Shown: positions 1 through 64,000, counted from the first letter of the stretch. The stretch is 64,000 nt of DNA from Gammaproteobacteria bacterium (GCA_029882215.1 JAOULC010000001.1:62001-126000); one strand, 5' to 3'. Numbers and translations are program-made. Notes: generated by a model not told the origin, from the sequence alone.

Positions 1-33
1 CATCAAGACCATCACAGTTGGTTTAATATTCAT
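1..33 (-). CDS. 5' end of a gene cut by the window edge
   Basis: Eleven codons are readable on the minus strand from an ATG at 33 (MNIKPTVMVLM) before the window ends. A GGAG ribosome-binding site lies six bases upstream of the ATG, which is the main reason to believe it. The start resembles the beginning of a signal peptide or membrane segment, but the product cannot be named. The gene would be divergent from the CobW-type GTPase gene, sharing the interval that holds a dyad at 91-108. Confidence 0.4.
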   Translation of the reverse strand, partial: MNIKPTVMVLM

Positions 34-90
34 ATTTTCTCCGCTTTCGCTACTGTGCTTTTCCTCAGATACATCACGAATTATCAAGCT

Positions 91-108
91 TGACCTGATT
101 ATAGGTCA
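91..108. promoter_or_regulatory. inverted repeat, possible operator in divergent promoter
   Basis: A perfect dyad TGACCT-N6-AGGTCA lies between the truncated left-edge gene and the cobW-like gene. On the plus strand it starts one base inside a good -35 hexamer (TTGACC, 90-95), and a weak -10-like TGATAA follows about 20 bases later. A dyad inside a long spacer recalls MerR-type promoters, but no regulator is adjacent. It may act on either divergent gene. Confidence 0.35.
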
Positions 109-279
109 GCAAACATGATAAATTCTGTGAAATCAATCACTGTTCTACAGTTGTTGTTATTTTTATAAAATTTAACCGCCACTCATTCTAAGCTGGCTCA
201 TCGCTATCAAGCTTTATATAATGTCAGTAATTTAGCAGTATTTACAGGCCTTGTCGCCGATAATCAAATTAAACTAAAT

Positions 280-1296
280 ATGATTAACACAAACCTGATC
301 ATTGGCCGGCTCGGCAGTGGTAAAACAACCTGCATCAAACACCTTATTCGTCATATTCCCGCGCATGAGTTCTGGCTCATTATCGTCAACGAATTCGGCC
401 AGATTGGTATTGATGAAGCCCTGCTATCAGACCAGCAAAATGACAGCATCAGTATTACTGAAATAAATGGCGGCTGCATCTGCTGCGCCGCTCAATCTCA
501 ACTGCAGGTAATCCTCACGAGCTTAATCAGAAAGCGCAAACCAGACAGGATTATCATAGAAGCAACCGGTCTTGGTCACCCAGCCGGTATCGTTGATATG
601 TTACGCAGTGAATATCTGCGCTCAGTTATTAGCGTCAATTCTGTCATTACAGTTACCGATCTTTCTCTATTCAGTCAACCTTTTGAGGCCTTAGATAAAA
701 CCTCTCCACTAACAACAGAAAGCTTTACTCAACAAATACAGTTAGCTGATATTGTCATCCTCAATAAGATAGATCTGGCCGGGCCATCAAACTTTGAGTA
801 TGCTACGGCATATCTGCAATCCATTTTTCCTCATAAAATGCATATCATCGACGCCAAAAATGCTGAGTTTGACTTAAAATATTTATCCATGAGCTCTGAT
901 TTAATGTCAAAGCCTTCAATGAAGTCTCCACACTCCATGCACAATTCATCAAGTTCAGAAAAGCTCTCATACAAAGATACGACTATAGAATGTTTTTCAT
1001 CTGAAAGTGATGAGTACATGAGTTTTGGATTAATCTTTCCTGCCAGCGTGGTTTTTAAGCGCAAGCATCTGCAGGAGCTGTTTCAAAACTATTTATCTAA
1101 CGCTGATTTTAAGATTGTTCGCCTGAAGGGAGTCTTCAATTGTGGTCGTTTATGGCATGCCTTTAACGCGATTGACAGTACCATGAATACAGAAGAATCG
1201 TATTACAGGCGAGACAGCAGAGTTGAATTGATTTACCAGCGCCAGTTATTTGATAGCAGTGCATTTAAGGATGCATTGTTCACGGCTATTGAATAG
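280..1296 (+). CDS. CobW/COG0523-family P-loop GTPase
   Basis: Predicted cytoplasmic metal-chaperone GTPase of the G3E family, whose members deliver zinc, cobalt or nickel to client enzymes. Visible motifs are a Walker A GRLGSGKTT at residues 9-17 (most relatives have GFLGSGKTT), the metal-binding GGCICC at 64-69 (CxCC), IEATGLGHP around 93-101, and the guanine-specificity NKID at 162-165. The C-terminal half is weakly recognisable as CobW_C. It carries a Ser-rich stretch and no His-rich tail. The 338-aa length is normal. It stands alone, 16 bases from the convergent anti-sigma gene, and no metalloenzyme partner is adjacent, so the client metal is unknown. Confidence 0.85.
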   Translation: MINTNLIIGRLGSGKTTCIKHLIRHIPAHEFWLIIVNEFGQIGIDEALLSDQQNDSISITEINGGCICCAAQSQLQVILTSLIRKRKPDRIIIEATGLGHPAGIVDMLRSEYLRSVISVNSVITVTDLSLFSQPFEALDKTSPLTTESFTQQIQLADIVILNKIDLAGPSNFEYATAYLQSIFPHKMHIIDAKNAEFDLKYLSMSSDLMSKPSMKSPHSMHNSSSSEKLSYKDTTIECFSSESDEYMSFGLIFPASVVFKRKHLQELFQNYLSNADFKIVRLKGVFNCGRLWHAFNAIDSTMNTEESYYRRDSRVELIYQRQLFDSSAFKDALFTAIE

Positions 1297-1312
1297 TCGC
1301 TTTAATACTGCT

Positions 1313-1756
1313 CTACTTCAGTTTTTCACTTAAACCTGCACGGAGTTTATACTCAGGGTAGCGCGTCTTGAATTTTATAAATAATTCTCGAGCCTGCTCA
1401 ATATTTCCTTCATCAAGCAGCTGCTTTACATGCTGTATCATTTCATCGGCAGTAGCTGGTTTTGCCCGCTGAAGCATGTACATTGGCTGCTTATTAATGA
1501 CTACGCCATCAATCTCAGTCGCTGAATTATTTCTGATGACGCCGGTTTGTAAAACAACCGTAACAATAATGACAACAGACGCCGCTGCAGATAACGGTAT
1601 AAAAAGCTTATGCTTTTTACGCTGTTTTTCTGCCTTACCGGCTGCTGCCTTGAGAATAAAATCATCCACCTCTGGCGGCGGAACAACAGTACTGGCAGCC
1701 GACTCAAGTGAATGATAGAACTGACTCACCTTTTGCTCTTCAATTGTCTGTTTCAT
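1313..1756 (-). CDS. putative membrane anti-sigma factor
   Basis: This 147-aa protein has a charged N-terminal cytoplasmic part (1-50), one transmembrane helix around 52-70, and a periplasmic tail ending in a TPR-like helix pair (about 103-140, with a QARELFIKFKTRYPEY stretch). It lacks the HxxxCxxC zinc motif of ZAS anti-sigma factors. It lies nine bases downstream of an ECF sigma gene and is surely co-transcribed. Position, topology and the C-terminal repeat, a pattern I recall from sigma-linked proteins in other gammaproteobacteria, suggest that it restrains the sigma factor. This is inference; no anti-sigma domain is certain. Confidence 0.6.
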   Translation of the reverse strand: MKQTIEEQKVSQFYHSLESAASTVVPPPEVDDFILKAAAGKAEKQRKKHKLFIPLSAAASVVIIVTVVLQTGVIRNNSATEIDGVVINKQPMYMLQRAKPATADEMIQHVKQLLDEGNIEQARELFIKFKTRYPEYKLRAGLSEKLK

Positions 1757-1765
1757 GACCTGCTC

Positions 1766-2392
1766 TCATTCAATAATTTCTTTTAGCCGGTTGACAGCGT
1801 AACGCATCCTGCTTTTTATTGTATCAGTACTGACTTGCATCACCTCAGCGATTTGTGCAGATGTTAACCCAGCCTCCTCTCGCAGCAAAAAAACATCACG
1901 TTGTTGCTGGGGCAGGTCATTTAGTCCCTGCTTAAAGCGCTGTATCAGTTCGCTGTTCTCCAGCAATTCTTCAGGTAACAAACTGTCATCTACTATATCT
2001 GCGTCATACTCAATATTCGTCATGATTTTGCGCACAGACTGCCTTCTGTAATAATCCTTAAGCGTATTATTAGCTATCTGATATAAAAACGTTTTAAAAC
2101 TCGCCTTAATCTGATACTGCTTCCGGCTGTTGATTAACTTTAACCAGACATCCTGATACAACTCATCAAGCACAGCTTCAGGCGCTGATAACTGACGCCT
2201 CATATAGCGATATAGTGCTATACGATATCGCTCATACAACTTATTAAATGCCAGCTGATCATCATTTGCATACGCCTGCATTAATGCTTCATCGCAACTT
2301 TCATCCAGTGACGCGTCCTGCGCAGAGGATAAGAGATCAATATCCGTTTCCAGCTCGGCAACAGACCGCGCTTTCTCTAGTGGCGGAGTCAT
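1766..2392 (-). CDS. ECF-type RNA polymerase sigma factor
   Basis: This 208-aa alternative sigma factor has region 2 at about 40-110 (core-binding and -10 recognition, including the DELYQDVWLKL stretch) and region 4 at about 150-205, with the helix-turn-helix LTSAQIAEVMQVSTDTIKSR. Regions 1 and 3 are missing, as expected for ECF sigmas. An acidic N-terminal extension of about 35 residues precedes region 2. It heads a two-gene unit with the putative anti-sigma gene. The target regulon cannot be read from this window, and no matching autoregulated promoter was recognised upstream. Confidence 0.88.
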   Translation of the reverse strand: MTPPLEKARSVAELETDIDLLSSAQDASLDESCDEALMQAYANDDQLAFNKLYERYRIALYRYMRRQLSAPEAVLDELYQDVWLKLINSRKQYQIKASFKTFLYQIANNTLKDYYRRQSVRKIMTNIEYDADIVDDSLLPEELLENSELIQRFKQGLNDLPQQQRDVFLLREEAGLTSAQIAEVMQVSTDTIKSRMRYAVNRLKEIIE

Positions 2393-2485
2393 AGCGCTGT
2401 CAACAGCACTCTATCTGCCAAAGATAGTTGCTTAAATAGATTAAACGAATACCTGTTCATTTAGGTTTAAAATTTATCCTTATTC

Positions 2486-3235
2486 TCAATTCCAGAAATT
2501 TGGCAAAGTCATCTCTAAAACGGCTTCGACTTTGTTATTTTTCCTGTCGAGAACAATAACTTTGTTATCTTCATAACAGTTGAATTTATAATAACGCCAG
2601 TCAGCATTAACCACTTCATAGCCTGCCATGAACTTTTTCCACTGTTCCATGTATTCGGTATTAGCCTCCAACACAGGCATTATATTATCTTGATTTTCAC
2701 TCAAAACAGCGATGCTATCTTGACTGGCGACTTCAAATAAATGTCCAAGCGTAAATACCAGTGGTACTTTTTTATCATAACTAGCCATATACTCTTTTCG
2801 TTTCTCCTGCGTATCGGGATATGGCAGCACCAGCATAATCTTATTGCTCATGGACTCATGTACAAAATCCGTGTTGACACCTGCCGCCTTTATTTCTTTA
2901 CGATCCATACAGTAAACCTGACCATCAAAAAACACATTGAGCTTTGGATGAGCATCCCAGGCATTCCACACACCCCATGAAAGCGCTGTCAGCTGTAACA
3001 ATACTATAATACTCATATCAAACCTGACACTGGGCTTATCGGCCTTATACACTAACAATGTCAGTCCGGGGCCAATAACAACATCTACAAATGCGATCAT
3101 CACAATCCATTTCATGCGGTAATCCGTATCGAAGTAAGGTGCCGGATACCAGATATAAATAATCAACATCAGCAAAATACTAAAAACAAACAGACTGGCC
3201 GCTAAATGAATTAAAAATGCTTTTCTCTTTGACAT
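2486..3235 (-). CDS. TfpX/TfpZ-family type IV pilin accessory protein
   Basis: Inner-membrane protein resembling the TfpX/TfpZ accessory proteins that modulate presentation or assembly of particular type IV pilins. It shows an N-terminal helix (about 8-30), the WYPAPYF motif, a second helix with the IGPGLTLLVYK stretch, a third with LLQLTALSWGVW, then a periplasmic domain to residue 249. I chose the ATG at 3235 behind a GGGTAA site; a GTG at 3262 would overlap the arsM stop. It sits directly after arsM and no pilin gene is nearby, which is unusual. The family call rests on the conserved N-terminal half. Confidence 0.72.
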   Translation of the reverse strand: MSKRKAFLIHLAASLFVFSILLMLIIYIWYPAPYFDTDYRMKWIVMIAFVDVVIGPGLTLLVYKADKPSVRFDMSIIVLLQLTALSWGVWNAWDAHPKLNVFFDGQVYCMDRKEIKAAGVNTDFVHESMSNKIMLVLPYPDTQEKRKEYMASYDKKVPLVFTLGHLFEVASQDSIAVLSENQDNIMPVLEANTEYMEQWKKFMAGYEVVNADWRYYKFNCYEDNKVIVLDRKNNKVEAVLEMTLPNFWN

Positions 3236-3254
3236 GTTTTTACCCGTTAAAACC

Positions 3255-4079
3255 TTAATCACAACAGCAATCTGCAGACGGCTTACTCGCCTGAATATAT
3301 GCAGAAATCACAAAATCTTCAATATTTGTGCCGGGTGCCCAGTCCTTGATAAAGGATCTGGATTCATCCTTTGGTGTAATTACAATATTGATAAAGCCGC
3401 TGTCTGCCATCATTTTTTTTAGTTCTTCTATTTCAGAAGCGCCCGCCATACAACCAGACAGCAAAACCTTATCATTCTTGATTTCATCGGGTAATGGCGC
3501 ACTGGCCACCACATCAGATATTGCCAGGCGACCACCCGCCTTCAGCACCCGGAATGCATCATTAAACACCTGCGCCTTATTGGGTGACAGATTAATCACG
3601 CAATTGGATATGATCACATCAACCGACTCATCAGCCACTGGCAAATATTCGATTTCACCTAAACGAAATTCTACATTAGCAAAACCGCTTTTTTCTGCAT
3701 TCAGGCGAGCCTTACTCAGCATCACAGGGGTCATATCCACACCAATCACTTTACCTGTTCCTGCCAGTTCCTGCGCGGCCAGAAAACAGTCAAAACCACC
3801 ACCGCTACCTAAATCCAGTACGGTTTCATGTGGCTGTATACTGGCAATCGCTTTTGGTGTACCACAACCCAGCCCCATATCAGCTCCGACAGGTGTAGAG
3901 TTCACATCTTCCTCTGAATACCCCATACGTGTTGAAACTATCGTATTGATATCGTCATCCGCTGAAACACCACAACACGAGCTTTCTACGCCACAACAAC
4001 CGCCGTCATTACTGGCTTCGGCGACTTTACTGTAACTTTCACGGATTTGTTGACGAATCTGATCTTCTTTAACGCTCAT
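3255..4079 (-). CDS. arsM: arsenite S-adenosylmethionine methyltransferase ArsM
   Basis: Converts arsenite to methylated arsenicals using SAM in the cytoplasm. The SAM-binding motif LDLGSGGGFDCFL is at about 88-100, followed by the family cysteine motifs SNCVINLSPNK and LSGCMAGA. The N-terminus carries CC pairs at 28-29 and 35-36, and the C-terminus ends in CCCD, as in other bacterial ArsM proteins. I chose the ATG at 4079, which has AGGTG upstream; an ATG at 4097 is also in frame. It lies 42 bases downstream of arsR and most likely belongs to the same arsenic-responsive unit. Confidence 0.93.
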   Translation of the reverse strand: MSVKEDQIRQQIRESYSKVAEASNDGGCCGVESSCCGVSADDDINTIVSTRMGYSEEDVNSTPVGADMGLGCGTPKAIASIQPHETVLDLGSGGGFDCFLAAQELAGTGKVIGVDMTPVMLSKARLNAEKSGFANVEFRLGEIEYLPVADESVDVIISNCVINLSPNKAQVFNDAFRVLKAGGRLAISDVVASAPLPDEIKNDKVLLSGCMAGASEIEELKKMMADSGFINIVITPKDESRSFIKDWAPGTNIEDFVISAYIQASKPSADCCCD

Positions 4080-4121
4080 AATTAACACCTGAATCATAAT
4101 TGGCGATTAAAAATATCTTTT

Positions 4122-4442
4122 TTAATCTGTTGTCTTTAAAAAATTAGCTAACTGCTCAACCATTGCCGTATTTATCCAGCACTCGACATGCTGACCCCGG
4201 CGTTCCATCAGAATTAAACCTGACTGATTTAGCTCTTTTAAATGGTGAGACAAGGTAGAGGCTGCTATATCGATCTCCCTGCCCAGATCGCCGACCACTA
4301 TTTTCATACACTGATTGACCTCACAACTTGCTCCAGTCTCACAGCAAGTCAGCAGGCGCTGAAAAATGGCCAGCCGGTTAGGATTCGACAAGGCTTTAAA
4401 GGCCGTAGAGATAACTTTATTGTCTGTTCTATATTTCGACAT
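4122..4442 (-). CDS. arsR: ArsR/SmtB-family metalloregulatory repressor
   Basis: Small winged-helix repressor of 106 aa, expected to release DNA on binding As(III) or Sb(III). The HTH is in the IDIAASTLSHHLKELNQSGLI region, followed by a beta wing. Cysteines at 33, 34, 40 and 45, just before and inside the DNA-binding segment, are candidate metal ligands, although their spacing differs from the classic CVC motif. The start is uncertain: the ATG at 4442 gives the usual length, a TTG at 4478 is possible, and neither has a clear ribosome-binding site. A perfect dyad overlaps the 4442 start and is probably its own operator. arsM follows. Confidence 0.85.
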   Translation of the reverse strand: MSKYRTDNKVISTAFKALSNPNRLAIFQRLLTCCETGASCEVNQCMKIVVGDLGREIDIAASTLSHHLKELNQSGLILMERRGQHVECWINTAMVEQLANFLKTTD

Positions 4443-4456
4443 GTATCGAACTATAG
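4429..4456. promoter_or_regulatory. probable ArsR operator overlapping the arsR start
   Basis: A 28-bp dyad reads CTATA-N-TTCGA-N6-TCGAA-N-TATAG, giving ten perfectly matched base pairs. The chosen arsR ATG lies in its central spacer. Position and symmetry fit autorepression. If this is right, the transcript is nearly leaderless or starts inside the dyad. Confidence 0.55.
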
Positions 4457-4487
4457 AATAAAAGTGATCGAAATACAAACTAAAGAT

Positions 4488-5732
4488 CTACTTCATTTTC
4501 TCATTCAATGGCGCCAGCATATAAAGATCGCTATAGACGATACCGTATGCCCCGGGATCCAGACCCCGGAGTATTTCATAGCTTCCTTCATCAGCTCTGG
4601 CCATCAGATCTATAACAGGATAATCCACCAGATCATTTTTATTTTTATCCAGTAACAACATCACTTTCGGTCTCATGTGGCGATCACGATTTTGCGATAA
4701 CACAATGCCTACTTCGCCGGATTTCATTTCCAGTAACGAACCGGTTGGATGCGCCCCCATGCATTTCAGAAACTGATCAACCAGCTCGGACTGAAAGTAC
4801 TTATTTCGCCAGTTAAATAACTTCTGTAATGCACCATGAGCCGAAATAGCATCGCTGTACGGGCGCCGGGAGATCATGGCCTGATAACAGTCAATCATGC
4901 CCGCAATCCGGCCAAACACAGGAATTTGCCGGCCAGACAGTTTATTTGGGTAGCCACTGCCATCGTAGCGCTCATGGTGCGTAAGCACCGTATTTAAACT
5001 ATCCTCATGCAAACCATCAAATAAGATTAAGTAGTCGTAACCTTCATCGACATGTTGCCGAACTTTAGAAAACTCAATCTCACTCAGCACCGTGCCTTTC
5101 AACAATACCTCTTCCTGCACATTTAACTTGCCGATATCAAACAGCAAGGTACCTATTGCAAGACGAAAGATATCTTCTTTGGGTAAACCGGCATAACGAC
5201 CGAAAGCAATAGCGAGAACACAGTGATGAACAGAGGGAGAGAATAAAAATTCTTCTGGTTTACGTAACTGAGAAAGCCAGAGCATCGCATCGGGATTTCT
5301 CAGCACACTATCGATTAAGGGTTCGATTAGCGACTTAACTTTTTTCAGATCAAGCTTAACACCCTGTTTAATAGCTGACATGATGCCACCGAACTTTTCA
5401 AAGGCCGCTTCAAATGCAAGGTGTGCCTGTGGTATTTCATCCGCTACAGAATGTTCATTGCTATAATCGACCTCACGAATCCGGCTCCTTAGAAAAGCCT
5501 CCATATATTTATTGCTGGGCAAGGTAAAATTTTCGTCCCAGTAAATATCCGCCGTCACACCACGATCAACATCGATATAGACATACTCACAGTACTGATC
5601 GAGCGCTCTGATTTCGTCTTTATCCTGAATAAAAAAACCCTGTACCAGAAACGGTGTATCCAGCCAGGGACGATCAAGATTAGATACATACATGCCTATT
5701 TTAAGCCGGCCAGTGCGAACTTTACGCTCCAT
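4488..5732 (-). CDS. HD-GYP-family protein with degenerate HD motif (DUF3391 N-terminus)
   Basis: Cytoplasmic protein of 414 aa with an N-terminal DUF3391-like region (about 1-120) and a C-terminal HD-GYP domain (about 175-350). The GYP segment HHERYDGSGYP is intact, but the canonical HD is FD: the motif reads LLFDIGK with Phe at residue 198 (TTT codon, 5139-5141). This His normally ligates the catalytic metal, so c-di-GMP hydrolysis may be lost or altered and the protein may be a sensor or partner protein. I chose the ATG at 5732 (MERKVRTG) because the family normally begins there; an in-frame start at 5780 also exists. arsR follows in the same direction. Confidence 0.82.
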   Translation of the reverse strand: MERKVRTGRLKIGMYVSNLDRPWLDTPFLVQGFFIQDKDEIRALDQYCEYVYIDVDRGVTADIYWDENFTLPSNKYMEAFLRSRIREVDYSNEHSVADEIPQAHLAFEAAFEKFGGIMSAIKQGVKLDLKKVKSLIEPLIDSVLRNPDAMLWLSQLRKPEEFLFSPSVHHCVLAIAFGRYAGLPKEDIFRLAIGTLLFDIGKLNVQEEVLLKGTVLSEIEFSKVRQHVDEGYDYLILFDGLHEDSLNTVLTHHERYDGSGYPNKLSGRQIPVFGRIAGMIDCYQAMISRRPYSDAISAHGALQKLFNWRNKYFQSELVDQFLKCMGAHPTGSLLEMKSGEVGIVLSQNRDRHMRPKVMLLLDKNKNDLVDYPVIDLMARADEGSYEILRGLDPGAYGIVYSDLYMLAPLNEKMK

Positions 5733-5889
5733 CAGATAACCACATAAATTTTGAAACCTATTCTTAATAAGATAGTACAAATATCATTAATAAGGAGTTT
5801 AATAGATGATGTCTTTTTACTAAAGGGATATATACGTCTTTAGCCATAGGCATTATCATGCGGCTTGACTATAAATCTCAGGCAAAACC

Positions 5890-6150
5890 ATGCTGCACTA
5901 CTACTTAATGGCCGTTTTTATCTTTATGGCACTTGGGGCATTTAAAATTGATGGCTGGATTTCCGCCATCCTGCTCATACTAGCCACTCTGGCATGCAGT
6001 CCTGTATTTGAGTTACCCTCTAAGAAAATAAAATGGTTAATTGTCCTCATACTGGCCGTTCTCGCTATTTTACTATTCCCGGATATCGAGCAATACCGCG
6101 AAGCATTCGAGCAGTCCGTTGAGACAGCACCTATCATCAGGCAAGATTGA
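5890..6150 (+). CDS. small hydrophobic membrane protein, unknown
   Basis: An 86-aa protein with two or three predicted transmembrane stretches (about 4-17, 22-40 and 48-65) and a short charged C-terminal tail. No family was recognised. Its stop codon ends one base before the start of the next gene at 6152, so it is likely the first gene of a unit with the unknown protein and rluA. The function is unknown. Confidence 0.6.
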   Translation: MLHYYLMAVFIFMALGAFKIDGWISAILLILATLACSPVFELPSKKIKWLIVLILAVLAILLFPDIEQYREAFEQSVETAPIIRQD

Positions 6151-6151
6151 T

Positions 6152-6814
6152 ATGTCAGAACACGATGACAGCTTTGAGGAGCTGGTACTCAAGGAAAGTA
6201 TTGTCAGTGCTGCCGGCCTCAATTCAGGCCATCTGCAAATTGGTATTCGCGGCGACCCGTCACTGCGCGAAACCACCTATGAACGTAAACGATATGACAG
6301 CCCGGCCGACAAAGTGATTGATGCATTACAGCACAATTTGCTCGATTTGATGTTAAATCGCAGCACCTATCGTATTTATGTAGGCTTCAATAGCGGAGAA
6401 ATTCGTACCCACTCTGTGTTTGATCCGTTACGGCAGGAAATTCATACGGCTGAAAAAATGGCTGACCCCGAATATATAAAGCGCCAGTTCCCGGCTGTCA
6501 GCTATGAAGACAAGATACAGCAGATGCGTGAGCTGTACGCCGCTTTGCGTGCCGGTAACATTTATAAAAAACTTCCCGCGTACTGGCAAAGTATTTTAAA
6601 TAAACGCAGTGCAACCTGGCAACCCATGAAAGCGTCTGAGATTGACCCCATCATCAGCACCTTTAAAGTATTGCGTGATATGCAGCAGTATTATTTACGT
6701 AACGTCACGCTGTGTATCGTTCAGAGTCTGGTGAGCATGCAGTTTAACTGTGACGGCACCCAGATCATCAGCGCTGAAAATTATAAAAACTTTCTTGAAG
6801 CCAACTTACCCTGA
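6152..6814 (+). CDS. conserved hypothetical protein upstream of rluA
   Basis: Soluble 220-aa protein of unknown function. I set the start at the ATG at 6152 (MSEHDDSFEEL), since the longer reading from 6041 would run through the preceding membrane-protein gene. There is no signal peptide or membrane helix. The middle part (about 45-100) looks alpha/beta, with a YRIYVGFNSGEIRTHSVFDP segment, and the C-terminal part looks helical. Its TGA shares an A with the ATG of rluA, which implies translational coupling. No named domain was recognised. Confidence 0.65.
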   Translation: MSEHDDSFEELVLKESIVSAAGLNSGHLQIGIRGDPSLRETTYERKRYDSPADKVIDALQHNLLDLMLNRSTYRIYVGFNSGEIRTHSVFDPLRQEIHTAEKMADPEYIKRQFPAVSYEDKIQQMRELYAALRAGNIYKKLPAYWQSILNKRSATWQPMKASEIDPIISTFKVLRDMQQYYLRNVTLCIVQSLVSMQFNCDGTQIISAENYKNFLEANLP

Positions 6815-7455
6815 TGACTGCCGATAAAAAAATGCCCGATATCCTCTACCAGGATGGTGATTTTATTGTACTGAATAAACCGGCCAACTTACTCTCCGTA
6901 CCCGGCCGCGGCCCTCACAAACAAGACTGTTTATCAGCCCGCGTTCAGGCACAATACCCGGCGGCATTAATCGTCCACAGGCTGGATTATGATACCTCCG
7001 GCATTATCCTGATGGCCTTAAATAAGCCAGCACAAAGCGCTATCAGCCGGCTATTTCAGGAAAGAAACATAGCAAAAACCTACATCGCAGTGGTCTATGG
7101 TCAGCCACAGGCCGAGTCCGGTTCGGTTGATTTAGCGATGCGCTGTGACTATGAGCGCCGGCCATTACAAATCATAGACCATGAACAAGGGAAGCAGGCT
7201 CTCACACACTGGCGCGTGCTTGAGCGCAATGAAAACAATACCTGTCGTGTTGAATTAACACCATACACTGGCCGCTCGCACCAGTTACGCTTACATATGT
7301 ACTCGCTGGGCTACCCTATCCTGGGCGATAACCTTTATGGCACGCCAGAGACCCATGCGATGAGCCCGCGTTTACTGCTGCACTCCGCACAACTGAGCTT
7401 CAGCCACCCGCTAACAGCTGAATTCATTAATATCGAAAGCCCAAGCCCCTTCTGA
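6814..7455 (+). CDS. rluA: RluA-family dual-specificity rRNA/tRNA pseudouridine synthase
   Basis: Isomerises uridine to pseudouridine; the E. coli enzyme RluA acts on 23S rRNA U746 and tRNA U32. The catalytic-aspartate motif HRLDYDTSGI is at 55-64 (Asp58), with the later RluA landmarks VELTPYTGRSHQLRLHM and PILGDNLYG. There is no S4 domain and the length is 213 aa, close to E. coli RluA (219 aa), which favours RluA over RluC or RluD. The ATG overlaps the upstream stop by one base. The family call is secure; the exact target set is inference from length and domain content. Confidence 0.88.
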   Translation: MTADKKMPDILYQDGDFIVLNKPANLLSVPGRGPHKQDCLSARVQAQYPAALIVHRLDYDTSGIILMALNKPAQSAISRLFQERNIAKTYIAVVYGQPQAESGSVDLAMRCDYERRPLQIIDHEQGKQALTHWRVLERNENNTCRVELTPYTGRSHQLRLHMYSLGYPILGDNLYGTPETHAMSPRLLLHSAQLSFSHPLTAEFINIESPSPF

Positions 7456-7515
7456 TTTTTCCATCGCTACTTATTTAGGCTATTATTAAACAAACGATCA
7501 GATAAATGAGTCGAC

Positions 7516-7908
7516 ATGACAAACATTCACTTTCCCGTTGATGGTCAGGCTAGTCAGTCTCTAAAAAAGCAAAACAAGACTGATAAAAGCCCTTTTCATG
7601 TGGATGCAACCACACCCGACACTAAAAATCAGAACAAACAAGCAGCTAAAAAGAAAGCTAAACCCGTCTCTCAGAGGCCATCTGGTAATCATGAAAAAAA
7701 CCTTGAAAACCAGACCCTGATCCGAGATGATCCCTCCCGTACACCAGTCTCACGTAATCCTGACCGCCGCCAGAATAACAGACGCAAGCAAGACAGCAAT
7801 GTATTACTGGACACCCGTAGTGAACAGGAGCGAAGAAAAAGTGGCGGACAGCGCGAACAGGATTTTGATGGCAACAACAAAAAATTCGGTATTGATACCG
7901 AAGCTTAA
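7516..7908 (+). CDS. small disordered, highly charged protein, unknown
   Basis: This 130-aa protein is rich in Lys, Arg, Asn, Gln and Asp, with almost no hydrophobic core, and is likely disordered. The second half has a repeated RR pattern around a VLLDTR sequence (DRRQNNRRKQ, then SEQERRKSGGQRE). I recall similar RR-rich/LLDTR arrangements in short gammaproteobacterial proteins, without a function. The coding call rests on an uninterrupted frame and on the tight spacing to the next gene, whose start is 18 bases downstream. Confidence 0.5.
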   Translation: MTNIHFPVDGQASQSLKKQNKTDKSPFHVDATTPDTKNQNKQAAKKKAKPVSQRPSGNHEKNLENQTLIRDDPSRTPVSRNPDRRQNNRRKQDSNVLLDTRSEQERRKSGGQREQDFDGNNKKFGIDTEA

Positions 7909-7926
7909 CAGAAGAAAATTATATTT

Positions 7927-8703
7927 ATGAGCATCGAAGGTACCTGTATTTCCAGTCGTGACGACGAGTACGGCCCGGTTCAGGTCTATCAAAACCAAAC
8001 CAGCCGCATTCTGAGTTTTGACGGTTACGTAGAACAAAGCTGCATGAGACTTAATGAACCCAATGGCCTGGTTCATCGCTACACACAGGCCATGATGTCA
8101 GGCTTGTTTTTTCTGCCCCGATTCCGGGTAGCCACCATCATGGGTTTAGGGGCAGGCTCCATGGCGAAATGTTTACTCAGTAGTTTCGATGACATTGATA
8201 TTCATGCGGTAGAGTATCGACAGGAAGTGATTAATACGGCAAAAGATTTTTTTCATCTGCCGGATAATGAGAGGTTGCATTTGCACCTGGATGACGCTGT
8301 CATTTACATGAAAGGCAACAGTATAAAAAGCGATATTATTTTCTCAGACCTTTACAACACACACGGCATGGAACCGCGACAAATTCAGTTATCCTATTTG
8401 CGAAACTGTAAAAAGTCCCTCACCCAGCAAGGCGTACTGGTACTCAACCTTTGGCATCAGGATTTCAGGTCGGGCGCAGAAATTGAAGATTTATTATCTC
8501 ATGAGTTTGAAAACAGGTTACTCAGCTTTCCGGTAGAAGGCGGCAATACCATTGTGCTGGCCTTTAAGAACAATATTCCGTCAATAAAGAGAAAAGTTCT
8601 GCTGGAGAAAGGCAATCAACTGGAAGCAAAGATGAATATTCCGGTGGCGCGTTATGCAAAGCTACTGTGGAGTACACAGCAATATAAATTTGGCATAGAC
8701 TGA
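7927..8703 (+). CDS. spermidine-synthase-like methyltransferase-fold protein
   Basis: A 258-aa Rossmann-fold protein of the spermidine synthase superfamily. The nucleotide-binding motif IMGLGAGSMAK is at about 69-79, an acidic strand end at VEYRQEV, and IIFSDLYN lies at the catalytic strand. The N-terminal beta domain is short and the polyamine-site residues are not clearly conserved, so true putrescine aminopropyltransferase activity is doubtful. Many such proteins are annotated spermidine synthase-like without biochemical support. It follows the RR-rich protein by 18 bases and is probably co-transcribed with it. Confidence 0.7.
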   Translation: MSIEGTCISSRDDEYGPVQVYQNQTSRILSFDGYVEQSCMRLNEPNGLVHRYTQAMMSGLFFLPRFRVATIMGLGAGSMAKCLLSSFDDIDIHAVEYRQEVINTAKDFFHLPDNERLHLHLDDAVIYMKGNSIKSDIIFSDLYNTHGMEPRQIQLSYLRNCKKSLTQQGVLVLNLWHQDFRSGAEIEDLLSHEFENRLLSFPVEGGNTIVLAFKNNIPSIKRKVLLEKGNQLEAKMNIPVARYAKLLWSTQQYKFGID

Positions 8704-8802
8704 GATAATATTTTTTCAGACGTCTGTTTTTATCAATAAAAGCACTTCCAGTAGCAAGTCTTTAATCCCCTACAGGAAGTGTAGTACCGGCTGAAAAGAA
8801 CC

Positions 8803-9972
8803 TTACATCATATCTTCTTCACCTTCATCTTCGGTTTTTTTCATCAGGCTCAGTCCACCAAAATCATCCTCTTCTTTCTCAGCTTTGCCAGCGGCCTCTG
8901 GTGTTTTAACACCGTCACCCAGTTCAATTTTTAAGCGGACATTATTTTCAGAGTCGGCATTTTTGATCGCCATTTCTTTGCTGATACGCCCGGCATAAAA
9001 AAGTTTAAGCAACGCGCCATCAAAGGTTTGCATGCCTATATTTTCTGATTTTTCCATCACCTCTTTGATTTCCGCGACCTGGCCTTTCTTAATCAGATCA
9101 GCCACCATCGGTGTGCCAAGTAATATTTCTATCGCCGCACAACGCTTGTTGTCAACCGTCGGTATCAGACGCTGAGAGATGAATGCACGCAGGTTCAAAG
9201 ACAGATCATTTAATATTTGCTTGTGGCGTTCTTCAGGGAAGAAGTTAATAATACGATCGAGCGCCTGATTCGCATTATTTGCGTGTAATGTAGAAATAGC
9301 CAAATGACCTGTTTCAGCAAATGCCAGCGCATGCTCCATGGTTTCAGAGTCACGGATTTCACCGATCAGAATAACATCAGGTGCCTGTCTCAGGGTATTT
9401 TTCAGTGCATCCTCATAAGAATCGGTATCAACGCCTATTTCCCGCTGATTGACGATTGAGAGCTTATGCTGATGTACAAACTCAATCGGATCCTCAATGG
9501 TAATAATATGGCCTTTACTATTACTGTTTCGAAAGTCTAGCAAAGCGGCCAGCGAGGTTGATTTACCCGAGCCGGTGCCTCCCACAAACAGGATCAAACC
9601 GTTCTTTTTCATGATCATGGTCTTCAGCACATCCGGCAAACCAAGATCATTTAGATTAGGTATATCCGTTTTAATATTACGGATAACCATACTGATTTCA
9701 TTACGCTGCTTAAAAATATTAACCCTGAAGCGGCCTATTCCCGTTTCAGAAACAGCCATATTCATCTCAGGTTTGTGCTCAAAATCACTAATCTGCTCCT
9801 CACTCATTAGCTCATAAGCCAGCTTTTTAACCATACCCGGCGGCAGCGGCTGTTTGGCTAAGGGTTTGAGCTCACCATTAAATTTGGCGCTAGGTGGCGC
9901 ACCCGTACTGAGGTAAAGATCGGAGCCATCGTGCTTTGCTAAAACCTGAAGGTAATTTGTAATACTGCTCAT
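8803..9972 (-). CDS. pilU: type IV pilus retraction ATPase, PilU type
   Basis: Cytoplasmic hexameric ATPase of the PilT/PilU group that powers pilus retraction. The N-terminal PAS-like domain (1-105) is followed by a RecA-like core with Walker A GGTGSGKST at 131-139, an Asp box (IITIEDPIEFVH), Walker B (DVILIGEIRD) and a His box (GHLAISTLH). Length (389 aa) and the acidic C-terminal tail ending EDEGEEDMM fit PilU better than PilT. Classic pilT is not adjacent, although the two are often neighbours. The start is the ATG at 9972. In relatives PilU needs PilT to act, so pilT should be elsewhere. Confidence 0.88.
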   Translation of the reverse strand: MSSITNYLQVLAKHDGSDLYLSTGAPPSAKFNGELKPLAKQPLPPGMVKKLAYELMSEEQISDFEHKPEMNMAVSETGIGRFRVNIFKQRNEISMVIRNIKTDIPNLNDLGLPDVLKTMIMKKNGLILFVGGTGSGKSTSLAALLDFRNSNSKGHIITIEDPIEFVHQHKLSIVNQREIGVDTDSYEDALKNTLRQAPDVILIGEIRDSETMEHALAFAETGHLAISTLHANNANQALDRIINFFPEERHKQILNDLSLNLRAFISQRLIPTVDNKRCAAIEILLGTPMVADLIKKGQVAEIKEVMEKSENIGMQTFDGALLKLFYAGRISKEMAIKNADSENNVRLKIELGDGVKTPEAAGKAEKEEDDFGGLSLMKKTEDEGEEDMM

Positions 9973-10126
9973 TTAGATTAACTGCCCATAAATTTTATTA
10001 TTATTAGAGTTTAACTCAGATACCTGACGTTACCATATCAAAAGCTTACAATACTGTTACAGAAATGAGAAAATTCTTTGCCAATGCAAATACCTACTTT
10101 CTCAGTACCTTTATATTAGCAATAGT

Positions 10127-10135
10127 TGATATAAT
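10127..10135 (+). promoter_or_regulatory. extended -10 promoter for the 10171 gene
   Basis: TGA-TATAAT gives a consensus -10 with an upstream TG. Transcription would start near 10142, 29 bases before the ATG at 10171. The -35 region is poor, as is common for extended -10 promoters. Confidence 0.6.
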
Positions 10136-10170
10136 GGTACACCAATTCAATCTAATGCAAGGAATATCAC

Positions 10171-10407
10171 ATGCCATATTTTGTCTACCAGATTCAGGAA
10201 GGTGCAACTGACCTGATTAAAAACCTGGAAAAGCTTGCTGATTTTGAAACCTATAAAGACGCTAAAAACCGCGCTCGTGAGCTTCGTCCGTCATTAGTCA
10301 ACGATAAAACACAGGTTAAGGTTATTTTTGCTGACAACGCGCTACAGGCTGAAGAACTGCTGATGGAAAAACGCGATGAACCCATCATTGCCGAGTGGGA
10401 AAAATAG
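10171..10407 (+). CDS. conserved small protein, unknown
   Basis: A 78-aa soluble acidic protein beginning MPYFVYQI and ending PIIAEWEK. It has a beta-strand start followed by helices (YKDAKNRARELR and ALQAEELLMEK). An AAGGAA ribosome-binding site and a strong extended -10 upstream support expression. I recall similar short proteins in chemolithotrophic and methylotrophic gammaproteobacteria, without an assigned role. It is followed after 12 bases by another unknown gene and is probably co-transcribed. Confidence 0.68.
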   Translation: MPYFVYQIQEGATDLIKNLEKLADFETYKDAKNRARELRPSLVNDKTQVKVIFADNALQAEELLMEKRDEPIIAEWEK

Positions 10408-10419
10408 CACCATTTCAGC

Positions 10420-10869
10420 ATGGAAGAAAACGAATACCGCAGTGCTTATAAAAGCCTGAACCCACACAAATGTGTTTTTGAAAAAGCCATTAATTCCAGG
10501 CGCACACGCTGTGATGCATCAGAGCGTTTCAACCTTGCTGACCGCGAAGGCGTAGCCTGTGTCGATGGCTTACTGTTAAAACGCTGTGAGCAGTACCTGC
10601 AAACCACGAGAGAAAACGCCCGATTTTCCCTGCAATTAACCCGCGTACCCGGCCCTTTACCACATGCCAAGGAGATCAGAGTACAACTTGCCAGTGTGAT
10701 TGAGCTTAACCGTATACTGCAAGCCGACAGTACAGAAACCTTACCCAATATACGTGCATTAGTCGCCGCAGCGATTGCTGAATACGGCTCAATTGACGCC
10801 TTCCCCTATCCTCAGCTGACCAAAGCAATCAGCCAGTTTGAAAGCCGAAAAAAAAGGCAGAAAAAATAA
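10420..10869 (+). CDS. four-cysteine conserved hypothetical protein
   Basis: A 149-aa soluble protein whose first 60 residues contain cysteines at 18, 31, 47 and 56, embedded in conserved-looking context (HKCVFEKA, RRTRCDAS, GVACVDG, KRCEQYL). The rest is helical with a basic C-terminal tail (SRKKRQKK). The wide spacing is not a zinc-ribbon pattern, but could hold an Fe-S cluster or a disulfide network. It lies 12 bases after the 10171 gene, and a hairpin covers its stop codon. No function is assigned. Confidence 0.62.
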   Translation: MEENEYRSAYKSLNPHKCVFEKAINSRRTRCDASERFNLADREGVACVDGLLLKRCEQYLQTTRENARFSLQLTRVPGPLPHAKEIRVQLASVIELNRILQADSTETLPNIRALVAAAIAEYGSIDAFPYPQLTKAISQFESRKKRQKK

Positions 10870-10886
10870 GCCTGCCTTTACCTTTT
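10853..10886 (+). terminator. intrinsic terminator overlapping the end of the 10420 gene
   Basis: AAAGGCAG (10853-10860) pairs with CTGCCTTT (10872-10879) around an 11-base loop, and a short T-rich stretch follows. The stem overlaps the last codons of the gene. Confidence 0.5.
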
Positions 10887-10914
10887 AGTCTGATCTTAAA
10901 TAGCTGTTTAGCGA

Positions 10915-11190
10915 CTATTTATCTTTCTTAGCCGCATCAAAATTCACTACAACGGAAGAAGGGGGCTCATCGATAAAACGGGGACGAGCACTCTTATCAC
11001 GCCCAAGATCCTGTGCCAGTTCGGTCTCCCGTGCAACCACTAATCCCAGACACTCCCGTATTTCTAAAATAGTCTGTTCAGATAACGGGTGCTTTAACCC
11101 CGGGGCGGTATAGGTATCCTTCGCAACATTCGTCAAAACTTTTTTAACCATCTGAAGAACGCGCTCTTCTTTTGTAAGATCACTTGACAT
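10915..11190 (-). CDS. conserved small protein, unknown
   Basis: A 91-aa soluble protein beginning MSSDLTKEERVLQMVKKVL, with the segments KHPLSEQTILEIRECL and PRFIDEPPSSVVV. I recall close relatives in sulfur-oxidising gammaproteobacteria, where some databases label them as segregation-and-condensation-related without evidence. It is convergent with the four-cysteine gene. No domain was recognised. The frame is open throughout. Confidence 0.6.
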   Translation of the reverse strand: MSSDLTKEERVLQMVKKVLTNVAKDTYTAPGLKHPLSEQTILEIRECLGLVVARETELAQDLGRDKSARPRFIDEPPSSVVVNFDAAKKDK

Positions 11191-11402
11191 AAAAACCTCA
11201 TGGAATATGGGTGAATTGCAGCTCCAATGGCTATGTTTTTTCAGACCAGAACTGATTCAGATAAATTAAAATATAGAAAAAGATTATAGCATAAGGATAT
11301 TCTTAAATACTCTGCTATAGAATTCATTCAGCAATCGGTTTACTTCATGGTATAAATGCTTTATTAATAACATTAATAAAATTAAGTATTAGATCTATAG
11401 TA

Positions 11403-12977
11403 ATGAGACTTTTCACTCACGACAGTTCAAACAGCAAAGCGCTCATTATAACCGGTTTCTCTCTGGTCATCATTCTGATGATTCTGATTATCATTATCAG
11501 CGCAACCGAACTTGAGCATACCAGCCAGCAGATACACGAAATTATAGAGGTAAATAACTATAAAGAAAAATTAGTTGAGACCATGCATATCAGTGCATTC
11601 AAACGCGTATCCAGCATTCAGCGCATGGTTCTGTTAAGCGATGCTTTCGATCAGGATGATGAAGCCATGTTCATAGACGAACAGGGCAATGTTTTTACCC
11701 AGGCCAGACAGAAAATTGCAGCAGCAAAACTTAATGAGTCAGAAGTTAAATTACTAAAAGAACTCAGCCAGTTTACACGAGTCACCGTTCCAATCATCAG
11801 AAAAGCAGTTGACCTGACCCGTACAGGGAGAATTGAACGGGCAAAACTTCTCATTGAGAATGAATTAATCCCCGCTCAACTGCTTGTTTTCCATACCCTG
11901 AGCAGCCTGCAAGACATTCAGGAAAAAAATATCGACAGCGCTTTTCGTTCAATGCTGACAGCTCAGCGTTTTTCCCGTTATTACATGCTTGGTCTCGGGC
12001 TGGCAGCCGGTATTTTAAGTATCTTAATTGCCATACTGACTTACAAACGAGTTCAGCAGGCAGAAACACTGCTTTCTTATGAAAAAGAACGCGCACAGAT
12101 CACCTTACAAAATATTGTTGACGGTGTGATTACCACCAATGGTTACGGCTTAATTGATTTTATTAATCCAACCGCCTCCGCACTGACCGGCTGGCACCCG
12201 CATATTGCACTTGGACAACCTTTATTAACTGTACTGAATTTAAATGATTCGTTAATGAATAAGTGCTGCCACTCAGCGGAAGATGTACCGCATTGTCGTA
12301 ATAAAAATATGACCCTGTTAACACGCAGCAATAAAAAACTGGCCATTGAACTCAATGCCTCAAGCCTGCCATATGATGGCTTTCACAGTGGAGGTGTTGT
12401 CGTCACTTTTCAGGATGTCACCAAAGCCCGTGAACTCACACAAACTTTGAGTTTTCAGGCAACCCATGATCCGCTCACCGGCTTATACAATCGCATGGCC
12501 TTTGAAGAAAAACTCGAAAGCCGCATATCCGATTCACGTAACCAGAAACAATCTCATATCCTATGCTTCCTCGACCTTGACCACTTCAAACAAGTTAATG
12601 ACAGCGCAGGTCATGCAGCAGGAGATCAGTTGCTTATCCAGCTGGCTAACATATTCTCTAAGCATATCCGTAACAGTGATTTTTTAGCGCGAATGGGTGG
12701 TGATGAGTTCGCCATTATCCTGGAAAACTGCGACACCTATAAAGCCATTCATATTGTTGAAGGTATTCGTAAAGAAATAGACGAATACCGTTTTGAATGG
12801 TTAGGAAAAGAGTATCAGGTCGGCGTCAGTATTGGCCTCACTACGATCACAGCGGAAGCAGAAGACATCAACCAGTTACTGTCACAAGCCGATACTGCCT
12901 GCTATCTTGCAAAAAACAGCGGAAGAAATTTAATCAAGTTTTATACTGAGGCTACCGACACAGTCACAGCACTGTAA
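11403..12977 (+). CDS. membrane diguanylate cyclase (PAS-GGDEF)
   Basis: A 524-aa enzyme expected to make c-di-GMP from two GTP. Order: transmembrane helix about 13-32, a helical periplasmic sensor region about 35-190 (four-helix-bundle-like), a second transmembrane helix about 195-215, a PAS domain about 230-340, and a GGDEF domain about 360-520. The active-site loop is intact (GGDEF at 432-436), and an inhibitory RxxD site is at 423-426, exactly five residues upstream, so product inhibition is likely. It stands alone between convergent neighbours. The periplasmic signal is unknown. Confidence 0.92.
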   Translation: MRLFTHDSSNSKALIITGFSLVIILMILIIIISATELEHTSQQIHEIIEVNNYKEKLVETMHISAFKRVSSIQRMVLLSDAFDQDDEAMFIDEQGNVFTQARQKIAAAKLNESEVKLLKELSQFTRVTVPIIRKAVDLTRTGRIERAKLLIENELIPAQLLVFHTLSSLQDIQEKNIDSAFRSMLTAQRFSRYYMLGLGLAAGILSILIAILTYKRVQQAETLLSYEKERAQITLQNIVDGVITTNGYGLIDFINPTASALTGWHPHIALGQPLLTVLNLNDSLMNKCCHSAEDVPHCRNKNMTLLTRSNKKLAIELNASSLPYDGFHSGGVVVTFQDVTKARELTQTLSFQATHDPLTGLYNRMAFEEKLESRISDSRNQKQSHILCFLDLDHFKQVNDSAGHAAGDQLLIQLANIFSKHIRNSDFLARMGGDEFAIILENCDTYKAIHIVEGIRKEIDEYRFEWLGKEYQVGVSIGLTTITAEAEDINQLLSQADTACYLAKNSGRNLIKFYTEATDTVTAL

Positions 12978-13041
12978 AAGACTTAGAACAATATCACTAC
13001 TAATAGTCCTGAGACAAAAGCATAAAACACGTGCCTGCGCC

Positions 13042-13254
13042 TCAGGCATCCAGATCAGGAATTAACTGGTCCCTTAACTTTTCTATCGTGTCTTTAATCA
13101 TTAACTTACGTTTCTTTAAACGCTGCAGTTGCAGGCGGTCTATTGTTGGCACTTCGTGCAAATGAAAAATAACATCATCCAGATCCCTGTGTTCAAGCAT
13201 AAGCGCTTCAATTCGCCGCTGGACCTGCTCAGGATCAACCTGATAATTACTCAT
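13042..13254 (-). CDS. DUF465/YdcH-family small protein
   Basis: A 70-aa helical protein of the YdcH/DUF465 family. The pattern RIEALMLEHRDLDDVI followed by the basic helix LQRLKKRKLMIKDTIEKL is characteristic. I start it at the ATG at 13254 (MSNYQ), two bases after the stop of the rhodanese gene. It is last of an apparent msrB-rhodanese-DUF465 operon. Its function is unknown in the family; it is most likely a short coiled-coil cytoplasmic protein. Confidence 0.8.
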   Translation of the reverse strand: MSNYQVDPEQVQRRIEALMLEHRDLDDVIFHLHEVPTIDRLQLQRLKKRKLMIKDTIEKLRDQLIPDLDA

Positions 13255-13256
13255 AC

Positions 13257-13682
13257 TCAGCACTGCTCCCAGGGTAAGTTATTAAATCGCCAGCCACCGA
13301 CAGAACTGCGCTGATGACTGGCATCGAGTTCCCCCTCAAAACCCTCATCAACATGAAATACATTGCTTAAGCCGGCTTCCAGTAAAAAGTGCCCCGCTTG
13401 TCTGGAGCGTTTTCCACTCCGGCATATCAAAATAACCGCAGCACAACCTTCACTATCACCGTCATCACACACTGCACCACCCAGCAACAGTTTGCGAACT
13501 TCTGCTGCGAAATGCGGGTTAATCTCCCAGTCTGGTTCATCAATCCAGGGGATATGGATAGCACCAACAGGGTGTCCTACAAACAGGAACTCCATCGTCG
13601 ATCTGATATCAATCAGTATACTGCGTGGATTAGCCTGTAACATCTCATGGGCACGCTGTGATGATATTTCAAAGTCATCCAT
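13257..13682 (-). CDS. rhodanese-domain sulfurtransferase
   Basis: Single-domain rhodanese of 141 aa, expected to carry a persulfide on Cys87 in the active loop CRSGKRSR. The N-terminal ISSQRAHEML, ILIDIRS and GHPVGAIHIPW motifs are typical of the fold. A longer frame is open upstream but overlaps msrB. The ATG at 13682 has a strong GAGGT site nine bases before it, so I used that. It lies 13 bases after the msrB stop, suggesting a role in sulfur or redox homeostasis alongside methionine sulfoxide repair. An acidic insertion (DDGDSEG) precedes the active site. Confidence 0.85.
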   Translation of the reverse strand: MDDFEISSQRAHEMLQANPRSILIDIRSTMEFLFVGHPVGAIHIPWIDEPDWEINPHFAAEVRKLLLGGAVCDDGDSEGCAAVILICRSGKRSRQAGHFLLEAGLSNVFHVDEGFEGELDASHQRSSVGGWRFNNLPWEQC

Positions 13683-13695
13683 ACGATTTACCTCT

Positions 13696-14088
13696 TCATT
13701 CTTTTTCAAACTTAAGTGCGACTGAATTAATGCAATAACGTAAACCTGTGGGTTCGGGCCCGTCTTCAAAAACATGTCCCAGATGTGCATCACACTGACT
13801 ACACAGTACTTCAACCCGTACCATGCCGTGACTGGTATCTCTTATTTCTGTAATCGCCTGTTCACTGGCCGGAGCCCAGTAACTGGGCCAGCCGCTACCT
13901 GAATCATACTTTTCTGCCGAACTAAATAAGGCCTGATCACAACACACGCAGTGATAAACACCGGCTTCTTTGTGATTATAGTAGTTTCCACTGAAAGCAG
14001 GCTCGGTTCCGTGTTCCCGTGCAACACGATACTCTTCGGCGCTTAAGGCCTGCTTCCACTGTTCAGCTGTCTTTTCTATTTTACTCAT
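13696..14088 (-). CDS. msrB: peptide-methionine (R)-S-oxide reductase MsrB
   Basis: Repairs methionine-R-sulfoxide in proteins. In 130 aa it shows the zinc-binding CxxC pairs at 47/50 and 96/99, the GSGWPSY motif, and the catalytic RYCINS motif with Cys119. The start is the ATG at 14088 ([11 protein letters not shown]); upstream in-frame codons add an unrelated extension. It is the first gene of a unit with the rhodanese and DUF465 genes. No msrA is adjacent. Confidence 0.93.
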
Positions 14089-14211
14089 TCTGATACCTAC
14101 CGTCAGTCTGTCATCGCGCAGCGTCTTAAAGGCTATCATGCCACGATTAAAAGAGCCGTTACTCACTTTTATTAACGACTATAGAGCCAAGCAAATACTC
14201 TCAGTGCAGCC

Positions 14212-16125
14212 TTATTCTTCCTGCTCAAGTGACAGCATCAGCATTTCAAGCTGTTCAGATACCGCCATCCACTGTTCTTCTTCCAGCTCGAGCTTTTTCT
14301 CTACTTCAGCCTGCTCTTTGAGTAATGCCGTTAAGCGTGCTTTGTTCCCTTCAAGATAACAGTCTTCAGTTGACAATTCAGCATGGATTTTTTGTTTTTT
14401 AGCATTTAATTCGTCCATCGATTTATCGAGTTGCTTAATTTCTTTAGTTAATGGCTGTAATTGCTTGCGTAACTCAGCCTTTTGCTGCCTTGCTTCTTTA
14501 CGGTTTTGCGTGACATTGCTTTTGCTGCTGTCAGATGCACTACTAAGCTGGTCTGCTTTCCAGTCTTTCAGCGCCTGACGGTAATCATCAAGATCACCTT
14601 TAAAGAGCTCACATTTGCCATCTTGTACCAGATAAAAACGGTCAGTTACCGCATTGAGCAAGTAACGATCATGAGAGACCACAATCAATGCACCGGCAAA
14701 ATCCTGTATTGCCGAGACCAGTGCAAAGCGCATCTCAATATCCAGGTGGTTGGTTGGCTCATCCAGTATTAACAAATTGGGTTTCTGATAAACAATCAAA
14801 GCCAGCGCCAGACGGGATTTTTCACCACCGGAAAAAACCTTTACCGGTTTAGAACAATGGTCTGCGTTAAAACCAAAACTGCCTAAGAAATCCCGTATGG
14901 TTTGTTCGGATTCAGCTTTATTGAGCTGTTGCACATGGTAAATAGCATTTTCATCCAGCCGTAATTGTTCCAGCTGGTGCTGGGCAAAGTAGCCGATTTT
15001 TAAACTCGGTGAGCGAAACACATCACCTTTAAAGGCTTGCAGTTCCCCGGCCAGTAATTTCATTAAGGTCGACTTACCCGCGCCATTATGCCCCAGAATA
15101 CCGATCCGATCGTCCGGCACCAGATTGAATGTCAGATCACTGACGATAGTCGTCTCGCCATAACCAATATCAGCCTCTTCAACCTTGATCAGCGGATCGG
15201 GCACTTTATCCGGCTGTTTAAAGACAAAGGTGAACGGTGAGTCAACATGCGCCGCACCAATCAGCTCCATTTTTTCCAGCGCTTTGACACGGCTTTGGGC
15301 CTGCTTGGCTTTGCTGGCCTTGGCTTTAAAACGCGTAATAAAACTTTGAATATGTTTGACTTCGCGCTGTTGTTTTTCATAGGCCGACTGCTGCTGGGCT
15401 AATTTTTCTGCCCGCATTTTTTCAAACGCGGAATAATTGCCGGTGTAATAACTCAGCTGTTTATTTTCTATATGGATGATATGACCACAAATTTTATCGA
15501 GAAAATCACGGTCATGAGAAATCAGCATCAGCGTGCCGTCATAACCCATTAACCAGTCTTCCAGCCAGAGCACTGCATCGAGATCCAGATGGTTGGTTGG
15601 CTCATCGAGTAGCAATAAGTCGGAGCGGCACATCAGAGCCTGCGCCAGATTAAGACGCATTCGCCAGCCGCCGGAAAAGCTGTTGACCGCATTCGACTGC
15701 CGCTCCACTTCAAAACCCAGCCCCTGCAATAACTGAGCGGCCCTGACGCGCGCATTATAACCATCAATCGCTTCCAGCTTTGCATAGAGCTGACCCAGCC
15801 GCTCATTCTCATCAGCCATCACGGCTTTTTCAATCTCGGCCTCTATTGAGCGCAGCTCAACATCTCCATCCAGGACATAATCAATCGCCGCCACAGCCGA
15901 ATCCGGCGTGTGCTGTAAAACCGTAGCAATGGCTGTGTTCGGTGGGATCGATAAGTCTCCGGCTTCAACTTCCAGCTTACCCATCATCATCGCAAACAGA
16001 CTGGATTTGCCGCTGCCATTACGGCCAACCACACCTACCCGGTAGCCACGATGGATCTGGAAGCTGGCATTTTCAAATAAAAGCAGGTTACTGCGGTAAC
16101 AACTGGCTGCGGTGAGTGAATACAT
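14212..16125 (-). CDS. yheS: ABC-F family ATPase YheS
   Basis: Soluble twin-ATPase ABC-F protein of 637 aa, the same length as E. coli YheS. Walker A motifs are GRNGSGKSS (34-42) and GHNGAGKST in the second half. Signature motifs are FSGGWRMRLNLAQALM and FSGGEKSRLALALI, each followed by a LLLDEPTNHLD-type Walker B. A basic linker with repeated Lys/Gln separates the two cassettes, and a long coiled coil forms the C-terminus (about 540-637). ABC-F proteins bind the ribosomal E site and affect translation; the exact role of YheS is less settled. It is monocistronic here. Confidence 0.92.
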   Translation of the reverse strand: MYSLTAASCYRSNLLLFENASFQIHRGYRVGVVGRNGSGKSSLFAMMMGKLEVEAGDLSIPPNTAIATVLQHTPDSAVAAIDYVLDGDVELRSIEAEIEKAVMADENERLGQLYAKLEAIDGYNARVRAAQLLQGLGFEVERQSNAVNSFSGGWRMRLNLAQALMCRSDLLLLDEPTNHLDLDAVLWLEDWLMGYDGTLMLISHDRDFLDKICGHIIHIENKQLSYYTGNYSAFEKMRAEKLAQQQSAYEKQQREVKHIQSFITRFKAKASKAKQAQSRVKALEKMELIGAAHVDSPFTFVFKQPDKVPDPLIKVEEADIGYGETTIVSDLTFNLVPDDRIGILGHNGAGKSTLMKLLAGELQAFKGDVFRSPSLKIGYFAQHQLEQLRLDENAIYHVQQLNKAESEQTIRDFLGSFGFNADHCSKPVKVFSGGEKSRLALALIVYQKPNLLILDEPTNHLDIEMRFALVSAIQDFAGALIVVSHDRYLLNAVTDRFYLVQDGKCELFKGDLDDYRQALKDWKADQLSSASDSSKSNVTQNRKEARQQKAELRKQLQPLTKEIKQLDKSMDELNAKKQKIHAELSTEDCYLEGNKARLTALLKEQAEVEKKLELEEEQWMAVSEQLEMLMLSLEQEE

Positions 16126-16408
16126 TAAATTTTTCTAGACCTGTGTATAAAAGTCGCATTATATAAGGAATATCCTTATTGATATATGCCATAAGCTTCA
16201 AATACCCCCCCCTTAGACAAGGGATATTTCATTAACCGGCAATATGATATTCTTTTACTTATTAAGGTTATTCAACATAGGGCTGCAAAACTATAACAAG
16301 CGAGCCTTTAACCATTAGGCGGTCAGTATTTCTGTGTTCAAGGAAGGAGCACAGCGTAATTAATAAGGAGCATTAATTCAATCATGCAATTAGGTATAAC
16401 AGAGTTCG
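16126..16408. other. intergenic region between divergent genes
   Basis: This 283-base AT-rich interval separates yheS from the 16409 gene. It contains a run of eight C (16205-16212) and, near its right end, two Shine-Dalgarno-like AAGGAG sequences. A 30-codon frame from the ATG at 16384 overlaps the 16409 gene out of phase; I do not call it a gene. No hairpin or operator was obvious. Confidence 0.3.
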
Positions 16409-17323
16409 ATGAACCTTATCAGCAGTATCAACAAAAAGAACATCGTATTTTCAGTCATTGCGATCATCGGCTTTAGCTCTTTTCTTATTTCAAAAAGTAA
16501 TAACAACCAGGCTGACAGGACTACAAACCCGACCGTAACTGCTCGGGATAATCAGTCAACTCCATCACACTTCGATTCAAGCCGTCCGACAGAGTTATTG
16601 CAAGCTGAAATTAAGCCAACGGATACAGGAGAAACTGAGCTTCTATCTCAGAACAGTCACTCTTCACACACAGATCAACACGAAGCAGAAAGCTCTGAGG
16701 TACAACTCAGAGAAGAAGAACTGGCAAAAAGCCAGCAATGCCATGACTCAAATATTGATGAAGTGGGTTATATCACCGAAGCCTACAATCAAAACACCCT
16801 GGACAGTCACTCTGCCATTCAGCAAATCCTCCACCAGATGCAAACCTGTAACCGTTCTCAGGTGGCCAGCATTGTACAAAAAATATTTAATGATTCCGAT
16901 GATGCGACACACTCTATGGCTTTGTTACTGGATTTATTACCCCAGATGGATCGTGCACTACCCGTCATCAGCGCCATCAAGCAGCAAAGCTTTAGCAGCG
17001 ATCAAATGAAAGACCTTATTGCGCTGACTAAAGACCAGCCAACAGGCATCAAAGCTGCGTTAATACCCAGCATTGTAAAAAATGACAACCTGGAAGATTT
17101 TTTATCATTAACACAACAGGATAATTTTTTTAATAGTATGGAGCAGCGTACTGGTAGTTATCCTTCTGCTGACCAGGCCAGCAATATGATTCAGAGTTTC
17201 ATCATATCCGAACGACATAATATTAAAACAGAAGGAGACATTTATAATTATTTACTCAGCAACAACCCAAACCCTGCAACACTTCAGCAATTAACAAAAA
17301 TAGCTTTTACTCAAAACCCATAA
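16409..17323 (+). CDS. membrane-anchored periplasmic protein, unknown
   Basis: A 304-aa protein with one N-terminal signal anchor (about 9-27), then a Ser/Thr/Glu/Gln-rich low-complexity linker (about 30-108), then a helical C-terminal domain with two cysteines near its start. No family was recognised. The gene ends 18 bases before the GlyGly-CTERM-like protein gene, which makes an operon likely, and the shared terminator follows at 17923. It may help export, process or bind its neighbour; that is inference from position only. The start at 16409 has a weak ribosome-binding site. Confidence 0.6.
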   Translation: MNLISSINKKNIVFSVIAIIGFSSFLISKSNNNQADRTTNPTVTARDNQSTPSHFDSSRPTELLQAEIKPTDTGETELLSQNSHSSHTDQHEAESSEVQLREEELAKSQQCHDSNIDEVGYITEAYNQNTLDSHSAIQQILHQMQTCNRSQVASIVQKIFNDSDDATHSMALLLDLLPQMDRALPVISAIKQQSFSSDQMKDLIALTKDQPTGIKAALIPSIVKNDNLEDFLSLTQQDNFFNSMEQRTGSYPSADQASNMIQSFIISERHNIKTEGDIYNYLLSNNPNPATLQQLTKIAFTQNP

Positions 17324-17341
17324 TATAAAAGGAAGAAAACC

Positions 17342-17899
17342 ATGAAAACAAAAACAACTCAACTGGCTTTATCACTTTCGCTACTACTGGGCTCTGCTTC
17401 AATGGCCTCAGCTGCAAGCCTTGACTATCCACAAACTGGTCCAGTATTCAGTGATTCAGCCTACATGGTTGGTGGCGGCGGTGAAGTCGATACATTTTAT
17501 TTTACAAACCAAACAGCAGGCTCTTACTACTTCTATTCAACAGGTACAACAGACGTACGTGGTTATATCTATTCAGATACGCACTCAATGACACTAGCCT
17601 CAAATGATGATGGCGCTGGCTACCCTAATTTTTGTGTTGAAGCTAACTTACTAGCAGGTGAAGCTATCAGCATTGCAGTTGATGGTTGGACTAGCAGCAC
17701 TGATGGATCCTATGGAGTTGTTGGCGCCAGCGGTACTTGCGCTGACTCAGGTTTCTCTTACTTTGATTCAGGGCTTACTACTCCAGTAGCTGTTACTGTT
17801 ACACCTCCAGCTGATAGCGGCGGCTCATTCAGCTTACCGCTGGTTTTATTCTCTTTATTAGCTCTGGGTGCAGCACGTCTGCGTCGTTTCTTTGCTTAA
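17342..17899 (+). CDS. secreted protein with GlyGly-CTERM-like sorting signal
   Basis: A 185-aa exported protein. A Sec signal peptide covers about 1-24, ending ASMASA. The mature part is rich in Gly, Ser, Thr and Tyr and looks like a small beta domain, with two cysteines near 97 and 137 that could form a disulfide. The C-terminus has a DSGGS motif, a hydrophobic helix (LPLVLFSLLALGAA) and a basic end (RLRRFF). This tripartite tail matches the GlyGly-CTERM signal that rhombosortase proteases cleave in type II secretion substrates. It is co-transcribed with the unknown anchored protein upstream. The binding target is unknown. Confidence 0.72.
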   Translation: MKTKTTQLALSLSLLLGSASMASAASLDYPQTGPVFSDSAYMVGGGGEVDTFYFTNQTAGSYYFYSTGTTDVRGYIYSDTHSMTLASNDDGAGYPNFCVEANLLAGEAISIAVDGWTSSTDGSYGVVGASGTCADSGFSYFDSGLTTPVAVTVTPPADSGGSFSLPLVLFSLLALGAARLRRFFA

Positions 17900-17922
17900 T
17901 TTTTGAATAAATGACCGATGAA

Positions 17923-17952
17923 AAAGGCTCGATATTTAACGAGCCTTTTTTA
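17923..17952 (+). terminator. intrinsic terminator after the GlyGly-CTERM gene
   Basis: AAAGGCTCG (17923-17931) and CGAGCCTTT (17940-17948) form a nine-bp stem with an eight-base loop, followed by a T tract. It lies 24 bases after the stop codon. Confidence 0.85.
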
Positions 17953-17984
17953 TTTTAAAGCTTTATTTTTATCATCCTGCCCGC

Positions 17985-18185
17985 TCAGTTACTGTGCGAA
18001 CCATCACAGAAAGGTATATCACCGGATTTTTCGCAACCACAAATGTATAACTGTTTATTTTCTACGGCTGTATATTCAAGCGCCGTGTTTTCCGTTCCCT
18101 GATGACTGCCATCACAGTAAGGTGGATTTTTTGTACGGCCACACTGGCAGATATAAACTGTTTTACCGGCTTTGACTTCGATCAT
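17985..18185 (-). CDS. CDGSH iron-sulfur domain protein (two motifs)
   Basis: Small protein with two complete CDGSH motifs, each expected to bind a [2Fe-2S] cluster by three Cys and one His: C13, C15, C24, H28 and C49, C51, C60, H64. The ATG at 18185 gives 66 aa, but the family often has more residues before the first motif, and the frame is open further upstream into the pirin gene. A non-ATG start there is possible, since an AAGGA sequence lies about 20 bases before this ATG. It is the last gene of the doxX-hydroquinone reductase-pirin unit, which suggests a redox or electron-carrier role. Confidence 0.85.
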   Translation of the reverse strand: MIEVKAGKTVYICQCGRTKNPPYCDGSHQGTENTALEYTAVENKQLYICGCEKSGDIPFCDGSHSN

Positions 18186-18216
18186 TCTTGGCGCATTATT
18201 TTTCCTTGTAATTTGC

Positions 18217-18945
18217 TTAATCAACAAACGGACCGTACTGACGTATCGGTTCAGCATGCGGCAAGCCCATACAAATCATAAACTGACTGTTTTCTTCTGC
18301 CTGAATATTTAAACTCCCGGGATCTTCAGCAAACCAGGCCTGATCAGATTTCAGCTTTTCCTGATTAACGATTATGCACCCATCCATCAGATACACAAGC
18401 CCGCGCATAGCCGGCTCTAATGTGAGCTTATAGTTTGCGCCTTTATCTAACTTAAGGTGCTGATAGATAACATTAGTCTTTAATTTCAACGGTGAATTTT
18501 CACCAACGACGATTTTTACCTGACCACCGTCAATATCAAGCAGCGGAAACTCAGCCGCATCAACCTGCTGATAACCGGGCTCGGTCTGTTTCAGACGTTT
18601 GGGTAAGTTTATCCAGAGCTGAATACCGTTTGTTTCACCGCTTTCAGCCGGCATTTCAGAATGCACCATGCCGCTGCCAGCGGTAAATCGCTGCGCACCA
18701 CCGGCCGTTACAAACGATTCGTTACCGAGATTATCTTTATGATTCATGCCTCCTGCAAAGATATAGGTGATGGCTTCAAAGCCGCGGTGCGGGTGATCCG
18801 GAAAACCACGTCCCGGGCCGATATTAAAATGATCCCACATCACAAACGGATCAAAATTCATAAATTCGCGTAACGGCATCAGCCTTTTCACATCCACCCC
18901 GTCGCCTTCAGGCACCACGGTTACATCTCTGATCTGTGTGCGCAT
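18217..18945 (-). CDS. pirin-family cupin protein
   Basis: A 242-aa two-domain cupin. The metal-site motif PGRGFPDHPHRGFEAITYIFAG and the following GSGMVHSEMP are characteristic of pirins; some bacterial members have quercetinase activity. The start is the ATG at 18945 with a strong GAGGAAG site; upstream codons read back through the reductase gene. It lies 13 bases after the glutathionyl-hydroquinone reductase stop. Together with that enzyme and DoxX it matches a quinone/electrophile detoxification set seen in other proteobacteria. Its own substrate is not evident. Confidence 0.9.
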   Translation of the reverse strand: MRTQIRDVTVVPEGDGVDVKRLMPLREFMNFDPFVMWDHFNIGPGRGFPDHPHRGFEAITYIFAGGMNHKDNLGNESFVTAGGAQRFTAGSGMVHSEMPAESGETNGIQLWINLPKRLKQTEPGYQQVDAAEFPLLDIDGGQVKIVVGENSPLKLKTNVIYQHLKLDKGANYKLTLEPAMRGLVYLMDGCIIVNQEKLKSDQAWFAEDPGSLNIQAEENSQFMICMGLPHAEPIRQYGPFVD

Positions 18946-18958
18946 CACAACTTCCTCT

Positions 18959-19936
18959 TCAATAGACTCTGTCACGATCATGCGGTGCGTTAAAGTCCAG
19001 CGCCGGTCCTTTCGGAATGATCTGTGTCGGGTTAATCGTGGTATGACTGACATAATAATGCCGTTTGCAATAATCAATATCCAGCGTCTGGGCAATACCA
19101 GGAACCTGATATAACTCGCGTAAATAGTTCGACAGATTCGGGTAATCAGCAATACGTTTCAGGTTACACTTAAAATGACCAACGTAAACCGCATCAAAAC
19201 GCACCAGCGTGGTAAACAATCGCCAGTCGGCTTCGGTTAACCGGTCCGCGACAAGATAGCGCTGCTGCGACAAGATCGCTTCCACATTATCGAGTTCGCT
19301 AAACAGCCGCTCAAACGCTCTTTCATAGGCTTTTTGTGTGGTTGAGAAACCACAGCGATAAACACCGTTATTGATATTGTTATAAATGGGCAGATTCACT
19401 TTATCAATAGCGGCACGTAATGCTTCAGGGTAATAATCGGTTTTATCATCTGTCAGATCATTAAAGGCTGAATTCAACATACGAATAATTTCTGACGACT
19501 CGTTATTCACAATCGTATTTTGTTTTTTATCCCACAGAATCGGCACCGTTATCTGGCCGGTAAAATGGCTGTCAGCTTTCTGGTACAGCTGGTAAACATA
19601 ATTAAAGCCAAACAAGTCATCCTGATATTTGCCTTCTTCTGTAAAGGTCCAGCCATCAGCCAGCATTTCTGCCTCCACATAGGAAATACTAATCACCGAT
19701 TCCAGCTTTTTAAGCGCCCTGAAAATCACAGTGCGGTGCGCCCACGGGCAGGCATCGGAAACATAGAGATGATAACGCCCGGCTTCGGCTTTAAAGCCGG
19801 CATCACCGCTGGGGCCGGCACTGCCATCGGCTGTTACCCAGTGGCGAAACGTGGATTCCATGCGTTTGAATTCACCTTCACTGATTTCTTTATCCAGCCA
19901 GCTATCCGCCAGCTCGCCATTAATTAACATGCCCAT
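18959..19936 (-). CDS. yqjG: glutathionyl-hydroquinone reductase (YqjG/ECM4 type)
   Basis: Xi-class glutathione transferase of 325 aa that removes glutathione from glutathionyl-hydroquinones. The catalytic motif CPWAHR starts at Cys63, in a thioredoxin-like N-terminal domain. Other landmarks are TVPILWDK, NNESSEIIRML and ADWRLFTTLVRFDAVYVGHFKCN in the helical C-terminal domain. It lies between doxX and the pirin gene in a run transcribed away from a LysR regulator. That arrangement supports a quinone or oxidative stress function. Confidence 0.93.
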   Translation of the reverse strand: MGMLINGELADSWLDKEISEGEFKRMESTFRHWVTADGSAGPSGDAGFKAEAGRYHLYVSDACPWAHRTVIFRALKKLESVISISYVEAEMLADGWTFTEEGKYQDDLFGFNYVYQLYQKADSHFTGQITVPILWDKKQNTIVNNESSEIIRMLNSAFNDLTDDKTDYYPEALRAAIDKVNLPIYNNINNGVYRCGFSTTQKAYERAFERLFSELDNVEAILSQQRYLVADRLTEADWRLFTTLVRFDAVYVGHFKCNLKRIADYPNLSNYLRELYQVPGIAQTLDIDYCKRHYYVSHTTINPTQIIPKGPALDFNAPHDRDRVY

Positions 19937-19990
19937 AATTATTTCCTGTACTAAATTAACAAACTGTATTCGTCATCTTGCTTATAACTT

Positions 19991-20371
19991 TCATTTAAAC
20001 CGTTTTCTATCCAGACTCAACTCACCTGCGCCATGAACCGCCAGCAGCAATAAACCACCGCTAATGGCCAGATTCTTCATAAACATGATGGATTGCATTT
20101 GATTAGCAAAGTCCGTATGAAAAATAGCACCTGCCACCAGCGTAAAGGCAGCCAGCGCATAAGCAGCCCATTTAATTTTAAAGCCGGCTATCACCATCAG
20201 ACCACCGGCAATTTCCAAAATAATAACCAATGGCAATAATTCACCCGGTACACCGACACTGTCCATATAGCCTGCAGTGCCCGCGTATCCGGCACCTATC
20301 TTGTTAATACCGGCCATCAAAAAAATAAAGCCCAATAAGATACGGGCTGACAGTTCAATAAATTTATCCAT
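19991..20371 (-). CDS. DoxX-family membrane protein
   Basis: Inner-membrane protein of 126 aa with four hydrophobic helices. It shows the DoxX pattern ILLGFIFLMAGINKIG near the start and LEIAGGLMVIAGF in the middle. The start is the ATG at 20371 (MDKFIEL), with AAGGA upstream; an upstream in-frame extension is unrelated to the family. It is the first gene of the operon with the hydroquinone reductase, pirin and CDGSH genes and is divergent from the LysR gene. DoxX relatives often accompany thiol or quinone detoxification, but their reaction is poorly defined. Confidence 0.85.
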   Translation of the reverse strand: MDKFIELSARILLGFIFLMAGINKIGAGYAGTAGYMDSVGVPGELLPLVIILEIAGGLMVIAGFKIKWAAYALAAFTLVAGAIFHTDFANQMQSIMFMKNLAISGGLLLLAVHGAGELSLDRKRFK

Positions 20372-20478
20372 TTTTTTCCTTATTGGTAAGTGTAGCAGCC
20401 ATAATAAACCCATTATATAGATATAAAAGCTCAAAATTAACGCTATACACATCGAATATTTAGATATATATTACTAAC

Positions 20479-21360
20479 ATGAACACACCACGAGTCAGTC
20501 TGGATCAATGGCGCACCCTGCAAGCGGTGATTGATTACGGCGGTTATGCACAAGCGGCTGAAAAACTGCACCGCAGCCAGTCATCCGTCAGCTATGCCGT
20601 TAATAAACTACAGACTCAGCTCGGTATTAAGCTGCTACACATTCAGGGTCGTAAAGCCATACTCAGTGAAGCCGGAAAAATCTTACTCAAAAGATCACGC
20701 CAGCTCATCGCTGATGCCAGCGCCATCGAGCAACTAGCCCGTCACCTTGAACAGGGCTGGGAAGCCGAAATTCGGCTGGCCGTTGAAGCCGCCTACCCCA
20801 AGCAGTTAATCGTCGATGCCTTAAAGCAGTTTGAGCCACAAGCTAAACACACCCGAATACGACTGGAAGAGGTTGTGCTGTCAGGTGCGGAAGAGATCCT
20901 GCTGGAATGTAAGGCCGACCTCGCCATCACGCCATTTATTCCCCAGGGTTTTCTGGGCGAGGAATTAATTCAGGTACAGTTTATTGCAGTTGCCCACCCG
21001 GGTCATGCCTTGCACCATCTGGGACGAAAATTAAACATTCAGGATCTTAACCGCGAGACTCATGTCATCGTCAGTGATTCCGGCAGTAAAGGCATAGACT
21101 CAGGCTGGATCAGTGACTCACACCGCTGGACCGTCAGCAGCCCGGCATCAGCGCATAAGATTATCAGCAACGGACTCGGCTTTGGCTGGCTGGCTGAAAA
21201 GGAAATAGAACAGCAACTGCTGAATAACGAATTAAAACCCCTGCCATTAATCCAGGGCCAGAGAAACACCGCAACTTTATATCTGGTATATGCTGACCTT
21301 GATCAGACCGGCCCGGCAACAAGGCAGCTGGCAGAGATATTAAAACAAGTCAGCACTTAA
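20479..21360 (+). CDS. LysR-type transcriptional regulator
   Basis: A 293-aa LTTR with an N-terminal winged HTH (about 6-65: AVIDYGGYAQAAEKLHRSQSSVSYAVNKLQ region) and a C-terminal periplasmic-binding-like effector domain (about 90-290). It is divergent from the doxX-yqjG-pirin-CDGSH operon across a 107-base AT-rich gap, the usual arrangement for an LTTR controlling its neighbour. Several TATA-like imperfect palindromes lie in the gap, but I could not single out one T-N11-A box. The inducer is unknown; a quinone or electrophile is plausible. Confidence 0.9.
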   Translation: MNTPRVSLDQWRTLQAVIDYGGYAQAAEKLHRSQSSVSYAVNKLQTQLGIKLLHIQGRKAILSEAGKILLKRSRQLIADASAIEQLARHLEQGWEAEIRLAVEAAYPKQLIVDALKQFEPQAKHTRIRLEEVVLSGAEEILLECKADLAITPFIPQGFLGEELIQVQFIAVAHPGHALHHLGRKLNIQDLNRETHVIVSDSGSKGIDSGWISDSHRWTVSSPASAHKIISNGLGFGWLAEKEIEQQLLNNELKPLPLIQGQRNTATLYLVYADLDQTGPATRQLAEILKQVST

Positions 21361-21474
21361 AACCCAAGTCGATACCCCTGCCCTTAATATGGTTTAGATG
21401 TATTGCTTTTATCAGATACTGATCTATATTTTATGGCGCCGGATTGCTTACTTTAAAAAACGAACCATATCCCT

Positions 21475-21837
21475 ATGACAACCATACTTTTAGTAGAAGA
21501 TAATGAATTAAACAGGGACATGTTATCTCGCCGGCTTGAGCGCCATCATTTCAATATTATTTTTGCTAATAATGGAAAAGAAGGTTTTGACTCAGCCCGC
21601 GCTCATCAGCCGGATGTTATTTTAATGGATATGAGTTTACCTGTGATGGACGGCTGGGAAGCAACCAGTAAAATAAAGCAGGAAATAACAACCGCCCATA
21701 TTCCCATTATCGGCCTGTCTGCACATGCGATGTCCGGCGATAAAGAAAAAGCCATAAAAGCAGGCTGTGACGATTATGATACCAAACCGGTTGACCTGCC
21801 CCGGTTGCTGAATAAAATTTCCAGTTTTACAAACTAG
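21475..21837 (+). CDS. single-domain response regulator (DivK/CheY-like)
   Basis: A stand-alone 120-aa receiver domain. The acidic pocket is in VEDNE, the phosphoacceptor is Asp52 (ILMDMSLP), a Ser sits at the switch position in GLSAHAMSGD, and the conserved Lys is in DTKPVD. The DMSLPVMDGWEAT segment is typical of DivK-like receivers. With no output domain it must act by protein contact or phosphotransfer. The kinase gene just downstream is its likely partner. Confidence 0.9.
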   Translation: MTTILLVEDNELNRDMLSRRLERHHFNIIFANNGKEGFDSARAHQPDVILMDMSLPVMDGWEATSKIKQEITTAHIPIIGLSAHAMSGDKEKAIKAGCDDYDTKPVDLPRLLNKISSFTN

Positions 21838-21870
21838 ACACTATTGGCAGTCAATACACAGTTAAGAGCG

Positions 21871-23142
21871 GTGAACACTATCAATAGCATTCAAAATAAT
21901 TCCAGGCTGTTAAAATTATGGCGAAAAGGCGACGAGGAATTTGAACAAGGCGTTATTCGGGTAATCATAGCCAGTTTTGTTTTTGTTTATCTTTTGCTCA
22001 GACAGCAAAACTTTAGCGCTATAGTAGTTGTCTCTCTGTTATTTTTATTGTTTAGCATAGCCCTGACAATCAGCTGTTATTTTATTTCTTCACCCAGCAA
22101 GTACCGTCGTTATACCGGCATTATTGTTGATAACTCTATAGTAACTTATGCTCTGCTCGCCGGAGATGAACTCACCACACCTTTTTATGGTGTCTATCTC
22201 TGGGTTAGTATTGGCAATGGTTTCAGGTTTGGCCGCTCTTATCTTTATTTTTCAACCGCCATTGGTGTTATCGCTTTTAGCAGCATACTTTTAACCAGTC
22301 AGTACTGGCAAGCTCATATTGAAATGGGCTACGGTTTACTCATCTGGCAGTTTTTATTACCGCTATATGTTTCACTTTTACTTAAGCGACTGGAAGCCGC
22401 TTTACAGTCGGCGGAACAGGCCAGCAAAACCAAGAGTGAATTTCTGGCTAATATGAGCCATGAGCTGCGAACACCACTCAACGCCATTATTGGTTACAGT
22501 GAAATGCTGGAAGAAGATGCAATAAGCAGCCGTAGCAAACAGATGGCAAGTGATCTAAATAAAATAATATCGGCAGGAAAAAGCTTACTGGAGATGATTA
22601 ACGGGATTCTTGATTTATCTAAAATTGAAGCCGGTAAATCAGAATTGTACCTCGAGCCTGTAAAAATACGGGCACTGATCGATGAGGTACAGGACATCAT
22701 CAGGCCGCTTATTCATAAAAACAACAATCAGTTTATTATCGAATGGGATGAACAGGATATTGAACTTATCACTGACCACATCAAATTACGCCAGATATTA
22801 ATCAATTTATTAAGTAATGCAATGAAGTTCACAGTGAACGGCATAGTCAAACTGAGTATACATAATTCTGACCATGATAACATCAGGCCGTTATCATTCA
22901 GTATTACTGATAACGGCATTGGAATGACAGCGGATCAGATTAAACTTTTGTATGAACCTTTCAGACAGGCTGATTCATCAACCACAAAAGAATACGGAGG
23001 CACCGGTTTAGGTCTGACAATTACCAAGCACTTTATCGATATAATGGGCGGAGACATTGTGATTGAAAGTACTCCACTGGCGGGTTCAACCTTCACGGTT
23101 TGCTTACCCGTCAACTATAAGCAATATCCCCTGATAGAATAA
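21871..23142 (+). CDS. membrane sensor histidine kinase, RpfC-like N-terminus
   Basis: Histidine kinase with an N-terminal multi-helix membrane region (about 25-185, five or six helices) resembling that of RpfC-type sensors. HisKA follows (NMSHELRTPLNAIIGYSEML), then HATPase_c with N-box, DNGIGM and GGTGLGLTI boxes. There is no receiver or Hpt domain. The start is uncertain: GTG at 21871 is used here, and TTG at 21844 is also in frame. It lies just behind the single-domain receiver gene, so the pair is probably a cognate system. It ends five bases from the convergent nnrS. Confidence 0.88.
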   Translation: MNTINSIQNNSRLLKLWRKGDEEFEQGVIRVIIASFVFVYLLLRQQNFSAIVVVSLLFLLFSIALTISCYFISSPSKYRRYTGIIVDNSIVTYALLAGDELTTPFYGVYLWVSIGNGFRFGRSYLYFSTAIGVIAFSSILLTSQYWQAHIEMGYGLLIWQFLLPLYVSLLLKRLEAALQSAEQASKTKSEFLANMSHELRTPLNAIIGYSEMLEEDAISSRSKQMASDLNKIISAGKSLLEMINGILDLSKIEAGKSELYLEPVKIRALIDEVQDIIRPLIHKNNNQFIIEWDEQDIELITDHIKLRQILINLLSNAMKFTVNGIVKLSIHNSDHDNIRPLSFSITDNGIGMTADQIKLLYEPFRQADSSTTKEYGGTGLGLTITKHFIDIMGGDIVIESTPLAGSTFTVCLPVNYKQYPLIE

Positions 23143-23147
23143 GCACA

Positions 23148-24347
23148 CTATCCTGGGCGACCATCCAGTCTTGGATTAATTAATATTGCAGCATAATGAA
23201 AAATGAACAGGCTAAAAGCGGTTATCCAAAAAAACTGTGACAAAATAACCCACTGTTCATAATAACCCGGCAGTAACAACGGAAACACAATACGCAACAC
23301 CGATGCCAGTCCAATAGACACAAATATCCATAATAAAATTGCGGGTGGTTCAAAAACATTTCTACCCGTATGACCCAGTGCCACTCTGGCCATCATACCC
23401 ACTGTTAACAGACCAACACCCCCGACAGCAAATGAATGCAGCACTATAAAATCTGAAAGCGGAATAAGATAACTGACGGCTTTCAAAGCAAAAGCCAGTG
23501 TGATGAAAAAATATGACACTATCAGAATCCATAGCAGTGGCTTTTTCCATATTGCTGTCGTATACCACTGATACAGTCTGACTAAGTTCAGTACAAATAA
23601 TATTGCTGCCAGTACACTGATCACAAGCGGATTAAAGCGGACAACCTCAGATGTTGCATACAAAACAAAAAACGGAATAATAGCCTGATCCAGCCATAAA
23701 TAGTTTCGCGGCGCATAACTATTATCAAGACCTTTCTCTATAAAAAATGGAATCACTCTTCTTGCCATAATGAGCACAAGTGTCAGCACCAGATAAAAAC
23801 CACCATACAATCCTATTCTTGTAACACCATTAACTACTTGCATTTGTTCGGCGTAAAAAAGACTGTTTGTCAGCATCAGTCCTATTAACAGCAGAATGAT
23901 CGGTAATTGCAGCCAGTTTCTCGATTTAATAACAGGCCGGCTAATACCGGTAATTAACATGATAAAAAATAACGTATCAAACAAAAACATCCATTCAACA
24001 TTATTTTGCACCGCGACAAACGGCATTATTCGCGCTAACAACCAGAATACAAAAACAAGCAGTAGCAACTTCCCTGTTAATGTTTTCCTGTTGGTCCAGT
24101 TCGTGACCGCTGTTAGTAAGAAACCGCTGATAACCGCCATACTGTAACCATAAATCATCTCATGCGCATGCCATGTCAGCGATGCAAAGCCGTTTAATCC
24201 GGGATCCAGTTTCAGTGAATAAGAAAACAGCCAGACCAGCATACTCAGTACGGAAAACAAGGCCGCCGCTAAAAAGAAAATACGGAATCCGGAGTTAAAT
24301 AACGCGATCCGCTGCGATGTTCTTGCTTCATCAATATTCAACATCAT
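23148..24347 (-). CDS. nnrS: NnrS-family haem-copper membrane protein
   Basis: Polytopic inner-membrane protein of 399 aa with about twelve hydrophobic helices. NnrS landmarks are WHAHEMIYGY near 59-68, RRVIPFF in the middle, and LHSFAVGGVGLLTVGMMARVALGHTGR late. NnrS proteins lower nitric-oxide stress and are usually under FNR/NNR-type control. That fits here: a nearly perfect FNR-type box (24402-24415) stands at class II distance from a -10 hexamer. No denitrification reductase genes are in this window, so a protective role against external or low-level NO is a fair inference. Confidence 0.92.
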   Translation of the reverse strand: MMLNIDEARTSQRIALFNSGFRIFFLAAALFSVLSMLVWLFSYSLKLDPGLNGFASLTWHAHEMIYGYSMAVISGFLLTAVTNWTNRKTLTGKLLLLVFVFWLLARIMPFVAVQNNVEWMFLFDTLFFIMLITGISRPVIKSRNWLQLPIILLLIGLMLTNSLFYAEQMQVVNGVTRIGLYGGFYLVLTLVLIMARRVIPFFIEKGLDNSYAPRNYLWLDQAIIPFFVLYATSEVVRFNPLVISVLAAILFVLNLVRLYQWYTTAIWKKPLLWILIVSYFFITLAFALKAVSYLIPLSDFIVLHSFAVGGVGLLTVGMMARVALGHTGRNVFEPPAILLWIFVSIGLASVLRIVFPLLLPGYYEQWVILSQFFWITAFSLFIFHYAAILINPRLDGRPG

Positions 24348-24373
24348 TTATCCTGTTATGCTATTTACAGCTA

Positions 24374-24415
24374 TTAATACCACAACTTATCATGACGAGA
24401 CATGATCTTAATCAA
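24374..24415 (-). promoter_or_regulatory. FNR/DNR-type box and -10 element of nnrS
   Basis: On the minus strand TTGAT-TAAG-ATCAT (24402-24415) matches nine of ten positions of the FNR consensus TTGAT-N4-ATCAA. A -10-like TATTAA lies at 24374-24379. The spacing places the box near -41.5, as at class II FNR-activated promoters, and leaves about 20 bases of leader before the ATG at 24347. Confidence 0.7.
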
Positions 24416-24463
24416 CAGCCGGTAAAAGCCTGGCAAGCTGTTTGATTCAGATTTTCTAAGGAT

Positions 24464-24491
24464 AAAAAAAAGACCTGAAAACAGGTCTTTT
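24464..24491 (-). terminator. intrinsic terminator after the DEAD-box helicase gene
   Basis: AAAAGACCTG (24468-24477) and CAGGTCTTTT (24482-24491) form a ten-bp stem with loop AAAA. On the minus strand it is followed by a run of U from the A tract at 24464-24471. It separates the helicase gene from the nnrS promoter. Confidence 0.85.
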
Positions 24492-24513
24492 ATAACTTTA
24501 ACAGCAGCGCTAT

Positions 24514-25899
24514 TTATGCTGCCTGGCCTGTTGAGCGCCGCTGAGAAGAACTCTTTGAATACGTTACCTTAACGGCATTACCATTACTGTTACGAACACC
24601 GCTACGTTCACCATTACCATGGCCCTGACGATTGCTGTTTTTATCATTTGAGCCGTGACGGGGGTTCGATGAAAAGTTTTTCTTTGCATTATTATTCCGA
24701 TAATTACCACGGCCCCGTGCCGGTCTTTTGCTGGCACTCGGCATCGGTTTGGTCGGCTCCATACCATCAACCACACGCCTCTCAACAGGCTGACCTGTCA
24801 GTTTCTCTATCCGGTTTAATACTTCCCAGTCATTCGGCCCCACCAATGAGATAGCTGTTCCTGTGTTACCACCACGCCCTGTTCTGCCGATACGATGAAT
24901 ATAATCTTCAGCGGCCATCGGCAGATCAAAATTAATAACGTGAGTAATACCCTTAACATCAAGCCCACGCGCGGCCACATCAGTGGCCACTAAAAATTTC
25001 AGATTCCTTTTTTGCATACGCTCAACCACGCGTAAACGCTGTGACATGCGCAAATCACCGTGCAATGCAGCAACGTTATGACCATCTTCGCGCATTCTGC
25101 TGGCCATATCATCGGCACCTTTTTTGGTCGCCGTAAATATAATGGCCTGATCTAACTCTTCACTGTCGAGCGCTGAGCGCAGCAGGTTCATTTTATGACG
25201 AAAGTCATCAGCCTGATGAATATATTGAGTGATTGAATCATGCTTTTCTTTTACCCCAGCAACCTGAATTTTTTCAGGGTTTTTTAACAGCTGCTGAGCA
25301 ACTTTCTGAATCTCGCCCTCTAAAGTCGCAGAAAATAATAATGTCTGGCGATTTTCAGGGGTTGCTGCTGCAATTTTCTTGACATCGTCGAGGAAGCCCA
25401 TATCCAGCATGCGATCGGCTTCATCCAGAATTAATAACTCTACAGCAGAGAAGTCTATGCGATCAGATTTCATGTGATCAATCAATCGACCCGGCGTAGC
25501 AATAATCATATCAACGCCACGCTTCAGGCTTTTTATTTGTGCAGGGTAAGGCACGCCACCGACTAACAATGTACTGTAAAGTCGTGCATGCTTGCTAAAG
25601 TCAGTGGTATTTTTCGCGATCTGATTCGCTAGCTCACGCGTAGGTGTCAACACCAGTACGCGAGGTGTACGATTACCTGCTCTTTCTGCAGGGTTTCTGT
25701 TACCCAGTATTAATTTATGTAACGCAGGTAAGACAAAAGCGGCCGTTTTGCCGGTACCCGTCGGTGCCGATGCCATTAAATCACGGCCATCCATTGCGAA
25801 TGGAATCGCTTTCGCTTGAATTTCGGAGGGAGTTTCAAAGCCACAATCATCGATGGCACGTAAAATACTGGGGTCTAATTCAAATGATTCAAAAGACAA
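24514..25899 (-). CDS. rhlE: DEAD-box ATP-dependent RNA helicase, RhlE-like
   Basis: Cytoplasmic RNA helicase with a full motif set: Q-motif (FETPSEIQ), I (APTGTGKT), Ia (PTRELANQ), II (DEAD), III (SAT), and in domain 2 VAARGLDVKG and HRIGRTGRGG. A long C-terminal tail (about 375-461) rich in Arg, Asn, Gly and Ser replaces any RNA-binding fold and is typical of RhlE-type helicases. I start it at TTG 25899 (LSFESF) because AGAGG precedes it at good distance; an ATG at 25935 would add 12 unrelated residues. It is a single-gene unit. Confidence 0.88.
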   Translation of the reverse strand: MSFESFELDPSILRAIDDCGFETPSEIQAKAIPFAMDGRDLMASAPTGTGKTAAFVLPALHKLILGNRNPAERAGNRTPRVLVLTPTRELANQIAKNTTDFSKHARLYSTLLVGGVPYPAQIKSLKRGVDMIIATPGRLIDHMKSDRIDFSAVELLILDEADRMLDMGFLDDVKKIAAATPENRQTLLFSATLEGEIQKVAQQLLKNPEKIQVAGVKEKHDSITQYIHQADDFRHKMNLLRSALDSEELDQAIIFTATKKGADDMASRMREDGHNVAALHGDLRMSQRLRVVERMQKRNLKFLVATDVAARGLDVKGITHVINFDLPMAAEDYIHRIGRTGRGGNTGTAISLVGPNDWEVLNRIEKLTGQPVERRVVDGMEPTKPMPSASKRPARGRGNYRNNNAKKNFSSNPRHGSNDKNSNRQGHGNGERSGVRNSNGNAVKVTYSKSSSQRRSTGQAA

Positions 25900-26042
25900 G
25901 GCAAGCCTCTGCAGAGTGGAGAAATGAGGCGGCACTATACTTAAAACAACAGCAAAAAACCAGATAAGAATATTACAAATTTATGATATTCGATCAAAAC
26001 AATCACATATCAGTGGATTTCTTCTATTTCAGCGATTAATAG

Positions 26043-26615
26043 CTACTGATAGTACATTTTTAATGTATTCATGGCCTGTGTAATCTCTGAAAAATACTGT
26101 CCACAACCACCGCGATCAGGATGACTTTCCATAGCCAGGTGACGGTAACGCTGCTTAATTTGATCAAAACTGACACCATCTTCAAGCTCAAGTACCGCCA
26201 GAGCTTCTAGCCGGTCCGGCTCAGCAATATATTTTTCCCAAAAGCTGGAAATCAGCTGATTGACAGACTCAGCATCGGCGTTTTCAAGATGTGATAAGTC
26301 CAGATAATATGCACGCAAGCCGTCTACTTCGCTTAGCTCTTCTCTCATACTACCGGAGTAAGCCATCAAACTAATTCTCATCGGATTAATCTGCAAACAG
26401 TATGTTTGTTCTGCAAACCAGCGGTCTCTGAGCAAATATAAACAATGCATAACCATAAAATGAATCTGAAACAGTTCTAACGAATCGAGCAGATTAATCT
26501 TATCCAGATCATTATCAGGCTCCTTTTTCAACTGTGAAATCAGCTCGTATTCTGATAAACCCTGTGGGTTTTTCTTTATTATTATTTCAATTTTATTTAA
26601 TAGATAAGGAATCAA
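26043..26615 (-). CDS. DnaJ-related protein with C-terminal J domain
   Basis: A 190-aa protein of the DNAJ-related family. The N-terminal 130 residues (PYLLNKIEIIIKKNPQGLSEYELI at the start) are typical of this family in gammaproteobacteria. A short J domain fills about 138-190 with the HPD tripeptide in MESHPDRGG, which stimulates Hsp70 ATPase. There is no Gly/Phe or zinc-finger region, so it is a specialised J-protein rather than a DnaJ. Its client is unknown. Confidence 0.85.
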   Translation of the reverse strand: MIPYLLNKIEIIIKKNPQGLSEYELISQLKKEPDNDLDKINLLDSLELFQIHFMVMHCLYLLRDRWFAEQTYCLQINPMRISLMAYSGSMREELSEVDGLRAYYLDLSHLENADAESVNQLISSFWEKYIAEPDRLEALAVLELEDGVSFDQIKQRYRHLAMESHPDRGGCGQYFSEITQAMNTLKMYYQ

Positions 26616-26937
26616 TAACCCGCTCTCTGCTTTAAGTATCTAGCCAGCTTAACATTGATACCAATAAAAGATAAATTCCCAAATGAAATCAACAGGTTTG
26701 TATTAGCGGATTTATTGACTTGAACTGAAACAACCATAACCGCAGTTGTTTTCACATACTGAAAAACAGCTGCTCTCGCTTACTTTGTGTTGTATAGAAG
26801 CCTGAAATTAAGTAAATGTTGTAACAGAAAAAAATACTAAAACTACAAGAAGAATTTATATCGGATATATAAGCAGGAATATTTATAAAAGTTTTTATAA
26901 GGTGTTTCCTTACACCTTGTAGTATTTATAGTTTGTC
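26616..26937. other. gene-free AT-rich interval with a hairpin
   Basis: No coding sequence is seen. A hairpin at 26899-26918 (AAGGTGT and ACACCTT, loop six) lies just downstream of the minus-strand 72-aa gene and may mark its transcript end, although no good U tract follows on that strand. Confidence 0.35.
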
Positions 26938-27156
26938 TCAAGAAATCGCTCTGGCAGCTTCTACACGCTCCATTAGCACTCCTATTGCCTTTTCATATGA
27001 TGCCTCTGATTTTTCATCGGACATCAACTTTAAACTACGGCGTATATCGAGTTCTGTAATGGGGGTTTCCCGTCCAAACTCATCAACCACTGCCATCACA
27101 GGCCAGCCAGCCTCTGCTTCTGTATACTCATTAACTGCTTCTTGGAAATATGTCAT
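26938..27156 (-). CDS. small acidic protein, unknown (twin A)
   Basis: A 72-aa protein with a strong AGGTGG ribosome-binding site upstream of the ATG at 27156. It has no signal peptide or cysteine. Its last residues read LMERVEAARAIS, closely matching the end of the neighbouring 74-aa protein (LMMKVEAARGVV), while the N-terminal parts differ. The shared terminal motif and tandem placement suggest that both belong to one small-protein family or interact with the same partner. The function is unknown. Confidence 0.6.
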   Translation of the reverse strand: MTYFQEAVNEYTEAEAGWPVMAVVDEFGRETPITELDIRRSLKLMSDEKSEASYEKAIGVLMERVEAARAIS

Positions 27157-27286
27157 GCTACCACCTGTCAGCCATTATCGACCGTTTATTTCAGTTATTG
27201 CAATAATAGAACAGAAGTATTCAAGACAGAAGTTTTTTTTATAAAAGTTATTTTATTTTACAGATTGTTAACAAACAGCGTCGAGT

Positions 27287-27511
27287 TCAAACAACACCTC
27301 TGGCCGCTTCGACTTTCATCATCAGGTTTTCCAGCACTTCAGCATAATAATGATGGTGCTTCATCCATACACTCTCAGTTTCTCTCAAGGCCTGCTGTAA
27401 TGAGCTTTCAGAGACCATTGTTTCTGCCCCAAGGCTGAGCAGATCATTAAAACTCAGTGGCTCATTACCGCTGGCTTCTAATGCCATTACATTAGTCTGA
27501 TTTTGAATCAT
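27287..27511 (-). CDS. small acidic protein, unknown (twin B)
   Basis: A 74-aa protein preceded by a good AGGGG ribosome-binding site. The sequence includes LSFNDLLSLGAE, a KHHHYYAEVLENL segment with three His in a row, and the C-terminal LMMKVEAARGVV shared with the gene 130 bases downstream. No signal peptide, membrane helix or cysteine is present. The two genes are probably co-transcribed. Nothing in the sequence shows what the protein does. Confidence 0.6.
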   Translation of the reverse strand: MIQNQTNVMALEASGNEPLSFNDLLSLGAETMVSESSLQQALRETESVWMKHHHYYAEVLENLMMKVEAARGVV

Positions 27512-27658
27512 AAATACCCCTAATTATTTATTTTGTAGCTTTAATATGGCTGTTATTTATTAAGATTTAATGACAGTACCACAAAAACAAAGCAGGAGTC
27601 AGCATGTGAATTGATTCAACTCATAAAGTTTTCATAAAAACCATAAGATGCTTAAAAA

Positions 27659-27859
27659 ATGTACACAATTACCGCACAAAAAGCTTTAGTTGAGCATTTT
27701 AGTATGGAATGTTACGCCTAAATTAAGATCAATCAATGGCAGCAGCAAGGCTGCGCAATCAGTATTAGTAATCCACAAGAAATTCTGCCTGACCTGCGAG
27801 ACAATCACTTAAGGATCCGCGGTTTAATACCAGTAAATACTCTTCTTGCTGGCAATTGA
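27659..27859 (+). pseudogene. possible decayed small gene with one in-frame stop
   Basis: A frame from the ATG at 27659 reads 20 codons (MYTITAQKALVEHF...), meets TAA at 27719-27721, then stays open for 45 codons with protein-like composition (INQWQQQGCAISIS..., ILPDLRDNHLRIRGL..., ...NTLLAGN) to a TGA at 27857. It lies in a 455-base gap without other genes. The content looks like a degraded reading frame rather than random sequence, but no family was recognised. Confidence 0.3.
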
Positions 27860-27967
27860 GAATAAAGCACTTACACCAGCAAGCTACATTGAAAGCTGAC
27901 AGCTCATGCAGCCACGGTAACTGTATAAATATGGCCTTGAATCAATTCAAAGACATAATCTGACAGG

Positions 27968-29566
27968 TCACTTCGCACTCAGATTAAGAACAATCCAGAA
28001 CTCCGACCCTTGTCCGTATACACTGCAAACACCAATTTCTCCGTCCATCAAATTAGTCAGCGTTTTAGATATTACCAGACCTATACCTGTACCCTCGATG
28101 GCAGGATCATCATGCACCCGTTCAAAGGGTCGAAAAAGTTTTTCAATTTGCTCTGGCCTGAGTCCGATCCCTGTGTCTTTGACAATGATTTTTATTTTGC
28201 TGTCAGTGACCACCGAACTGACCGTTACGCTGCCATTTTCCTTGTTGTATTTCACTGAATTTGACAGTAAATTGATCATAACCTGTTTAAGTCGCAGGTG
28301 GTTGGCAATAACAGTGTAATCAGCATTAGATAGGTAATTTACAACCTCGATATTTTTACTGACAGCAAGCGGAGCGATCATAACTAAACACTCATCCATC
28401 AAGCACTCCAGCTCAACCGGCTCAAGATCTACCTTAAGATTGCCACCTTCGATTTTTGCAAGATCCAGCACCTCGTTAATCAACGCCAATAAGTGCTCGC
28501 CGGCCATAACAATTTCATCAATGTCGGGTTTTATATCTGTCTTCACACTCGAGGCTTCTAACTGCAGTTGAATGAGCTGCGAGAAACCTAAAATGGCATT
28601 CATTGGGGTACGCAATTCATGGCTCATACGTGACAGAAAGTCAGATTTAGCCCGGTTTGCTGTCTCTGCCCTCAACATAGCTGCCTGTAGTTCTTCTGTT
28701 CTTTCCGCGACCTTAAACTCCAGATCATCATGCGCTTTTTTAACCAGCATTTCTGCCTGCTTTCTATCACTAATATCTCTGCATTCAATAAGCATCATTT
28801 CAATATTACCGTCATGATTGTTTATCGGCTTGATTGACATATCGAACGTGATCATCTTATTCGCACTGTTTTTTATCTGAATTTCATCACGCATAAAGCT
28901 ACCGGCACTAACAGACGGCAACATCTGATTCAGCTTTTCTTTAGTAACCGGACTGCCAGCCCACCATGGGGCATCTTCTAATGCTGCGCCTAAAACATGT
29001 GTGCTCTCAAGATTCCTGAAGTCAAGTGCTACCTGATTAGCCTCGAGCAGTACACCATTACTGTCAGCTAATAGCAGCCATTGGAAAGTCTGCTCAAAGA
29101 CAGCCCTGAATCTTTTTTCAGTTTGTATTCGCTGACGATTCAGATCAACAATCTCGGTTGCTCTGGTAACTGCAACAAGTAATTGTTCCGCATCAACCGG
29201 CTTGTGTAAATAATCATCTGCACCGTGTTTGACAGCTGTCACTGCATATTTTGTTTCACGAAAAGCTGTCATCATAATACAGTACACACCTTCAAACTCC
29301 TGCTTCAGCCATGACAACAAATCAAGGCCACTGTCCTGACCAAGCTTAATATCAAGCAGTGCAATATCAGGTTTAAATTCGTCAACAAGCGAGCGAGCCT
29401 GTTTGAGACCTGAAGCCGTTTTGATGGTATATCTTTCATCATGCATTTCTAAAATAACAGACAGAGAATCTGAAATATCAACTTCATCATCAACAATTAA
29501 TATCCGCACACAATCTACAGAGTCTATAGCAACATAGTTATCTGGAAATTTCACCATTGATTCCAC
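27968..29566 (-). CDS. receiver-PAS-histidine kinase (hybrid with N-terminal receiver)
   Basis: A 532-aa soluble signalling protein. Order: receiver domain about 20-140 with phosphoacceptor Asp72 (LLDIKLG) and KPVD; PAS domain about 155-270 ending in a PAC-like ECRDIS; coiled coil; HisKA with SRMSHELRTPMNAILGFSQL; HATPase_c with N-box, DTGIGL and GTGIGL boxes. It has no membrane segment, so input comes from phosphorylation of its receiver or from the PAS ligand. It follows the tandem-receiver gene of the SBP-kinase cassette in the same direction after about 95 bases, and could be the next step in a phosphorelay. Confidence 0.88.
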   Translation of the reverse strand: MESMVKFPDNYVAIDSVDCVRILIVDDEVDISDSLSVILEMHDERYTIKTASGLKQARSLVDEFKPDIALLDIKLGQDSGLDLLSWLKQEFEGVYCIMMTAFRETKYAVTAVKHGADDYLHKPVDAEQLLVAVTRATEIVDLNRQRIQTEKRFRAVFEQTFQWLLLADSNGVLLEANQVALDFRNLESTHVLGAALEDAPWWAGSPVTKEKLNQMLPSVSAGSFMRDEIQIKNSANKMITFDMSIKPINNHDGNIEMMLIECRDISDRKQAEMLVKKAHDDLEFKVAERTEELQAAMLRAETANRAKSDFLSRMSHELRTPMNAILGFSQLIQLQLEASSVKTDIKPDIDEIVMAGEHLLALINEVLDLAKIEGGNLKVDLEPVELECLMDECLVMIAPLAVSKNIEVVNYLSNADYTVIANHLRLKQVMINLLSNSVKYNKENGSVTVSSVVTDSKIKIIVKDTGIGLRPEQIEKLFRPFERVHDDPAIEGTGIGLVISKTLTNLMDGEIGVCSVYGQGSEFWIVLNLSAK

Positions 29567-29661
29567 CTATTGCGGTTAAAATAAATGTTACTATCCGTAC
29601 ATCTAGACAGCAGACATACACCTTCACCTATAGAACTACTCATAACTCATCCTGTCATTAT

Positions 29662-30378
29662 TCAGTGAGATTCATTTAATATCGCCAGCATAAGATCAGA
29701 ATCAACTGGTTTAAAAAGACAGCCAGACACCGCATAGTCACTGAGTGATGGCTCACACTCTCCATGTTTAAATTGCATATCAATAACTACAATCACTTTT
29801 GAGTGATCCGGTATATCAGGCAATATCGTATCGAGTAACAGCAGAGATTCGATAACCGATGTTTTCTGATAGAGCACCATCACATCTGAGTCACAATATT
29901 TAAAATCACAAGCTGAATCTTTATTTATCTCACAAACTGTTTTCCCTCGGGCAGGATAGTATTCATGAAGGCAGTTTCTTATACTGTCTCCGTCTCCTGC
30001 CAGTAAAATAATTTTATTATTAGGATTGGCATCTGCTTTTTCAAATACCTCATGATCATAAGCCTTCATCTTTACAACAACAGCTGACTGGTTATTATTT
30101 ATCTCAGCTATGATCTGTTCAATCCGGAACCCGGTCATTAAAACTATTTTATAAGTCACATCATGCAGACACTCTCTTAGCACATCAAAACCGCTGGCAT
30201 CCGGCATTTTTATATCTATAAAAGCTGTATCGAAACCACCTTCTTTAAGTTTTTTGATTGCGGCAATACCTGAATACGCCACTTCAACATCATAGCCTTC
30301 CAGTTCAAGTAGCATTGCAACTCCGTCAGCCAGATCTGAATTATCATCTGCGACGAGTATTTTTTTATTAACAATCAT
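29662..30378 (-). CDS. tandem receiver-domain response regulator
   Basis: A 238-aa protein with no recognised output domain. The first receiver (about 4-115) has acidic residues in VADDN and phosphoacceptor Asp55 (FIDIKMP); its last strand reads VVVKMKAYD, so the usual Lys-Pro is altered. The second half (about 120-235) folds like a receiver, with VVIDMQF and CLFKPVD near its end, but lacks a clear acidic pair at its start and looks degenerate. It starts ten bases after the PAS kinase stop. It probably receives phosphate from that kinase and acts by protein contact. Confidence 0.8.
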   Translation of the reverse strand: MIVNKKILVADDNSDLADGVAMLLELEGYDVEVAYSGIAAIKKLKEGGFDTAFIDIKMPDASGFDVLRECLHDVTYKIVLMTGFRIEQIIAEINNNQSAVVVKMKAYDHEVFEKADANPNNKIILLAGDGDSIRNCLHEYYPARGKTVCEINKDSACDFKYCDSDVMVLYQKTSVIESLLLLDTILPDIPDHSKVIVVIDMQFKHGECEPSLSDYAVSGCLFKPVDSDLMLAILNESH

Positions 30379-30388
30379 TTAGTTAGCC

Positions 30389-32752
30389 TTATTTTACAAG
30401 CGGTAACCATAAGATAACTACAGAACCCGTATTAACTGACGAATGAATATCAACTCCTCCATTATGCTGCTGCATGATCTGCATGACTGTTGGCATACCA
30501 AGTCCGACACCGAATCCCTTAGTAGAAAACAACGGCTCAAATATCTTCTGCAAGACCTCATCACTCATTCCACAGCCACTGTCACTGAATACCAGTTCCA
30601 CTCTGTTGCGATTTATTTTTGTACTTATATTAAGAACAGCGTCCTTGATGACTTTATTACCATCAGATTCATCCTGCATAGACTGACATGCATTATCAAA
30701 AACATTAATAACGGCTCTGCGCATCACATCAACATCTAGCATTACCTGTATCTTTTCTAATCCGAATTCTCTTTGGATAGATACACCCGGTAAAATATTT
30801 TGTTCATTAATAACACCATCCAGCCAAAGATCTATCAGGACAGGAGTTAATGCCAGCTTGTCGATTCTGGTAAAGTCCAGCAACTCATCAATAATACGAT
30901 CACATCGACCAATATTTCTTTCAATCCTTTCAATTGCTTGTTGCATTCTTTCATCATCTTTAGCTGATAATTTCTTGACAACGTAAAGAGAAGGTGCCAT
31001 TGCTCCTAGAGGGTTACGCAGCTCATGAGATACAGTTGCAGTCAATTGTCCCAGCGTTGCCAGCCGCTCTTTTTTTATCAGCTCTTGCTGAACACTTTCC
31101 AGCTCTTTTGTTCTTACATCTACAATGTTTTCCAGATTGTCCTTATATATCTCTAGCTCGTTCTGTGCTTTATACTTTTCTGTAATATCAACCCCTATTG
31201 ATACAACGTACTCTACTTCTCCGTTATCATCCAGTAGCGTACTGTTGGCCCAGTCAATGAGAAAACGTTCTCCGCTTTTATTTACCCATTCATTGATGTA
31301 ATATCCGATTTTATGTTCAGGGCTACTGACCAGATCTCTGAATGCATTACAGTATATTTCATCAGAAACTTCCTTAGGCAAAACCGTTTCCCATGGGAAT
31401 TTATTTTTTATCTCTTCAAATGTATAACCACTAATCTTTTCACATGCGTAATTAAAACGAACGATTTGACCTTCCCTGTTAAGTACAAGAATAATGGCGG
31501 CAGCAGAATCCAGTACAGCGTTAATAAAGTTTTTCTCTTTATTCAGCTCCTGACCAATTCTCTTACTTTCTGTTATATCCAGAACTGTACCAATCATGCG
31601 GACTGGATTACCTTTCTGATCCCTGTAGACTTTACCCTGTTCCTGTACATCTCTGACTACTCCGTCAGGATGCACAACCCGGTGCTCAGCAAAATATAAA
31701 GCGGACGGATCCGACACCGCAAGATTAACTGCATCGGTGACAATCGTCTGATCATCCGGATGCACACTGTTTAAAAACGCTTCGTAAGTTGCACCAAACT
31801 CCTGAGGTTTCAGACCGAAAATTCTGTATATCTCATCAGACCAGGTTAAACTGCCATCAGAAATATCCCAGTCCCAGCTTCCTATATGTGCAATCTCCTG
31901 AGCTTTCTTAAACGTTTCTTCACTTCGAGTTACAGCACCCAATAATTTGTTAATATGCTGTTGTTGTTCACTCTTACTTTGCATTCCTGAGGCAACTTCG
32001 TGCCCCATTGATTCAACACCTCTTGCCAGTCTGCCTAATTCATCTTTTCCTGCTACCTGAATATTGATGTCGTAGTTACCTTCACCTATTTTTTTTACTG
32101 CATTAGTAATCACATTCAAGCGTCGAAAGACCAGAACTTGCAACAGACCTCCAAGCACGACAAGACCTATCAGCTGAGAAATACTTAATCTAAACAATAG
32201 TCCAAATGCCGAATCAAACTCTGCTGCTAACTCATATACAATAATCAGCATACCTGATCTGTCTTTTCTAATATTATCTGACCCAGAAAATGCAGCAACA
32301 GGCAGAACTGAGACAATCACCCGCTCGTTATCATTTATCCAAATTTCGCCTTCACTTTTATTTTTGCCAAGACTTATATTGCTTTTAATTCTCTCAACAT
32401 CTGAACTTTTAAAATTTTGCAGAACCTCCCATAGCTTCAGCCCTATCTGGGCCAGCTGAGTAGATGCTCTGACTATATTATTTTTATCTATCAATACAGC
32501 ATGTTTGATATTTTTGTTAATACCTAATTCTGCCAGTTTTACTTTTACCTGTGCTTCATGCTCATATCTCATCAGGTATTCAATATCACCCTGCAGACTA
32601 ACACTGATATTTTTCACATCATGCATTATTGACTGCTTAATATTTTCCTTCTCACTACTATAAATATATGAATCAAGATATAAAATCTGCACAACAGCGG
32701 CCAGAACCAACAAGCCGATAATAAAATTCCGAATTGAATATATTTTATCCAC
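30389..32752 (-). CDS. membrane PAS histidine kinase linked to a substrate-binding protein
   Basis: A 787-aa sensor kinase. Transmembrane helix 1 is at about 9-28, a periplasmic domain of about 150 residues follows, then helix 2 near 183-205, HAMP, two PAS domains (HIGSWDWDI... and LVLNREGQIVRFN...) with PAC motifs, a coiled coil, HisKA (ATVSHELRNPLGAM) and HATPase_c (DSGCGM, GFGVGLGMPT). I start it at GTG 32752, which has GAGG six bases upstream; TTG at 32764 touches the preceding stop. The gene follows the substrate-binding lipoprotein gene with almost no gap, so the lipoprotein may present ligand to the periplasmic domain. Confidence 0.9.
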   Translation of the reverse strand: MDKIYSIRNFIIGLLVLAAVVQILYLDSYIYSSEKENIKQSIMHDVKNISVSLQGDIEYLMRYEHEAQVKVKLAELGINKNIKHAVLIDKNNIVRASTQLAQIGLKLWEVLQNFKSSDVERIKSNISLGKNKSEGEIWINDNERVIVSVLPVAAFSGSDNIRKDRSGMLIIVYELAAEFDSAFGLLFRLSISQLIGLVVLGGLLQVLVFRRLNVITNAVKKIGEGNYDINIQVAGKDELGRLARGVESMGHEVASGMQSKSEQQQHINKLLGAVTRSEETFKKAQEIAHIGSWDWDISDGSLTWSDEIYRIFGLKPQEFGATYEAFLNSVHPDDQTIVTDAVNLAVSDPSALYFAEHRVVHPDGVVRDVQEQGKVYRDQKGNPVRMIGTVLDITESKRIGQELNKEKNFINAVLDSAAAIILVLNREGQIVRFNYACEKISGYTFEEIKNKFPWETVLPKEVSDEIYCNAFRDLVSSPEHKIGYYINEWVNKSGERFLIDWANSTLLDDNGEVEYVVSIGVDITEKYKAQNELEIYKDNLENIVDVRTKELESVQQELIKKERLATLGQLTATVSHELRNPLGAMAPSLYVVKKLSAKDDERMQQAIERIERNIGRCDRIIDELLDFTRIDKLALTPVLIDLWLDGVINEQNILPGVSIQREFGLEKIQVMLDVDVMRRAVINVFDNACQSMQDESDGNKVIKDAVLNISTKINRNRVELVFSDSGCGMSDEVLQKIFEPLFSTKGFGVGLGMPTVMQIMQQHNGGVDIHSSVNTGSVVILWLPLVK

Positions 32753-32764
32753 ACTTAACCTCAA

Positions 32765-33742
32765 TTATTGCGTCAGTATTTCATGACTAATGAGCCTGTC
32801 TATCTCTGCTTCACCATTTATTAATTTCATCTGAATCATTTCTTTTGAAATTTGTTCAATCGATTTTTTTAATTTTGAACTGTTAATATCTTTATTTAAA
32901 AACATCCTGTTTTCCTCTTTGCTAGGAAACTTAACGCCGGAAAACGCATTTATTATGGCTGATTCAGAAAGCCCCAGCCGTTTATTCATAATATCTAATG
33001 ACTCTTTTTTATTGGCTGCCATATATTCAACTGATTTAAACCAGCCATTAATCAGTTTTTTAAGAACCGGCTTGTACTGCTGCAGCTTCTCTTTCCTCAC
33101 CACCAGCACGTCAACCACTTCATCGGGGATTTCCCGGCTGCTAAAAACTTCTTTATAACCCTGCTCAAGCAATCTTGATCTGGCCGGCTCGAATGTAACC
33201 ACGCCATCCACTTTATTATTAATTAAAGCACTCTCAGTTTCATTTACATCCATATCAATCAATTCAACATCTCTACTTGTAAGACCGTTCATTTTAAGTG
33301 CCCTGCTTAATATGTATGCACCCAGAGCAGTATTTTCGTAGCCTATTCTTCTGCCTTTCAATTCCTTTAACGAATTGAATTTTTTATTCGCTATAATTAC
33401 ATCTGCGCCGTTTGATACATCAACTACCAGAAATATACTCGCGTCAAAGCCTTCATCAAGCAATATCATCACTTCGTCAATGGTTAATGCTGCAACGTCA
33501 ATAAGATTATTCTTAAAGGCTCTTAACACCTGAGATGCTGACAGAAACTCAACCAGTTTAATTTCATTACTGTCGATGAAGCCCTTTTCCCGGCCCAGAT
33601 AAAGCGGCTCATAACCGACCCATACGACGGTACCCAGTTTAAGTACCTTTTGTTCATTAGCAGTGCACGACAGCAGCATGAAAGAACATGTCATTATGTA
33701 AAGTACAAAAATAATCTTTTTCAATGTAACCATAGACTTCAT
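32765..33742 (-). CDS. NMT1/SsuA-type substrate-binding lipoprotein
   Basis: A 325-aa periplasmic binding protein of the NitT/TauT/THI5 superfamily. The lipoprotein signal ends LLSC with the lipidated Cys at 26. Family landmarks are LKLGTVVWVGYEPLYLGREKG at about 34-54, DVAALTIDEV near 83, LKELKGRRIGYENTALG around 127-143, and DGVVTFEP. No permease or ATPase gene is adjacent. Instead the gene overlaps the HTH-receiver gene by four bases (ATGA) and abuts a sensor kinase gene. A role in ligand sensing, as with LuxP-LuxQ or TorT-TorS, is more likely than transport, though it could also serve a distant transporter. The ligand is unknown. Confidence 0.85.
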   Translation of the reverse strand: MKSMVTLKKIIFVLYIMTCSFMLLSCTANEQKVLKLGTVVWVGYEPLYLGREKGFIDSNEIKLVEFLSASQVLRAFKNNLIDVAALTIDEVMILLDEGFDASIFLVVDVSNGADVIIANKKFNSLKELKGRRIGYENTALGAYILSRALKMNGLTSRDVELIDMDVNETESALINNKVDGVVTFEPARSRLLEQGYKEVFSSREIPDEVVDVLVVRKEKLQQYKPVLKKLINGWFKSVEYMAANKKESLDIMNKRLGLSESAIINAFSGVKFPSKEENRMFLNKDINSSKLKKSIEQISKEMIQMKLINGEAEIDRLISHEILTQ

Positions 33743-34329
33743 CTCACACCTTGCATATTTGTCAGTTTATGCCTTAACAAGGCTTCTAGTTTTTCAAACT
33801 GAACAGGTTTTTTCATAAAATTCACATTGCTGTTACTAATTTTTTTCATTTTAATACTTTGCAGATCAAGTGCTGTTACCACGATAATATCCGGACTTTT
33901 CTCAGTCTGATCATGTTTAATCGCGCTTAACATCTCAAAACCATCCATATTTGGCATCATCAAATCCGTCATAATGATATCGGGTAAATGTTTACCTATT
34001 TTCAACAATCCATCATAACCATTTTCAGCGGTAACAAGCTTTATCGGCAAATCCAGCATTTCTATTGACAGGCAATACGCATCACGAATATCTTTATCGT
34101 CCTCTACCAGCACCATCACCAGTTCACCATCAGATTCAGACTGCTGCATAGACTCGACTCTCTGCTTAAGAATCTTATCTACCGATTTCATTAATATTCT
34201 GCGATGCCCACCAGCGGTCTTCCACGCCACCAACGTACCGTTTTCCACCCACAACTGAACGGTCCGTAATGACACATCTAATAATTCAGCTGCTTTTCTG
34301 GTCGATAGATAGTTCTCTATTTCGCTCAT
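33739..34329 (-). CDS. HTH-receiver response regulator (excisionase/MerR-type HTH at N-terminus)
   Basis: A 196-aa protein with reversed regulator architecture. Residues 5-58 form a MerR/excisionase-like winged helix (STRKAAELLDVSLRTVQLWVENG, then TAGGHRRI), and a receiver domain fills about 70-190 with VEDDKD, phosphoacceptor Asp122 (MTDLMMP) and KKPV. Most response regulators place the receiver first. It is the first gene of the cassette, and its stop overlaps the lipoprotein start by four bases. It is the obvious DNA-binding output for the neighbouring kinase. An inverted TAATGCC/GGCATTA pair upstream could be its site. Confidence 0.85.
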   Translation of the reverse strand: MSEIENYLSTRKAAELLDVSLRTVQLWVENGTLVAWKTAGGHRRILMKSVDKILKQRVESMQQSESDGELVMVLVEDDKDIRDAYCLSIEMLDLPIKLVTAENGYDGLLKIGKHLPDIIMTDLMMPNMDGFEMLSAIKHDQTEKSPDIIVVTALDLQSIKMKKISNSNVNFMKKPVQFEKLEALLRHKLTNMQGVR

Positions 34330-34967
34330 CTGTTTAATAACTACTCGTTTCTAATTAATGCCTTCTCTCACATGTCAAATAATGGATATCATATTTTTCA
34401 TATTTATCACTTTTACTATTTTAGGCATTATCCTCATATAAACAGATTAAGAGTGTTAATCATTTGTAACAATTGCCTGATTTTTTTCAGCTAAAAAAAA
34501 GCCCCTCACATCTTTAAACGATGGAGAGGCTTTTTTGTCAGCATTTAGAGGTCATAAACAGCTCTTCATGAGCGATTTAATCTTGTTACAGCTTTATCAT
34601 ATTTTCTTAAAATAGAAGTCATATCCATTTTTTTAGTAATGTAATAATTAACTTCTTAATCTTTTGGCTGTTGAAAAATAGCACATTATCAGATCCAGGT
34701 GAGGCTGAAAACTTCTGCTTAAGCGCTCTGATAGTGTGATAAAAGCTTAATAACCTATCTTAAATCAGGCTAACTAAGTTAAAGCGAAAGCCGCTAGTAT
34801 TAATCCTGAATCTGGCAGCTGGGTTATCCGCTAGTACTAGCAAGTCGCCTGTTTCGATATTTATATGCATGTGTGAGTAAAACTAACCAGCTGGGCAGCA
34901 TTAGCCAGGCAGCGATGCCCTTGATTGTATTTGCTCTGTCAGTGAGAAAACATATACCTCTTATGCA
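34330..34967. other. long gene-free interval upstream of the HTH-receiver gene
   Basis: No open reading frame is convincing over about 640 bases. It contains TAATGCC (34356-34362) facing GGCATTA (34434-34440), a TTGACA-like -35 on the minus strand (34373-34378), a strong bidirectional terminator hairpin at 34493-34537, and a 12-bp palindrome GCTAGTACTAGC at 34830-34841. An unrecognised small RNA between 34540 and 34960 is possible. Confidence 0.4.
34493..34537 (-). terminator. orphan intrinsic terminator hairpin
   Basis: An imperfect stem (GCC, CTC and CATC paired with GATG, GAG and GGC, loop about seven) is flanked by an eight-A run on the left and a six-T run on the right, so it could work in either direction. 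No annotated gene ends beside it, which is why an unannotated short transcript is suspected. Confidence 0.6.
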
Positions 34968-34998
34968 ATAAAAAAGCCTGCGAGTAGCAGGCTTTTTT
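34968..34998 (-). terminator. intrinsic terminator of metH
   Basis: AAAAAGCCTGC (34971-34981) pairs with GCAGGCTTTTT (34987-34997) around loop GAGTA. On the minus strand it is followed by a U-rich stretch. It begins three bases after the metH stop codon. Confidence 0.9.
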
Positions 34999-35000
34999 AA

Positions 35001-38000
35001 TTAACTATCGTAATCCAGCACCGGTGCCAGCCAGCGTTCCACCTCAGCCAGACTCATACTCTTACGACGGGCATAATCGGCTACCTGATCACGACCGATT
35101 TTACCGGTTCCAAAATACGATGATTCCGGATTCGCAAAATACCAGCCCGAGACGGCTGCAGTCGGTAACATGGCGAAGCTTTCTGTAATCGTAATACCGG
35201 CATTTTTCTCCGGCTCCAGCATTTTCCATAGTGTTGATTTTTCGGTGTGATCCGGACAGGCAGGATAACCCGGTGCAGGTCGAATACCGTCATAGCTTTC
35301 TTTGATTAAGGCATCGTTATCCAGTTGTTCATCTTTAGCGTAAGCCCAGAACTCGGTACGTACGCGTTTGTGCATGCACTCGGCAAAGGCTTCTGCTAAG
35401 CGATCAGCCAGCGCTTTTAACATGATGCTGTTGTAGTCATCATGGTCGGCTTCAAACTCAGCCACTTTTGCATCGATGCCGATGCCTGCTGTCACTGCAA
35501 AACCGCCGATGTAATCCGGCTGGCCTTTGGGTGCAACAAAGTCTGCCAGACACATATTGTGTTTGCCTCTTGGTTTTGCCATTTGCTGACGAATATGGTG
35601 CAACACAGTTTGCACTTCTTTACGCTCATCGTTCGCATAAACTTCTATATCGTCATCATTGATCATATTGACCGGAAAGAAGCCGATCACGGCACGCGCC
35701 GATAACCATTTTTCATCAACAATTTGTTTCAGCATGGCTTGTGCATCAGCGAACAGTTTTTTCGCTTCAACACCAATTTTTTCATCGTCCAGCAGTTTCG
35801 GATAACGACCGGCTAATTCCCAGCTCTGGAAGAACGGTGTCCAGTCGATATAATCAACCAGCTCTGCTAGCGGGTAATTTTCGAAAGTCTTTAAACCTAA
35901 AAATGCCGGCCTGGTTGCACGATAGTTTTCCCAGTCGCACTGGTATTTATTTTCCCGTGCTTCTGATAATGAAAAGCTTTTCTTTTTACTCTGACGTGCT
36001 GATCTTGCTTCTCGCATCGCAGCATAATCGGCTCTGACTTCTGCATGATATCCATCACGCTGATCGCTGAGTAATTTTCCGGCAACACCGACGGCACGCG
36101 ACGCATCGGCAACATAGACCACCGGATGTTCATAGTTGGGTTCAATTTTAACAGCGGTGTGAATTTTAGAGGTTGTCGCACCACCGATCATCATCGGCAG
36201 GCTGAAATTCTGTCGCTGCATTTCTTTCGCAATGTGAACCATTTCATCCAGTGACGGCGTAATCAGACCCGACAAGCCGATCATGTCACAGCCTTCGTCT
36301 TTGGCTGTCTTTAATATTTTTTCAGCCGGCACCATCACGCCGATATCAAGCACTTCGTAGTTATTACATTGCAGCACCACACCGACAATGTTTTTACCGA
36401 TGTCATGCACATCGCCTTTGACCGTGGCCATTAATATTTTGCCATTGGTCTGGATTTCCCCGTCGCCTTTTTCGGCTTCAATATACGGTAATAAATAAGC
36501 CACAGCTTTTTTCATGACACGTGCTGACTTCACCACCTGCGGTAAAAACATTTTTCCTTCACCGAACAGATCACCGACAATATTCATGCCATCCATTAAC
36601 GGCCCTTCGATCACATCCAGAGGGCGCACCGTTGCCTGTCGCGCTTCTTCGGTATCCTCATCAATAAACTCAGTAATACCTTTTACCAGTGCATGTGCCA
36701 GCCGTTTATTAACCGGCAGACTGCGCCACTCTTCATCTTCTTTGGCAGCACCGGTACTGCCATCACCGCGGTATTTATCGGCTATTTCCAGTAGACGCTC
36801 GGTTGAATCTTCGCGCCGGTTTAAAACAACGTCTTCAACCCGTTCGCGTAACTCTTCCGGTAAGTCTTCATAAATCGCCAGCTGCGCGGCATTGACGATA
36901 CCCATGTCCATACCGGCTTTAATTGCGTGATATAAAAATACCGAATGAATGGCTTCGCGTAACGGGTTATTACCGCGGAATGAAAATGAAACATTAGAAA
37001 CCCCGCCGCTGACCATCGCATGCGCTAAGGTTTGTTTGATAACGCGGGTGCCTTCAATAAAATCAACCGCGTAGTTATTGTGTTCTTCGATACCGGTAGC
37101 TACGGCAAAAATATTCGGATCGAAAATAATATCTTCAGCCGGAAAACCCACTACTTCGGTTAAAATTTTGTATGAGCGTGTACAGATTTCTATCTTGCGT
37201 GCTGCTGTGTCGGCCTGACCTTCTTCATCAAACGCCATGACGATAACTGCAGCGCCATAACGGCGAACCAGTTCGGCGTATTTGATAAAATTTTCTTCGC
37301 CTTCTTTTAAGCTGATAGAGTTAACAACGCTTTTGCCCTGCACACATTGCAGGCCGGCTTCTATCACTTCCCATTTTGAGGAATCGATCATCACCGGCAC
37401 CTTGCAGATATCCGGCTCCGATGCGATGTAATTTAAAAAGCGAATCATCGCCGCTTTGGAATCCAGCATCGCCTCATCCATATTGATGTCGATGATCTGC
37501 GCACCGTTCTCAACCTGGGTTAGCGCCACAGCCAGGGCTTCTTCGTATTGTTCTTCCATGATCAGGCGTTTGAAAATCGCGGATCCGGTAACGTTATTAC
37601 GTTCGCCGACATTTACGAATAATGAGTCGGCAGTAATATTTAAAGGCTCCAGGCCCGACAAACGACATTCAAGCGGAATCTGGGGGATTTCGCGTGGCTT
37701 AATGTCGGCCACCGCTTCACTGATCGCTTTGATATGTGCCGGTGATGTACCACAACAGCCACCGACAATATTCAGAAATCCGCTTTCGGCAAATTCTCTG
37801 ATCGTTGCGGCCATTTGATCCGGCGTTTCATCGTATTCCCCAAACTCATTGGGCAAGCCGGCATTCGGATGCGCTGAAACATGTGTACTGGCAATGCGAC
37901 TGAGTTCGGCCACATACGGACGCATTTCTATCGCGCCCAGCGCACAGTTCAGTCCAAATGAAATCGGTTTTGCATGATTCAGCGAGTTCCAGAAGGCTTC

Positions 38001-38687
38001 GGTAGTCTGGCCCGATAAAGTACGGCCAGAGGCATCGGTAATAGTGCCGGAAATCATGATGGGCAAACGGAAACCCTGATCGGCATAAACGCCTTCCAGG
38101 GCAAACAATGCGGCTTTGGCGTTTAGGGTATCGAAAATGGTTTCGACCATTATAAAATCGGCACCGCCTTCAATCAGGCCGCGGGCCGATTCGCTGTAGG
38201 CCTCTACCAGCAGGTTGAACGTAACATTACGAAATGCAGGGTCATTAACATCCGGTGAAATAGTGGCGGTACGATTGGTTGGTCCTAATATGCCGGCAAC
38301 ATAGCGCGGGCGGCCGGTTGTCGCTGCAACTTCATCGGCGGCTTCGCGCGCCAGCTTTGCTGATGCCACGTTCAGCTCATACGAGAGCTCTTCCATCTCG
38401 TAATCGGCCATCGCTATGCGGGTGGCATTGAAGGTATTGGTCTCGAGGATGTCAGCACCGGCTTCAAGGTATTCTTTGTGGATGGTTTTAATGATCTGCG
38501 GTTGTGTCAGTGACAACAGGTCATTATTGCCTTTTAAATCGCTTTCCCAGTCAGCAAAACGCTCGCCTCGGTATTCATCTTCACCCAGCTTATAACCCTG
38601 GATCATGGTACCCATGGCACCATCGAGAATCACGATTCGGTGCGCTAATAATTGTTGAAATTCTTCGAGACGTTGCTGACGTGTCAT
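35001..38687 (-). CDS. metH: cobalamin-dependent methionine synthase
   Basis: Transfers the methyl group of methyltetrahydrofolate to homocysteine via methylcobalamin. The length of 1228 aa matches E. coli MetH (1227). Modules in order: homocysteine-binding barrel with zinc ligands in GLNCALG and GGCCGTSP (about 245-315), pterin-binding barrel (about 350-620, [13 protein letters not shown] and [10 protein letters not shown]), cobalamin-binding cap and Rossmann domain with the [11 protein letters not shown] lower-ligand motif (near 755), and the C-terminal SAM-binding reactivation domain ([12 protein letters not shown]). All modules are intact. I looked for a cobalamin or SAM riboswitch in the 146 bases upstream and saw none. 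Confidence 0.97.
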
Positions 38688-38796
38688 GTTAAAAATCCAA
38701 ATAAAAATTCACTAAATAGCCGTTTAGTATAGCATTAATGTCTTATATGCACCTTATCGCTGTCGGTTATTGCGCTTGATAATCCACGGACAACGT

Positions 38797-38813
38797 CAGA
38801 TACTGTGTATCTG
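38797..38813. repeat. short perfect inverted repeat between metH and bpt
   Basis: CAGATAC (38797-38803), TGT, GTATCTG (38807-38813) lies 20 bases upstream of the bpt start in the divergent metH/bpt interval. It could be an operator or a hairpin in the bpt leader. Confidence 0.4.
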
Positions 38814-38833
38814 TATCATTAATACGAATCAAC

Positions 38834-39550
38834 ATGTCGCTGCAAGACCGGGATTTTTATCTTACCGTTGAACATGCCTGTGCATACTTTGATGACCGGC
38901 TGTGCCAGAATATCGTGCCTGACCCGAACATCCGTATGCATTCCAGTGTCTATGAACAACTGGGCATGATTGGCTTCAGGCGCAGTGGCGATCATGTCTA
39001 TCGTCCGCACTGTAAAGACTGTAAAAGCTGTATTCCGTGCCGGATAGATATTAACCGCTTTACTCCAAACCGAAGTCAGCGCCGTTGCCTCAGGCAAAAC
39101 AGCGCGATCACGGTCGAAAAGGTCAGTGCTGAATTTACTAACGAATACTTTGAACTGTACAAAAAATACCTGAACCATCGTCATGCCGGTGGCGAAATGA
39201 GTAATCCATCAGAGGATGACTTTAAAAACTTCCTGATTTGTAACTGGAGTGATAGCCACTTTTTAACTTTCAGAGAAGATGATCACTTATTAGCCATTGC
39301 CGTGATCGATAAAATTCTCAATGGCTTCTCCGCTGTCTACACCTTCTTCGACCCCGACTTTTCACACCGCAGTCTGGGTACATTTGCAATTTTGCAGGAA
39401 ATACAGCACTGCAAAAACCATCAGCTACCTTTCCTGTATTTAGGCTACTGGATTGATCAGCATCCAAAAATGCATTACAAGGCCGGCTTTAATGCAATTG
39501 ATGTATTTCACAACAATCACTGGCGGGCGTTAGAAAAACCCGCTGATTAA
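38834..39550 (+). CDS. bpt: aspartate/glutamate leucyltransferase (N-end rule)
   Basis: Leucyl-tRNA-protein transferase of the Bpt family, which adds leucine to proteins with N-terminal Asp or Glu and so marks them for ClpS/ClpAP. The family cysteine motif RPHCKDCKSCIPCRID is at about 57-72, followed by SQRRCLRQN, the FFDPDFSHRSLGTFAILQEI acyl-transfer core and LGYWI. The length of 238 aa is normal. The N-terminal part before the cysteine cluster is typical (DRDFYLTVEHACAY). It is divergent from metH. No clpS or aat gene is adjacent. Confidence 0.93.
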   Translation: MSLQDRDFYLTVEHACAYFDDRLCQNIVPDPNIRMHSSVYEQLGMIGFRRSGDHVYRPHCKDCKSCIPCRIDINRFTPNRSQRRCLRQNSAITVEKVSAEFTNEYFELYKKYLNHRHAGGEMSNPSEDDFKNFLICNWSDSHFLTFREDDHLLAIAVIDKILNGFSAVYTFFDPDFSHRSLGTFAILQEIQHCKNHQLPFLYLGYWIDQHPKMHYKAGFNAIDVFHNNHWRALEKPAD

Positions 39551-39571
39551 AGAAAGCTTGATCTGCCTCAA

Positions 39572-39599
39572 TTTACAACCAATATTTCTACTGTATTCT
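39572..39599 (+). promoter_or_regulatory. predicted promoter of the small RNA downstream of bpt
   Basis: TTTACA (39572-39577) and TATTCT (39594-39599) are separated by 16 bases and match sigma70 hexamers at five and four positions. Initiation would be near 39606. Confidence 0.4.
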
Positions 39600-39605
39600 C
39601 ATCCC

Positions 39606-39718
39606 CGTGCCTCATGCACTGCCTGCATACTCTTTTCAAGCTAATAGTATGTATGGACTCCTGGGGGGGAGAGTCGAGCCGGTTAATCTAGCCAAGTGGA
39701 TTAACCGGCTCTTTTTTT
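39606..39718 (+). ncRNA. predicted small RNA with three hairpins
   Basis: The 113-base stretch between bpt and bolA forms a chain of hairpins: CATACT/AGTATG (39626-39651), GACTC/GAGTC (39656-39675) with a CT-G7-A loop, and the terminator stem (39676-39711), which begins at the very next base so the last two could stack. A plausible promoter precedes it and a U7 tract ends it. No peptide is likely. It could also simply be the 3' UTR of bpt. No known RNA family was recognised. Confidence 0.4.
39676..39718 (+). terminator. very strong intrinsic terminator
   Basis: A perfect 13-bp stem, GAGCCGGTTAATC (39676-39688) with GATTAACCGGCTC (39699-39711), loop ten, is followed by seven T. It ends the bpt transcript and/or the predicted small RNA. 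Confidence 0.92.
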
Positions 39719-39807
39719 ATACTTTCAATAAACCCTGACAAATTAATGGTTATTAAATCACGTACTCACTGATAAAATACGCCATCACTTTTTGACGAGT
39801 TACCCGC

Positions 39808-40113
39808 ATGACCATGCAAGCCACTATCAGCAGTAAAATTCAGGACGCTATTCAGCCCTTACACCTGCAAGTAGAAAACGAAAGCCACATGCATAATGTA
39901 CCGGCCGGTTCTGAGTCTCATTTTAAAATTGTTGTGGTCAGTGAGCAGTTTGACGGCCAGATGCTGATTAAAAGGCACCGCCTGATCAACCAGATCCTCA
40001 GTGAAGAACTGCAGCAAATTCATGCTATGGCACTACACACCATGACGCCTGACGAATGGGCTCAGAAAGGCGCTGCACCTGAATCTCCGCCATGTCAGGG
40101 TGGCAGCAAATAA
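39808..40113 (+). CDS. bolA: BolA-family protein
   Basis: A 101-aa BolA protein, a partner of monothiol glutaredoxins in [2Fe-2S] handling and a stress morphogene in E. coli. The family signature runs from IQPLHLQVENESHMHN through SHFKIVVVSEQFDGQMLIKRHRLIN to IHAMALHTMTPDEW; the invariant His is in the KRHR motif and the first acidic pair is near 23-26. It starts at ATG 39808; ATG 39814 is also possible. It is the gene before fnr, 110 bases away, and may be transcribed separately. Confidence 0.93.
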   Translation: MTMQATISSKIQDAIQPLHLQVENESHMHNVPAGSESHFKIVVVSEQFDGQMLIKRHRLINQILSEELQQIHAMALHTMTPDEWAQKGAAPESPPCQGGSK

Positions 40114-40223
40114 AAAATCAATGCCATCGAAAAAATAATAATGACTATAAATAACTGGATAGGCTTGGCAAATATGACGTTTCACCCTATTCTATCCATA
40201 CTATATAGAGTGAACAGACATAT

Positions 40224-40979
40224 ATGACTCCCCCTACTGTCAAATTATCAACACTAAAAACGGCTTGTAAAAACTGTAAGTTGCATCAGCTGTGCCTGCC
40301 GCTTGGGCTAGAAAACAATGACATGGATCAGCTTGATAATATTATTAAACGCGCTAAACCTTATCAAAAAGGCGAATACCTGTTTCAACACGGTGATAAT
40401 TTCGATGCGCTTTATGCGGTACGCTCGGGTTCTGTCAAAACATTCTCTCAGGATGATAATGGCGACGAACAAATAACCGGTTTTTATCTGGCCGGTGAGA
40501 TGATGGGACTGGATGCGGTTCATGAAGGCTTTCACCCCTGCTCTGCACTGGCACTGGAAACCACCAGCGTCTGTAAAATTCCGTTTACTCATCTGGAAGA
40601 GCTCAGCGCTAAATTACCCAGCCTGCAACACCAGCTGCTGCGCATCATGAGCAAAGAGATCACGGAAGATCAGGCTTTACTGATTCTGCTGGGTCAAAAG
40701 TCAGCCGAAGAGCGTGTTGCCGCTTATCTGGTCAATATGGCTGACCGTATGGAGAAGCGCGGTTTCTCTTCCGTTGAATTTAACCTTAGCATGTCTCGCA
40801 AGGACATCGGCAACTACCTGGGACTAACGATTGAAACCATCAGCCGTACTTTCAGTCACTTACAACAGGACGGGTTGATTAATTCTCAGCGTAAACACAT
40901 CGAAATACTCAATACTGAAAAACTCAGAGCCATCGCTGGCCTGCCTAAAATTTCCTGTGGATTAAAATCAACAGGCTAG
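40224..40979 (+). CDS. fnr: FNR-type oxygen-sensing transcription regulator
   Basis: A 251-aa CRP/FNR-family activator. The four cluster ligands are present: C15, C18 and C24 (CxxCxxxxxC) plus C106, so an oxygen-labile [4Fe-4S] cluster is expected. The cyclic-nucleotide-like beta barrel covers about 40-150, and the HTH has the FNR recognition helix LTIETISRTFSHLQ (E..SR), which predicts binding to TTGAT-N4-ATCAA. One such box is seen in this window, upstream of nnrS. A strong terminator follows. FNR would switch genes on when oxygen falls. Confidence 0.95.
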   Translation: MTPPTVKLSTLKTACKNCKLHQLCLPLGLENNDMDQLDNIIKRAKPYQKGEYLFQHGDNFDALYAVRSGSVKTFSQDDNGDEQITGFYLAGEMMGLDAVHEGFHPCSALALETTSVCKIPFTHLEELSAKLPSLQHQLLRIMSKEITEDQALLILLGQKSAEERVAAYLVNMADRMEKRGFSSVEFNLSMSRKDIGNYLGLTIETISRTFSHLQQDGLINSQRKHIEILNTEKLRAIAGLPKISCGLKSTG

Positions 40980-40997
40980 CATTAAATTTCGTTCAGT

Positions 40998-41035
40998 AAA
41001 AAAGGCAGACAAAATATTTTTTGTCTGCCTTTTTT
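40998..41035 (+). terminator. bidirectional intrinsic terminator after fnr
   Basis: A 17-bp perfect stem, including GGCAGAC and GTCTGCC cores with A and T flanks (40998-41014 and 41019-41035), has loop TATT. It can serve fnr on the plus strand and the 41056 gene on the minus strand. Confidence 0.92.
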
Positions 41036-41055
41036 GTTCCCACATCCCTTATAGC

Positions 41056-41289
41056 CTACTGCTCAGTCTCTCTGATCCATGACAACTTAAGTAGCAGCAA
41101 AATAGCAGGCGTGCCATGCATGATCAGGTCAAAAATATCAATTGGCTTTACCAGCTCACCGGCTGCCAGCATTTTGAGCTTTTCCAGCAGATGTGGCTCT
41201 GGTACAAACGGTGCCAGCCCCAGCATTAAGGCAATCATTGCCAGATGAAAGGTCGGGATTTTATTTAATAAGCTTTTAAATTTATTCAT
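41056..41289 (-). CDS. small membrane protein, unknown
   Basis: A 77-aa protein with a hydrophobic helix at about 14-30 and a second near 56-69, separated by a short loop (PEPHLLEKLKMLAAGELVKP). I recall similar short proteins in purple and sulfur bacteria, without function. I start it at ATG 41289, two bases after the ytoQ stop; a GTG at 41295 overlaps it. It is co-transcribed with ytoQ and ends at the shared terminator. Confidence 0.65.
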   Translation of the reverse strand: MNKFKSLLNKIPTFHLAMIALMLGLAPFVPEPHLLEKLKMLAAGELVKPIDIFDLIMHGTPAILLLLKLSWIRETEQ

Positions 41290-41291
41290 TA

Positions 41292-41735
41292 TCACTCTGC
41301 AGTTAATGTATAAGCCAGGATCTCTACCACCTGCTCCGGTGTTTCTGCTGATGCCAGAGCCGCGGCATTGACTTCTTTGAGCGGATGTATCAATGCTTCA
41401 TCGTGCAGGGTAATAATAGATTTACCCAAAGCAGAGGCATAACCGGCATCAAACGCTGCATTCCACTGGCGATATTTATCACCAAAGCGCACCACGACCA
41501 CGTCTGCATCGGCAATCAACTTGCGTATGCGGATTGCATTAATCTTTGCCGCTTTATTATCTTTCCAGAACGGCTGTTCTTCTTTACCCAGTATCAGATC
41601 GCCACAGTCATCGCTGGCTTCGTGATTGGTTACCGGTGCTGAAATTTCAATCGGCAGATTTTTAGCTTTAATGCCCGCGCTGATACGCTCGCGCCAGTCA
41701 GTATGAATTTCACCTGACAGATAAACTTTCCACAT
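41292..41735 (-). CDS. ytoQ: YtoQ-family protein (nucleoside deoxyribosyltransferase-like)
   Basis: A 147-aa cytoplasmic protein of the YtoQ family, related to nucleoside 2-deoxyribosyltransferases. Landmarks are MWKVYLSGEIHTDWRE at the start, APVTNHEASDDCGDLILG, KINAIRIRKLIADADVVVVRFGDKYRQWNAAFDAGYA and a final helix. The VVVVRFG strand and the WNAAFDAG helix correspond to the nucleotide-binding core. No substrate is established for the family. A small membrane protein gene follows directly. Confidence 0.82.
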   Translation of the reverse strand: MWKVYLSGEIHTDWRERISAGIKAKNLPIEISAPVTNHEASDDCGDLILGKEEQPFWKDNKAAKINAIRIRKLIADADVVVVRFGDKYRQWNAAFDAGYASALGKSIITLHDEALIHPLKEVNAAALASAETPEQVVEILAYTLTAE

Positions 41736-41774
41736 AAAAGGTTCCTCTCGTTAATTTAGGGTGTTTCAGCATGT

Positions 41775-41862
41775 TGATAGGGTTATCGTGCTCAGCGTTA
41801 ATACTTTCAGCCGCTGCTTACAGGCTTTAACGATATACCCTGATCAGATAAAAGCCTGTAAG
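41775..41862. repeat. two interleaved inverted repeats
   Basis: CTTACAGGCTTT (41817-41828) is perfectly complementary to AAAGCCTGTAAG (41851-41862). A second pair, 41775-41789 (TGATAGGGTTATCGT) with 41830-41846, matches over 15 bp with two single-base bulges. One arm of each pair lies between the arms of the other, so the RNA could form either a pseudoknot or two mutually exclusive hairpins. The block lies between the 41893 gene and ytoQ, in the ytoQ leader. Confidence 0.6.
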
Positions 41863-41892
41863 TTGCAAAGCTCATTAATTTAGTTAAAAGCT

Positions 41893-42663
41893 CTACACTC
41901 CCAGCATAATACTGACTTGCTCATGCATATCCTTGCTATTACAGGCCAGTACCGTGGTCGTATCCAGGGTTAAACCTTCACCGTTTAGATCGGTAAAGCA
42001 ACCGCCGGCTTCATTGACTATGACGCTCAACGCAGCAATATCGAGAATATTCACATCAGATTCAACGATGATGTCTGCTTTTCCGGAAGCCAGCAGGTGG
42101 TAGTGATAAAAATCACCGTAGCCACGGGTCCGGTGCACAGACTGAATCAGCTGGGCCAGGTTATTCCATTGCGGCATACCTGACAGTGTTGCAATATTAC
42201 CGGTTGAAAGCGTTGATTTTTTCAGCTCAGTGATCTCACTGACTGTAATGGGCTGATCGTTTAAAAAGGCACCAAAACCTTTCTCGGCATAGGCCATTTC
42301 ACCAAACATCGGGGCATTCGATACCCCCAAAATCAGCTCATCACCTTTCATTAAAGCAATCTGGGTAGAAAAAAACGGGTACTGGCGAACAAAGCTTTTG
42401 GTGCCGTCGATTGGGTCGATTAGCCAGTTATATTCGGCATCCGGGTTGGTTTTACCCGTTTCTTCACCAAAAAACCCATGTTCTGGAAATTGACTAAGAA
42501 TAATGCCTTTAATGGTTTTTTCAGTTTCGACATCAGCGATAGTAACCGGGCTTTCATCCGCTTTGATTTCAATATCAAATTCGCCCAGATAATATTTGCG
42601 AATAACTTCTTCGCCTGCTTTCGCCGCTTTGATCGCTGTTTCCAAAAATTCACTTTTTTGCAT
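41893..42663 (-). CDS. inositol-monophosphatase-family phosphatase, HisN-like
   Basis: A 256-aa Mg-dependent phosphatase. Metal-site motifs are GEETG (about 66-70) and WLIDPIDGTKSF (near 80-91), with the second aspartate motif at NILDIAALSVIVNEAGG. The DGTKSFVRQYPFFSTQIAL context resembles histidinol-phosphatases of the HisN group more than CysQ or SuhB; inositol or other sugar phosphates are alternatives. The start is ATG 42663 with a GGAG site; the longer frame adds unrelated residues. It is divergent from trhP. Confidence 0.85.
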   Translation of the reverse strand: MQKSEFLETAIKAAKAGEEVIRKYYLGEFDIEIKADESPVTIADVETEKTIKGIILSQFPEHGFFGEETGKTNPDAEYNWLIDPIDGTKSFVRQYPFFSTQIALMKGDELILGVSNAPMFGEMAYAEKGFGAFLNDQPITVSEITELKKSTLSTGNIATLSGMPQWNNLAQLIQSVHRTRGYGDFYHYHLLASGKADIIVESDVNILDIAALSVIVNEAGGCFTDLNGEGLTLDTTTVLACNSKDMHEQVSIMLGV

Positions 42664-42787
42664 GATAGCTCCACAGATGCCCGCTTGATTCAATTTCGCC
42701 GTATTCTACCTTATTCGGGCCGTTATTTGACCCCTGTTTAAAATAAGCCGAGTTTATATCTGTGCTAACGGTGCAATGTCCGGTTTG

Positions 42788-42796
42788 TGATATAAT
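42788..42796 (+). promoter_or_regulatory. extended -10 promoter of trhP
   Basis: TGA-TATAAT at 42788-42796 is a consensus extended -10. Initiation near 42803 would leave about 31 bases of leader before the ATG at 42834. Confidence 0.6.
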
Positions 42797-42833
42797 TAAA
42801 AGCTGATATTCATCAAACACACACCTGAGAACC

Positions 42834-44168
42834 ATGAAAAAAATCGAACTGCTTTCACCCGCCGGCACAATCAGCAATATGCGCTATGCCTTCGCTTATG
42901 GTGCAGATGCTGTCTATGCAGGTCAGCCCCGCTACAGCCTGCGCGTACGTAATAATGACTTTATGGGCGACAACCTGTCCATTGGCATCAATGAAGCACA
43001 CGCGCTGGGTAAAAAGTTTTTCGTCGCCTCAAACCTCATGCCACATAACAGCAAAGTTAGAACGTATATGGCTGATATGGCACCGGTTATTGAAATGAAC
43101 CCGGATGCTCTGATCATGTCAGACCCCGGCCTGATTATGATGGTACGTGAAAGATGGCCGGAAATGCCGGTGCACTTATCCGTGCAGGCCAACACCGTGA
43201 ATTATGCGGCGGTTAAATTCTGGAAAAGTGTGGGTGTAGAGCGAGTTATTCTTTCGCGTGAATTATCGCTTGATGAAATCAAAGAAATTCGCCAGGAATG
43301 TCCGGACATGGAACTGGAAGTCTTTGTCCACGGCGCATTATGCATCGCTTATTCCGGTCGCTGCTTATTATCCGGCTACTTCAATCACCGTGACCCTAAT
43401 CAGGGCACCTGTACCAATGCCTGCCGCTGGGACTATAAAACCACCGAAGTGACGGAAAATGCCGAAGGCGTGTACAAGCCTAAAGATACCGCCAGCCATA
43501 CGCCAGGCGAAAACACCGCCGGTACAGCCGAGCGACATGAAAAAGCCCAGGATGTTTATTTCCTGGAAGAGAAAAGCCGCCCTGGCGAACAAATGCCCAT
43601 CATCGAAGATGAACACGGCACTTACATCATGAATTCAAAAGACCTGCGCGCGATTGAACACGTGCAGAAACTGGTTGAAATTGGCGTCGATAGTTTAAAA
43701 ATAGAAGGCCGCACCAAATCACATTATTATGTCGCCAGAACAGCCCAGACCTACCGTCAGGCCATTGATGATGCTTTGCGTGGTAATGCATTTAATCCAA
43801 AATTATTAGGCGTTTTAGAAAACCTGGCCAACCGTGGTTACACCGATGGTTTTTACGAACGCCACCACACACAAGACTACCAAAACTATATGCAGGGCAA
43901 CTCCATCAGTCATCAGCAACAGTTCTGTGGTCAGGTCATCAGTTACGATAGCGCAGCCGGTATCGCAGAAATAGACGTTAAGAATAAATTTTCTGTGGGC
44001 GACAAAATTGAAATTATCATGCCGGATGGCAACATTGATATCACTCTGCAACAGATGGAAAACACCAAAGGCCAGCCAATGGATGTAGCACCGGGCAGTG
44101 GTCATACTGTGCGCATTCCCATGCCGGAAAACACCACCGAGCAATGTATGATTGCCAGATACCTTTGA
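42834..44168 (+). CDS. trhP: prephenate-dependent tRNA uridine hydroxylase TrhP (U32 peptidase family)
   Basis: Member of the peptidase U32 family of the YegQ/TrhP type, which hydroxylates tRNA U34 on the way to cmo5U or mo5U. The barrel begins IELLSPAGTISNMRYAFAYGADAVYAG. The Fe-S cysteine region is LEVFVHGALCIAYSGRCLLSGYFNHRDPNQGTCTNACRW, and DSLKIEGRTKSHYYVA is the second family landmark. The length of 444 aa is close to E. coli YegQ. The variable stretch at about 205-245 (TASHTPGENTAGTAERHEK) is Thr/Glu-rich and typical of an insertion in this family. Confidence 0.9.
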   Translation: MKKIELLSPAGTISNMRYAFAYGADAVYAGQPRYSLRVRNNDFMGDNLSIGINEAHALGKKFFVASNLMPHNSKVRTYMADMAPVIEMNPDALIMSDPGLIMMVRERWPEMPVHLSVQANTVNYAAVKFWKSVGVERVILSRELSLDEIKEIRQECPDMELEVFVHGALCIAYSGRCLLSGYFNHRDPNQGTCTNACRWDYKTTEVTENAEGVYKPKDTASHTPGENTAGTAERHEKAQDVYFLEEKSRPGEQMPIIEDEHGTYIMNSKDLRAIEHVQKLVEIGVDSLKIEGRTKSHYYVARTAQTYRQAIDDALRGNAFNPKLLGVLENLANRGYTDGFYERHHTQDYQNYMQGNSISHQQQFCGQVISYDSAAGIAEIDVKNKFSVGDKIEIIMPDGNIDITLQQMENTKGQPMDVAPGSGHTVRIPMPENTTEQCMIARYL

Positions 44169-44258
44169 AAAAAAGTCTGAATTCATTAGTCAAAGTTATC
44201 AGTACTAAAATGAAAAGATACTGCAGTGCTTTTTGACTTACGACTTTTTTGACTGCGT

Positions 44259-45050
44259 TTACAAATCGCCGGCAAACAACCAGCTCGCACCCAGTGCAAT
44301 AAACCAGTAATCTTGTTGATCCACCAGCGGACTATCTGCAAAAACAGCATCAGATAAATTCTGATACCTTACATATAACCCCAGCCAGTAGCCGTTCATG
44401 CGACGCGTCATGGAAAAAATAAAACGATAGCCGGCAGCACCTTCAGTTGCCGAATAAACATTACGTTCAGCCGTTATATAGCCCGGCTCCACATCATAAT
44501 AATAGCGATGAAATTCCTCTGAGGCATACACAGAACCGAATGACATACTAATATCCAGAGGATAGATTAAATCACCATATAAATAATTAAAATAAATTCT
44601 GGGATTAGAAGCCCAGCCGACTGAGTTTACTTCAAAACCATCAACCGCATAAGCATAAGTCAGCGGCAAATGAAGCTGCCATTTTAATATCCGACTATCA
44701 TACAGCTGATAAATCAATAACGGCCCGAGCTGCCCGACCGGATCTAAATCTGGCATACCATTTCTGGATTTAATTTCATTGCTATCAACCGGCAGCCCCA
44801 GGTCAAAACTAAAGTCCAGACGAAAACGTGTTTCTTCAAACCAGTTGGTATGCAGCCCTTCATTATCCAAATCAAACCATTCTGTTTTAACTTTCAGATA
44901 AGGAATGGGTGATGTAATCGTTTGCGCCTGATCAGAGCCAATGTAACTATGCGCGGTGATATTACCAATACCGGCACCTAATTTCCATAAAGTGTCTGCT
45001 GACACTTTATTTACTGTTGTAAATATTAAAATAATGAATATAAATCTCAT
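44259..45050 (-). CDS. MipA/OmpV-family outer-membrane protein
   Basis: A 263-aa outer-membrane beta-barrel protein with a Sec signal of about 18 residues ending VSA. MipA/OmpV landmarks are the N-terminal GAGIGNITAHSYIGSDQAQTITSPIPYLKVKTEWF and the alternating aromatic strands ending FIALGASWLF. I start it at ATG 45050 (MRFIFII); ATG 45062 adds four residues. Family members are linked to murein-synthesis scaffolding in E. coli (MipA) or to salt and stress-induced porin-like roles in others; which applies here is unclear. The gene is monocistronic. Confidence 0.85.
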   Translation of the reverse strand: MRFIFIILIFTTVNKVSADTLWKLGAGIGNITAHSYIGSDQAQTITSPIPYLKVKTEWFDLDNEGLHTNWFEETRFRLDFSFDLGLPVDSNEIKSRNGMPDLDPVGQLGPLLIYQLYDSRILKWQLHLPLTYAYAVDGFEVNSVGWASNPRIYFNYLYGDLIYPLDISMSFGSVYASEEFHRYYYDVEPGYITAERNVYSATEGAAGYRFIFSMTRRMNGYWLGLYVRYQNLSDAVFADSPLVDQQDYWFIALGASWLFAGDL

Positions 45051-45256
45051 ACAACTGTCCATTACGGCCTAGCCATCACTTTGTCATACATCATAGCAGG
45101 CTGTAAATTAATTATTCCCACTAGACATTGCCGGTAAGCACCGCGGCGATACTTATGCAAAGTGAGCAGTTCATACTTTGTAAATAAGGTAAATAAATTT
45201 TATAACTCCATCCGTTTCATAAGTCATTCCCAGGCTACTACAAAATACACAAACAT

Positions 45257-45287
45257 AAAAAAAGCCCCGCTATGCGGGGCTTTTTTT
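45257..45287 (-). terminator. bidirectional intrinsic terminator of groEL
   Basis: A-run plus GCCCCGC (45257-45270), loop TAT, GCGGGGC plus T-run (45274-45287) form a strong stem with a U tract in both directions. It lies downstream of groEL, beyond the palindromic repeat at 45322-45412. Confidence 0.9.
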
Positions 45288-45321
45288 GCAGCTCAACACA
45301 TCAAAAAGAGGTGCTGAACTT

Positions 45322-45412
45322 TTGCGTCAGAGCAAGGCGTGGAAGTTATTTGAGCGCGGAGCGTATATTAATACGTGAGCACTCAAATAATTTGCACAAC
45401 GCCGCTATGGCA
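45322..45412. repeat. palindromic intergenic repeat, copy A
   Basis: A large imperfect inverted repeat lies between the groEL stop and its terminator. An inner 12-bp arm (45343-45354 with 45382-45393, one mismatch) encloses a core at 45358-45380 containing the hairpin CGTAT/ATACG. Read on the minus strand, the core is GCTCAC, short hairpin, GCTCC, the same as the core of the element at 58204-58288. Outer arms pair imperfectly. This looks like a dispersed REP/MITE-like element. Confidence 0.6.
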
Positions 45413-45428
45413 TAAAAGGACAAGCCTC

Positions 45429-47090
<1,662 letters not shown>

Positions 47091-47155
47091 TTAAATTTTT
47101 ATATTCAAGCCTGTTTCCAGACTGATGAAAGTTAGTGATGAGCCTAAGTTAAAAA

Positions 47156-47446
47156 CTAGGCTTCAAATACACCAATGATGTCGTCTTCGCGCATGATCAG
47201 CAACTCTTCGCCATCTAATTTAATTTCTGTACCGGCAAACTTACCAAACATAACCCGGTCACCGACTTTTACATCCATAGCACGAACTTCACCGCTGTCA
47301 GTCACTCTGCCACCGCCAACGGCCAGAATGGTTCCTTGCGCTGGTTTTTCAGTCGCTGAGTCAGGGATAACGATGCCAGACGCTGTAGTGCGTTCTTCTT
47401 CTGTACGTTTTACAACAACACGATCATGTAGTGGACGGATATTCAT
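47156..47446 (-). CDS. groES: co-chaperonin GroES (Hsp10)
   Basis: A 96-aa lid of the GroEL cage. Typical motifs are [18 protein letters not shown] at the start, the mobile loop [52 protein letters not shown] at the end. It is the first gene of the groESL operon. The CIRCE operator is centred about 32 bases before the ATG and overlaps the transcription start. Confidence 0.97.
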
Positions 47447-47464
47447 AGCTGTAGATTTCCTCTA

Positions 47465-47518
47465 TTAGCACTCTTGTTAGATGAGTGCTAATCATAGGGT
47501 CGAATTTTAGAGAGTCAA
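47465..47518 (-). promoter_or_regulatory. groESL promoter with perfect CIRCE operator (HrcA)
   Basis: TTAGCACTC-N9-GAGTGCTAA at 47465-47491 is a perfect CIRCE palindrome, the binding site of HrcA. On the minus strand a sigma70 promoter abuts it: TTGACT (47513-47518), 16-base spacer, TATGAT (47491-47496). Initiation falls inside CIRCE, so HrcA would block it directly. No hrcA gene is in this window. Confidence 0.93.
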
Positions 47519-47626
47519 GGCGGGCTGGAAAAAAATCTTATAATTTCTAATAAAAAGCAGAATTTGCCAGCGGATATCTGATTTAACCCTGCAGCAGCCA
47601 GGTTTCAGAATAAATAGAGCTAAAAC

Positions 47627-48112
47627 TTAGTCTTCTCGCTTAAAGTCACCTTCAATCGTGCGGCTTGAGCGAGTGTTTGCTGTCTCATCTGGCTGCTGCC
47701 CGCCCCCTGTGTAGTGAGCCGATGTAAACTGCGCAGATGCCGAACTGGACGCAGTTCTCAGCGCCATCTTATTTAATAGATGATGCAGTAACAGCTTACG
47801 TATCGCCGGTATTAGCAGAATAAAGCCAATTGCATCGGTCACAAAGCCAGGTGTTAACAGCAAAACACCGACAATGGCCAGCATAAACCCGTCAAACAGC
47901 TCCTGAGCCGGCATTTGCCCGGATTGCATCGACTGGTTGGCCCGCATAAGGGTTTTCAGCCCCTGCAGACGCAATAAGCTCACACCAATGACGGCCGTCA
48001 CCACAACGGCTAAAACCGTCATCCAGGCACCGATTTCTTCACCAACCTGAACCAGAAAATAAATTTCTACCAACGGAATCACAAAAAACAATAATGGCCA
48101 TGCTCGCAGCAT
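47627..48112 (-). CDS. fxsA: FxsA-family membrane protein
   Basis: Inner-membrane protein of 161 aa with three or four helices (about 5-25, 29-47 and 75-105) and a Ser/Gly/Gln-rich cytoplasmic tail. The IPLVEIYFLVQVGEEIGAW start and the LLLTPGFVTDAIGFILLIPAIR motif define the FxsA family; E. coli FxsA lessens F-exclusion of phage T7 when abundant. It stands upstream of groES in the same direction, a common neighbourhood in gammaproteobacteria, but has a gap of about 110 bases to the groES promoter. Confidence 0.9.
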   Translation of the reverse strand: MLRAWPLLFFVIPLVEIYFLVQVGEEIGAWMTVLAVVVTAVIGVSLLRLQGLKTLMRANQSMQSGQMPAQELFDGFMLAIVGVLLLTPGFVTDAIGFILLIPAIRKLLLHHLLNKMALRTASSSASAQFTSAHYTGGGQQPDETANTRSSRTIEGDFKRED

Positions 48113-48249
48113 TTCAAAAACAACCTTAAATAAATTGGAAGAAATTAGACACTTAACTCATCATATCGCTATCTACGATGAACTTGATTCTGATAATATG
48201 GTCAATTAAGTCATTGTCAACTGCAATATACGAAAGAAGAATTATTATT

Positions 48250-50124
48250 ATGAATAAGATTGTATTCGCATTAACTTTAATAGCTGCCACTTTTAGCAGC
48301 TTTACATCCACTCATTTAGTGGCAGCTCCGCTGGCTATCAGCGCACTCAGCAACTTTGGACTGGGTAATGATGAAAGTGAGATTCTGAAACCTGATGATG
48401 CGTTTAAACTCAGTACAGAACAGACTGACAACAAGTTAATAGCTAACTGGGAAATTGCAGACGGCCATTATTTATATCGTGACAAATTCAAATTAACGCT
48501 GCTGGATGCCAACGGTGTTGAATCGGGTGAGTTTGAACTCCCTGCCGGTGAAAAGAAGAATGATGAGTTTTTTGGTGAAATATTCGTTTTCCACCACACG
48601 GCCAATGCTTCACTGGCATATACCAACAATACCGGCAGCGAACAAAAAGTAACATTGAAAGTAAATTATCAGGGTTGTTCTGAAATCTCTGGTATTTGCT
48701 ATCCGCCTATTACTAAAAAAATTCCGCTTAACCTGCCAGTATCCAGCGTTAACACTGCAAGCACTGTCTCCGCTGATAACACCCGGCAAACCACCACCAT
48801 CGTAAAAGATGACTACGTGTCTGAGCAAGATCGCATCGCCTCGACACTGAGCTCTGGCAGTACCTGGATCATTCTGATTTCGTTCTTTGGCTTTGGTTTA
48901 TTACTGGCGTTTACACCCTGCGTGTTTCCGATGATTCCAATTTTATCGAGTATCATTATTGGTCACGGCAAAGACATCACAACGCGTAACGCATTCACCA
49001 TGTCAACCGTTTACGTTTTGGCAATGGCATTAACCTATACTGCCGCCGGTGTGTTTGCCGGATTATTTGGCGAAAATCTTCAGGCCGCTTTTCAAAACCC
49101 CTGGATATTAGTTTCATTTTCTATCGTTTTTGTTGCCTTATCTTTTTCCATGTTCGGCTTCTACGACTTACAACTTCCCAGTAGCTGGCAAAGCAAACTC
49201 ACCAGCATCAGTAACAATCAAAAAGGCGGCTCTTTAAGTGGTGTCGCTGTCATGGGCTTTTTATCGGCGCTGATCGTCGGCCCCTGTGTTGCGGCTCCGC
49301 TAGCCGGCGCTTTAATTTATATTGGCCAGACCGGCGATGCCGTATTAGGTGGACTGGCTTTATTCTCACTGAGTTTAGGCATGGGCGCGCCATTAATCGC
49401 TATCGGCACATCTGCCGGTAAACTGTTACCGAGAGCAGGCGCCTGGATGGATGCGGTGAAAGCGGTCTTTGGCGTGATGTTACTGGCCGTTGCTATCTGG
49501 ATGCTGGAACGCATTCTGCCTGCTGCCGCCAGCATGACCTTATGGGCATTACTGCTGATTATCTCGGCTATTTATATGGGTGCACTGGAGGCACTGGATC
49601 ACGGCATATCAGGTTGGAGAAGACTCTGGAAAGGTGTGGGTATCTTTTTTCTGGCTTATGGCGTACTGATTTTACTGGGCGTTGCATCGGGTGGAAAAGA
49701 TGTTCTGCAACCGCTAAAAGGCGTGGCCTTTGCAGCTGGAACACAAAGCACTCAGCAGTCTGCACATCTGCAGTTCAGACAAATAAAAGGCCTGGCAGGA
49801 CTGGAGACAGCACTGGCTGATGCTAAGGCTCAGGGTAAACCTGTGATGCTGGATTTTTATGCCGACTGGTGTGTTTCATGCAAAGAAATGGAAAGCCTTA
49901 CCTTTAGTGATGCCGCCGTTCAAAAGCAGCTATCAGGTTTCATTTTATTACAGGCCGACGTCACCCCTAATGATGAACTGGATCAGCAACTGTATGATCA
50001 TTTTAAAATCATCGGCCCGCCAGCCATTATTTTTTACGACACTAACAGTCAGGAGCGCCGTAACCTGCGGGTAGTTGGTTACATGCCGGCAGCTGAATTT
50101 ACCGCCGTCATTGGCCGCGTATAA
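48250..50124 (+). CDS. dsbD: thiol:disulfide interchange protein DsbD
   Basis: Carries electrons from cytoplasmic thioredoxin to periplasmic DsbC/G and cytochrome c maturation proteins. From the ATG at 48250 it has 624 aa: Sec signal (1-26), an alpha domain with its Cys pair in YQGCSEISGICYPP, eight transmembrane helices with cysteines in LLAFTPCVFPMIPIL and LIVGPCVAAPLAGAL, and a C-terminal thioredoxin domain with DWCVSC. The frame is open to 48178, but those codons are not a signal sequence. TrxA and a TlpA-like protein are encoded in the same window. Confidence 0.95.
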   Translation: MNKIVFALTLIAATFSSFTSTHLVAAPLAISALSNFGLGNDESEILKPDDAFKLSTEQTDNKLIANWEIADGHYLYRDKFKLTLLDANGVESGEFELPAGEKKNDEFFGEIFVFHHTANASLAYTNNTGSEQKVTLKVNYQGCSEISGICYPPITKKIPLNLPVSSVNTASTVSADNTRQTTTIVKDDYVSEQDRIASTLSSGSTWIILISFFGFGLLLAFTPCVFPMIPILSSIIIGHGKDITTRNAFTMSTVYVLAMALTYTAAGVFAGLFGENLQAAFQNPWILVSFSIVFVALSFSMFGFYDLQLPSSWQSKLTSISNNQKGGSLSGVAVMGFLSALIVGPCVAAPLAGALIYIGQTGDAVLGGLALFSLSLGMGAPLIAIGTSAGKLLPRAGAWMDAVKAVFGVMLLAVAIWMLERILPAAASMTLWALLLIISAIYMGALEALDHGISGWRRLWKGVGIFFLAYGVLILLGVASGGKDVLQPLKGVAFAAGTQSTQQSAHLQFRQIKGLAGLETALADAKAQGKPVMLDFYADWCVSCKEMESLTFSDAAVQKQLSGFILLQADVTPNDELDQQLYDHFKIIGPPAIIFYDTNSQERRNLRVVGYMPAAEFTAVIGRV

Positions 50125-50243
50125 ATACCAGCTCTGAAGCAGAGATCACAAAGAGCAACTCAGTTTAATACTATTGTTCTTTGTATGCTTGCCACCATAA
50201 CCGCCCGATGTCAGGGATTACAAATAAAGAGACAGCCCACTAA

Positions 50244-50792
50244 ATGAAAATAATTATTATAAGTCTGATTACCATCGCTGCAGCCGCAGCTGGTTTTTTT
50301 CTGCAACAAAAACTTTCCACCGACAACACCCTGCCAGCAGCTGTTAACCAACCCAGTCTGTCTGTCATCGGCCAGCTTCGTCCTGAGTTTGTGTTACCTG
50401 ACCTTGAGGGTAAGCTTAGAAACATCAGCGAATGGGATGGTAAAATCAGACTTGTTAATTTCTGGGCTACCTGGTGCCCGCCCTGCCTGAGAGAAATGCC
50501 CGCCTTTATTGAAATGCAGGCACAATTTGCCGATCAAGATTTTGTCGTGCTTGGGATTGCTGTTGATAGTAGAGACGCTGTTGATACTTTTGTGGAAACA
50601 ATGGATATTAATTATCCCATTTTCGTCGGCGATTCTGCCGCACTCGAGTTAACCACTCTTTATGGTAATCGCCTGGGTGTTTTACCTTTCAGTGTTTTCG
50701 TTGGAAAAAATAATAAAATTATTTCCACACATAACGGTGAAATTACCGCTGAGACCATTAAAAGCATCCTGCTGTCGCAAAGTGTAAAATAA
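50244..50792 (+). CDS. TlpA/ResA-like periplasmic thioredoxin
   Basis: A 182-aa membrane-anchored thioredoxin-like reductase. An N-terminal anchor (about 3-20) is followed by a redoxin domain with the active site WATWCPPC (Cys78, Cys81) and the cis-proline loop GVLPFSVFV. Such proteins reduce apocytochrome c or other periplasmic thiols and draw electrons from DsbD, encoded just upstream on the same strand. It is separated from dsbD by 119 bases. The exact client (cytochrome c haem lyase, or copper-site assembly) cannot be told. Confidence 0.88.
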   Translation: MKIIIISLITIAAAAAGFFLQQKLSTDNTLPAAVNQPSLSVIGQLRPEFVLPDLEGKLRNISEWDGKIRLVNFWATWCPPCLREMPAFIEMQAQFADQDFVVLGIAVDSRDAVDTFVETMDINYPIFVGDSAALELTTLYGNRLGVLPFSVFVGKNNKIISTHNGEITAETIKSILLSQSVK

Positions 50793-50950
50793 ATTGTCAC
50801 TTTGGCTCTTCTTTTTATGCATCCATTACAAAAAATCACACTATTTGCTGCTATCTTCAGCAAATAGTCGACAACTCCGACAAACTGGACATAACCCTAT
50901 AATTGGTGCAGAATGCACCTATAGATACTTCTTCTGGAAAAAATATCTCA

Positions 50951-51391
50951 ATGCCATCCATTCTTGTACTTAACGGCCCTAACTTAAATTTGCTGGGCAG
51001 CCGTGAGCCTGAACATTACGGAACAACCACACTTGCCGATATCCATCAGCAAATGCTGGTGCGGGCAAAGAACTTAAACTGCAGCATTGATTTTTTCCAG
51101 ACTAATCATGAAGGTGAACTGGTTGATCGCATCCATCAAGCCAGCACTGACAAGGTTGATTTCATTATTATCAACCCTGCCGCATTCACCCATACCAGCG
51201 TTGCTGTACGCGATGCAATCAGCGGAGTACATATTCCGTTTATTGAGCTGCATTTATCAAACGTGCATGCACGCGAAGAGTTCAGACAACACTCCTATTT
51301 CTCGGACCTGGCCGTTGGTGTCATCAGCGGACTGGGTTCTCAGGGTTATGATCTTGCACTGCAGGCTGCCGTGCAACATTGTTCCAAATAA
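50951..51391 (+). CDS. aroQ: type II 3-dehydroquinate dehydratase
   Basis: Third step of the shikimate pathway, converting 3-dehydroquinate to 3-dehydroshikimate. In 146 aa it shows [20 protein letters not shown] at the start, with the catalytic Tyr region, [31 protein letters not shown] and [18 protein letters not shown]. The start is ATG 50951; the frame is open upstream but unrelated. It is the first gene of the aroQ-accB-accC run, the usual gammaproteobacterial order, with accB 23 bases downstream. Confidence 0.95.
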
Positions 51392-51414
51392 CATTACGAA
51401 GCAGGTTATATACA

Positions 51415-51864
51415 ATGGATATACGCAAAATAAAAAAACTGATTGAGCTACTGGAAGAATCCGGTGTTGCTGAAATCGAAATTAAAGAAGGTGAAGAGTC
51501 AGTACGTATTTCTCGCCAGCAGCAAGTCATGGCTGCCGCTCCTGTTGCAGCCGCTCCGGCACCTGTTGCAGCACCGGCACCGGCACCGGTGGTAGTTGAA
51601 GCTGTTGTTGCAGCCGATGCAACTCCAAGTGGCCATCAGGTTGAATCACCTATGGTTGGCACTTTCTACCGCTCTTCAGCACCGGGCTCTCCAGCCTTCA
51701 CAGAAGTGGGTAGCTCGGTCAGTGCAGGTGACACGTTATGTATTATCGAAGCCATGAAGATCCTGAATCCGATTGAAGCCGATAAATCAGGTACAGTGAA
51801 AGCGATTCTCGTTGAAAACGGTCAGCCAGTTGAATTTGGCCAGACGCTTTTCATTATTGAATAA
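51415..51864 (+). CDS. accB: biotin carboxyl carrier protein of acetyl-CoA carboxylase
   Basis: A 149-aa carrier of the carboxybiotin group in fatty-acid synthesis. The N-terminal helix ([23 protein letters not shown]) is followed by an Ala/Pro-rich flexible linker (about 40-70) and the biotinyl domain with the EAMK motif; Lys115 is the biotinylation site. The start is ATG 51415; the upstream codons overlap aroQ. accC follows after 38 bases, so the two subunits are made together. Confidence 0.96.
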
Positions 51865-51902
51865 GCACTCTTTCTCTTACCTCACAGAAGATAGTAATCG
51901 TT

Positions 51903-53243
51903 ATGCTTGATAAAGTCGTTATTGCAAACCGGGGCGAAATCGCTCTGCGTATATTACGTGCCTGCCGTGAGCTGGGCATCAAAACGGTTGCGGTGCATTC
52001 AGATGCTGACCGTGACCTGAAACACGTCCGCCTGGCTGATGAATCTGTTTGTATTGGACCTGCACGCTCAGACATGAGTTATCTGAATGTGCCGGCCATT
52101 ATCAGTGCAGCAGAAGTCACTGATGCCGTTGGTATTCATCCGGGCTATGGTTTCCTGTCTGAAAATGCCGACTTTGCTGAACGCGTTGAAGACAGTGGTT
52201 TTGTTTTCATTGGCCCCAAAGCCGACTCAATTCGCATGATGGGCGACAAAGTTGCCGCTATCACAGCCATGCAAAAAGCCGGTGTTCCTTGCGTCCCCGG
52301 CTCCGATGGTGCACTGGGTGATAATGATGAAGAAAACATGCGTTTAGCACGTGAGATCGGCTACCCGATCATCATCAAAGCAGCCGGTGGCGGTGGCGGT
52401 CGTGGTATGCGCGTTGTGCATGCTGAAGGCTCTTTATTAAATTCTATTTCCTTAACAAAAAATGAAGCCGGTACTTTCTTTGGTAACAGCATGGTGTATA
52501 TGGAGAAGTTTCTTGAAACACCTCGCCATATAGAAATCCAGGTATTAGCCGACGGTCAGGGCAATGCCATTCATTTAGGTGAGCGAGACTGCTCGATGCA
52601 GCGCCGTCATCAAAAAGTGGTTGAAGAAGCACCCGCTCCGGGTATTTCTGAAGAGCTGCGAAATGAAATTGGTGCGCGCTGCGTAGAAGCCTGCATTCAA
52701 ATGAACTATCGTGGCGCGGGTACCTTCGAGTTCCTCTACGAAAAAGGTAGTTTTTACTTCATTGAAATGAACACCCGAGTACAGGTTGAACACCCTGTTA
52801 CTGAGATGGTTACCGGTGTTGATATCGTAAAAGAGCAGCTTTATATAGCATCCGGCGTGCCATTACGCTATAAGCAAAGCGACATCAAAATTCAAGGGCA
52901 TGCTATCGAGTGCCGTCTGAATGCTGAAGACTCTAAAACCTTTATCCCGTCACCCGGTAAGATCAATGCTTATCATGCACCCGGTGGTCCGGGCATCCGT
53001 GTTGAGTCTCACATTTATGCCGGCTATACCGTGCCACCACATTACGACTCCATGATCGGCAAACTGATTGCCTATGGTGAGAACCGTGACGTTGCCATTG
53101 CACGTATGCTCGGTGCGCTGGATGAAGTCATTATTGATGGCATCAATACCAATATCGCTTTACAAAGAGATATCATCAGCGATGCAGCTTTCAAAGTCGG
53201 TGAAACCAATATTCACTATCTTGAAAAGAAACTCGGCTTATAA
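51903..53243 (+). CDS. accC: biotin carboxylase subunit of acetyl-CoA carboxylase
   Basis: ATP-grasp enzyme that carboxylates biotin on AccB. The length of 446 aa is typical. The pre-ATP-grasp domain begins [23 protein letters not shown]; the Gly-rich loop is [34 protein letters not shown] and [20 protein letters not shown] are the family active-site motifs. The C-terminal domain has [10 protein letters not shown]. It is the last gene of the accBC unit; an intrinsic terminator follows 17 bases after the stop. Confidence 0.97.
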
Positions 53244-53260
53244 TATAAACCAACCATCAA

Positions 53261-53288
53261 AAAAAGCCCGCCTGATGCGGGCTTTTTT
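53261..53288 (+). terminator. intrinsic terminator after accC
   Basis: AAAAAGCCCGC (53261-53271), loop CTGAT, GCGGGC followed by a T7 tract. The stem is six GC-rich pairs extended by A-T pairs. Confidence 0.92.
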
Positions 53289-53347
53289 TATAGCCATCGG
53301 TCTTTAGTCTGATGACCTTATAAACTCTGAACTCGCGATTTTTGACT

Positions 53348-54220
53348 ATGAACTGGCAGCAAGTACATATAACCCTCCCTAAAGACCGGCTTGATGAAAT
53401 TGAAGGCTTCCTGCTGAGTATCGGTGCACTTTCCACTACCTATAAAGATGCCGGTGATAACCCTGTTTTAGAGCCACTACCCGGTGAAACCCCGCTTTGG
53501 CCTGAGCTGATTGTGACGGGTTTATTTGAGCAAAAAAAAAATATGAACAGCGTGATGACGATTCTTGCGCGTCACTTTCCTGATTTAGTTATCACCCAGG
53601 AAGAACTCGAAGACCAGGACTGGGAACGCAGCTGGATGAAAGACTATCAGCCAATGCCATTTGGCAAGCGACTTTGGGTCGTGCCAACCAATATGGATGC
53701 ACCCGATCAAAACGCTGTCAATCTCAGACTGGATCCGGGGCTTGCTTTTGGTACCGGCACCCACCCCACTACATCACTGTGTCTACAGTGGCTTGATCAG
53801 CACGACATCAGCCAGCAAACGCTTCTGGATTATGGCTGTGGCTCGGGCATTTTAGCTATTGCCGGGTTATTATTAGGCGCATCGATGGCCGAAGGCGTGG
53901 ATATCGACCCGCAAGCCATCACTGCCACAAATGAAAATGCAAAAATCAATCAAGTCAGCGATCAACTTGCCGTTTACTTAGCGGCTAATTATCAGCCCAG
54001 ACAATTCGATATTGTCATGGCCAATATTTTATCCGGCCCGCTAGCCGAGTTAGCACCGAGCCTATCCGCATACACCCGGTCTGGTGGCCGCATTGTTCTG
54101 TCCGGTATTCTTGATGAACAGGCTGATGCAGTCAGGACGGTCTATCAACAATGGTTCGATATGGAAAAAGCCATTATCAATGATGGCTGGGCTATGTTAA
54201 GTGGCACAAAAATAGTATAA
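53348..54220 (+). CDS. prmA: ribosomal protein L11 methyltransferase
   Basis: Trimethylates ribosomal protein L11 with SAM. A substrate-recognition domain fills about 1-110 (ending DWERSWMKDYQP), followed by a Rossmann methyltransferase core: LDPGLAFGTGTHPTTSLCL, the SAM loop LDYGCGSGILAIAGLLLGA, and the catalytic-site motif DIVMANILSGPLAELAP. I start it at ATG 53348 (MNWQQV); TTG 53342 is also in frame. The 290-aa length is normal. It lies between accC and the DUF3426 gene, as in many gammaproteobacteria. Confidence 0.95.
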   Translation: MNWQQVHITLPKDRLDEIEGFLLSIGALSTTYKDAGDNPVLEPLPGETPLWPELIVTGLFEQKKNMNSVMTILARHFPDLVITQEELEDQDWERSWMKDYQPMPFGKRLWVVPTNMDAPDQNAVNLRLDPGLAFGTGTHPTTSLCLQWLDQHDISQQTLLDYGCGSGILAIAGLLLGASMAEGVDIDPQAITATNENAKINQVSDQLAVYLAANYQPRQFDIVMANILSGPLAELAPSLSAYTRSGGRIVLSGILDEQADAVRTVYQQWFDMEKAIINDGWAMLSGTKIV

Positions 54221-54261
54221 ATACTAAACTAGCACGCTTATCAAACGGAACAATAAGAACA

Positions 54262-55053
54262 ATGCAAATCCGCTGCCCCGAATGCAATACCCTCTTTAAA
54301 GTAAGAGCATCTGAACTGACTGTGCCCGAAGCTCGGGTTCAGTGCGGGCATTGTTTTAATATTTTTAAGCCTGTACCTGAGCAGGAAATATTCCAACTGG
54401 TTGAAGAAGTTAATACCGATGATATCGACATCAATACCTTTGGCGACTCGGTTGATAACACCTCTGAAAGCGATGAGCTGCCTGCTGTAGAGCCAGAGCA
54501 ACAACCGTTCTTCTCACAGAACCCAATGATCGACGACTTAGTACCACCAAAGCTACGCCAGCAAACCGAAACATCATCCAGTGCTCTGGTAACTTTTATC
54601 TGGTCGGTCGGCATTATTGCACTATTATTGATCGCCACTGCCCAGCTGGTTTATTTCAACCGAACCTTGCTGGCCAGCAAAACTGAGCTTCGCCCTTATA
54701 TGTTCCAGTTTTGTGCACTGGCCAGGTGCGAGATTGCTGACTTAAAAGACATCAACCGGATCGAGCTTTCCAGCAAAAATGTTTACTCGCACCCAAATGT
54801 TGATAACGCACTGATGATTACCGCCGTCATTGTTAATCAGGCCGCTTTTGCACAAAAATACCCTGCCCTGCAAATTAGCTTTACGAATTTAGTCGGTGAT
54901 ATCGTCATGGCCCGGCAGTTTAAACCCAGTGAATACCTCAATACCAGCGAAGATAAACTCAGTGATATGCAACCGGGCCTGCCTGTACAAATTATTCTGG
55001 AAGTCCTTGATCCCGGTAAAGCCGCAACCGCCTACGAATTTAGCTTTATATAA
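54262..55053 (+). CDS. zinc-ribbon membrane protein, MJ0042/DUF3426
   Basis: A 263-aa protein of the family that commonly sits between prmA and dusB. The N-terminal zinc ribbon has two CxxC pairs (RCPECNTLFKV and VQCGHCFNIF, about 4-36). An acidic linker follows to about 105, then one transmembrane helix (about 111-130) and a periplasmic DUF3426 domain containing LARCEIADLKDINRIELSSKNVYSHPN. Topology is cytoplasmic ribbon, single span, periplasmic domain. The function is unknown; the location is conserved. Confidence 0.88.
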   Translation: MQIRCPECNTLFKVRASELTVPEARVQCGHCFNIFKPVPEQEIFQLVEEVNTDDIDINTFGDSVDNTSESDELPAVEPEQQPFFSQNPMIDDLVPPKLRQQTETSSSALVTFIWSVGIIALLLIATAQLVYFNRTLLASKTELRPYMFQFCALARCEIADLKDINRIELSSKNVYSHPNVDNALMITAVIVNQAAFAQKYPALQISFTNLVGDIVMARQFKPSEYLNTSEDKLSDMQPGLPVQIILEVLDPGKAATAYEFSFI

Positions 55054-55159
55054 GAAATATACTGTATGCTTATAAAGAAAGCGGATTAAAAAAAATCAAT
55101 TTTTAACTTTAATCGTTCACAAAATAAGCGTATTATTCCCGCCCCGTTTTGGAGAATCT

Positions 55160-56149
55160 GTGCCCGTGCAAATTGGACCATATCAACTAGAAAACCAGCT
55201 GATCTTGGCACCGATGGCCGGCGTTACCGATCGTCCGTTCAGGCAACTGTGCAAAGAGTTCGGAGCCGGTCTGACCGTATCCGAAATGATTTCATGCAAA
55301 CCTGAACTGCGAAATAGCAAAAAAACACAACTACGCATGGAACATGACGGCGAGATAGAACCTCGAAGCATACAGATAGCAGGCACTGACCCGTTAATGA
55401 TGGCCGAAGCCGCCAGATTTAATGTTGATCACGGTGCACAAATCATCGATATCAATATGGGCTGCCCAGCTAAAAAAGTATGCAGCGTTTTGGCCGGATC
55501 TGCCTTAATGAAAAACGAGAAACTGGTTGCAGAGATTTTAGAAAGTGTAGTGAATGCGGTTGATATACCTGTCACTTTAAAAACCCGGACAGGCTGGGAT
55601 GAAAAGAACCGAAACGTTCTTAACATCGCCAAAATTGCTGAAAACGCCGGAATTCAGGCGCTTGCGATTCATGGCAGAACGCGTTCAGACAAATATAATG
55701 GCGACGCTGAGTATGACAATATTGCCAATGTAAAAAGCCGCATTTTAATACCGGTTATCGCAAATGGCGATATTAGTACTCCCGAAAAAGCGGCTTATGT
55801 GTTAAAACATACGGGCGCTGATGCACTGATGATTGGTCGCGCAGCACAGGGAAACCCCTGGATTTTTCAGGAAATTAATTATTTTCTGGAGCACGGAAAA
55901 AAAATGGCTGCACCATCATTAAGCCTGGTCCGTGACGTGATGCTCAAACACCTGTTTAACTTATACACTTTCTATGGCGAATACATGGGTATTCGTATTG
56001 CTCGAAAACATATTGGCTGGTATTGCAAGAACCGACCTAACGGGGAAGCATTCAGACGTTTTTTCAATTCTTTGGAAACCTCTGAATTACAACAAAAACA
56101 TATTCGTCTTTATTTTGAAGATGAAAATCATACTATGAAAGCGGCATGA
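55160..56149 (+). CDS. dusB: tRNA-dihydrouridine synthase B
   Basis: FMN-dependent reductase that makes dihydrouridine in tRNA. The TIM-barrel landmarks are ILAPMAGVTDRPFRQLC at the start, QIAGTDP, INMGCPAKKVCS (the cysteine after CPAKK is the catalytic acid), LKTRTGWD, IHGRTR, ANGDISTPEKA and MIGRAAQGNPWIF. The start is GTG at 55160. The 329-aa length is normal. Its stop overlaps the fis start by four bases (ATGA), the conserved dusB-fis pair that also fixes expression of Fis. Confidence 0.95.
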   Translation: MPVQIGPYQLENQLILAPMAGVTDRPFRQLCKEFGAGLTVSEMISCKPELRNSKKTQLRMEHDGEIEPRSIQIAGTDPLMMAEAARFNVDHGAQIIDINMGCPAKKVCSVLAGSALMKNEKLVAEILESVVNAVDIPVTLKTRTGWDEKNRNVLNIAKIAENAGIQALAIHGRTRSDKYNGDAEYDNIANVKSRILIPVIANGDISTPEKAAYVLKHTGADALMIGRAAQGNPWIFQEINYFLEHGKKMAAPSLSLVRDVMLKHLFNLYTFYGEYMGIRIARKHIGWYCKNRPNGEAFRRFFNSLETSELQQKHIRLYFEDENHTMKAA

Positions 56150-56448
56150 ACTTACAAACTATAGAAATGACACAAACCAATACACGTATGTCTGAGAACT
56201 TGCATGAAACGAAAGTTGCAACATTAACAGACACTGTGAAAGACACACTCATTACCTATTTCAACCAGCTTGAAGGCGCAGAGCCCAGTGAAATATACAA
56301 CATGGTACTGAAGCAGGTTGAAGCGCCTTTGCTAGAAGTTGTCATGCAACAAGTTGGTGGAAACCAGACTAAAGCAGCAGCATGCCTTGGATTAAACAGA
56401 GGCACTCTACGTAAAAAGCTGCGTTTATACGGCCTTGATAATAGCTAA
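56146..56448 (+). CDS. fis: DNA-binding protein Fis
   Basis: A 100-aa nucleoid protein that bends DNA and activates rRNA and other growth-linked promoters. The C-terminal HTH is GGNQTKAAACLGLNRGTLRKKLRLYGL; the central helices begin EIYNMVLKQVEAPLLEVVMQQ. It overlaps dusB by four bases, so translation is probably coupled. The N-terminal 20 residues vary among species; an internal ATG near 56167 is possible. Confidence 0.94.
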   Translation: MNLQTIEMTQTNTRMSENLHETKVATLTDTVKDTLITYFNQLEGAEPSEIYNMVLKQVEAPLLEVVMQQVGGNQTKAAACLGLNRGTLRKKLRLYGLDNS

Positions 56449-56558
56449 ATCTTTACATTTACACCCTTGCCATTCTCACTAGCTTATCCGCTATTGCGAA
56501 TGGCAAATCTCCCCGCCCAAAAAACTCTCAATTAGCTGAGACTAGCAAAGCAAAAAAT

Positions 56559-56567
56559 TGCTATAAT
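56559..56567 (+). promoter_or_regulatory. extended -10 promoter of purH
   Basis: TGC-TATAAT at 56559-56567 gives a consensus extended -10. Transcription would begin near 56573, about 29 bases before the ATG at 56602; a G-rich CAGGGGG ribosome-binding site lies between. No PurR-box palindrome was recognised. Confidence 0.65.
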
Positions 56568-56601
56568 CGAGGGCTAAATTCATCAGGGGGCTACACACTC
56601 A

Positions 56602-58179
56602 ATGACTGTTAGTAACACTCGCCCAGTACGTCGGGCACTAATCAGCGTTTCAGATAAAACAGGTATCGTAGAATTTGCTCAATCGTTACACGATACGGGT
56701 GTCGTTATACTTTCGACCGGCGGTACGGCTAAATTACTAGCTGAAAAAAACATCCCGGTTACTGAAGTATCCGACCATACCGGCTTCCCTGAAATGATGG
56801 ATGGTCGAGTCAAAACCCTGCATCCAACAATCCACGGCGGTATTCTTGGTCGTCGTGGCACAGACGATGAAATCATGACGGCTCACAACATCACCCCTAT
56901 TGATCTGGTCGTTGTTAACCTCTACCCCTTTGCTGAAACCATTGCCAAACCGGGTTGTAGTCTGGCTGACGCCATTGAAAACATTGATATTGGCGGGCCC
57001 ACCATGGTGCGCGCTGCGGCGAAGAACCATAATGACGTTGCCATCGTCGTAAATCCTGCTGATTATGACCGTGTGCTCAGAGAGATGGCATCAGACAACA
57101 ACACATTAACCAATGCCACCCGCTTTGATCTGGCCGTTAAAGCCTTTGAACACACTGCCCACTATGATGGTATGATCGCGAATTATCTGGGCAAAATCAC
57201 CGCTGACAGCGAACTCTCTTTATTTCCGCGCACCTACAATACCCAGTACATCAAAACTCAGGATATGCGCTACGGTGAAAACCCTCACCAGAATGCAGCT
57301 TTCTACCGGGAACATGATATTCAGGAAGCCAGTGTTGCCAGCGCTACTCAAATTCAGGGCAAAGAGCTGTCTTATAACAACGTTGCTGACACCGATGCGG
57401 CGCTGGAATGCGTGAAGAGTTTTGCAGAACCTGCCTGTGTCATCGTTAAACATGCTAACCCCTGCGGTGTTGCCGTCGCTGATGATGTTTTCACTGCCTA
57501 CGAGCGCGCCTATCAAACAGACCCGACCTCGGCTTTCGGCGGCATCATCGCCTTCAACCGTCCGCTAGATGGTAAAACAGCCGCTGAAATTGTTTCACGC
57601 CAGTTTGTTGAAGTAATTATTGCCCCTGAGATCAGCGCTGAAGCCAGAGCAGCCGTTGCGGCTAAAACCAACATTCGTGTACTGGAATGCGGCCCGTTAA
57701 ATGAAAAACTAGCAGCGCTGGATTTCAAACGCGTAACCGGTGGTTTACTGGTTCAGGACCGTGATTTAGGCATGGTGACTGAGAAAGAATTAAACATCGT
57801 TACCCAAATCGCACCCTCTGCAGAACAGATTCAGGATCTGTTATTTGCCTGGAAAGTGGCTAAGTTTGTTAAATCAAATGCCATTGTTTATGCCAACAAG
57901 CTGCAAACCATCGGCGTTGGTGCCGGTCAGATGAGCCGTGTTTATTCGGCTAAAATCGCCGGCATTAAAGCCGCTGATGAGAATCTTGTGGTCGCCGGTT
58001 CCGTCATGGCCTCTGACGCTTTCTTCCCGTTCCGTGACGGCATTGACGCGGCACACGAAGCCGGTATTAAAGCCGTTATTCAGCCAGGCGGGTCAATGCG
58101 CGATAATGAAGTGATTGATGCGGCCAATGAGCATGGTATGGCGATGGTATTTACCAGCATGCGTCACTTCAAACATTAA
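56602..58179 (+). CDS. purH: bifunctional AICAR transformylase/IMP cyclohydrolase
   Basis: Last two steps of IMP synthesis. The N-terminal cyclohydrolase (about 1-200) has [40 protein letters not shown] and HGGILGRR. The C-terminal transformylase has [44 protein letters not shown] (with catalytic Lys-His) and [17 protein letters not shown] near the end. The 525-aa length is normal. It is followed by purD in the same direction after 196 bases that contain a palindromic repeat. Confidence 0.97.
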
Positions 58180-58203
58180 AGGTTTTACGTTTCATCATTC
58201 ACG

Positions 58204-58288
58204 CCCTGGCTGCGTTATTTACAATCTCAAAATGCTCACTTACTACATGTAAGCTCCGTTTTTTCGATTGTAAATGCCATGCCAGGAC
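58204..58288. repeat. palindromic intergenic repeat, copy B
   Basis: Between purH and purD lies an 85-base imperfect inverted repeat. Outer arms include CCTGGC and GCCAGG, with the ten-bp ATTTACAATC/GATTGTAAAT pair inside. The core at 58234-58257 has GCTCA, a hairpin CTTAC/GTAAG with loop TACAT, then CTCC. The core matches copy A at 45358-45380 when that is read on the minus strand, so both are members of one element family. Confidence 0.65.
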
Positions 58289-58375
58289 ACAAATGACTTC
58301 TCGTAATTCTCTTTAATCTAAACTCTTAAAGTGTTTCTATAAACACACTTAAATTAAATGGTATCGAGTTAATCT

Positions 58376-59662
58376 ATGAAAGTTCTGGTAATTGGTAGTG
58401 GTGGTCGCGAACACGCTCTGGCTTGGAAAGCAGCTCAATCAGCGGATGTGGACACTGTTTTTGTTGCACCGGGTAATGCTGGCACAGCTATTGAAACTAA
58501 AGTTGAAAATGTAAATATTGGCGTCACTGATATTGATGCGTTAATTACCTTTGCCAAAGAGAATGAGATTGGCTTAACCATTGTCGGCCCTGAAGCACCA
58601 TTGGTGATTGGCATTGTCGATAAATTCCAGGCCGCTGGCCTGCGTATTTTTGGCCCCAGTGCAGGCGCCGCTCAGCTCGAAGGCTCAAAGGCCTTTACTA
58701 AAGATTTTCTTCAGCGCCACAACATCCCCACCGCGGCTTATGGCAACTTTACAGATGTCGATCAGGCGATTGCTTACATCGAGCAACAAGGCGCACCTAT
58801 CGTCGTTAAAGCCGATGGTCTGGCGGCCGGTAAAGGCGTTATTCTAGCGCAAACCAATGATGAAGCCATCGAAGCGGTTAAAGATATGCTATCGGGCAAT
58901 GCCTTTGGTGAGGCTGGCGCACGGGTTGTGATTGAAGAATTTTTAGTTGGCGAAGAAGCCAGCTTTATTTGCATGGTCGATGGTGAGCATGTTTTACCGA
59001 TGGCCACTTCGCAGGATCATAAAGCACGCGACAATGGCGACTTAGGGCCGAACACTGGCGGCATGGGCGCATACTCCCCTGCCCCCGTGGTCACCGCTGA
59101 AATGCATGAGCGCATCATGAATGAAGTGGTCTGGCCAACGGTTAAAGGCATGGCAGCCGAGGGCAATGAATACAGCGGATTTTTATATGCCGGCGTTATG
59201 ATTGCAGCCGACGGCACCCCCAAGGTACTGGAATATAACGTGCGCTTTGGTGATCCTGAAACCCAGCCCATTATGATGCGATTACAGTCTGACATCGTTG
59301 CACTGTGTAATGCAGGCGTTGATAAAAAGCTTGATCAGGTCACAGCTCAATGGGACCCTCGCAATTCACTGGGCGTGGTACTGGCTGCCGGTGGCTACCC
59401 TGCCGAGTATCACTCAGGTGATGTGATCAGTGGCCTTGAAAGCAATAACAAAAGCGATCGTAAAGTATTCCATGCCGGCACAGCTGAAAATAACGGCAAC
59501 ATCGTTACCGCCGGTGGCCGTGTTTTATGCGCGGTGGCTTTAGGTGACAGTGTCAGTGTTGCGCAGGCAAAGGCTTACGAGCTGGTTAAAGAGATTAGCT
59601 GGGATAAAATGTATTACCGCAGCGATATCGGTTATCGTGCGGTTGAGCGAGAAAAATCATAG
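58376..59662 (+). CDS. purD: phosphoribosylamine-glycine ligase (GARS)
   Basis: ATP-grasp enzyme joining glycine to phosphoribosylamine, step two of purine synthesis. The N-terminal motif KVLVIGSGGREHALAWKA is followed by TIVGPEAPLVIGIVD, the ATP-grasp stretch APIVVKADGLAAGKGVILAQ and the substrate motif SQDHKARDNGDLGPNTGGMGAYSPAP. The C-terminal domain has LGVVLAAGGYP. The 428-aa length is normal. It is downstream of purH in the usual order; a terminator lies 15 bases after the stop. Confidence 0.97.
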   Translation: MKVLVIGSGGREHALAWKAAQSADVDTVFVAPGNAGTAIETKVENVNIGVTDIDALITFAKENEIGLTIVGPEAPLVIGIVDKFQAAGLRIFGPSAGAAQLEGSKAFTKDFLQRHNIPTAAYGNFTDVDQAIAYIEQQGAPIVVKADGLAAGKGVILAQTNDEAIEAVKDMLSGNAFGEAGARVVIEEFLVGEEASFICMVDGEHVLPMATSQDHKARDNGDLGPNTGGMGAYSPAPVVTAEMHERIMNEVVWPTVKGMAAEGNEYSGFLYAGVMIAADGTPKVLEYNVRFGDPETQPIMMRLQSDIVALCNAGVDKKLDQVTAQWDPRNSLGVVLAAGGYPAEYHSGDVISGLESNNKSDRKVFHAGTAENNGNIVTAGGRVLCAVALGDSVSVAQAKAYELVKEISWDKMYYRSDIGYRAVEREKS

Positions 59663-59677
59663 TTATTAGACTTTTCA

Positions 59678-59721
59678 CCAGCCACAAAAAAACCGGCCTA
59701 AGCCGGTTTTTTTGTGGCTGG
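59678..59721. terminator. very long bidirectional terminator between purD and the TraF-like gene
   Basis: A perfect 20-bp stem (59678-59697 with 59702-59721) has loop CTAA, with A7 and T7 tracts inside the arms next to CCGGC/GCCGG. It can end purD on the plus strand and the convergent 59730 gene on the minus strand. Confidence 0.9.
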
Positions 59722-59729
59722 AGAAGCGC

Positions 59730-60974
59730 TTACCAACGCACTCCCGCCTGCAAAATGGCTTCCACGCCCTTGTCATTACCTGCTACAGCAAAATCAAGCG
59801 AGACCAGCGCATGCAGACCAACACCTGCTGTTAATACATCATCGGTATTACCGGTGTTATCCGTACGCATACCCGCACGAAGCTGCACAATCGACATATC
59901 AAACTCTACACCCAGTGAGGTATATTGGGTCTCCGACAAGGCATCGATAGCAGCTACACCTGTGCTGATCACGCCTTTATTCGTGGTTAAGTCCTGATCC
60001 ATTGTCAGCGTTGCCCAGCCCGCATCAAAAGAGACACCCGCCCGTAACTGCGGCTCGATGATAATTCTATTACCACCAATCAATGGATATTCCTTAGAAA
60101 CCATATTCTTAGCAACACCACCGATTTTGAGTGCTCCCAGATCAATCGCCACACCGACATCAAAGTTGGTATCTGAAAATGTCTCGCCGGTATCAGGGAA
60201 AGAAGTACTTGCTGCATTTATTTGCTGGATTGAACTAATCGAATCGATCTGCACTTGCTTGGGTGTTACACCCAATGCCAGACCAAATAGCTTCGTACCC
60301 AAAGCCACGCCCACTTCAGTGACAGCTGCTCCCGTTAATGTAAAGTTAGACGTGCCACTCAATGTACCAGAAGCAAATGGATCTGCTGTTGGGCCTGATG
60401 CAGAAACCGCAGTAACGACCGCATCAATCGCAGCCAGATCAGCTGGGTCGATAAATACTGAGCCTGCAGCAACACCACGAGAGTTAGCAAATACTGACAT
60501 ACCCAGTGTTTCGCCTGGGACAGTCACGTTCAGGCCAAAATTTACACCCAATTCAAGAGGTCGATTATTTAAATTAAGCAAGTTAGTTTTTAAAGCACCA
60601 CCACTAGCGATGACTGGATCAGCAGTAGTAGTACTTGGACTAGCTATATAGGCATCAATATCTGCACTAAACTGCTGTACCAAATCAAAACCTAGAGCAT
60701 TTGGAGCCTGCAATGCGTCCACCGCATCGACCATATTGTACTCATCTTTCGCTAATGCACCAAAAGCTAATGAGAAGTTAAAATCCTCGCCTTCACGAGA
60801 GGCCGCTAATAAAGCAGGATTAAAGCTGGCGGCATTCGCCACTGAGCCACCGGCAACACCAGTACCCCCCATGCCTAATGAACGGGCATCAACACCGGCA
60901 AATGGCAGTGCGGCAGCCTGAAATGATGTGAGCGCAATCGCTGCACCGATGAGTGTGTTTTGAATTTTCTTCAT
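59730..60974 (-). CDS. TraF-like outer-membrane beta-barrel protein
   Basis: A 414-aa exported protein with a Sec signal of about 22 residues ending FQAAA. The start of the mature part, LPFAGVDARSLGMGGTGVAGGSVANAASFNPALLA, is typical of the TraF_2/FadL-like barrel group (PF13729, named from plasmid transfer operons). The rest alternates Gly/Ala/Thr-rich strands and ends in the aromatic residue W (ILQAGVRW), as outer-membrane barrels do. No conjugation gene is nearby, so the TraF name should not be taken to mean DNA transfer; a transport or envelope role is more likely. It is a single gene, convergent with purD. Confidence 0.78.
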   Translation of the reverse strand: MKKIQNTLIGAAIALTSFQAAALPFAGVDARSLGMGGTGVAGGSVANAASFNPALLAASREGEDFNFSLAFGALAKDEYNMVDAVDALQAPNALGFDLVQQFSADIDAYIASPSTTTADPVIASGGALKTNLLNLNNRPLELGVNFGLNVTVPGETLGMSVFANSRGVAAGSVFIDPADLAAIDAVVTAVSASGPTADPFASGTLSGTSNFTLTGAAVTEVGVALGTKLFGLALGVTPKQVQIDSISSIQQINAASTSFPDTGETFSDTNFDVGVAIDLGALKIGGVAKNMVSKEYPLIGGNRIIIEPQLRAGVSFDAGWATLTMDQDLTTNKGVISTGVAAIDALSETQYTSLGVEFDMSIVQLRAGMRTDNTGNTDDVLTAGVGLHALVSLDFAVAGNDKGVEAILQAGVRW

Positions 60975-61162
60975 TTATTGCTACCTCGATTACCTTTAAT
61001 TATTGTTTTACAGTTTAGACTGTTTAGCCGCCAAATTCCTGTTATCTAGTGATCAAACGTGATACCCGATCGACTGTTTAGGGCATTTGGTCTTTAAAAT
61101 AACCTAATCCACAAATTTTACAAGCCATTCTGTTTGTTTTGAACAAATGCTCACGCCGCTTA

Positions 61163-61197
61163 AATAAAAACAGGGACATAAAGCCCCTGTTTTTATT
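61163..61197 (-). terminator. intrinsic terminator after rho
   Basis: A 13-bp perfect stem, AATAAAAACAGGG (61163-61175) with CCCTGTTTTTATT (61185-61197), loop nine. It starts 30 bases after the rho stop on the minus strand, whose transcript ends in a U-rich run. Confidence 0.85.
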
Positions 61198-61226
61198 AAA
61201 CGAATAAAAGATGCAAAACGTTCCTT

Positions 61227-62483
61227 TTAGCCTTTCATTGAATCGAAAAACTCATCATTCGTTTTAGTCGCCTGCATTTTAGTCAGCAGGAACTCCATAC
61301 CTTCGACTTCATCCATGCTGTGAATGACCTTACGCAGCAACCAGACTTTTTGCAGCTCATCTTCTTTGGTCATCAGTTCTTCACGACGTGTGCCTGAGCG
61401 GTTGATGTTTATTGCCGGGTAGATACGTTTTTCTGCAATACGACGGTCCAGATGAACTTCCATATTACCGGTACCTTTAAACTCTTCGTAGATAACTTCA
61501 TCCATTTTCGAGCCGGTATCAACCAGCGCTGTAGCGATAATGGTTAAGCTGCCGCCTTCTTCAATATTACGCGCTGCACCAAAGAAACGCTTGGGACGAT
61601 GCAGAGCATGAGCATCAACACCACCGGTCAGAACTTTACCTGATGATGGAATAACCGTGTTATAGGCACGGGCCAGACGGGTGATTGAATCAAGCAGGAT
61701 AACCACGTCTTTTTTATGCTCAACCAGACGTTTGGCTTTTTCGATAACCATTTCAGCCACCTGCACATGACGGCTTGCTGGTTCATCAAAGGTACTTGAA
61801 ACCACTTCACCGCGAACGCTGCGTTGCATCTCGGTTACTTCTTCCGGACGCTCATCGATCAGTAATACAATCAGGTAGCATTCCGGGTGATTAGCGGCAA
61901 TTGATTGCGCGATGTTTGACAGCATCATGGTTTTACCGGCTTTCGGTGGTGACACAATCAAACCACGCTGACCTTTACCAATCGGTGACGCCAAATCGAT
62001 AACGCGTGCTGTAATGTCTTCTGAACTGCCGTTACCCTGTTCCAGATTAAATCTTTCTTGTGCATGTAGAGGCGTGAGGTTTTCAAAAGCGACTTTGTAT
62101 TTAGCGTTTTCTGGCGGCTCATAGTTGATGGTATCAACTTTAAGCATCGCAAAATAACGCTCGCCTTCTTTCGGCGGTCGAATCTTACCGGAAAGCGTGT
62201 CGCCGGTTCTTAAGCTAAAGCGGCGAATCTGACTTGGAGAAACATAGATATCATCAGGCCCTGCAAGATAAGAGCAGTCTGCAGAGCGCAGGAAGCCAAA
62301 GCCATCCTGCAGGATTTCCAGAACCCCGTCTCCAAAAATATCCTCTCCGCTTTTTGCATGCGCTTTGAGTATTGCAAAAATAATGTCTTGTTTACGTGAA
62401 CGAGCGAGATTTTCAAGCCCCATGCCTTGCGCAACATCAATAAGTTCAGAAGGCGATTTTTGTTTTAATTCGGTTAGATTCAT
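61227..62483 (-). CDS. rho: transcription termination factor Rho
   Basis: Hexameric RNA-dependent helicase of 418 aa, about the length of E. coli Rho (419). The N-terminal helical and cold-shock-like RNA-binding domain covers about 1-130 ([19 protein letters not shown], then [30 protein letters not shown]). The RecA-like ATPase has P-loop SPPKAGKT, Walker [17 protein letters not shown] and the Q-loop region [22 protein letters not shown]. It lies downstream of trxA, as in E. coli, with a leader of more than 200 bases that could serve autoregulation. Confidence 0.97.
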
Positions 62484-62672
62484 ATTTAAAGGAATATCCA
62501 GGATGGGTTTATATGATATTTTGAAAGGTCAGCCTTGAATAAAACTGATTTTTTTAAAATTTATTTATCGCGTACTTTCTATTCGATTATTATTTTCTGT
62601 TTGAGAGAACGACGAAATGAATGACGCAGAAATGTAACTAATATCGTAAATGCAAAGACTAGCATGCTTTGT

Positions 62673-62700
62673 TTATGCCGTCCAGCTCTGGACGGCATAA
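62673..62700 (-). other. strong hairpin in the trxA-rho interval
   Basis: TTATGCCGTCCAG (62673-62685) is perfectly complementary to CTGGACGGCATAA (62688-62700). It sits ten bases after the trxA stop on the minus strand. The lack of a following U tract argues against a classic terminator; it may protect the trxA mRNA end or act in the rho leader. Confidence 0.6.
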
Positions 62701-62709
62701 AAGACAGAA

Positions 62710-63036
62710 TTAAAGATTACTGTCAATGAAAGCCGTTAGCTGTGACTTTGACAATGCACCAACTTTAGTGGCTTCAACATCACCACCTTTGAACATCATC
62801 AGCGTTGGAATGCCACGTATACCGTACTTAGGCGGCGTACCAGGGTTGTCATCTATGTTTAACTTTGCGATTTTGAGTTTACCTTCATAGCCTGCACTGA
62901 TTTCATCCAGAATAGGTGCAATCATTTTGCATGGGCCACACCACTCAGCCCAGTAATCTACCAATACTGGTAAATCTGACTTTAGTACTTCTTCCTCAAA
63001 ACTATCATCTGTCACATAGACAATTTGATCGCTCAC
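62710..63036 (-). CDS. trxA: thioredoxin 1
   Basis: A 108-aa cytoplasmic disulfide reductase with the canonical WCGPC active site (Cys33, Cys36), preceded by VLVDYWAEW, and the cis-proline loop [14 protein letters not shown]. Electrons come from thioredoxin reductase and go to ribonucleotide reductase, MsrB and, across the membrane, DsbD; both msrB and dsbD are in this window. The gene order trxA-rho with divergent rhlB matches E. coli. Confidence 0.97.
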
Positions 63037-63242
63037 AGTGTAAAACCTCCGGTTTTTAAAAATAATCGTCGATGCTGCCGAAACTTTTATTAATTGGATT
63101 AATGTCAGATTGGGAGTTCAGGACGACGGATTTAATGTCATAGATTGTTAATTGTATACGATTTGTTCATTAATGCGAACTTAACGCTTACAATAGCGCC
63201 TTTTATTTATTAAATCTACAGCAGTAAAGTATTTTTTACGCT

Positions 63243-64000
63243 ATGCTACGCGCCATGAATGAAAACACACACTTATCAGCAGTACCCTACAGCCAGTTTA
63301 ACTTACCGGAAAGCCTTATACGTGGCCTCGATGAAGCAGGTTTTGAATACTGCACACCGATCCAGGCAGAAACTTTACCGATTACATTAATGGGAAAAGA
63401 CATTGCCGGAGAAGCCCAGACTGGTACCGGTAAAACGGCCGCATTTTTAGTCGCTTTATTTAATCAGCTTTTGACCCGCCCTGTTTCTGATGATCATAAA
63501 AAGAATCAGATTCGTGCATTTGTCATTGCCCCTACCCGTGAACTAGCCATCCAAATCCACAAAGATGCTAAATTACTCGGTCAGTACACCGGCTTGAAAC
63601 TGGGGCTGGCATATGGTGGCACCGATTATCAAAAGCAGCACGACCAGCTTGAGGCCGGCGTTGATGTCCTTATCGGCACACCTGGCCGTATTATCGACTT
63701 TTTCAAACAAGGTATTTTTAAACTCAATGCCGTTGAAGTGGTGGTAATGGATGAAGCTGACCGCATGTTTGACCTTGGTTTTATTGATGACATCCGCTAT
63801 TTATTGAATGCCTGCCCCAAACCCACTGAACGTTTGAGCATGCTATTCTCAGCAACGCTGTCTCTGCGCATCAGTGAGTTAGCCTATGTTCACATGAATG
63901 AGCCTCAAAGCATTAAAATTGAATCGGAGACACGTACTGCCGATAACATTGATCAGGTTGTTTATTACCCTGCCAATGATGAGAAAATCCCTCTATTGCT
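63243..64000 (+). CDS. rhlB: DEAD-box RNA helicase RhlB, 5' part, cut by window end
   Basis: The first 252 codons are visible and the frame is open to the window edge. Motifs seen are the Q-motif FEYCTPIQAETLP, motif I AQTGTGKT, Ia PTRELAIQ, GG and TPGR, motif II MDEADRMFDLGF and motif III SAT. RhlB unwinds RNA in the degradosome. Its place divergent from trxA-rho is the conserved E. coli arrangement, which favours RhlB over other DEAD-box members. The start is uncertain: ATG 63243 or ATG 63255, neither with a good ribosome-binding site. Confidence 0.88.
   Translation, partial: MLRAMNENTHLSAVPYSQFNLPESLIRGLDEAGFEYCTPIQAETLPITLMGKDIAGEAQTGTGKTAAFLVALFNQLLTRPVSDDHKKNQIRAFVIAPTRELAIQIHKDAKLLGQYTGLKLGLAYGGTDYQKQHDQLEAGVDVLIGTPGRIIDFFKQGIFKLNAVEVVVMDEADRMFDLGFIDDIRYLLNACPKPTERLSMLFSATLSLRISELAYVHMNEPQSIKIESETRTADNIDQVVYYPANDEKIPLL

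Follow-up and report, generated by a model that had tools for sequence, protein, structure and literature searches.

In LuxP-LuxQ and TorT-TorS, a binding protein that has no transporter acts through a kinase with two transmembrane (TM) helices. LuxP and TorT are of the Peripla_BP type, the periplasmic domain of LuxQ is a tandem PAS and that of TorS is helical, while NspS is a PotD-like polyamine binder. According to two papers on NspS-MbaA, the polyamine receptor of Vibrio cholerae (PMC8967002, PMC8079147), this periplasmic binding protein stands beside a membrane GGDEF/EAL protein, through which it acts, and serves for sensing. In AgtS, AruS and BctC partners (PMC11113362, PMC9602780), the gene of a substrate-binding protein (SBP) adjoins that of a kinase which the SBP may activate; these SBPs are of other families than the one described here, BctC is also part of a transporter, and they do not form a lineage-wide transporter-less pair. 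A 2022 survey counts only about ten characterised SBP-activated sensor kinases and considers it probable that more SBP families signal (PMC9602780), and a review of c-di-GMP signalling states that SBP_bac_3 is the one PBP-clan domain of c-di-GMP proteins that has been studied (PMC8846402).

The logic of SBP-driven kinases and c-di-GMP enzymes is already known from LuxPQ, TorTS and NspS-MbaA; what is new in the locus described here, which lies in a 64,000-nucleotide stretch of gammaproteobacterial DNA (the window), is the NMT1/SsuA-fold lipoprotein, the unnamed periplasmic domain, the linkage of the two in many phyla, and the switching of outputs. An initial annotation had drawn the analogy to LuxP-LuxQ and TorT-TorS: its logic stands, as a transporter-less binding protein is partnered with a two-TM kinase, but the SBP is of the NMT1 type (NMT1_2) and not a Peripla_BP, and the sensor, Cache-like by prediction and matching no Pfam family, is not of the LuxQ type. 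With NspS-MbaA the family shares a GGDEF/EAL partner in about half of the loci; it differs in the NMT1/SsuA-type lipoprotein and in the kinase outputs of the other half. Among open-licence papers we found no description of an NMT1-type SBP-sensor pair, although others could exist.

We consider it very probable that the lipoprotein is a dedicated SBP co-receptor, not a part of transport, which docks on a Cache-like sensor and thereby controls exchangeable outputs. If so, it would represent a large family, gene-linked in many phyla, that signals in place of transporting, with one periplasmic partner and swapped outputs; this would offer a defined pair of domains, SBP and sensor, to co-crystallise and to screen for ligands, as well as grounds for re-annotating many proteins now labelled 'ABC transporter substrate-binding proteins'.

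The cassette and its neighbours

The five minus-strand genes proposed at 27968-34329 were all confirmed as open reading frames. Their features are as follows.

33739..34329, minus strand: HTH_17-receiver (HTH-REC) protein, 196 aa (Pfam HTH_17 1.5e-10, Response_reg 3.2e-17)
33739..33742, minus strand: ATGA overlap of the HTH-REC stop and the SBP start, translational coupling (sequence)
32765..33742, minus strand: NMT1/SsuA-type substrate-binding lipoprotein (SBP), 325 aa (Pfam NMT1_2 1.7e-22, NMT1 1.2e-16)
30389..32764, minus strand: two-TM histidine kinase, 791 aa (Pfam HAMP, PAS_3, PAS_9, HisKA and HATPase_c)
32249..32683, minus strand: periplasmic sensor domain of the kinase, approximately residues 28-172 (predicted Cache-like helix/strand order)
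29662..30378, minus strand: receiver (REC) protein, 238 aa (Pfam Response_reg in the N-terminal half)
27968..29566, minus strand: soluble receiver-PAS-histidine kinase (REC-PAS-kinase), 532 aa (Pfam Response_reg, PAS, HisKA and HATPase_c)

Both the ATGA overlap and the ten-base gap between the kinase and REC genes are present in the sequence as annotated. The near-zero gap between SBP and kinase holds with the TTG start at 32764, but a GTG four codons downstream may be the real start: this codon (32752-32750) is preceded by a GAGG at a favorable spacing of six bases, and a start here would make the gap 12 bases long, the same as in a cassette of the same genus (L035). The zero-gap TTG may thus be unused in favor of the GTG at 32752. 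The 238-aa protein had been called a tandem receiver, which is supported only in part, as the second half matches no Pfam family. In HTH-REC the DNA-binding domain precedes the receiver, and the protein is likely a gene-expression output. The cassette is flanked by genes for metH, an arginyltransferase, a DnaJ-related protein and a DEAD helicase. Counts in a promoter and terminator scan were within about one standard deviation of those for shuffled sequence, and an Rfam search of the whole 64,000-nt window gave no matches.

The lipobox attributed to the lipoprotein is present as an LLSC with the Cys at codon 26 (33665-33667). The protein's score against the SsuA family TIGR01728 (122.1 bits) is under the curated cutoff of 163.5 bits, and in general it does not reach the cutoffs curated for the transporter models that it resembles; its predicted fold (pLDDT 91.6) has TauA and SsuA as best matches among solved structures. 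No permease or ATPase gene is adjacent, in agreement with the initial annotation, so that the linked permease and ATPase expected of an ABC importer SBP of the SsuA/TauA/NrtA type are missing at this gene, while the arrangement typical of an SBP-dependent sensor kinase, an SBP gene adjacent to that of a membrane kinase with an extracytoplasmic domain, is present.

The order HTH-REC, SBP, kinase, REC-PAS-kinase is kept in two genomes of the same genus (L035 and L036), with identities of 50-51% for the SBP, 58-59% for the kinase and 56-58% for the REC-PAS-kinase, which argues that the arrangement is not due to chance. The 238-aa REC gene is missing from both of these cassettes, and GGDEF genes flank them on both sides. 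The window's own genome contains two further SBP-sensor pairs (L030, L031) and one orphan SBP (L029). A version without SBP (L159) consists of HTH-REC, a soluble PAS-PAS-kinase, REC and REC-PAS-kinase, and its kinase is 43% identical to the cytoplasmic part of the window's kinase; judging from sequence, it is as if the window's locus were a relay of this type fitted with an extracytoplasmic input, the input being a module. HTH_17-REC was considered as the defining partner of the SBP and rejected: its relatives also occur without SBP, and most SBP pairs are without HTH_17-REC. It is a local companion outside the conserved core.

A substrate-binding protein linked to one periplasmic domain

A search for the lipoprotein-kinase pair in other genomes, with a count of nearby permeases, had been suggested as a check on the annotation. 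The full SBP alignment (A1) was too divergent for pattern search, and a single-protein pattern scan of genome contigs gave no matches, but relatives were found with an alignment of a closer subset, consisting of eight SBPs that share the WPGYEPLYLAR motif, the orphan included. The scan covered the genomes of 84,980 species and found 205 relatives, of which 80 were kept; neighbours were not a selection criterion. After dropping four duplicates 76 loci were counted, and since three end at a contig edge, 73 could be evaluated. In 68 of these 73 the SBP is directly followed by a two-TM sensor, at a gap of 50 bases or less in 67 and with a 4-base overlap in 28. The outputs of the 68 sensors are kinases in 30 cases and GGDEF/EAL proteins in 31, with 7 not assignable to either. 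In one locus tallied as a miss (L111) a sensor open reading frame does follow the SBP directly, but the automatic selection of genes left it out. By their record titles the relatives belong to Gamma-, Alpha-, Beta- and Zetaproteobacteria, Nitrospirota, Nitrospinota, Persephonella, Geothrix, Desulfobacterota-type lineages, Spirochaetes, Verrucomicrobia, Lentisphaeria and an anammox lineage; as many are metagenome-assembled genomes, single phylum assignments may be wrong. Culturable relatives with a pair include Marinobacterium, Neptunomonas and Geothrix.

Because the sensor profile used with the 76 loci was built from many of those same loci, independent tests of the linkage matter. On the window's genome the profile gives three strong matches, and these coincide exactly with the sensors that partner the three SBPs; the match ranked after them is about 30 orders weaker. 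In the reciprocal direction, an SBP stands directly upstream in 27 of the 32 strong sensor-domain matches examined in 274 genomes of the class. The other five, with no SBP within about 1.5 kb, speak against a co-receptor, as does the orphan SBP in the window's genome. In a sample of 40 PF13379 loci sorted by their E-value to the SBP profile, every SBP with E <1e-85 is followed by a two-TM sensor; in the range from 1e-58 to 1e-76 the picture is mixed, with a permease-linked group termed uca (L251, L258, L261, L272), two proteins that are sensor-linked and two that are orphans; more distant members are mostly permease-linked, and several adjoin kinases or GGDEF proteins with other sensors.

The linkage is thus kept in both directions. 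What is conserved is the pair formed by the SBP and one specific periplasmic domain, and the output is exchangeable. The ligand-sensing unit of lipoprotein and kinase originally proposed is supported but too narrow, as the output is a GGDEF/EAL protein in about half of the loci.

These data also bear on the alternative that the SBP works for an ABC importer whose genes lie at another place, and that it stands beside the kinase because uptake and sensing are regulated jointly. The fold is indeed that of transport SBPs, and the window's genome has three NMT1-type ABC importers at other places, but in each of these (L032-L034) the permease and ATPase genes adjoin an SBP of their own, and an SsuC-type permease was found in 0 of the 76 relatives, within the DNA fetched around each locus. 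Further arguments against an importer elsewhere come from the SBP tree, a quick tree whose long branches are unsure, and from co-variation. A single group of 95 rows (SH-aLRT 91) takes in almost all of the sensor-linked proteins, apart from the permease-linked ones, and the permease-linked uca group branches immediately outside it (SH-aLRT 98); output type switches at least 17 times on this tree. Pairwise SBP distances are correlated to those of the sensor domain (r = 0.59) and not to those of the kinase core, which is part of the same chain as the sensor (r = 0.08; partial SBP-kinase correlation 0.002). When the set is thinned to less than 45% SBP identity, the correlations become 0.38 for the sensor, a value reached in 10 of 5000 permutations, and −0.02 for the kinase core. 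The SBP tracks the sensors although these are more diverged than the kinase cores (mean identity 18% and 30%, respectively). We therefore regard an importer encoded elsewhere as quite improbable. The same low probability applies, in our opinion, to a dual role in which the SBP would signal via the kinase and also deliver its ligand to a distant permease: BctC, which belongs to a transporter and in addition activates a sensor kinase (PMC9602780), is a precedent, but a linked permease was found in none of the relatives surveyed.

The sensor domain and the predicted complex

The periplasmic domain of about 150 residues ascribed to the kinase was borne out: a single domain of about 155 residues is common to the sensors of the relatives, in kinase and GGDEF/EAL partners alike. 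It has no consistent match in Pfam or NCBIfam; the Cache models of Pfam gave one weak dCache_3 and one weak sCache_3_2 match against 80 sensor members, and the sensor profile found nothing significant among PDB sequences (E 0.4-1.8). With the window's sensor alone as query, phmmer recovered 61 of 85 other sensor segments at E ≤0.0004, an E-value that refers to that small set. In the predicted structure TM1 is continuous with a long helix, followed by alpha, beta-beta, alpha-alpha, beta-beta-beta and TM2, an order of helices and strands that would be Cache-like.

A co-fold of the lipoprotein with the periplasmic domain of the kinase had also been proposed. Since SBP and kinase share the same frame, the TAA between them was read as Gln, and the two were modelled with AlphaFold2 as one chain in natural order, from an alignment in which 18 other loci with in-frame pairs were joined likewise, plus unpaired rows. 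The join is topologically unnatural, as it connects a periplasmic C-terminus to a cytoplasmic N-terminus across the membrane. The joined chain has a pLDDT of 92.2 and a pTM of 0.87, with the linker (301-312) at pLDDT <50. By our own estimate a pTM of approximately 0.6 would be expected if the two parts had no defined relation, and on that estimate the relative placement of SBP and sensor is predicted with confidence. ABC transporter genes as routine neighbours, a linkage that is not conserved, or the lack of a predicted interface had been named as findings that would speak against the annotated unit; none of the three occurred.

Proposed mechanism and candidate ligand

In the mechanism that we favor, the SBP would bind a small periplasmic molecule and dock, presumably in a ligand-dependent way, on the Cache-like domain of the kinase whose gene follows its own, as suggested by the conserved pairing, the co-variation and the predicted complex. 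By analogy with known SBP-dependent kinases, docking of the loaded or empty SBP would shift the TM2-HAMP-PAS-PAS relay and with it the kinase/phosphatase state. Phosphate would then pass to the receivers encoded alongside, with HTH_17-REC as the gene-expression output and the REC protein and REC-PAS-kinase as a relay or branch. In the relatives with GGDEF/EAL outputs the same SBP-sensor input would drive c-di-GMP enzymes instead.

One aspect of the geometry is puzzling. Among the 83 sensor-linked SBPs that carry a lipobox Cys, Asp occupies position +2 in just 5, and in most the tether from this Cys to the first strand is 10-11 residues long. By the +2 rule for lipoprotein sorting, SBPs lacking this Asp are destined for the outer membrane, and with so short a tether they would hardly be in reach of a sensor in the inner membrane, which speaks against a co-receptor. 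Either the +2 rule fails for these SBPs, or the geometry is unusual.

As to the ligand, a small organic cation is a tentative candidate, because the nearest transporter relatives are guanidine-linked and have an acidic cleft in common with the SBP. These relatives are the permease-linked, TIGR03427-like uca SBPs (L032, L251, L258), which share the DxSxGxD motif and acidic residues, but differ in having adjacent permease and ATPase genes, no lipobox Cys at the aligned position, and different cleft residues. Of these, L032 adjoins urea/guanidine carboxylase genes and a guanidine-II riboswitch, and L258 and L251 stand behind guanidine-I riboswitches (background on the guanidine pathway in PMC12186494). 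The guanidine-linked SBPs, but not the SsuA-like ones, share with the family D108, D114, E136, D211 and an acidic residue at position 90. That the family senses guanidine itself or a close guanidinium-like analogue is nevertheless rather unlikely, as other cleft positions differ from the guanidine-linked SBPs (Y44/W, L47/W, Y48/E, D89/G, A142/H), and a guanidine riboswitch was found neither in the window nor in 14 sensor loci, each about 20 kb long. We would give a similarly modest chance to the broader scenario of phylum-spanning receptors for guanidinium-like metabolites, in which a relative of guanidine-importer SBPs lost its permease, gained a Cache-like partner and now plugs into kinases and c-di-GMP enzymes. 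Finally, conservation is far higher in the columns of the SBP than in those of the sensor, as expected if ligand specificity sits in the SBP.

Linkage between the binding protein and the sensor domain

More distant NMT1-type substrate-binding proteins (SBPs), at six of the loci compared with the window (L246, L247, L255, L273, L276 and L277), adjoin membrane kinases or GGDEF proteins in which the cassette-type sensor domain is missing; for this reason the SBP-sensor pairing seems to have had more than one origin or to have been lost more than once. Unpaired components also occur. The genome of the window encodes a fourth SBP of the family (L029, positions 12817-13764; 43% identical), which is adjoined by neither a permease nor a sensor. 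In genome G081, a sensor domain with no adjacent SBP and an NMT1-type SBP with neither permease nor sensor are found on separate contigs (L220 and L259, respectively), and perhaps represent an unlinked pair.

ABC systems near SBP-sensor pairs

An ABC system accompanies the SBP-sensor pair at four loci, L031 (from the genome of the window), L045, L049 and L040, where it is either divergently oriented or located upstream. It consists of two permease-like proteins with four transmembrane segments (TM), an ATPase and a one-TM protein, and by eye is FtsX/MacB-like; it is a possible regulated target.

Regions flanking the cassette

The following features were recognized on either side of the cassette:

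34491-34535, minus strand: hairpin resembling a terminator, with a T-run after it, identified by eye and absent from the list of the scan
27287-27511, minus strand: small ORF, 74 aa, downstream of the second kinase (REC-PAS-kinase)
26938-27156, minus strand: small ORF, 72 aa, likewise downstream of that kinase

The hairpin, as judged by eye, precedes the HTH-REC start by approximately 160 bases and is distinct from the metH terminator near 34965-34998; it may act as an attenuator or mark where a short transcript ends. Both small ORFs terminate at the C-terminus with a VEAAR motif, and relatives of the 74-aa ORF are confined to the same genus, on contigs different from those of the cassette.
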